In this document: positions 1 to 21,561 of the stretch, one piece after another
How the letters are laid out: every line of letters begins with the position of its first letter
How positions within the stretch are numbered: position 1 is the stretch's first letter
The notes under the pieces: generated by a model
What the model was told of the DNA's origin: nothing
Seen by the model: only the letters and a program-made list of their open reading frames with translations
Databases searched by the model: none
Position numbers and translations under genes: made by a program
IMG/VR virus record: IMGVR_UViG_3300020385_000799
Coordinates: 1-21,561 of that record
Reading direction: 5' to 3' (one strand)
From: a virus
DNA length: 21,561 nt

Positions 1-314
1 GCTTTAATCTTGTTTTTTGGGTATTCTAGATTAATTATTTGATTGATAACATTTTCTAAATCCTCTGGATTTTCACTATCGTCTTCTAGGCAAATACCTA
101 TATTCGGAAAAAGTTGTTTTCTAGCAAATTCAACCTTCTCTTCAATAGTTTTATTTGGATGCCAGTCTTGCACTCTCTTATATAGACATAATCTATCTAA
201 TTCAAAAAAGTCATCAGACTTACTGAATCCTATAAGTTCATGTTTTTTTGCTAAACAACCTACTTGCTGACCCTCGCTAGAGTCAGCAAAACAGCACCCC
301 TTACAGTTAAGCAT
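1..314 (-). CDS. Cys-rich N-terminal fragment of a phage protein, probably glycosyltransferase-associated (runs off the window)
   Basis: An open frame of 104 codons begins with ATG at 314 and continues past base 1, so the 3' end is missing. The N-terminus has a cysteine pattern (MLNCKGCCF, then GCLAKK, then RLCLYKR) that could bind a metal ion. A more ordinary segment follows (PNIGICLEDDS, then LEDLENVINQIINLEYPKNK-like text) that resembles the first strand and helix of a GT-A-like glycosyltransferase domain. It lies one base after the stop of the upstream methyltransferase-like gene and directly downstream of three glycosyltransferases. Glycosyltransferase function is inferred from this context and from remembered phage proteins with the same Cys-rich opening. 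The catalytic part is not in the window. Confidence 0.7.
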   Translation of the reverse strand, partial: MLNCKGCCFADSSEGQQVGCLAKKHELIGFSKSDDFFELDRLCLYKRVQDWHPNKTIEEKVEFARKQLFPNIGICLEDDSENPEDLENVINQIINLEYPKNKIK

Positions 315-315
315 T

Positions 316-735
316 TTAACCCCTTACCGCTACGATTTCATAAGTGTATCCAGATATTTTTTGGGTTTGTATTTTTAAACCGTTTGCTTTCAGTATTCTA
401 GTTATATTCTTTAAAGAAGATATAGAATTACTTTGCTCAACAATTGCCCCAAATGAACGCTCGTCTATTTGTCCAGAAATAAGCTGCCTTGATAACACAT
501 TGCAATCCAAGCCTCTCAAACTAAGCTTACCGCCCAGTCTTATCTTTTTCAATAACGAAGCAAGGCTGCCTTCAAGCTGGCTAGATTTAAATTTATCTAC
601 AACTCCATTGGCTCTAATCTCTAAGCACTCTGAGTCAGATATGTCGAACATATTTATAAAACCGTCTTCATTTACAACTACAGCCTTGTATCCAGATATT
701 GCTTCTTCTGAATTTCCCACTATGTCTATTTTCAT
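316..735 (-). CDS. Methyltransferase-like small protein (function unproven)
   Basis: A 139-residue protein with an ATG start overlapping the stop of the upstream glycosyltransferase (ATGA). The central part (SLASLLKKIRLGGKLSLRG, about residues 57-75) resembles the late strand of class I SAM-dependent methyltransferases, where a kxLkpGGxLxi motif precedes the last strands. The following LDCNVLSRQLISGQID also fits small phage methyltransferase-like proteins found next to glycosyltransferases. The N-terminal glycine-rich SAM loop is not evident, so it may be a shortened or non-catalytic version. It sits at the end of the sugar-transfer operon, which suggests a role in glycan or nucleotide-sugar modification, but this is inference only. 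Confidence 0.65.
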   Translation of the reverse strand: MKIDIVGNSEEAISGYKAVVVNEDGFINMFDISDSECLEIRANGVVDKFKSSQLEGSLASLLKKIRLGGKLSLRGLDCNVLSRQLISGQIDERSFGAIVEQSNSISSLKNITRILKANGLKIQTQKISGYTYEIVAVRG

Positions 736-1718
736 TTTAAATCCTCGTATACTTTTCTAAAAATGCTGTTCCAACTATCTATGTACTTTTGCTCAGAAAA
801 TATATCTAGAACGGTTTCTCTAGCAGCTTTACCGATGCTAACTCTAAGAGCTTTATCGTCCAATAGTTGTTGGATATAACCTTTAAATTCTTCTTCATCG
901 TTTGTTAAAAAACCATTACGTCCATGCTCAATAAAGCTTGGTATAGAACATGTAGCCGTACTCACTACAGGTTTGCCACAAGACATAGCTTCAAGGATAG
1001 CTGTCGGCATCTGGCTTTCCGTAGTAGTGTTGACATAAACAGCGCACTTATTATATTCTTCTCTAAGATGCTCTAGTGAAGATGCAACCTTTGAAAGTCC
1101 CGGCGTATCACCAAGCACTTTTGCGTTGAAGCCATTAATTATACGCTGCCAGCCACTAAAATTCAAGCAATAATCTCTATTAACAAAATCATTTTGCACT
1201 GTAAATACTGTTTCGTCTGACTCTACTTCTATCGGTTTGAAAAATTCATGGTCAATAGAATTGCATATAACTGTTTCACCTTTGTCAAAACCCCAAGACT
1301 CTCTGGCGTATTCACTAATAAATACATTGTAGTCACCCCAAATGCTTTTAAACATCTGTAGCTGTTCGGGGGTATAATTTGAAGTTGGAATAGTGTGTTC
1401 AAGGTGTATGATCGGCAAACCTATTTGCTCCTGTATTTGCCTTGATATTTGCAGTTGACCAAATTTACTTTGAGATAATATAAAGTCAAAATCTATTTCA
1501 GGATACATATTTTCTATTGGATGGTAGTTTTCTGGAATCTTAGCGAAATCTTCATTCCAAACTTTGCAGTCTTGATATCTAAATGCATAAAAATTATGTC
1601 CTGTTTTTGCCATTTGCGATTGACATCGCTCATGAGTGTCAAAGCAAAGAATGTCTAACCTTTCTTTGTTCTTTGGTTTTATTGCTTTTTGAATAATTGA
1701 TTGTGAGCTATATGTCAT
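732..1718 (-). CDS. GT-B fold glycosyltransferase (GT4-like)
   Basis: A 328-residue protein that would transfer a sugar from a nucleotide-sugar donor, acting in the cytoplasm. The C-terminal domain shows the GT4 signature: TESQMPTAILEAMSCGKPVV near residues 233-252, followed by a terminal helix. The usual E-x7-E pair is imperfect. The second Glu (E243) is in place, but the first (E234) is one residue early, with Ser at the canonical position. The N-terminal half, with LEHTIPTSNYTP around residue 106, is a plausible acceptor domain. The basic donor-contact residues are not obvious. It overlaps the upstream glycosyltransferase by 11 bases and is one of three GT-B enzymes in a row. The acceptor (virion protein, DNA base or host surface glycan) cannot be told from the sequence. 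Confidence 0.87.
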   Translation of the reverse strand: MTYSSQSIIQKAIKPKNKERLDILCFDTHERCQSQMAKTGHNFYAFRYQDCKVWNEDFAKIPENYHPIENMYPEIDFDFILSQSKFGQLQISRQIQEQIGLPIIHLEHTIPTSNYTPEQLQMFKSIWGDYNVFISEYARESWGFDKGETVICNSIDHEFFKPIEVESDETVFTVQNDFVNRDYCLNFSGWQRIINGFNAKVLGDTPGLSKVASSLEHLREEYNKCAVYVNTTTESQMPTAILEAMSCGKPVVSTATCSIPSFIEHGRNGFLTNDEEEFKGYIQQLLDDKALRVSIGKAARETVLDIFSEQKYIDSWNSIFRKVYEDLK

Positions 1719-2841
1719 TTAACTGTTCCTTTAAAATACTTCCTACGTTTGCGTATGAGAATTTTTCTACCTGTTTTAGCCCAGCCACTCTGTTTCTTTG
1801 ACTGTAGCCGATTGGGTCATTGCCCCATGATTGATAGTATTTTCTCATCTGGTCTCTAATTTGCTTTTCGCATGGTTGGAACCAGTATTCTTTGGAGGTA
1901 AAAAGATCTGGAAACGCTGAGTCAACTGATTTACAGCAAGAGTAAACTCCATTCACAAGGGTTCCTGTTCTCCAATTTCCTTTGTCTATAAATTCACAAG
2001 GTCCGCCAAAGTTACTTGCTATTGGCGTATTGCCGAAAGCCATAGCTTCTAAAGTTGGAATACTCCAAGCCTCTCCGTGAGATGGGCATACAAAACAATC
2101 ACAATACTGATGTAAAGAAAACAAGTTGTCTTCGGGAAGCTTGTCTGTTATAATAACTTCCTGCTTATAGCTATTTCTTATTCTAAGCTTCTTTTTTATT
2201 TCAGTTATATATTCTACAACCTTAGAGTGTAACTCTTGGGGGCTTAGTCCAAACTTATTAAACTTTAATATTAGAGATACATTCTCATCTTCTTCAAACT
2301 CAGAATGAAAACAAGTCAAGATAGATTCTAGATTTTTTCTATCGTTAAAATCCCCAACGTAATAGAATTTAAATGTGTTTTCTGTTTGTGGAATAGAAAT
2401 TTCTCCGTAACGCTTTTTGTATTTCGACACATCGCAAGTGTGATGAATAACTTTTACGGGCGGTGTGATCTTATGCGACTCCAAACACTGCTTAGAAGTC
2501 TCATTAGCAACCCATACCTCATCCATCAAGTCCATTTGATAAAACCAATTCAAATGTTTTATATTTAAAGTTTCTGTTTCCATAAATGCTATGGTTTTCT
2601 TAAACTCGTCAGAGCCAACGTAATGATGAGGTAGGACATGCTGAATACAAATGTCACAACCTTTAGAATCTTTTTTTTCTAATTCTAAAATTCTTGGGTG
2701 AACATCCTGCTTGTCTTGAGTTAGTGTTACGTTTCTACAAACAACATCAACACCTACGCTGTCTAACGACAGTATATTGTCTGTTGCCGCTTGAGACCAG
2801 CCCCCAAACTCTTTATAATGTCCCAAATATAAAATTCGCAT
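1708..2841 (-). CDS. GT-B fold glycosyltransferase (GT4-like)
   Basis: A 377-residue enzyme counted from the ATG at 2841. A TTG two codons upstream is also in frame, but an AGAGG ribosome site sits about 7 bases before the ATG. The N-terminus MRILYLGHYKEFGGWS is a typical GT-B first strand with a glycine-rich loop. The donor domain holds YYVGDFNDRKN near residue 165 and a complete E-x7-E motif, HGEAWSIPTLEAMAFGNTPI, with Glu at about 257 and 265. These residues contact the nucleotide-sugar in GT4 enzymes. The start overlaps the end of the upstream methyltransferase by about 29 bases, consistent with coupled translation. Donor and acceptor are unknown. Confidence 0.92.
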   Translation of the reverse strand: MRILYLGHYKEFGGWSQAATDNILSLDSVGVDVVCRNVTLTQDKQDVHPRILELEKKDSKGCDICIQHVLPHHYVGSDEFKKTIAFMETETLNIKHLNWFYQMDLMDEVWVANETSKQCLESHKITPPVKVIHHTCDVSKYKKRYGEISIPQTENTFKFYYVGDFNDRKNLESILTCFHSEFEEDENVSLILKFNKFGLSPQELHSKVVEYITEIKKKLRIRNSYKQEVIITDKLPEDNLFSLHQYCDCFVCPSHGEAWSIPTLEAMAFGNTPIASNFGGPCEFIDKGNWRTGTLVNGVYSCCKSVDSAFPDLFTSKEYWFQPCEKQIRDQMRKYYQSWGNDPIGYSQRNRVAGLKQVEKFSYANVGSILKEQLNDI

Positions 2842-3472
2842 TCTCAACCTCTTTATAGTTTATATTTTTTGTCTTGTAAGATTTATACTTTTCATATATC
2901 TCTTTGTCAACCCACCAATCTTCTACTGGGCCGTATCCGTCTAGTACAACATCTGCGTAAAGAATTTCGTAACCTTGACCGCTTAACACTTCCCTGTAGT
3001 GATAATATTCTTTTTTTATCTTTTCTTTGTGTTCGTCATCATGACTTTGAAGTTCTATATCTTGCGATTGAAATAAATTATGCTCTAAAGTCAATACCTT
3101 AAACCTATATCTATCCCAATCAAACTCATTAAATACTTTTAATTGAGCGTCATCAACATCTAAAGATATATAATCTATAGCGTCTGGACAACCCAGAGAA
3201 CTCAAATGTTGATTTATGTTTACTTCTAATAAGTCTACACAGCTAACTTTACAAGTTCTTTTGTTTTTGACACGATTGTACCAACTCTCATCATAGTCTA
3301 TAGCAATACCTTTCCATCCTCTATATCTCTCAAAGAAATAAGTATTGCTGTAAAATTCTACAGGTCGCCCCGCAAGACCGCCAGTGCCAGCGCCTATGTC
3401 TAAGAAAAACCCTTCATTCTTCTGTAAAATTTTATTTACAAAAACATCTTGTTTTACTTGAGCGTTAAACAT
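2813..3472 (-). CDS. FkbM-type SAM-dependent methyltransferase
   Basis: A 219-residue protein from the ATG at 3472, which overlaps the TGA of the upstream glycosyltransferase as ATGA. An in-frame TTG one codon earlier is less likely. GFFLDIGAGTGG (about 23-34) is the SAM-binding loop. SNTYFFERYRGWKGIAIDYD follows, and then a DYISLDVDDAQ / LTLEHN pair. This order (sNtyflE..gWkGi.ie, SlDvDg, EhN) is characteristic of the FkbM family, which O-methylates sugars and other small groups. The family assignment is strong, the substrate is not. Placed between two glycosyltransferases, it probably caps or decorates the glycan they build. Confidence 0.88.
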   Translation of the reverse strand: MFNAQVKQDVFVNKILQKNEGFFLDIGAGTGGLAGRPVEFYSNTYFFERYRGWKGIAIDYDESWYNRVKNKRTCKVSCVDLLEVNINQHLSSLGCPDAIDYISLDVDDAQLKVFNEFDWDRYRFKVLTLEHNLFQSQDIELQSHDDEHKEKIKKEYYHYREVLSGQGYEILYADVVLDGYGPVEDWWVDKEIYEKYKSYKTKNINYKEVENANFIFGTL

Positions 3473-5154
3473 CAAGACTGTTGCCTCTGTTTTAACGTTT
3501 CAATTCTTTTCTGCTCCCATTGGTTTCTTCTATTGCACAGTCCTGACATTTGATCGTAAGCGATATCGTAATTAAACGGCTGTCTGCGATTCATTCCATC
3601 AAAAGCAGCAGAAGATTCATTAAAATACATACCACCGGTTGATGCGGTTGCTTGTTTGTATATTAAATCCCTTGTTAGCCTAGCTTCAAAAAAGGTGTTA
3701 AGCTTTTCTGGTTCTCTTAAAACGTCTGAAATCAAGTGTTTAGCAAGCTGCGTATTTGATATGGGTGCAGATTGTGAAAAGTCTATTTTTGGAGCTGGCT
3801 CTTGTATTCTAGCTTCAGAAGCCCACGTCTGCTCAAGTGGCAAAGCTTCAAAACTATCAAAGTATTTTTCCCACTGAGAGCCACTTAAATGCCATTGATA
3901 ATACTTCTCAAACATTTCTCTAGTATTTTTTCCAATAGAAGCTCTTTCTTCTTCTGATTTTGAAAAGAACTCTAAGAAAAGACTTGCCGCAGCATCGTTA
4001 TCTGGCACAGCACGTAGACATCCGGTTTCCAACTCCTTGTATAAAGCTTTAGGTTTAATCGGATAACCCTCTAGCTTCCTTAACACGCTTTCCATAGCCG
4101 AATAGTCCGTTCCGCAGACAGGCACTCCGCAGGCGGCAGCCTCTACTTGTGGTAAACCAAAACCTTCAGAATTTGCATACTGAGTAAATAGGTCAAAACA
4201 GTTTACCACATTAGATAATTCCTCATAACTAAGTCCATTTTTTACATTAGATAGCGTTGCTCCAAACCTACCAGTGTAAGGCGATTGAACCATAGCGCCT
4301 TTAAAAACAGAAGTAAATGGCTTTTTAGTCTCTGGGCAAATATAAGTAAATAATACCTTAGATCCAATTCCATGTTCGTTTAAAAGTTCAGGTATGTCCC
4401 AGCCTAAGTCTGGATAAGACGTATGGCAGTATAGGTAATAGTTTTTATCTTCTGATTTATCTAAAAATTTCTTAAATGCTTCAAACAAGTCTGGATATAG
4501 CTTGCGCCTTTGGTTTCTCATAACCGTGCCAATAATTTTACAGTCTGGGTCAAGACCCATAAGTTGCTTGTGTTTCCTCTTGTCTTGAGTGGGCTTGTAT
4601 GCAGGGTGAGCAGATGGGGGTGCGCTACCTAAATACTTAATCTTACCACCAGACTGATCTTGCAAAATACCACCCGCCCAATCTGAGTATGTTAGACAGG
4701 CATCTGCACTTGTGTAGGTTGCAACCCATTGTCTTGCTTGAGGTCTAGCGTCAACCGTTGGCATGATAGCCCATTTAAAATAAGGTCTAAATGGAGATCG
4801 TTCAGCAAAATCTAGCATCCAAAAGTCACGAATATCGCACACCACATCTGGCATAAAATCTAGACAGACATGCTCAAAAATCCATTCTCCAAACTGAGAT
4901 GAAGGAGTAGCATTATAAGAGTCTAGTTCTTGCTGAGAAGCTTTTGGTTCGCTTTGTTGATTAGGCACTACGCCGTAGTATGTCCAAGGAATGTTAGCTG
5001 CCCTTGGGTCATTTCTCTCTCCGTAGGCTGCCAACTCTGCTAGTTCATATTTACCAGTAGAATGTAAATAATTTAATATTTCCCTAGTATATGTAGCGTA
5101 CCCTGTGTTTAGAAATGTAGCTTCACTGCAAAACAGAATTCTTTTTTTTCTCAT
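3472..5154 (-). CDS. Large GT-B glycosyltransferase with C-terminal extension
   Basis: At 560 residues it is the longest glycosyltransferase here. The N-terminal domain starts RILFCSEATFLNTGYATYTRE, with a glycine/threonine acceptor loop. The donor domain has IGTVMRNQRRKLYPDLFEAF (about 208-227), in which the RNQRRK stretch fits the usual R/K donor contacts. A clear E-x7-E motif, NSEGFGLPQVEAAACGVPVC, has E330 and E338. Between them, residues 243-320 contain a YCHTSYPDLGWD...YICPETKKPF segment that may be a small cysteine-bearing insert. About 120 residues follow the catalytic core (from about 440) with no recognised domain; they may serve oligomerisation or acceptor docking. It starts one base after the SSB gene and opens the glycan cluster. 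Confidence 0.92.
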   Translation of the reverse strand: MRKKRILFCSEATFLNTGYATYTREILNYLHSTGKYELAELAAYGERNDPRAANIPWTYYGVVPNQQSEPKASQQELDSYNATPSSQFGEWIFEHVCLDFMPDVVCDIRDFWMLDFAERSPFRPYFKWAIMPTVDARPQARQWVATYTSADACLTYSDWAGGILQDQSGGKIKYLGSAPPSAHPAYKPTQDKRKHKQLMGLDPDCKIIGTVMRNQRRKLYPDLFEAFKKFLDKSEDKNYYLYCHTSYPDLGWDIPELLNEHGIGSKVLFTYICPETKKPFTSVFKGAMVQSPYTGRFGATLSNVKNGLSYEELSNVVNCFDLFTQYANSEGFGLPQVEAAACGVPVCGTDYSAMESVLRKLEGYPIKPKALYKELETGCLRAVPDNDAAASLFLEFFSKSEEERASIGKNTREMFEKYYQWHLSGSQWEKYFDSFEALPLEQTWASEARIQEPAPKIDFSQSAPISNTQLAKHLISDVLREPEKLNTFFEARLTRDLIYKQATASTGGMYFNESSAAFDGMNRRQPFNYDIAYDQMSGLCNRRNQWEQKRIETLKQRQQS

Positions 5155-5155
5155 C

Positions 5156-5476
5156 TTATTCCTTATCTAAACAACCAAAGTCAAATTCATTAATTCTAAA
5201 TACAATATCGTCTGTGGCCTCTGTTTTCATAAACCCGTTTCTAGCCGAAGCGTAGACGGTCATTTTAGTTCCCTTCTTTCCTAGTTTAGCGATTGTCTCT
5301 GCACCGCTAGCCCAAGCCTGTAAGGTGATTGTTGTAGGAACTTTTTTCTTTTCCCCACGTTTATTCTTTCGGTACTCGTAAGTCACCATCTTTACGGTGC
5401 AGCAAGCTGCACCATCTCCTCCCATATCTACCTGCGGGTCATGTAAAAGATACCCAGTAAAAGTGCAATTATTCAT
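5156..5476 (-). CDS. ssb: Single-stranded DNA-binding protein (OB fold, SSB-like)
   Basis: A 106-residue protein counted from the ATG at 5476. A strong GGAGGG ribosome site (bases 5486-5481 on the minus strand) sits four bases upstream of it, which favours this over the TTG at 5479. The N-terminus MNNCTFTGYLLHDPQV followed by AACCTVKMVTYEYR matches the first strands of bacterial SSB, where the protein opens with strand-loop-P and a FxvA-like strand. LQAWASGAETIAKLGKKGTKMTVYA corresponds to the strand-helix-strand that follows. It lacks the long Gly/Pro tail of cellular SSBs but ends acidic (EFDFGCLDKE), as SSB C-terminal tips do. It lies 49 bases downstream of the polymerase C-terminal half, fitting a role at the phage fork. 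Confidence 0.82.
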   Translation of the reverse strand: MNNCTFTGYLLHDPQVDMGGDGAACCTVKMVTYEYRKNKRGEKKKVPTTITLQAWASGAETIAKLGKKGTKMTVYASARNGFMKTEATDDIVFRINEFDFGCLDKE

Positions 5477-5525
5477 CAATCCCTCCGAAATTTAATATGT
5501 ATCACCTGTTATACCTTGATCAGAC

Positions 5526-7073
5526 CTATATTTCATGTATTTTATTGATAATAAATGAATTATTTTTATCAGTCTTTCCACAAAGCAGTAAATTGTTGTT
5601 CTCAAAAAGTATATATTGGTATTTTTCTCTAGTTTCTGGAAATACAACCACACTATCCAACGAACACGTTTCGTCTTCTATGGTTAAAAAGCTCATCATC
5701 TTGCCGTTTTTACATTTGTGATCTGCAACTCTGTTTACACTAGCTGCCACGCAAAGAGTTTCACCTTTTTTTCCGTCTAGTATTTCTTTACAGCTAGTAT
5801 TTGCAGAAGACGTGTCTGACGATTCAATCCTAGAGATTGAAATTGGACAACCTAAAAACTTAATTTCTTGCTCAACAACCCAAGACGGATCATCTGAAAG
5901 TTCATAGGGTGGATTTTCTAGAAAACAAATCTCATTTTTTACATCTTCACTGCGAGAAATTTTACTTGTGCCGCCACCTTGCTTTTTTGTAGGCGCTAAG
6001 TCCGTAAAACATTCTGTCAGCGTTTTCCATTTTTTAGATTTGTAGTTTTCTGTAACCCACTTTATTTCAGCTTTTGTTAAGTTTTTAAATATCAAGTATT
6101 CGTATAGCGCTTTATTTCTGCTGATACCCGTTTTCTTGGTAGAGAAGAACCCTATGGAACACAGAGCCTTAAAGCCAGTTGAGTTAATTTTTGTAGACAA
6201 ATATATAAGTATATCCATCCAAGTAAAGTTAGCTGGTCTTTTATTTATCTGTTCACTTGTATCGTTTATGGCATTGATAACCTTATCGCCATTAACACCA
6301 GTCAACGACTTTACATTTTTAATTCCAAAGTATATACCTTTATCAGTAATAAAAAATTCCTCTGACCATTCTGACAGCTTTGGAATTTTCACCTCAAGGT
6401 CAAAAAGCTTCGCTTCTGAAACAAGCTCGTAGACTTCTTGGTGAGGATCTTGCTTTTCATTTGCGTACATTAGGTAAGACAGAAAGAACTCTTTAGTGTG
6501 ATTAGCTTTATACCAAGCGCTCAAGTATGAGTTCATGGCGTAAGCGACAGCGTGACTTTTATTGAAAGAATATCTAGCGGACTTCTCAATCCAACCAAAG
6601 ATTTCATCCGCAGTTGCTTCGTCTACGGTTTTAAGCCTCTTACAGCCTGATATGAAGTCTTTTCTAACCCTAGCCATAAGATCGGCTTTCTTCTTTCCAA
6701 TTGCCTTACGAAGCACGTCAGCCTCTTGCAGATTAAATCCAGCAATCTTTTGGGCGATACGCATACACTGTTCTTGATAAATCAAAACGCCATAAGTCGG
6801 TTCAAGAATATCCTTTAGAGATTCATGTAGGTATGACACCTCTTCGACCTTGTGTTTTCTATCAACATAGTGCTGGCTCATAGACTTACCGTCAGTGATT
6901 GCTTTAAGACAACCCGGACGTAGAATACTAATCAATGCAGCAAGATCTTCCAAATTTTTAGGCTTGACTTTCTTTGACCAAGAGCGACCAAGGTTACTCT
7001 CTAACTGAAAGATTCCTTTGGTTCTACCTTCCTCAAATAAATCCCAAGCTTTTTCATCATTATAATCAATCAT
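5526..7073 (-). CDS. dnaE: DNA polymerase III alpha, C-terminal half (fingers, later domains, OB fold)
   Basis: This 515-residue gene begins exactly where the fingers domain of a bacterial Pol III alpha begins. IDYNDEKAWDLFEEGRTKGIFQLES aligns with the E. coli stretch ending in AVFQLES. LRPGCLK, DILEPTYGVLIYQEQCMRIAQKIAGF, ADVLRKAIGKKK and YSFNKSHAVAYA follow in the normal order. The last about 100 residues (FLGCPISISRIES, then FLTIEDETCSLDSVVVFPETREKYQ) are the OB-fold domain. The tau-binding C-terminal domain of E. coli DnaE is absent. No catalytic aspartates are here; they are in the partner gene at 8064-9611. The start ATG overlaps the endonuclease VII-like gene by 8 bases. The FNKSH site, where cyanobacterial split DnaE inteins sit, is uninterrupted. 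Confidence 0.93.
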   Translation of the reverse strand: MIDYNDEKAWDLFEEGRTKGIFQLESNLGRSWSKKVKPKNLEDLAALISILRPGCLKAITDGKSMSQHYVDRKHKVEEVSYLHESLKDILEPTYGVLIYQEQCMRIAQKIAGFNLQEADVLRKAIGKKKADLMARVRKDFISGCKRLKTVDEATADEIFGWIEKSARYSFNKSHAVAYAMNSYLSAWYKANHTKEFFLSYLMYANEKQDPHQEVYELVSEAKLFDLEVKIPKLSEWSEEFFITDKGIYFGIKNVKSLTGVNGDKVINAINDTSEQINKRPANFTWMDILIYLSTKINSTGFKALCSIGFFSTKKTGISRNKALYEYLIFKNLTKAEIKWVTENYKSKKWKTLTECFTDLAPTKKQGGGTSKISRSEDVKNEICFLENPPYELSDDPSWVVEQEIKFLGCPISISRIESSDTSSANTSCKEILDGKKGETLCVAASVNRVADHKCKNGKMMSFLTIEDETCSLDSVVVFPETREKYQYILFENNNLLLCGKTDKNNSFIINKIHEI

Positions 7074-7416
7074 TATTTTCTCTCAAATATTCCATAGCTC
7101 TTTGTAAAATGTCTGGATCATCGTGAAGTAGCCCTATTCCAGAATTACAAGACGTACAAATATAGCCCCTGAATTTTAAACTGGCATGACAGTGGTCTAA
7201 AACCCATCTATCTGTTTCCGAGTTGCAGATCCTACAAACACCCGGAGGAGGAACTGGATTCTCAATTCTTAACTTCTTTCTGATATCTGATTGCTGCTTA
7301 TGACACTTCTTGCATCTATTTCTAGTAGCTCTATGTTTACCATCAGCTTTTACAAATTCAGAATCAGGTTTAGTTTCCTTGCAGGTTTTACAGGTTTTAT
7401 AGGTAAGTGTTCCCAT
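7066..7416 (-). CDS. Endonuclease VII-like (His-Me finger) nuclease between the two polymerase halves
   Basis: A 116-residue protein from the ATG at 7416, supported by AAAGG about 10 bases upstream; a TTG six codons earlier is possible. It has four CxxC pairs (Cys 9/12, 35/38, 61/64, 87/90). The core WVLDHCHASLKFRGYICTSC followed by NSGIGLLHDDPDIL matches the phage T4 recombination endonuclease VII family: the D-H-x-H pair carries the catalytic His, flanked by zinc CxxC pairs. The typical tail (lq.A..YL) is present. The family resolves branched DNA, and relatives also act as mobile nicking or homing enzymes. It overlaps the exonuclease end by 20 bases and the polymerase C-half start by 8, inside a split dnaE, which raises the homing possibility. 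Confidence 0.88.
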   Translation of the reverse strand: MGTLTYKTCKTCKETKPDSEFVKADGKHRATRNRCKKCHKQQSDIRKKLRIENPVPPPGVCRICNSETDRWVLDHCHASLKFRGYICTSCNSGIGLLHDDPDILQRAMEYLRENND

Positions 7417-8071
7417 CTGCGAATGCCTTTTCAAGTTTTAGGTTTCTGTAAACAGCACGATGTGTCTTCATAAACTTAATCATTAGATTGGCCGTATCCT
7501 TAACGTCCTGTAGGGCATCGTGAGCATTATCTTTTGACATTCCCATTCTGTCTCTAATGGTATCCATACTTCTAGATTTTATACTAGGGTCGCCTTCTGT
7601 CCACATCCAATAGTTGTCCATCATGTCAACTTTATACACTTGACTAAACAACTTTTGGCCCTGTCTAGACTCATCCCAAGGTCCATACTCTTTGCAAAAC
7701 CTATTTACCAAAACCATATCGTATCCTATAATGTTATACCCTGCCGGAATGGGGGCAAAAAACGGGGTTCCCTTCCAATTATACTTGTTTACAAAGTTGC
7801 AAAACTTTGACCATACAGCTTTTGGTTTAGGGGCTTTAGATATTTCCTCTCTAGTCTTTCCTGTGACTTTTAAAGCGCCGTCTTCAATCGGACCTAAACC
7901 TTTTTTGGTAGCCTTGTCGTCATCTGTTTCTGCCCATATTTCACTGTTAAAAGTGCCTTTAAGTTTAAAGTTTCTACCATCCAAAGCTAATGCCGCCAAT
8001 TGGGTGGCTTGGCAAGTATGTGGATTTCTACCACCTGTCTCAAAGTCAAATACAATTATATCTCTATTCAT
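7397..8071 (-). CDS. DnaQ-like DEDDh 3'-5' exonuclease (probable proofreading subunit)
   Basis: A 224-residue exonuclease with all five catalytic residues visible: D9 and E11 in IVFDFETGG (Exo I), D118 in AGYNIIGYDMVLVNRF (Exo II), and H184 and D189 in NAHDALQDVKDTANLM (Exo III, H-x4-D). This is the DEDDh class used by the Pol III epsilon subunit. It starts within the last 8 bases of the polymerase N-half, so translation is probably coupled, and it precedes the polymerase C-half. The obvious role is proofreading for the split Pol III alpha. A general 3'-5' exonuclease for DNA or RNA cannot be excluded. No clamp-binding peptide was identified with certainty. Confidence 0.92.
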   Translation of the reverse strand: MNRDIIVFDFETGGRNPHTCQATQLAALALDGRNFKLKGTFNSEIWAETDDDKATKKGLGPIEDGALKVTGKTREEISKAPKPKAVWSKFCNFVNKYNWKGTPFFAPIPAGYNIIGYDMVLVNRFCKEYGPWDESRQGQKLFSQVYKVDMMDNYWMWTEGDPSIKSRSMDTIRDRMGMSKDNAHDALQDVKDTANLMIKFMKTHRAVYRNLKLEKAFADGNTYL

Positions 8072-9611
8072 TTAATATTTCCTTTATTTTCATTACCTTG
8101 TCAAGAGTGGATAATCCTAGCACATCAAATTTAACGTGACCAAGCGCTTCTAGATCTGACATTTCTAGTCCAGCGATTTTTTCATCTGCGTTTTTTTGGG
8201 TAGCCATAGGGCAAACTTTGTGTAGTGGCTCTGCTGAGATAACAACGCCCGCAGCATGTTTACCCTGAGTTTTGAAAGTTCCTTCTATCTTAATTGCTTT
8301 ATCAAACATGTCAGCGTAATCACCTTCTAGCTGCCCTTCTTCGTTAACAAAACAATACCCTCTTAGTTCTTCTGGGTTGTTTATCAAAGCCCACTTAATA
8401 ATAGACCTCTCGTCGTCATCCATTTGTGATAATTGATCTGATATGTCTGCTTCGTTTGGTATAACTTTTGTGATTTCATTCATTTCCGAAAATCCACACG
8501 CTTGATAAACCCTAAGCACTTCTTTCAAAGCGCTTCTTCCTTGCAGTCTACCGAATGTGAGCATCTGACTAACTCTTTCTGTTCCGTAAGTTTTACGAAG
8601 ATAATCAATAACTTCATCTCGTTTCCCGGCAGGAACGTCCATGTCAATGTCAGGAAGAGAAACGTTGCCGTCAGTATTTCTACCAGAGTTATAGAATCTT
8701 TCAAAGATTAAATCAAACTTTACCGGATCTACTTGAGTAACACCAATAAGGTAAGAAATTAAACAGCCAGCGGCAGAGCCTCGACCGGGACCAGCCATCC
8801 AACCTTGATTTTCCACATGGCGAATAATATCACTAACAATTAGAAAGTAACCAAATAGATTAGCTTGTTTAATAACCTCAAATTCTTTGTTAAATCTTTC
8901 CCCATACAAGTCCCACTTGTCGTCACCTTTTTTAATATCTCTACCTAGCTTTTCGCTCCATCCCTTTCTGGCTAGCTTGCGTAGGTAATCTTCTTCGGAC
9001 TGACCGTTGGGACACGGGAATGTAGGAAGCATTGGATTGTTAAGAATATCATATTGCTCACACTCTTCTAGTATGTCGTCAAATTGCGTTGTTTTAACAG
9101 AAAGATCTTTAAGATAAAAATTATCTTTGTTAAAAAACTTTTGCAGAGATGTATCTTTAGCTTTCTCTTTAGCGTTTGACATGGTACACTTTAGATTAGA
9201 ACACAATAGAACCCTATGGAGTTCTGCGTCTTCTTTTTGCACATAGTAAGACTCTGGAAAATCTTTGTTGGGTTTTACTTTAAATAGATTTTTACTTTTA
9301 ATAGACTTTGCTAAAAGCTTGGCGTCTACTTCGTCATTTTGAATTGACGACACAAGTTCTATAAGTTCGTACCAGCCGTCTTTGTTTTTTGCAAACAAAC
9401 TGAAGCCATCAAAGCTACAGCCAATGATCGGCATGATGTTATTTTTCTTACAAGCTAAGTAAAAAGATACAGCGCCAGAGATACTTTTGTAGTCAGCTAT
9501 GCCGCAAGCTTTGTATCCGCGAATCTTGCACTCTGAAACAAGTTCGTCTGGCTTAGAAAACGCACGAAGAAGTGAATAGTGCGTGTAGTTACACAACGGG
9601 AACCAAGTCAT
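8064..9611 (-). CDS. dnaE: DNA polymerase III alpha, N-terminal half (degenerate PHP, palm, thumb)
   Basis: A 515-residue protein from the ATG at 9611, with an AAAGGAA site about 7 bases before it; a TTG one codon upstream is less likely. It opens like a PHP domain (FPLCNYTHYSLLRAFSKPDEL), but the histidines of the usual HxHxxYS signature are Pro and Tyr. The region up to the palm is also shorter than in E. coli. The palm follows: AGPGRGSAAGCLISYLIG, SLPDIDMDVPAGKRDEV (catalytic D323 and D325) and HVKFDVLGLSTL (catalytic D496, equivalent to E. coli D555). The protein ends 18 residues after that aspartate, at the palm/fingers boundary. Fingers and OB domains are in the gene at 5526-7073. All three metal-binding aspartates are present, so activity is expected when paired. 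Confidence 0.93.
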   Translation of the reverse strand: MTWFPLCNYTHYSLLRAFSKPDELVSECKIRGYKACGIADYKSISGAVSFYLACKKNNIMPIIGCSFDGFSLFAKNKDGWYELIELVSSIQNDEVDAKLLAKSIKSKNLFKVKPNKDFPESYYVQKEDAELHRVLLCSNLKCTMSNAKEKAKDTSLQKFFNKDNFYLKDLSVKTTQFDDILEECEQYDILNNPMLPTFPCPNGQSEEDYLRKLARKGWSEKLGRDIKKGDDKWDLYGERFNKEFEVIKQANLFGYFLIVSDIIRHVENQGWMAGPGRGSAAGCLISYLIGVTQVDPVKFDLIFERFYNSGRNTDGNVSLPDIDMDVPAGKRDEVIDYLRKTYGTERVSQMLTFGRLQGRSALKEVLRVYQACGFSEMNEITKVIPNEADISDQLSQMDDDERSIIKWALINNPEELRGYCFVNEEGQLEGDYADMFDKAIKIEGTFKTQGKHAAGVVISAEPLHKVCPMATQKNADEKIAGLEMSDLEALGHVKFDVLGLSTLDKVMKIKEILNE

Positions 9612-9628
9612 CAATATTTCCTTTCAAT

Positions 9629-9662
9629 AAAAAATGCGGCGCAAGTGTTAGCTGTACGCCGC
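9629..9662 (-). terminator. Hairpin plus U-tract (intrinsic terminator or leader attenuator)
   Basis: On the minus strand GCGGCG (9662-9657) can pair with CGCCGC (9641-9636) across a 15-base loop, followed at once by A and six T residues (9635-9629). This is the standard form of a Rho-independent terminator for transcripts coming from 9715 and above. A promoter-like pair lies directly upstream, so the same hairpin would also be at the 5' end of any transcript started there. The stem is only six pairs long but all G/C. Confidence 0.7.
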
Positions 9663-9673
9663 TTGTTCAATAT

Positions 9674-9702
9674 ATTATAGATCTATGAATTGCTTTTTTC
9701 AA
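9674..9702 (-). promoter_or_regulatory. Sigma70-type promoter before the polymerase operon
   Basis: On the minus strand TTGAAA (9702-9697) and TATAAT (9679-9674) are separated by exactly 17 bases, a near-consensus sigma70 promoter. Transcription would begin near base 9667, just before the GC-rich hairpin, and would read into the polymerase N-half (start 9611) and onward through exonuclease, endonuclease, SSB and the glycan genes. It lies in the only gap of notable size in the window. Host RNA polymerase recognition is inferred. Confidence 0.65.
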
Positions 9703-9714
9703 GTCAATTACGAA

Positions 9715-10002
9715 TTACTGCAAGAAATAACCTGTAGCAACCCCTATCCCCAGAGAGACAACTAAGGATAAAATGTAACCACTAGTGCCGCAGCACATCC
9801 TGATTGTATATTTTGGTATATCCTCTTTATTTTGTCTCGCTCTCTCTAGCCCTCTTAAAACATCTGAATCAGAGAACAACATGTGCTGTAAGTCTCCATC
9901 TTCATCTTCTACAACAATTAAGTTGTACCTTTTGTTAGCGGGACCGCGCTTATTTTTATTTACAACAGAGTAAATTTTAGTTGGGGTCATTCCGTGAATC
10001 AT
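9715..10002 (-). CDS. Small tail-anchored membrane protein, unknown function
   Basis: A 95-residue protein with a good AGGAG ribosome site just before its ATG. Residues 1-70 are soluble and charged (NKRGPANKRYNLIVVEDEDGD, then LERARQNKEDIPKYTIRMCC). The last 20 or so residues (GYILSLVVSLGIGVATGYFL) form one hydrophobic helix ending almost at the C-terminus. That architecture suggests a C-tail-anchored inner-membrane protein facing the cytoplasm. I do not recognise the family. It is the last gene before the terminator-like hairpin and follows the composite phage protein by 9 bases. Confidence 0.7.
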   Translation of the reverse strand: MIHGMTPTKIYSVVNKNKRGPANKRYNLIVVEDEDGDLQHMLFSDSDVLRGLERARQNKEDIPKYTIRMCCGTSGYILSLVVSLGIGVATGYFLQ

Positions 10003-10011
10003 AAATATCTC

Positions 10012-11127
10012 CTACCATGCTCGACAAGACCAGTAACGTGCTTTCCAACGAGGGCCGGGGTTAGAGCAGTTATGTCTTGCTCTAAAGTTCTTTCGACGGC
10101 CCGGAATATTCTTTTTGATTTTCATGTTTGGATCACCAAACCTTACGATTACCACTTTCCCTGATCCATTCTTTACATACACTGCGCTTTTCTTTGGACC
10201 TCCGGGGGTTTTGAAGGGTTTGCCAAGCTTTACTTTTCGACCCTGATACTCTGCTGACTCTGTATAGTCCAGCTCTGCCTTGCCTTTGTATACTAAAAAT
10301 CTATCGTCTTTTTTGTAAATTCCTTTTCGTTCGTATTTGTAAAGCTGTCCGGTTTTTGGGTCTTCGTACTCGAAACCTGCAATAGCTTCACCTTTGCTAG
10401 ATCGCTTGTGACTAGAAGGTAGAAGGTCGTTGTCTGTAGTATATTTCGGATTTGAAGGAGTTCCTGTTCTAAGCAACTTTAGAAAAGCGTTTACTCTAGC
10501 GATTGCCCATCCATGACGACTCATTTTGGGTGCATGGCTAGTAGAGAAAGCGCCAGCGCCACGGCGATATACTGCTTTAAGCATACCTAGTGTAGCTTTA
10601 GAGCCTTTACCTTTAGCGTTGTGTTCTTTAACCTTTGCTGAAAGTTGAGCAGTTACTTCCTTACTAAACGTGACTTTACCTGAGCCATCTTTTGCGCTGT
10701 CGGGTTTATTCTTTTTAGAGCCTTTCTTTTGGTCTTTCTTGGGAGCTGGAGTTCTGCGTGGATCTTTTGGTCCCGGTTTGTCAGCTTCAGCATGATCTGC
10801 GTAGGTGAGATACTCATCAGACTGAGCGCGTTTTAGCTGATCTTGAGTTGGTCTTCCTTCTTTTTCAGTTTTAGCAGGCTTGTAATTTTTTCCTTGTTTT
10901 TGTTTCTTTCTGCGGATGTTCTCCCAGAGGCCGGGACGATCTGCCGCCCAGTTCCACTCTTCTGTTTCTTCTCCTACGTCTTCATATTCCGCTTCTGCTG
11001 GAACATAAAAATTTTCTTCTGTAATTTCTTCTGTCCAACCATGTTCATCCATATCAAAACCTAAGTTTTTATTATAATGTAAGGATTGGTCAATATCAAA
11101 AACGTAATCTTTTTTGGGGTCAGACAT
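10012..11127 (-). CDS. Composite phage protein with three recurrent viral motifs (possible virion or capsid-associated protein)
   Basis: A 371-residue protein with an acidic N-terminus and a very basic remainder. Three segments look like motifs that recur in large-phage and other large-virus proteins: RPGLWENIRRKKQKQGK to EGRPTQDQ (about 64-96); ATLGMLKAVYRRGAGAFSTS to RHGWAIARVNAFL (about 178-216); and a C-terminal Arg/Cys/Trp-rich tail, RFGDPNMKIKKNIPGRRKNF followed by RARHNCSNPGPRWKARYWSC (about 329-368). These assignments come from memory of such proteins. I know no proven function for them; packaging into the virion is a guess. The low-complexity Lys/Pro/Gly linker at 115-150 separates motifs 1 and 2. 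It starts one base inside the stop of the PAP2 gene. Confidence 0.8.
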   Translation of the reverse strand: MSDPKKDYVFDIDQSLHYNKNLGFDMDEHGWTEEITEENFYVPAEAEYEDVGEETEEWNWAADRPGLWENIRRKKQKQGKNYKPAKTEKEGRPTQDQLKRAQSDEYLTYADHAEADKPGPKDPRRTPAPKKDQKKGSKKNKPDSAKDGSGKVTFSKEVTAQLSAKVKEHNAKGKGSKATLGMLKAVYRRGAGAFSTSHAPKMSRHGWAIARVNAFLKLLRTGTPSNPKYTTDNDLLPSSHKRSSKGEAIAGFEYEDPKTGQLYKYERKGIYKKDDRFLVYKGKAELDYTESAEYQGRKVKLGKPFKTPGGPKKSAVYVKNGSGKVVIVRFGDPNMKIKKNIPGRRKNFRARHNCSNPGPRWKARYWSCRAW

Positions 11128-11801
11128 TATCTGCTCCTATGAATTTGTAAATTTGGAAATAACTTATATCTAACATCTTGCCAAATAGCTCCAGATATTA
11201 CCATAGAAGCTTCATTGTCAGAAGGGTAATGAACTCCTTGTAAACATCTAGCTAGTCCAGCAAGATTTATCATCTTAAAAAATTCAGAAGAATAATTTGG
11301 ATACATATCGGCAAAGAGGTACGCACCCAATGCAGCGTAAGCAGTGTGTCCAGAAGGATACGCTGGAGTGTGATGGGTTTTTGTCTCTACTACCTCTATT
11401 TTAAAATTCAAAGCTTCTGATAACTGTTTAGGTCTTGGTCTATTAAACTTATGTTTTAAATTCAAGATTACTGACTTTGAAATCTTCCATATCTTTTCAA
11501 GATCTTTTTTTGGCACAGGTTGACCAATCTTATTAAAGATAGGTTTGAATAGGTCTATAGGATCTTTGTCAACTAAGTTTATTAGATTTTTGTCTTCATA
11601 ACTTAAATTGTTTGTTATTTTCTCTAAGTAAGCAAGTTCTTTTTTTGTTTGCTCAGACGTATTTTTTGGAGGGTCTGGCAAAACACCTTGCCAATCTATT
11701 GTCAAAATATTATTTACCTTCCAAGTTTTTGGCTTGTCTGTATAAACAATAGAATCTAATCTTGACGAAATAGATTTATTTATTTCTGATATTATATCCA
11801 T
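11127..11801 (-). CDS. PAP2-superfamily phosphatase (acid phosphatase / vanadium haloperoxidase fold)
   Basis: A 224-residue protein carrying the three PAP2 motifs: K116-x6-R123-P124 in KHKFNRPRP, P149-S-G-H152 in AYPSGHTAYAALGAYLFADM, and R185-x5-H191 with D195 in ARCLQGVHYPSD. H152 and H191 are the expected catalytic base and phospho-acceptor. No signal peptide and no transmembrane helices are evident, so it resembles the soluble acid-phosphatase and haloperoxidase branch rather than membrane lipid phosphatases. The N-terminal 100 residues are not recognised. It overlaps its neighbours by single bases (TAATG) and sits directly after genes for exported proteins. Dephosphorylation of lipid, sugar or nucleotide phosphates is possible; the substrate is unknown. 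Confidence 0.88.
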   Translation of the reverse strand: MDIISEINKSISSRLDSIVYTDKPKTWKVNNILTIDWQGVLPDPPKNTSEQTKKELAYLEKITNNLSYEDKNLINLVDKDPIDLFKPIFNKIGQPVPKKDLEKIWKISKSVILNLKHKFNRPRPKQLSEALNFKIEVVETKTHHTPAYPSGHTAYAALGAYLFADMYPNYSSEFFKMINLAGLARCLQGVHYPSDNEASMVISGAIWQDVRYKLFPNLQIHRSR

Positions 11802-12094
11802 TATCTTCTGTAGTTAAAGTAATAGTTTACGGGTGGCTGATAACCATTATAGTAATTAAAGGTAGTAACCTGCGGGATGCTGTAGAACTGCGCGTTAACA
11901 CCTACCGTTACTGTTCTTCTGTATGGATCAACATATGCTCCATTGATGTTTAAAGTTGTACCTTGTGGTAGCCATACAACGTGCGGTTGATAGCCAACAA
12001 CTCTTCGTTGACCCCAAGGCCACTGAGCCGAAGCTGTATCACACATGACACAAAAACAAAACACTGCAACAAGTCCTGCGATTAAATTCTTCAT
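11801..12094 (-). CDS. Small secreted protein, planctomycete-like
   Basis: A 97-residue protein with a Sec signal peptide: MKN, a hydrophobic core LIAGLVAVFCFCVMCDTA, then a likely AXA cleavage site at about residue 23 (ASAQ). The mature part is rich in Tyr, Val and Asn, with YQPHVVWLPQGTTLNINGAY followed by VDPYRRTVTVGVNAQFYSIP and VTTFNY. That pattern (pV.wLPeGT.l...a.vs.drR.V.v.......i..v.tF.f) resembles small exported proteins common in planctomycetes, as I recall them; this needs a search. Its ATG overlaps the TGA of the DUF1501 gene. It may act in the periplasm or at the surface, but no function is known. Confidence 0.78.
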   Translation of the reverse strand: MKNLIAGLVAVFCFCVMCDTASAQWPWGQRRVVGYQPHVVWLPQGTTLNINGAYVDPYRRTVTVGVNAQFYSIPQVTTFNYYNGYQPPVNYYFNYRR

Positions 12095-13320
12095 GCTATA
12101 TCCTTTAAAATATTTTTAGAATCTTCTTTTACGATACTATGAGGTCTGCCATCCGTAGCAGTGTATCGCGTTGGTTTCATCATATCCAGATGGTCATAAA
12201 TAGTCCAAGCCAAATCCTCCGGTCCACATCTGCCTTGGTCAAAGTCGTCTGCGTTAGGGCTTGACGCTCCAATGGTGCGTCCCATTTCATAGCTACCACA
12301 ACTAATCATTAGCGGTGCTAGTTTACCAAAGTGATCTCTACCTTGATTTTGATTTACTTTTGGGGTTCTGCCAAACTCGGAAGTAACCACAAGCATAACA
12401 CGTTCATACATACCTCTAGCTTCTAGGGTATCCATAATCTTACCAAGATAATGATCTAGCTCTACTTGTTTTGTAGATAGTGCTTGACCAATATTTGTGT
12501 GCATGTCCCAACCGCCATAACTTAATGAGACAAACTTAGAGCCAGCTTCTAGCAATCTAATTGCAGTAAGGGCATCCTGCCCTAAAGTCGCTTCCTTGAA
12601 CTTATCATAGTCTTTATCATTTTCAAAACGAAAAGCTTTTGAGCCATTGCCCAAGATAATATCAACAGATTGATTACGAAGATCGCTCCAGTCTTTTGCC
12701 ATCTGTTGTTTTTTAGCGATAAAATTACCATCAATTACATTAAGGGCATGAAGTCTACGTTTGAAATCATCACTCTTACCAAGTAGCTGTAAGTCTTTAC
12801 GACCTTCTCTAGTAGCATCAAATCCTGTGTATTTTCCGCCAAGCCAAGCCGCCCCATTGTGGTCGTAAGATCCTAGCTTAACGTATGTAGGCAATCCATC
12901 GTCTGTGTTTACACCGTGATGCTTGCTCATCATAGAGCCGTAGCTGGGCCATTTAGAGCTTGTTCCAGCCCCAAAGTTTGCTTCACCTGTAACAACCCAG
13001 TGAACAGCAGATGCGTGATTTTGATCTCTGTGACCAAACGATCTAGGGATTGCAATTTTATCTGTACGCTTAGACACTTCTTTAAACAAACCGCCTAGCT
13101 CTACGCCTGCGACATTTGTTTTAGTAGCACCTGTTACAGATCGCCTGTCAGCAGGAGCAAATGGTACAGGATTAAAAGTCTCAATATGAGAAGCCCCACC
13201 GCCAAGAAAAAGGAACAATACTGCGGTATCGTCCTTCTTTTTGTCGTCGGCGTAAGTCGCTGTGATATTTCCGTAAGCAAAAGTAGTTGCTCCTAATTTA
13301 ACAAAATCTCTTCTTTTCAT
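12091..13320 (-). CDS. DUF1501 protein with Tat signal, alkaline phosphatase/sulfatase-like fold
   Basis: A full-length 409-residue DUF1501 protein. The N-terminus KRRDFVK fits the twin-arginine consensus, followed by a weakly hydrophobic stretch and a possible cut after TYA (residue 24), so export to the periplasm is expected. Family motifs appear in order: GGGASHIETFNP (40-51), SFGHRDQNHASAVHWVVTGE (94-113), SYGGWDMHTNIG (267-278), VVTSEFGRTPKVN (311-323) and GRDHFGKLAPLM (327-338). These Asp/His/Glu positions fit the alkaline phosphatase superfamily, though no reaction is established for DUF1501. The family is very abundant in Planctomycetes, usually beside DUF1549/DUF1553 genes, which are absent here. 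The RR start shares 23 bases with the upstream small Tat gene. Acquisition from the host is inferred. Confidence 0.93.
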   Translation of the reverse strand: MKRRDFVKLGATTFAYGNITATYADDKKKDDTAVLFLFLGGGASHIETFNPVPFAPADRRSVTGATKTNVAGVELGGLFKEVSKRTDKIAIPRSFGHRDQNHASAVHWVVTGEANFGAGTSSKWPSYGSMMSKHHGVNTDDGLPTYVKLGSYDHNGAAWLGGKYTGFDATREGRKDLQLLGKSDDFKRRLHALNVIDGNFIAKKQQMAKDWSDLRNQSVDIILGNGSKAFRFENDKDYDKFKEATLGQDALTAIRLLEAGSKFVSLSYGGWDMHTNIGQALSTKQVELDHYLGKIMDTLEARGMYERVMLVVTSEFGRTPKVNQNQGRDHFGKLAPLMISCGSYEMGRTIGASSPNADDFDQGRCGPEDLAWTIYDHLDMMKPTRYTATDGRPHSIVKEDSKNILKDIA

Positions 13321-13325
13321 AATAT
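13303..13325. repeat. 23-bp direct repeat, copy 1 (start of DUF1501 gene)
   Basis: These 23 bases are identical to 13546-13568. They cover five bases upstream of the start codon and the first six codons (MKRRDF). The match stops sharply at both ends. Distance between copies is 243 bases. Confidence 0.85.
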
Positions 13326-13335
13326 GATCTCTCTT

Positions 13336-13563
13336 TTAGCTCGCGGCGAAACCGGCAACAACGTCTTCATATATACATCTAGGCACAGACGCAAATTCGT
13401 CGAGGCAAAGGGGCTGATTCCACTCACATCTATAACCTCTGATATCCTCTCCAGTCAGAGTCTCCAACTGTGCATTACTAGGTTCTAGTTCTAAAGAGTC
13501 TCTAACTAAAGCAGTGCCAAGACAAGCTGCTGACAGACCCCTTATAAAATCTCTTCTTTTCAT
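13336..13563 (-). CDS. Small Tat-signal protein, unknown function
   Basis: A 75-residue protein that starts MKRRDFIRGLSAACLGTALV, a textbook twin-arginine signal (RR-D-F, then a short hydrophobic region). A signal peptidase site is possible near SNA at about residue 31. If cut there, the mature part is only about 44 residues, with three cysteines (46, 53, 63) and a C-terminal GFAAS. The first 18 coding bases equal those of the next gene, also a Tat protein, 15 bases downstream of its stop. I recognise no homologous family. It could be the remnant of a larger Tat protein, a partner of the DUF1501 protein, or an independent small exported protein; the intact signal and ribosome site argue against pure decay. 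Confidence 0.72.
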   Translation of the reverse strand: MKRRDFIRGLSAACLGTALVRDSLELEPSNAQLETLTGEDIRGYRCEWNQPLCLDEFASVPRCIYEDVVAGFAAS

Positions 13564-13568
13564 AATAT
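13546..13568. repeat. 23-bp direct repeat, copy 2 (start of small Tat gene)
   Basis: Identical to 13303-13325 and in the same position relative to a start codon. It overlaps the last base of the stop codon of the RecB/Cas4-like nuclease gene at 13568. Confidence 0.85.
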
Positions 13569-14605
13569 CATCCCGGCGCTTCGTAGTAACCTATTGAAAA
13601 CCCTTCTTTAGTACAATCTTTGATGGTTTGGTCCATCCCGTCTTTTTTTAACTTCTTCTCTATAAATATACACATTTTTTCGTCAGTTCCGGGCCAATTG
13701 TTTTTATAAAAGTGACACAACCTCTGACATTTGAAGCTAGACCTGTCCGATCTTATCGGTTTAGGTAGTACATTATCACGTATATCTTCAAATCGTTTCT
13801 TCAACATTCCTAAGAATCTTTTCTCGTCTTCTGGCCCAAGACAGATACTAAACGGCATTGGGTCAACCTTGCCATCTTTATCTTTATAAAAGAAAATACT
13901 CATAATCCTGTTTGGAAAATCTTTATATATTTTTGATATAGCGTAAAAATACAACAGCAACTGAGGGTCGTTTTCTAGTTTTTTGTAATCTTTTACTTGA
14001 CCCGTGGTCCAATCCATCCTGCGGCCACTTTTCCAGTCAACAACTTCAATTGTATCGTCTGAAATCAGTGTTGTCAAGTCAATAGTACCTTTGATTGCTA
14101 ATTGACCTTTTACGATCTCTCCATCAATTTCATATTCAAATTTAGCCCAATCTTCTTCAATTGGTATGTCAAACTGAGCTTCTGGATGGTAAATATTTCT
14201 TTGTCTAGGGTCAAAAAGACTGTCTGAATGGTTAAGGAAAGTAAATACCGTATCCCTGACAACCTTTCTGTCTCCCTTTGTAAAGTTATGAATTGATCCT
14301 TTTGCGTAATCAGTAACTGCTAGTTCGCACATTCTCTCCACAAAATCATCTGTATACAATTCATCTTTAGTTATTCTTATTTTACCACACTTGTCGTCTT
14401 CAATAACTAAGTATTTTCTCTTAGGGTTGTCTTGTTGAAATTTCTTTAACCCCGCTAAGATTTCCATAACCTTGTGCGCCATAGTTCCTAAATCTGCTTT
14501 TTTATTACTATCAGATCTATAACCTAGAACATAAGTTAAGAAATATTGCATTTGGCAGAAGTCATAATTGTTGTAACTTGACGATCTAATATAAGTGACT
14601 ATCAT
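13568..14605 (-). CDS. RecB/Cas4-like PD-(D/E)XK nuclease with candidate Fe-S cysteines
   Basis: A 345-residue nuclease. SSSYNNYDFCQMQYFLTYVL opens it, GTMAHKVMEIL gives the early conserved His (44), and IKGTIDLTT...TIEVVDWKSGRRMDW supplies D176, D190 and K192 of the PD-(D/E)XK site; QLLLYFYAI follows as the usual QxxxY-type helix. Cys17 plus Cys293, 297 and 312 (KCQRLCHFY...KMCIF) resemble the one-plus-three cysteine arrangement of 4Fe-4S nucleases such as AddB and Cas4. This cluster is inferred. In phages such enzymes process DNA ends for recombination or degrade host DNA. It overlaps the kinase gene by one base (TAATG) and belongs to the replication block. Confidence 0.88.
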   Translation of the reverse strand: MIVTYIRSSSYNNYDFCQMQYFLTYVLGYRSDSNKKADLGTMAHKVMEILAGLKKFQQDNPKRKYLVIEDDKCGKIRITKDELYTDDFVERMCELAVTDYAKGSIHNFTKGDRKVVRDTVFTFLNHSDSLFDPRQRNIYHPEAQFDIPIEEDWAKFEYEIDGEIVKGQLAIKGTIDLTTLISDDTIEVVDWKSGRRMDWTTGQVKDYKKLENDPQLLLYFYAISKIYKDFPNRIMSIFFYKDKDGKVDPMPFSICLGPEDEKRFLGMLKKRFEDIRDNVLPKPIRSDRSSFKCQRLCHFYKNNWPGTDEKMCIFIEKKLKKDGMDQTIKDCTKEGFSIGYYEAPG

Positions 14606-15390
14606 TAAATTTCCTCCATTAGAGATTTTACTTCTTTAATTGTGTCGTCGATTGTCATTTTTTTATTATCAAGAACACGCCAGAAATTAGAATGGTCATA
14701 GTTGTCTACACTTAGCGCAGTCTCGCTTTCGTGGTTGTCATTATGAACATCTCTTTCTAGCCTCAAGACTTTTCCACCAGCTTTATTGATTGCTTCAACT
14801 TCGTTTGGAAATCTAACATCTGCTACAACGGCAAGGTCGCTACCTTCTTTTGTAATCTTATTTAGACATGCGTTTGTCCATACGTTTGGATGAATCTTAC
14901 GCATAATATCTGTACCAAAGAATTGCATAAATTCGCGAGCCGTCATCTCGCCCTCTCTCCAATTCCAACTTTTCTTTGCGTCTACAGGCATCTTTTTCAT
15001 TAGCTTCATATTCTGAAACCGTGGCATGTCTTCCCAGCGAATATCAGAAAGAGTCTGATTTTTTTGGTCGTCTGTTCCATACGCCTGCTCGTAAGTAAAG
15101 CCAAATAAATTTATGCACATGTCTTTTACGGGGTCTGCAAAGTTGTAAAGCTTAACGTAGGGCCACATATTGTAGTGAGCATACTCCATAAATTCTTCAT
15201 CTTTTCTCTCGGTGTCAAACTCACCCCAACCTTCTTTGCCTTGACTGTTTTCTGTTTTAATGATAAGTTTTCCGTTTTGATTTAAATTATACTCTTTCAC
15301 TAGACCTTTGTTTAATAAAACTTGACCGTGAATAATATTAGCAACGGTTGTTTTTCCTGCTTGTTTTTTTCCAGAAATCCCTAAAATCAT
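14605..15390 (-). CDS. Deoxynucleotide monophosphate kinase (T4 gp1-like)
   Basis: A 261-residue P-loop enzyme that would phosphorylate dNMPs to dNDPs, feeding nucleotides from degraded host DNA to the phage fork. The Walker A motif GKKQAGKTT (7-15) opens the protein, and EFMQFFGTDIMRKIHPNVWT and LAVVADVRFPNEVEAINKAG follow. The D-V-R-F-P-N-E sequence is typical of the phage dNMP kinase family. Residues such as GYE-like FGFTYEQAYGTDDQKN in the middle also fit. It overlaps primase and nuclease genes by one base each (TAATG), implying coupled translation. Confidence 0.88.
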   Translation of the reverse strand: MILGISGKKQAGKTTVANIIHGQVLLNKGLVKEYNLNQNGKLIIKTENSQGKEGWGEFDTERKDEEFMEYAHYNMWPYVKLYNFADPVKDMCINLFGFTYEQAYGTDDQKNQTLSDIRWEDMPRFQNMKLMKKMPVDAKKSWNWREGEMTAREFMQFFGTDIMRKIHPNVWTNACLNKITKEGSDLAVVADVRFPNEVEAINKAGGKVLRLERDVHNDNHESETALSVDNYDHSNFWRVLDNKKMTIDDTIKEVKSLMEEI

Positions 15391-16409
15391 TAATGTGTAC
15401 CTTTTAAATCTGAAAGAATATTATCTTGTATAGCTTTTATTGACATGTCACCAATATCTTTCCCCGCAAACTTTGGGAATTTTAAATTGAATGACCTAAA
15501 TAGTTCTCTTTGTATTTTTATTTTTGACTCTCTACCAGCTTGATCATTGTCTGTCAACACGACTAATTTTGTTGCGCCACTTTTTAGCAGTAGTTCCTTT
15601 TGTTTGTTAGATATATCTTTACCAAAAAGCCCAACACAGTTGGTAACTCCAGCTTCGTGCATCCTCCAGACATCTCCTTGCCCTTCTACCAAAAAGAGAG
15701 TTGCGGTTTCTAAAGATCTAACTAATGCTTTATCATAATTATATAAATAGTTTGCTTTCTTAAAACCTTGTGAAAACAAATATTTTGGCGACTGCCAAGG
15801 CTTAGTAGCTCTAGCTATGAAACCGACCCTCTCTCCTTCATAAAAAACAGGAATAATTGCCCTGTCCTTCATTGCTGACCCTTTTTCTATGCATTCTTCA
15901 ACACCGAAATGTCTAAGAGTATCGACATAAAAACCTCTGGATTCAAAATATAGTGAGTTCCCGCAGGTTCGTATATCTTCTACTGTTATAGAGTCAAGTG
16001 ACGTATTGTGCTTAAAGATTTCTACTATTTCGCTAAAATCTTTGTATGGATCTTCTATTTTCTCTTTCTTGTTTTCTGTGTCTCTAATGTTATAGAGCTT
16101 ACATACATACCTTAACACGTCAGAGAAAGAAGCGTCCTGCCCCCTCTCTGTGAATATAGATTGTATAAAACCAAAAATGTTTGTGCTACTATCTTCGTGG
16201 CAGTTTCTTGTCCAACACCGCCAGTTCTTGTGTGTTAAAGATATTGACAAACCATTGTCATTGTCTCCATGATGTATGGGACATCTCATAAACACGTTGT
16301 TATTTTTAGTTTGATAATCTAGCTCTAGGTCGTTTAAAAGTAAGAACAGGTCTTTAAATATAAGATCTCTGACCTCATTCAAGTCAAGCTTTTGTTTTGT
16401 TGTATTCAT
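15390..16409 (-). CDS. DnaG-like primase (CHC2 zinc domain and Toprim domain)
   Basis: From the ATG at 16409 the protein is 339 residues; an in-frame TTG at 16424 would add five. The zinc-binding domain shows RCPIHHGDNDNGLSISLTHK then NWRCWTRNCH (Cys43, His46, Cys65, Cys70). The Toprim core has FLVEGQGDVWRMHEAG (E242) and VVLTDNDQAGRES (D287 and D289), and the tail GKDIGDMS matches the GKDpgD motif of small Toprim primases. It would lay RNA primers for the DnaB-like helicase encoded two genes upstream. There is no obvious helicase-binding C-domain, so it is a compact phage primase. It starts inside the last 26 bases of a small membrane protein gene. Confidence 0.9.
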   Translation of the reverse strand: MNTTKQKLDLNEVRDLIFKDLFLLLNDLELDYQTKNNNVFMRCPIHHGDNDNGLSISLTHKNWRCWTRNCHEDSSTNIFGFIQSIFTERGQDASFSDVLRYVCKLYNIRDTENKKEKIEDPYKDFSEIVEIFKHNTSLDSITVEDIRTCGNSLYFESRGFYVDTLRHFGVEECIEKGSAMKDRAIIPVFYEGERVGFIARATKPWQSPKYLFSQGFKKANYLYNYDKALVRSLETATLFLVEGQGDVWRMHEAGVTNCVGLFGKDISNKQKELLLKSGATKLVVLTDNDQAGRESKIKIQRELFRSFNLKFPKFAGKDIGDMSIKAIQDNILSDLKGTH

Positions 16410-16542
16410 ACCAAAGCAGTCCAATGTTTGCTAACGTGTAAGAAAACCACATCAATGAGTGGGGCCAATCTTTCTGTCTCAAATTTCCAACAAATACTAT
16501 AAAATAACAAGCAGTTGCTATCACTATAGGTAAAATATTCAT
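16384..16542 (-). CDS. 52-residue membrane protein with two helices
   Basis: This short gene fills the gap between the primase and the gene at 16539. Its ATG (16542) overlaps the upstream TGA as ATGA, with GAGAGAG 7 bases before it. It ends in TGA at 16384, 26 bases inside the primase. The translation MNILPIVIATACYFIVFVGN and then MWFSYTLANIGLLWYEYNKT gives two hydrophobic helices (about 3-19 and 32-46) joined by a polar RQKDWPHS loop, with a charged tail. That topology is common in small phage membrane proteins, including holin-like ones, but no such function is shown. Its position between replication genes suggests another role, perhaps membrane attachment of the fork. Confidence 0.75.
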   Translation of the reverse strand: MNILPIVIATACYFIVFVGNLRQKDWPHSLMWFSYTLANIGLLWYEYNKTKA

Positions 16543-16763
16543 CTAACATCTCTCTCAAGATGACTAACATACTTTACAAATACTTCTTCTTGTAGGTCAT
16601 AGAATAACCTTCCACCTTCCGTTTTATTTAACGAGTAGGTAGATTCTGTCATTAAGCCACTGTCATACACTTTGGTAACCTTGTAGGTAGATTGCGGTTT
16701 AGGTAGCGGTATTACATCTCCATGAGAAGGTCCACCATTAAATTCCGCTTCGTATTTACTCAT
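16539..16763 (-). CDS. Small conserved phage protein, unknown function
   Basis: A 74-residue protein using the ATG at 16763, which has GAGGAAA seven or so bases upstream and overlaps the helicase stop by 8 bases. An upstream GTG at 16793 is less likely. The opening MSKYEAEFNGGPSHGDVIPL resembles a short phage protein family that I recall as unnamed, with conserved GGP and DG-V-I/PLP. There is no transmembrane helix or metal motif. Its location between helicase and primase could imply a link to replication, but I assign no function. Confidence 0.75.
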   Translation of the reverse strand: MSKYEAEFNGGPSHGDVIPLPKPQSTYKVTKVYDSGLMTESTYSLNKTEGGRLFYDLQEEVFVKYVSHLERDVR

Positions 16764-18201
16764 TTGTTTCCTCGTCAAAAGGTAATTCTGCACCTTCTAT
16801 GGCATCAGCCCCTCCGGTGGCAACAAGTTCATCTCTAGTTCTCAATTCTGTAAGCAGTGCATGTTGCCCACTCATATTTAAATTTATATAATTTCCATCT
16901 TGCATACCCGGACCATGACGAGAAACGATAGGAACAAGTTTTCTATTACCTGCGCGTGGACCGTCTTCTGCCGTCTCTTCTGCTGACTTTTCTTTGAAGA
17001 TAGAGAATGATGTGCATAGCCAGATAAGTCTGTCAGAACCGCTTACGGCATCCGTAGATTCTTTTGTTATGCCATCTCTATTTAACTGCACAAAGGACAG
17101 GCAGGCAAAGTCATACTTAACTGCAAGATTATGAAGGTTGGTAATTTGAAAACCAAGAGCTTGATATTCTTGTATGTTATTACTTATGGAAGTAGAAGAC
17201 ATTAGTTTAAGATAATCGTAGACCACTAAACATTCATTTGTTCTTCCGTTTTCATCTGTGCCAACTTCTTGAAGTACCCATCTTTTTATAACATTTAAGA
17301 TTGACTCAAAGGGCATCCCTGCCACTGTAGCGTATGTATATGGAATGTTTTTTATTTCTTCTACTGCATTTTGAACAGCTATATGCTGTTCTTCGTCATG
17401 CTCAAAAGATCCAGTTGAAATATCGTTGATTGGAACTTTGCTTAAACTAGCAATGATTCTATTTAGATGGTCTTCTTTGCTCATTTCTGTGTCAAGCATA
17501 AGAACTGGAACGCCAGTCTTAGCTACATTGATAGCAACATTATCTCCAAATACAGACTTGCCAACCTTTGGTCTGGCAGAAATTAAATCTACACATTTGC
17601 GACGAAGGCCACCACCAATAGCTGCATCGTATCTATCGAACCCAGTGGGTATACCAAGTTGATCGCATTTGTTCTCAAGTAAAAATTCAATATACTCATC
17701 TACTCCATCACCTATTTTCTCTGGTTTTTTATTGTTATCATCTTCTTTTAAGAAATCAACAATAGGATTTTCAATGATTGATACAATTTCATCAACATCT
17801 TCATCTCCGGTGATCTGCTCTGCATCGTATGATATTTGCTTTGCTAGTCTTTGTATCTTTCTAGCTAATTCAAACTTCTTAATTTGAGCAGCAAAGTGAA
17901 TTATATTATCTTTCTTTACTGGAAAATCCATTAAAGACTTTACATACTTTAACTCTCTTGTGTCTTTAAGTGTTTCAGAAAATCCTAACCTTTCAGCAGA
18001 AGACATGATAGAAGCTATGTCAACTTCTGCTTCACTAGCAAATATCTTCTCAAGGCATTTGTAAATAATTTGATTATTATGAGCAGCAAAACTGCTGTGT
18101 TCTAGTAAATCGGAAACTTCAATGTATGATTCTAAACCGTGAGCAAAAAGGCCAGCAAGTACTGCTCTTTCTGCTCCGAGATCTTGCAATATTTTAGTCA
18201 T
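16756..18201 (-). CDS. dnaB: Replicative DnaB-like helicase
   Basis: A 481-residue helicase that unwinds DNA 5'-3' at the fork. The N-terminal region (MTKILQDLGAERAVLAGLF to about residue 150) matches the DnaB N-domain, starting with the helical AERAVLxGLL-like segment. The RecA-like motor has Walker A ARPKVGKS (209-216), TEMS with E239, Walker B VVYDYLKLM (D329), FVQLNRDG and SGSDRLIWLCTSFSIFK. An acidic tail of about 25 residues ends the protein. It follows the zinc-ribbon gene after two bases and precedes the primase region, giving the usual helicase-primase pair. Loader and clamp genes are not visible in the window. Confidence 0.93.
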   Translation of the reverse strand: MTKILQDLGAERAVLAGLFAHGLESYIEVSDLLEHSSFAAHNNQIIYKCLEKIFASEAEVDIASIMSSAERLGFSETLKDTRELKYVKSLMDFPVKKDNIIHFAAQIKKFELARKIQRLAKQISYDAEQITGDEDVDEIVSIIENPIVDFLKEDDNNKKPEKIGDGVDEYIEFLLENKCDQLGIPTGFDRYDAAIGGGLRRKCVDLISARPKVGKSVFGDNVAINVAKTGVPVLMLDTEMSKEDHLNRIIASLSKVPINDISTGSFEHDEEQHIAVQNAVEEIKNIPYTYATVAGMPFESILNVIKRWVLQEVGTDENGRTNECLVVYDYLKLMSSTSISNNIQEYQALGFQITNLHNLAVKYDFACLSFVQLNRDGITKESTDAVSGSDRLIWLCTSFSIFKEKSAEETAEDGPRAGNRKLVPIVSRHGPGMQDGNYINLNMSGQHALLTELRTRDELVATGGADAIEGAELPFDEETNE

Positions 18202-18203
18202 TT

Positions 18204-18611
18204 TTACTTACCGCCACATCGGTTACACCTTTGATACTCACCGTAAACTAGATTAGCATTCATTTGAAATTCTTTTCCGCAGACGTGACATTCTACATCC
18301 ACAATGTTTGCCTTTTTTCTGTTTCTTGGGGTTCTCTTGATTTTGGGTGTATCCGTATCAGAAAATTCAAGCCCATCGTCTTGCCAAGTGTTCTTTTTGA
18401 ACTTCACAACTTCTCTCCTGCCTTTAGGTTTAGTGTTATCTTTATGCATAGTAAAATTATTTTCAGCTTCTTTAGGCTCAGAAGATACGAGTTCTTCTGA
18501 GTCAGAGGGTGCAACCTGCTGTTTTTCTTCAGACAGACTAGACGTTAATTGTTCAAGTAGCGCCTGTTTTTGTTCAGGTGTTAGGTTTTTGATTAAATCT
18601 TTGTCTATCAT
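18204..18611 (-). CDS. Zinc-ribbon-tailed small protein, unknown function
   Basis: A 135-residue protein. The N-terminal 60 residues (LTPEQKQALLEQLTSSLSEE and on) are helical and acidic, followed by a charged, basic linker (KPKGRREVVKFKKN...RTPRNRKK). The C-terminus, VECHVCGKEFQMNANLVYGE then YQRCNRCGGK, has two CxxC pairs and looks like a zinc ribbon that could bind DNA or protein. It overlaps the preceding helical gene by ATGA and comes before the helicase, hinting at a replication or transcription role. The N-terminal part has no family I recognise. Confidence 0.75.
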   Translation of the reverse strand: MIDKDLIKNLTPEQKQALLEQLTSSLSEEKQQVAPSDSEELVSSEPKEAENNFTMHKDNTKPKGRREVVKFKKNTWQDDGLEFSDTDTPKIKRTPRNRKKANIVDVECHVCGKEFQMNANLVYGEYQRCNRCGGK

Positions 18612-19072
18612 TTTCTTTTACCCTTTTCAAATAGTATGTCTGCTTTTCTTCTAACATTGTACTCTCTAGACTTAATATTTTCAAGCCTTCCTTGCGCAGT
18701 TAGTTTCCATTCATTGATTTTTCTTGCTAAGTCGTCATTTCTAAGGATGGTAGCGACCTTTGTTTCATGTTTAGCGTATGTGTCCCAAACTCCGCTGTTT
18801 AAAGCTTCTGATATTATACTCTGTAATGAGTTTTCACACCATCGTATTACATTTTCACACTGGGCGCGTTCTGTTCCAACGTGATCTACATATTGCATTA
18901 ATTGATATGCGTAACCAAAGCAATCGTCTTGTGTAAGCTTATCTAAGTTACTTAACGATAAAGTTTCAGCTACGGCAAATTCTGGATTAAATTTAGTAGG
19001 AGTTATATTCTTGGCAGTAATATATGCTTCGATACCATCTAGAAACTCTTTCAATCTTTCAGCGGCTGTCAA
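18608..19072 (-). CDS. Helical phage protein beside recA (possible recombination accessory)
   Basis: A 154-residue all-helical protein (MTAAERLKEFLDGIEAYI, then ECxx-like YAYQLMQYVDHVGTERAQCE and a charged tail). It uses a TTG start at 19072 with GGAG eight bases upstream; no in-frame ATG lies near. It overlaps the nuclease gene by 14 bases. Similar helical proteins often lie beside recA in phages as I recall them, but no function is known to me. A mediator or ssDNA-loading role (UvsY-like) is a possibility based only on position and helical content. Confidence 0.7.
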   Translation of the reverse strand: MTAAERLKEFLDGIEAYITAKNITPTKFNPEFAVAETLSLSNLDKLTQDDCFGYAYQLMQYVDHVGTERAQCENVIRWCENSLQSIISEALNSGVWDTYAKHETKVATILRNDDLARKINEWKLTAQGRLENIKSREYNVRRKADILFEKGKRK

Positions 19073-19481
19073 TTTGTTTTCTCCAATCTTCTATACTGTC
19101 TGAATATTTAAGGGCAATTAATTCTATGTCATTTAAAGTACACCAGTCTTCTTTTATAAAGTCTCTTTTACGCGAAGTCAAGAACCCAGCTTTGGTTTTA
19201 TGAAAAAACTTACAGAACTCATAGTGTTGTTGTCCGTGAACTTCAACACCCAACTGTAAGTTGGGAATAAAAAAGTCTAGAAATAATGTAGACTTCTTGG
19301 CTGGATCTCTTGACCCCGGTAATTTAACTTCTTCTAAAACGCTGTAACCTGAAAACATTTCGTGCAATAATTTTCTTGCTGCCATGTGGTACTTTGATTT
19401 AACTGTTTTATCGTCGTTTTTTATAATGTATTTTTTTAAATCTAAATTATATTCACGACCATTTAAACCAAGGACTTTCAT
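19059..19481 (-). CDS. Small PD-(D/E)XK-like nuclease
   Basis: A 140-residue protein in the recombination block. It has HMAARKLLHEMFSGYSVLEE with Glu50-51, then LFLDFFIPNLQLGVEVHGQQ and HYEFCKFFHKT, and RDFIKEDWCTLNDIELIALK. The arrangement E...(strand) LDFF-I-P...VEVHGxQHY fits a compact PD-(D/E)XK nuclease in which the acidic pair D69 and E79 would hold the metal and Gln/His follow. It resembles Vsr-like or DUF559-like phage nucleases by eye. The ATG overlaps the RecA stop (ATGA). Likely action is nicking or cutting DNA during recombination or repair; specificity is unknown. Confidence 0.78.
   Translation of the reverse strand: MKVLGLNGREYNLDLKKYIIKNDDKTVKSKYHMAARKLLHEMFSGYSVLEEVKLPGSRDPAKKSTLFLDFFIPNLQLGVEVHGQQHYEFCKFFHKTKAGFLTSRKRDFIKEDWCTLNDIELIALKYSDSIEDWRKQIDSR
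19070..19084 (-). promoter_or_regulatory. Ribosome binding site deciding a TTG start
   Basis: GGAG at 19084-19081 lies eight bases upstream of TTG at 19072-19070. The next in-frame ATG would remove a third of the protein, so the TTG is the preferred start of the helical protein at 18608. Confidence 0.6.
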
Positions 19482-20587
19482 AGTACATTTCTTATTTCTT
19501 CGTATAAAAATTGCTGAATCTCCTCGTTCTGTTCAATAAAATCGCCAAGTTTTGACATTCCTTGAAATTTAAAGAATTTTTCTACTGCGTCCGCATTGTT
19601 TACATCCACTTCGTTTTTCTTTAACAGCGCTTGTATGGCTGGATCTTTTTGGTTTTCTATAGCTGTAGTCACTGTGTACCAAGCTCCAGCCTGCTTAATA
19701 AATGTAAGCTCGTTGGCAATTTCACACAATTCCCTGACTTCATCAATGCCAGTTCCATATCTAATATATGAAACGGCGTTGGAGTTAGGTTTACCTCCAG
19801 CCGCTGTTGTTTTAACAAGCCAATTAGCAACTTGTCCAACGTCATGCCCATTGTCATCTGTTTCTTCCCATTTTCCTCTGTGGGTAATCACCATGTTAGT
19901 GCCTGCTTGATACTGAAGCATATTTCCAGCATCAGCCATCTTAGCTGGAGACCAGCGAGACCCACCGGTGTTAGCAATGTTATGAGTGATAAAAATTAAG
20001 ATCGCTCTAGTTCTTGCTACGTCATTACTAATTCTTTTAAAGAACATAGCCAATAGGCGTGGAAGCTGCGCCCTTACGCCTGTGCGAACTTCACCGTCTA
20101 GCTCATCTTGCGGAACCATGTTTGACACAGAGTCAATAATAGCCACAAAGTCTGGCTGATTTTTAACATACAATTCTAATGAATTTAAAAACTCTTCAGC
20201 AGAGACTACGGGTTTATTGTCTGTAGCTTGAATGATTTTAATTTTATCTGCGTCAAGACCTTTTATTCCAATAAAGTTTTCTTTTGTTAACCTACCCTCT
20301 GTATTAAAGTAAACAACATTTTTGCCAGCGAGTTGAGCTTTTGCCGCAAAGTAAAGAGATGTAGTGGTTTTCCCTGTCTTTGGATCTCCAGTCATCACTA
20401 CTACGCTACCCTCTCTGAGACCTCCACCTAACGCCAAGTCTAGTGCTGGTGAAATTCCTATTGTCTTAAAAGTCTGTAGGTCTGATAATACTTTAGTTCC
20501 TTGTTCTACAATGTCTCCATATTTAGCAATAACTTGATTACTTACTATATCGTCATCAAACTTAGCCTTCGCTTTCTTTTTTGCCAT
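19478..20587 (-). CDS. recA: RecA-like recombinase
   Basis: A 369-residue strand-exchange ATPase of near bacterial RecA length. Walker A is GDPKTGKTT (67-75), the catalytic glutamate sits in YFNTEG (E97), and Walker B is DFVAIIDSVSNMVPQ. ILIFITHNIANTGG corresponds to the RecA strand and L2 region (usually VIFINQIR), and FIKQAGAWYTV matches RecA's IxKxGAWYSY. It therefore belongs to the RecA/UvsX group. It should pair broken ends and drive recombination-dependent replication, likely with the neighbouring nucleases. The basic N-terminus (MAKKKAKAKF) may help DNA binding. Its start lies 26 bases inside the upstream gene. Confidence 0.93.
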   Translation of the reverse strand: MAKKKAKAKFDDDIVSNQVIAKYGDIVEQGTKVLSDLQTFKTIGISPALDLALGGGLREGSVVVMTGDPKTGKTTTSLYFAAKAQLAGKNVVYFNTEGRLTKENFIGIKGLDADKIKIIQATDNKPVVSAEEFLNSLELYVKNQPDFVAIIDSVSNMVPQDELDGEVRTGVRAQLPRLLAMFFKRISNDVARTRAILIFITHNIANTGGSRWSPAKMADAGNMLQYQAGTNMVITHRGKWEETDDNGHDVGQVANWLVKTTAAGGKPNSNAVSYIRYGTGIDEVRELCEIANELTFIKQAGAWYTVTTAIENQKDPAIQALLKKNEVDVNNADAVEKFFKFQGMSKLGDFIEQNEEIQQFLYEEIRNVL

Positions 20588-21020
20588 TATCTAATCCTCT
20601 CAATTTGTTAAATTTAGATTTCTTTCCGTAAGATTTTTTTCTTGTCTTTGGTTCTTCTTTTACATTTAAGTCTTGCTTCTTGTCTTTATTGTCTTTCATT
20701 AATTTAAGTTGCTTTTCAATTTCTGGAACAACCCTTTTGTTTTTTAGAGAAAAAACTTTAGATAGGTAAGGCGAGTTGACTGCTTTTACCACGGCCACTT
20801 CTCCATATTTTTTAACAAGGGCGTTAGCGGCAAACAACTGCTGCTTAAAAGTCCAGTCCCAAGGTTTTTTATTCCAGAATTTGTAACCTAGTTTACCTTC
20901 ATTTTTGTGTTCTGCAAGTCTTATGCACATTAATTCTGCTAAATAAGAAGCGCAAGTGCAATGGTCTCCCGTTGACTGATGCTTATATTTGCTTTTTTCA
21001 GTTCTTTTTCTTTTTGTCAT
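20562..21020 (-). CDS. Basic phage protein with Cys/His motif, unknown function
   Basis: A 152-residue protein taken from the ATG at 21020; ATGs at 21053 and a TTG at 21074 are alternatives further upstream, since no strong ribosome site separates them. It begins TKRKRTEKSKYKHQSTGDHC, then TCASYLAELMCIRLAE, LGYKFWNKKPWDWTFKQQLF and a long Lys-rich tail (KTRKKSYGKKSKFNK). This Cys-Cys-Ala-Tyr pattern and the KFWN motif look like a conserved phage family of no known function to me. The strong positive charge and position right before recA suggest nucleic-acid binding. Confidence 0.75.
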   Translation of the reverse strand: MTKRKRTEKSKYKHQSTGDHCTCASYLAELMCIRLAEHKNEGKLGYKFWNKKPWDWTFKQQLFAANALVKKYGEVAVVKAVNSPYLSKVFSLKNKRVVPEIEKQLKLMKDNKDKKQDLNVKEEPKTRKKSYGKKSKFNKLRGLDNGKKESEG

Positions 21021-21432
21021 AGATAATTGATTCTTCAAAACAGCCCGATTCATGATCTTTATATTCTCTTTCAATTATTAACTCAGGTATTAACCACAAT
21101 GTTTTATCAACAACTCCATCTTTAATTTTACCGATAGTGTAAGTATTTTTACTATCTGACCCAAGCATACCCACTACAGATTTAGCAAAATATATACCAT
21201 CAATATCCGTTATGTCAATCCTCTCTCTGTGAGATTTAAATTGAATACTCAACTTACTCAGAAAGACTTCGTTGTTGTCGCAATATCTTTTTAACTCATG
21301 CCAACGGTCAGTGTTGTCAATAAAGTATTCAGTACCGTCTTTAAGGGTTACAATTAACCATGTAGCCCTAATGTTTGTTCTAAATATTTCTGACCACTTG
21401 TCTCTATTGTTTATCTGATGTTCGTCGTGCAT
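20998..21432 (-). CDS. Hypothetical phage protein
   Basis: A 144-residue protein of mixed strand/helix make-up: ATWLIVTLKDGTEYFIDNTD, then LSKLSIQFKSHRERID, GIYFAKSVVGMLGSDSKNTY, TIGKIKDGVVDKTLWLIPEL. The repeated short strands suggest a small beta-rich domain. I recall comparable unnamed proteins in large phages but can name no function. It overlaps the following gene by 23 bases (with the ATG at 21020) and its own start overlaps the stop of the gene at the window edge. Confidence 0.72.
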   Translation of the reverse strand: MHDEHQINNRDKWSEIFRTNIRATWLIVTLKDGTEYFIDNTDRWHELKRYCDNNEVFLSKLSIQFKSHRERIDITDIDGIYFAKSVVGMLGSDSKNTYTIGKIKDGVVDKTLWLIPELIIEREYKDHESGCFEESIIYDKKKKN

Positions 21433-21561
21433 TTTGCGCTCGGTTTATTTTTCCTGTTCTGTTTTTTTATTTCGTCACCAAGCTCTGAAGCGGCTTGTGT
21501 CATAACCGTTGAGCCTTTATGTGAAGCAAACAAGTTTGATTTTTCTTCCTGTGTTTTAACA
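21411..21561 (-). CDS. C-terminal fragment of an unknown gene (cut by the window edge)
   Basis: The only frame open through 21561-21411 on the minus strand ends in TAA at 21411 and overlaps the start of the next gene by 22 bases. The visible 49 residues are polar and basic (TVMTQAASELGDEIKKQNRK, then NKPSAKCTTNIR). No motif is visible. It is accepted because the other two frames stop early and genes here overlap routinely, but it remains tentative. Confidence 0.5.
   Translation of the reverse strand, partial: VKTQEEKSNLFASHKGSTVMTQAASELGDEIKKQNRKNKPSAKCTTNIR

What the first reader, a model, noticed from the sequence alone, without database searches (positions are those of the whole stretch)
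5526..9611. DNA polymerase III alpha split into two genes at the palm/fingers boundary
The N-half ends 18 residues after the third catalytic Asp and the C-half begins where the fingers start, so nothing essential seems lost. No intein sequence is present at either end, and the usual cyanobacterial split point (FNKSH) is intact. The halves must assemble without trans-splicing, giving a two-subunit polymerase with a break at a domain edge.
Basis: partly seen in the sequence, partly recalled or inferred. Interest (0 to 1): 0.78.

Follow-up and report, generated by a model that had tools for sequence, protein, structure and literature searches.

The report
Two-piece DNA polymerase in uncultured phages
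A large, uncultured group of phages encodes its replicative DNA polymerase (Pol III alpha) as two separate proteins, with a proofreading-type exonuclease gene between the two halves and no protein-splicing element at the break, so the enzyme most likely works as a non-covalent assembly.

Summary
The split is real and is fixed in a large clade. N-half (8064-9611, minus strand: PHP, palm, thumb, all three catalytic Asp) and C-half (5526-7073: fingers to OB fold) align to E. coli Pol III alpha residues 3-574 and 588-1073; only about 13 linker residues and the C-terminal tau-binding region are missing. The halves are not adjacent: a DEDDh exonuclease gene and a mobile Endonuclease-VII-type HNH gene lie between. 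In 182 loci with distinct exonuclease sequences, N, exonuclease and C are separate genes in that order; sampled split forms make one clade (SH-aLRT 100). Both halves are under strong purifying selection. Twelve 122-174 kb contigs hold no other detectable family A, B or C polymerase. No intron or intein was found at the break, although some relatives carry split inteins elsewhere in the same protein. The HNH gene is a secondary insertion. Best reading: a two-polypeptide catalytic subunit, probably with the exonuclease as proofreading partner; assembly and activity are inferred. Split phage polymerases are known (T4-like gene 43, jumbo-phage minimal Pol III), but I found no report of this form in the open library: a new variant of a known kind.

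The parts
8064..9611 (-). N-half of DNA polymerase III alpha (PHP, palm, thumb; ORF open to TTG at 9614)
   Evidence: PF07733 E 1.5e-68, PHP E 3e-14; model pLDDT 92.2 aligned to E. coli alpha 3-574
8643..8651 (-). codons of catalytic Asp D322 and D324 (PDIDMD; E. coli D401/D403 equivalents)
   Evidence: invariant in 51 relatives and in cellular DnaE
8124..8126 (-). codon of third catalytic Asp D497 (KFD; E. coli D555 equivalent), 19 residues before the end of the N-half
   Evidence: invariant in 51 relatives; junction table
7397..8071 (-). DEDDh (DnaQ-like) 3'-5' exonuclease gene, overlapping the N-half stop by 8 nt; in all loci of the clade that hold all three genes
   Evidence: RNase_T E 4e-11, PHROG 192 DNA polymerase exonuclease subunit E 9e-23, D9/E11/D118/H184/D189 invariant
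7066..7416 (-). Endonuclease-VII-type HNH gene, inserted at the 5' end of the C gene; ORF open to TTG at 7434
   Evidence: PF02945 E 4e-15; absent from near relatives L002, L003, L011; its start region is homologous to the start of their C gene
5526..7073 (-). C-half of DNA polymerase III alpha (fingers, then the region up to a C-terminal OB fold), new ATG overlapping the HNH stop
   Evidence: PF17657 E 5e-48; model pLDDT 92.8 aligned to E. coli alpha 588-1073
6552..6566 (-). intact FNKSH motif in the C-half; relatives L052 and L232 carry a split intein here (FNK|S)
5156..5479 (-). single-strand DNA-binding protein gene downstream (context)
   Evidence: PF00436 E 5e-8

Best explanation
The phage's replicative DNA polymerase is a family C (DnaE-type) alpha subunit made as two separately translated polypeptides. 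The N-half carries PHP, palm and thumb with all catalytic Asp; the C-half carries fingers to OB fold. They assemble without splicing across the surface that joins palm and fingers in intact DnaE, and the overlapping exonuclease gene between them supplies the proofreading subunit of the same core. Shown from sequence: the split, its fixation in one clade, near-completeness of the two halves, selection on both, no intein or intron at the break, no second family A, B or C polymerase detected in long contigs. Inferred: physical assembly, polymerase activity, and the exonuclease acting on this polymerase.
For: Two halves tile E. coli alpha 3-574 and 588-1073 and Taq alpha 5-637 and 647-1121. 182 loci with distinct exonuclease sequences all read N, EXO, C as separate ORFs; one clade, SH-aLRT 100, one change of state. 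dN/dS 0.06 (N), 0.03 (EXO), 0.03 (C) against L002. N, EXO and C distances correlate at r 0.88-0.91, HNH only 0.11-0.17. Shine-Dalgarno-like sites before starts: N 85%, EXO 96%, C 44% of loci at or below -4 kcal/mol against 11-17% of internal ATGs. No family A or B polymerase and one PF07733 match in each of 12 long contigs. Experimental precedent for non-covalent reassembly of a split phage polymerase (43A/43B) in PMC2988022.
Against: No docking of the two chains, expression or activity was tested. The long contigs have unknown completeness, so another polymerase outside them is possible. The Shine-Dalgarno signal of the C gene is weaker than those of N and EXO. No beta clamp was found, so the processivity set-up is unknown.
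Confidence: 0.86

Rival explanations
1. Trans-splicing: a split intein or a split intron at the break joins the halves into one covalent protein.
For: Split inteins occur in the same polymerase in relatives L052, L122, L125 and L232, and cyanobacterial DnaE is joined this way (general knowledge; noted in PMC3919608).
Against: None of the 32 split junctions read carries an intein tail or head; the genes overlap by a few nt, leaving no room for an intron; Rfam finds none in the window or nine relatives.
Confidence: 0.03
2. The polymerase was split recently by insertion of the HNH homing endonuclease seen in the window.
For: HNH genes lie here in the window and in many relatives; homing endonucleases split phage genes elsewhere (PMC2988022).
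Against: 61 of 127 loci checked have no insert at either junction and are still split; near relatives L002 and L003 lack the HNH gene and are split; HNH distances do not follow the polymerase. An older, lost endonuclease, or arrival of the exonuclease gene itself, may still have caused the original fission; not decidable here.
Confidence: 0.03
3. Pseudogene or non-functional remnant: the halves are decaying and the phage replicates with another polymerase.
For: Phages can carry degraded genes; some members of other phage groups have an accessory split Pol III beside a family B enzyme (PMC7824862).
Against: dN/dS 0.03-0.08 against the nearest relatives, catalytic residues invariant, no family A or B polymerase detected in 12 long contigs.
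Confidence: 0.02
4. Accessory role: the two-piece enzyme is a repair polymerase and the phage uses the host replicase for genome copying.
For: No phage-encoded beta clamp was found in eight long contigs; contig completeness is unknown.
Against: It sits in a block with primase-, DnaB- and UvsX-like genes, is the only polymerase detected, and travels with a conserved exonuclease gene.
Confidence: 0.07

Closest known systems
Split gene 43 (43A/43B) of T4-like Aeromonas phages 25 and 44RR (PMC2988022)
   Same: Replicative phage polymerase in two genes without splicing; in phage 25 the products co-purify and polymerise; a homing endonuclease gene can lie between.
   Different: Family B polymerase and known from a few related phages; here family C, clade-wide, with the exonuclease gene between the halves.
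Minimal split Pol III alpha of group 2.2 jumbo phages (PMC7824862)
   Same: Family C catalytic subunit in two proteins, without an intein reported.
   Different: There minimal, encoded by distant genes, split between the NTP-binding and Mg-binding parts, and accompanied by a family B polymerase; here nearly full length, in one gene cluster, split at palm/fingers, and the only polymerase detected.
Cellulophaga phage phi13:1 / phiST, two adjacent genes annotated DNA polymerase III alpha (KC821625)
   Same: Family C polymerase of a phage in two neighbouring genes, no intein seen at the junction.
   Different: Break lies just before the DxD motif, no exonuclease gene between, separate branch of the tree.
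Cyanobacterial DnaE with split intein, and fractured genes with split inteins
   Same: DnaE in two genes; relatives L052 and L232 even carry a split intein at the nearby FNK|S site.
   Different: Different site and trans-splicing there; no intein at the palm/fingers break here.
E. coli Pol III core (alpha and epsilon)
   Same: DnaE-type alpha fold plus a separate DEDDh exonuclease; in E. coli epsilon binds the PHP domain (PMC3642679).
   Different: One-chain alpha with a tau-binding C-terminus; here two chains without that domain.

Membership tests
Family C DNA polymerase, DnaE type | PF07733 palm and PF17657 fingers domains | tested here: met
   E 1.5e-68 and 4.7e-48
Family C DNA polymerase, DnaE type | three catalytic Asp and GPGRGS motif | tested here: met
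   D322, D324, D497 and G275/G277-S280 invariant in 51 sequences
Family C DNA polymerase, DnaE type | DnaE fold | tested here: met
   Z 26.7 (N) and 20.8 (C) to 2hnh, best matches all Pol III alpha
DEDDh (DnaQ-like) exonuclease | RNase_T domain with D, E, D, H, D residues | tested here: met
   RNase_T E 4e-11; D9, E11, D118, H184, D189 invariant
Split-intein DnaE (cyanobacterial type) | intein N part after the N-half and intein C part before the C-half | tested here: not met
   32 junctions read, none carries one
Minimal split Pol III alpha of jumbo phages | distant genes, minimal catalytic module, family B polymerase present | tested here: not met
   same gene cluster, PHP to OB fold present, no family B polymerase in 12 contigs
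Split phage polymerase working by non-covalent assembly (43A/43B type) | two genes, complementary halves, no splicing element | tested here: met
Split phage polymerase working by non-covalent assembly (43A/43B type) | the two products bind and give polymerase activity | not testable with these tools

The most novel reading that the evidence does not exclude
The exonuclease is a structural third subunit: it bridges the two polymerase halves in place of the missing linker, so that polymerisation and proofreading are assembled, and perhaps regulated, as one obligate N-EXO-C complex. Its fixed place between the halves would then reflect ordered, co-translational assembly.
Probability: 0.2. Interest if true: 0.8.

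Novelty: new variant of a known kind. Interest (0 to 1): 0.62.

Why it matters
It shows that a Pol III alpha can persist, across a large and diverse virus clade, as two unlinked chains cut between palm and fingers, in phages where it is the only polymerase detected. It offers a natural split site for a two-part Pol III, a test of how much the covalent palm-fingers link matters, and a clade in which bare breaks, split inteins, a cis intein and homing endonucleases all occur in one polymerase, which is useful for studying how fractured genes arise.

Tried and rejected
Intron: Rfam scan of the window and nine relatives gave nothing, and the genes overlap. Intein at the break: none in the 32 junctions read. 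HNH as the cause of the split: rejected by HNH-free split relatives. Bacterial beta clamp (PF00712) in eight long contigs: none found; the clamp used is unknown. Cultured relatives: none above 60% identity among 50,697 phage records, best hits about 30%; a terminase from one relative (L457) is only about 25% like those of Microcystis phage MaeS and Bacillus phage Stills, so phage group and host stay unidentified. Host from cellular bins: L367 (Flavobacteriales MAG) and L368 (Lokiarchaeota MAG) carry the same split locus, probably binned phage contigs, so not used for a host claim. Literature searches found no report of this split; most subscription papers are not in that library.

Full report
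What is there. On the minus strand the window reads N-half (9611-8064), exonuclease (8071-7397), HNH endonuclease (7416-7066; ORF open to 7434), C-half (7073-5526), then an SSB gene (5479-5156). The N-half matches PF07733 end to end and PHP; the C-half matches the fingers model PF17657 from its position 25. The exonuclease matches RNase_T and PHROG 192, 'DNA polymerase exonuclease subunit'; the HNH gene matches Endonuclease VII. Neighbouring genes overlap by 8, 20 and 8 nt (counting the HNH gene from its ATG). Upstream lie primase-, DnaB- and UvsX-like genes, an ordinary phage replication block.

Where the break lies. AlphaFold2 models of each half, with 51-row alignments made only from this clade, have mean pLDDT 92.2 and 92.8. 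VIA-align places the N-half on E. coli alpha residues 3-574 (2hnh, Z 26.7, rmsd 2.8, 477 aligned) and the C-half on 588-910 (2hnh, Z 20.8, rmsd 3.3, 315 aligned) or 588-1073 (5fku, Z 22.9, rmsd 8.8), and on Taq alpha 5-637 and 647-1121. So 9 to 13 linker residues, and the C-terminal region that binds tau in E. coli, are absent. In intact polymerases the distance from KFD to FQLE is mostly 52 residues (46-54); in the split forms N stops about 20 residues after KFD (19 after the Asp in the window) and C starts at the residues that align with IPLDDxKTY. All three catalytic Asp and the GPGRGS motif are in the N-half and invariant.

How general it is. Related viral loci were collected with either half and with the exonuclease, and bacterial and archaeal genomes were scanned. 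Every locus with all three genes has N, EXO and C as separate ORFs in that order; 182 have distinct exonuclease sequences. An ML tree of 58 sequences puts all 33 sampled split ones on one side of a branch with SH-aLRT 100 and needs one change of state (quick search, some long branches among the intact phages). The nearest intact polymerases, of phages and cells, are only about 30% identical, so the split is old. Even the most divergent members, L367 and L368 (41-46% identity), are split. This excludes an assembly error.

Signs of function. Against L002 (90-96% identical proteins) dN/dS is 0.06 for N, 0.03 for EXO and 0.03 for C. Pairwise distances of N, EXO and C correlate at r 0.88-0.91 over 154 loci, whereas the HNH gene does not follow them (r 0.11-0.17, 22 loci). 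Shine-Dalgarno complementarity before the start is strong for N (85% of loci at or below -4 kcal/mol) and EXO (96%) and moderate for C (44%), against 11-17% for internal ATGs (the start was picked as the best candidate near the homologous start, which favours the starts somewhat). In 12 contigs of 122-174 kb there is one PF07733 match each and no family A or B polymerase, with positive controls; a beta clamp was not found in eight of them. The simplest inference is that this is the replicative polymerase. The exonuclease has the DEDDh residues and always lies in the cluster, so proofreading is its likely role; in E. coli epsilon binds the PHP domain (PMC3642679). The PHP HxH metal ligands are kept in the early-branching members L135 and L368 but lost in the window's group, as expected if proofreading had passed to the separate exonuclease; this is inference.

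No splicing at the break. No intein tail or head is present at any of the 32 split junctions read, and Rfam finds no intron in the window or in nine relatives. The contrast with some relatives is telling: L052, L122 and L125 have intein-like halves at GPGRG|S in the N-half, and L052 and L232 at FNK|S in the C-half, in four of these five cases with a free-standing endonuclease-like ORF between the parts; L167 has a full intein-like insert with an HNH motif at RPG|C. I recognised these inteins from their sequence (CLD/CFLPDT start, HN or SN before Ser/Cys), not with a profile search. They are sporadic and young; the palm/fingers break is the old one and is bare. L049 and L051 show a further break without an intein just before the DxD motif, the region where Cellulophaga phage phi13:1 is split too.

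The HNH gene. In L002 and L003 the C gene starts inside the exonuclease 3' end as ATGGAAACACTTACG then TTTGATTAT. In the window the HNH ORF begins with that same start region (ATGGGAACACTTACC) and the C gene has a new ATG overlapping the HNH stop. So the HNH gene entered after about five codons of an already separate C gene and took over its start. Of 127 loci examined, 61 have nothing inserted at either junction, 30 an insert only between EXO and C, 22 only between N and EXO, 14 at both. The inserts read are HNH genes of several kinds, other nuclease-like ORFs, and a methyltransferase-like ORF (judged by eye). The junctions are hot spots for mobile genes, but those seen today did not make the split.

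Comparison with what is known. Experimental precedent exists for the principle: the products of the split family B gene 43 of phage 25 co-purify and polymerise, and the split NrdA of Aeh1 is fully active (PMC2988022). A minimal split Pol III alpha with distant genes was described in jumbo phages that also have a family B polymerase (PMC7824862). A two-gene family B polymerase in Pseudomonas jumbo phage MIJ3 is explained by a split intein (PMC6892783), and split DNA polymerases were noted in OM43 phages, with an intron suspected (PMC10580990). Cyanobacterial DnaE is split by a trans-splicing intein. None of these matches a nearly full-length family C polymerase cut at palm/fingers, without an intein, clade-wide, with the exonuclease gene between the halves. 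Hence 'new variant of a known kind'. Absence from the held library is not proof that nobody has noted it.

What is not shown. Binding of the halves, activity, and exonuclease partnership are inferred. The origin of the break (a lost homing endonuclease, or arrival of the exonuclease gene) cannot be decided; in a pbunavirus a 3'-5' exonuclease gene lies directly upstream of an intact DnaE, so the two genes are neighbours elsewhere too.

Noticed in passing
L052 4982-7826; L232 5632-8524: C-half split at FNK|S by intein-like halves (C1 tail CLDP...YVYNN, C2 head ...VVSN|S) with a nuclease-like ORF between them: a fractured gene inside an already split polymerase.
   Followed up: partly
L052 721-3638; L122 3337-5311; L125 2573-5343: N-half split at GPGRG|S by another intein-like pair (CFLPDTRVKM... 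/ ...VHN|SA), with a nuclease-like ORF between in L052 and L125 and none in L122.
   Followed up: partly
L167 9331-11676: C-half of 782 aa with a full intein-like insert bearing an HNH motif at RPG|C.
   Followed up: no
L049 4271-6261; L051 5947-7963: N-half broken again just before the DxD motif without an intein; the second piece has about 75 new residues at its start.
   Followed up: no
window 9614-9400 (start of the N-half); L135; L368: PHP metal ligands (HxH) are lost in the window's group but kept in early-branching members L135 and L368, although all have the separate exonuclease.
   Followed up: partly
L036 7620-8310; L038 7620-8310: A methyltransferase-like ORF, not a nuclease, sits at the N/exonuclease junction.
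   Followed up: no
window 19059-19481: Second homing-type HNH endonuclease gene (PHROG 9084), next to the UvsX-like gene.
   Followed up: no
window 732-5154: Three glycosyltransferase genes and an FkbM methyltransferase gene directly downstream of the replication genes.
   Followed up: no
L420 2737-5892: A cellular DnaE (bacterium bin WY2.bin132, contig coverage about 1) reads as two ORFs near the same palm/fingers site; the two matches are in one frame, so an in-frame stop or sequencing error is likely.
   Followed up: no

Follow-up and report, generated by a model that had tools for sequence, protein, structure and literature searches.

The window analysed here, a stretch of 21,561 bases that makes up a complete IMG/VR virus record, carries an intact DUF1501 gene which, judging from its relatives, is an old and long-resident viral gene; we hold its family identity and its residence in a phage to be practically certain. 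Its product is predicted to adopt the alkaline-phosphatase-superfamily fold, and an invariant histidine appears to replace the nucleophile of that superfamily. We favour, at somewhat less than an even chance for the explanation as a whole, a long-resident phage DUF1501 with a Tat-type signal that would supplement the DUF1501/haem-c system of the host envelope.

An intact DUF1501 gene with a twin-arginine start

A sequence-only reading of the window had described an intact member of the DUF1501 family, and both the extent of the gene, exact at 12091-13320, and the Pfam search bear this out. The open reading frame starts with ATG and runs without an internal stop, and residues 32-405 of the protein (374 residues) match PF07394 (DUF1501) with an E-value of 7.1e-54 and 183.9 bits, against a curated cut-off of 27, covering positions 2-387 of the 390 in the profile. 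All of the family motifs listed in that reading (GGGASH, NH, GGWDMH, SEFGRTP, and GRDH) are found in the protein.

The twin-arginine start that had also been proposed is retained well beyond the window. The N-terminus, MKRRDFVKLGATTFAYGNITATYADD, shows the twin-arginine pattern, with MKRRDFVKLGA fitting the Tat consensus, and RRxF is kept in nearly all viral relatives (R3 in 132, R4 in 134, and F6 in 130 of 137, i.e. about 95%); of 383 viral ORFs of the DUF1501 family, 369 have a comparable motif near their start. As the window protein received no score from the curated Tat model of NCBIfam, we treat export through the host Tat system as a prediction, though a sound and probable one.

Table 1. 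Features of the DUF1501 gene, its product, and its surroundings in the window.
Feature	Position	Strand	Evidence
DUF1501 protein gene	12091..13320	minus	409 aa, intact ORF, PF07394, AF2 model
Twin-arginine-type signal region, residues 1-29, MKRRDFVKLGATTFAYGNITATYADDKKK	13234..13320	minus	RRxF conservation; pLDDT <50 in model
E47 codon, always acidic (D/E), proposed metal ligand	13180..13182	minus	Conservation
H102 codon, inferred nucleophile position, 9 before TG	13015..13017	minus	144/144; start of helix 102-111; motif spacing
D272-M-H274 codons, proposed metal-1 ligands	12499..12507	minus	D272 and H274 in 144/144
E315-F316-G317-R318 codons, counterpart of sulfatase Asp-His-Gly-Arg	12367..12378	minus	Alignment to GDHGRA of S1_8A sulfatase
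R328-D329-H330 codons, H330 proposed third metal-1 ligand	12331..12339	minus	R328 and H330 in 144/144
Small protein, 97 aa, Sec-type signal	11801..12094	minus	ATGA overlap with DUF1501; recurrent neighbour
PAP2-superfamily phosphatase, without clear signal peptide	11127..11801	minus	PF01569 E 1e-13; 15 loci
DUF5824 / phrog_7595 protein	10012..11127	minus	Frequent neighbour downstream of DUF1501
75-aa ORF with its own Tat-like start	13336..13563	minus	Tat model matches below threshold
Cas4-like exonuclease, upstream marker of the conserved DUF1501 position	13568..14605	minus	phrog_69
Surface-glycan type block: three glycosyltransferases and FkbM methyltransferase	316..5154	minus	Far end of the window from the side of the replication genes

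The gene lies in a packed phage operon

The packed phage operon described from the sequence is readily recognised (Table 1). The DUF1501 gene overlaps the next gene by 4 bases (ATGA), replication genes lie near, and further upstream are genes for a dNMP kinase, a primase, and a DnaB-like helicase. ORFs related to the 97-aa protein with a Sec-type signal occur at 13 loci, in nine of them directly downstream of DUF1501. The 75-aa ORF directly upstream is found only in the window virus and a near-identical contig (L001/L023), and it is not itself recognisable as a remnant of DUF1501.

The surface-glycan type block of the window has a longer counterpart in a relative of 72 kb (contig G009, with locus L029), where the same arm extends to NeuB, cytidylyltransferase, DegT, FdtA, PIG-L, and an NAD-dependent epimerase/dehydratase; from its gene content, this extended arm has the make-up of a surface-glycan pathway. 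The NeuB-family synthase of the 72-kb relative stands within a long surface-glycan biosynthesis block (L341 12169-19797 and L342 540-12261).

On the minus strand of the window, DNA polymerase III alpha (5526-9614) is split in two ORFs, with the PHP/NTPase part at 8064-9614 and the finger part at 5526-7073, and between them lie a DnaQ-like exonuclease and an endonuclease VII-like ORF. Relatives retain the split polymerase, with the insert absent or different. No tRNAs were found in the window or in two relatives.

Long residence of DUF1501 in viruses

Carriers of viral DUF1501 are many uncultured aquatic phages. Within IMG/VR, relatives of the window DUF1501 were found at 21 loci by a protein scan and at 72 by an alignment scan, with identities of 43-100%, and scans with more distant members returned at least 80 loci each. 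The surroundings of the gene recur: in 28 of 68 loci a Cas4-like exonuclease is found no more than three genes upstream, and many have DUF5824, PAP2, or the small signal protein on the downstream side. Since the same gene order is met in many independent contigs, the window is not a chimera, a concern that the sequence-only reading had raised. Terminase was found in 27 of the 48 DUF1501 contigs tested (at or above the curated cut-off in 20), including carriers of the haem-c pair described below (e.g. G047, G059, and G063), and hence these contigs are phages.

DUF1501 also occurs in quite different phage backbones (L003-L005, L008, and L012), and it is better conserved than the replication genes near it. 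As an example, the DUF1501 of locus L002 is 96% identical to that of the window, whereas its helicase, exonuclease, primase, and dNMP kinase are at 49-76%. The DUF1501 DNA of L007 is 96-97% identical to that of L008 and L009 despite differing flanks, which indicates that the gene is occasionally exchanged between phage backbones. In another phage group (L073, L076, L077, L078, L079, and L080) DUF1501 has an nrdA-like gene on one side and an nrdB-like gene on the other.

Among twelve distinct full-length relatives, dN ranges from 0.02 to 0.11 while dS goes from about 0.5 to saturation, except in the nearest pairs, and dN/dS of viral DUF1501 is about 0.04, a pattern indicative of strong purifying selection over a long time. 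At 0.315, the gene has the same GC3 as the neighbouring phage genes. With 56 viral representatives but only seven bacterial references in the tree, the window falls in a clade of 19 rows, all of them viral (SH-aLRT 100), and the sequences nearest to its DUF1501 are all viral. Of the bacterial sequences, six share a separate clade with six contigs from IMG/VR, while the remaining one is a long branch among viral rows; L153 and L176 are IMG/VR contigs that group with the bacterial sequences. The claim that the gene is virus-borne is thus upheld by its conserved gene order, its viral-only clade, and its phage-like GC3, and we consider it very unlikely that the window is a chimeric assembly or that its gene was captured recently.

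Known phages offered few counterparts. No DUF1501 match was obtained among 50,697 phage records, and among isolated phages no carrier was found, with at most one weak partial match; a weak DUF1501 match in a 61-aa ORF is mentioned in one paper on a Pseudomonas phage. Our literature search found nothing relevant on DUF1501 in phages or on haem proteins of the kind described below in phages. BFVD/UniProt holds one phage DUF1501 protein, A0A6J5M742 from an uncultured Caudovirales phage, so that phage-borne DUF1501 as such is already on record; it shares the fold of the window protein but is longer (489 aa), and the two are 11% identical where their structures align. When 84,980 species genomes were scanned by pattern, only two contigs came up, both binned with one Lokiarchaeota MAG (Hel_238_bin13). 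Their DUF1501 proteins (L092 and L093) are 92% and 79% identical to that of the window, and given that five sampled relatives of this MAG are without DUF1501, the two are probably viral contigs within the Lokiarchaeota bin.

Predicted fold and candidate active site

From a diverse alignment of 137 sequences, AF2 produced a model of the window protein with a mean pLDDT of 88.9 and a pTM of 0.88, in which residues 1-29 are unresolved (pLDDT <50); it supersedes a model built with only 14 close viral sequences (pLDDT 33.5). Structural comparison placed NPP phosphodiesterase and sulfatase chains best, with Z-scores of about 19-20.6 over about 250 residues; 503 of 1000 chains reached a Z-score of at least 8 against the model, and Foldseek E-values went down to 2.4e-7. 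The Phosphodiest Pfam match of the protein is weak and below the curated cut-off, and sequence search returned no solved structures of DUF1501 relatives. One tandem phage DUF1501 gave a weak cross-match, also below the curated cut-off, to HXXSHH/DUF1552 (PF07586), perhaps a sister family of DUF1501; the window protein gave no match to PF07586.

We assessed residue conservation in 144 sequences (137 viral and 7 bacterial). Eight residues are identical in all of them (H102, D272, H274, D289, F316, R318, R328, and H330), and positions 47 and 315 are always D or E in viral and bacterial sequences alike. As in NPP phosphodiesterases and S1 sulfatases, D/E47, D272, H274, E315, and H330 follow each other in the order expected of metal ligands. 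Two differences from these enzymes stand out. In a PDB profile search EFGRT was aligned with the DHGRA of sulfatase S1_8A, so that DUF1501 has Glu-Phe where metal site 2 of the sulfatase has Asp-His. The other concerns the nucleophile, which is Thr, Ser, or formylglycine-Cys in those enzymes and whose position would hold His in DUF1501. In sulfatase motifs the formylglycine Cys lies nine residues before Thr-Gly, at the start of a helix, and the NPP threonine likewise lies nine residues before Thr-Gly at a helix start. In the model, H102 is the first residue of helix 102-111, and the only Ser/Thr/Cys columns conserved to at least 90% are T111 (of the TG motif), T319, S/T353, and T373, none of them at the position of H102. 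Profile-profile alignment matched 15 sulfatases with a probability of 95.5% (phosphodiesterases 17%) but was uninformative near the nucleophile, and the assignment of H102 therefore rests on motif spacing and helix start. Judged from the bacterial as well as the viral sequences, these active-site differences belong to DUF1501 generally and reach beyond the viral branch alone.

The window had been said to encode an alkaline phosphatase/sulfatase-like protein. This label is right for the predicted fold (Z about 20), yet it is unsupported for catalysis, because DUF1501 has no conserved Ser/Thr/Cys nucleophile and has Glu-Phe in place of the metal-2 Asp-His.

Compared with bacterial DUF1501, the window protein shares the PF07394 match, the twin-arginine start, and the residues that are invariant in seven plasmid-borne members. 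It is only 24-27% identical to the plasmid-borne members found and is shorter (409 aa versus about 480 aa), it has the motif ETFNP where they have (D/E)xxDxK, and, unlike them, it has no DUF1549/DUF1553 neighbour and groups with viral sequences.

Tandem copies and haem-c partners in other phages

Viral DUF1501 comes in three arrangements: alone, as in the window; as two to four tandem copies; or beside a DUF1549/DUF1553 protein. Four tandem genes are present in L301 (533-6209) and L310 (800-6206), in both cases between replication genes of the kinds that adjoin the single copy of the window (exonuclease and polymerase genes in L301), and the whole contigs G084, G086, and G087 have four DUF1501 genes each.

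The third arrangement resembles the planctomycete-type pair of DUF1501 and DUF1549/DUF1553 (PSCyt2/PSD1), haem-c motif included. The partner was found in 40 of the 85 phage contigs tested (3/35 in one search and 37/50 in another), and Pfam confirmed both of its domains in four phage partners. Each of the 65 partner ORFs found by sequence search, some of them from overlapping loci, has CxxCH once or twice, the motif that marks covalently bound haem c, and those inspected start with Sec-type signals. Phage DUF1549/DUF1553 proteins with CxxCH adjoin DUF1501 in L206 (7382-9169), L179 (2945-4987), L113 (4245-5972), and others, on contigs of up to 225 kb.

The sequence-only reading had remarked on the lack of DUF1549/DUF1553 partners. 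This stands for the window virus and its clade, in which no PF07587 partner was found on contigs of up to 180 kb, but not for phages generally. No DUF1553 domain was found in the window record, which may be a fragment; where the planctomycete-type system has a pair, the window virus has DUF1501 alone, beside the small Sec-signal protein and the PAP2 gene. Among the bacterial reference DUF1501 genes, six of seven lie directly beside a DUF1553/PSD1 gene. In verrucomicrobia, PSCyt/PSD genes neighbour sulfatase and carbohydrate genes, and the function of bacterial PSCyt/PSD is unknown (PMC5615132).

Possible roles during infection

In the explanation that we favour, the phage DUF1501 would reach the periplasm through the Tat system of the host, bind one or two metals, and cooperate there with DUF1549/DUF1553 haem-c proteins of the host. 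Its substrate would be envelope- or glycan-linked, and its chemistry would be other than that of a classical phospho- or sulfo-enzyme intermediate. A host partner is proposed because six of the seven bacterial genes adjoin DUF1553/PSD1, because such pairs exist in phages, and because of the PSCyt/PSD neighbours described in PMC5615132; as neither the window virus nor its clade has a partner gene, dependence on the host for it is assumed. We tentatively propose that, in infection, the DUF1501/DUF1549-DUF1553 envelope system of the host may be supplemented or redirected by the copy from the phage, alongside the phage surface-glycan genes.

The protein could instead be a genuine phosphatase, phosphodiesterase, or sulfatase that frees periplasmic phosphate or sulfate for phage DNA synthesis, as other phage nutrient-acquisition genes do, with the adjoining PAP2 serving the same end. 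The superfamily fold with its NPP and sulfatase matches, the sub-threshold Phosphodiest hit, and the PAP2 gene found in the same cluster at 15 loci all fit such a hydrolase; a His at the inferred nucleophile position, with no conserved Ser/Thr/Cys there in 144 sequences, and Glu-Phe for the metal-2 Asp-His do not, and PAP2 is often absent, so that we deem it unlikely. An envelope protein with weak catalysis or none, acting in superinfection exclusion or receptor masking, would agree with the genome arm shared with surface-glycan genes, with the tandem copies of some phages, and with the mosaic exchange of DUF1501 between backbones. Such a role seems distinctly improbable to us: an exclusion protein would be expected to evolve fast, but dN/dS is about 0.04 and the metal-type residues do not vary, which points to conserved chemistry.

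Two further readings deny the protein a place in the host envelope or a phage function altogether. A place in the virion would agree, though only indirectly, with DUF1501 being conserved in the manner of a structural gene; against it, the Tat motif is retained in nearly all members and the gene lies in the replication arm, apart from the tail genes, and we give this reading very little weight. That the gene came from a host only recently, through assembly or transduction, and has no phage function might be suspected from the abundance of DUF1501 in planctomycete-type bacteria and from the few IMG/VR contigs, such as L153 and L176, that group with bacterial sequences. It is contradicted for the window by the gene order recurring in many independent contigs, and saturated dS, phage-like GC3, and the purely viral clade leave it hardly any credit.

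The broadest form of our proposal is that a broad range of aquatic phages, including contigs of more than 200 kb, carry a virally diversified planctomycete-type DUF1501/DUF1549-DUF1553 system in three forms, in which DUF1501 would be a metalloenzyme with His where the superfamily has its nucleophile, acting with its haem-c partner on envelope glycans; in this full extent we find it rather doubtful. If true, the haem-c proteins and tandem DUF1501 arrays of phages would reveal viruses acting on an envelope system of their hosts that is not yet understood. The compact phage DUF1501 of the window, strongly selected and without a partner, offers a small and tractable protein for finding the activity.
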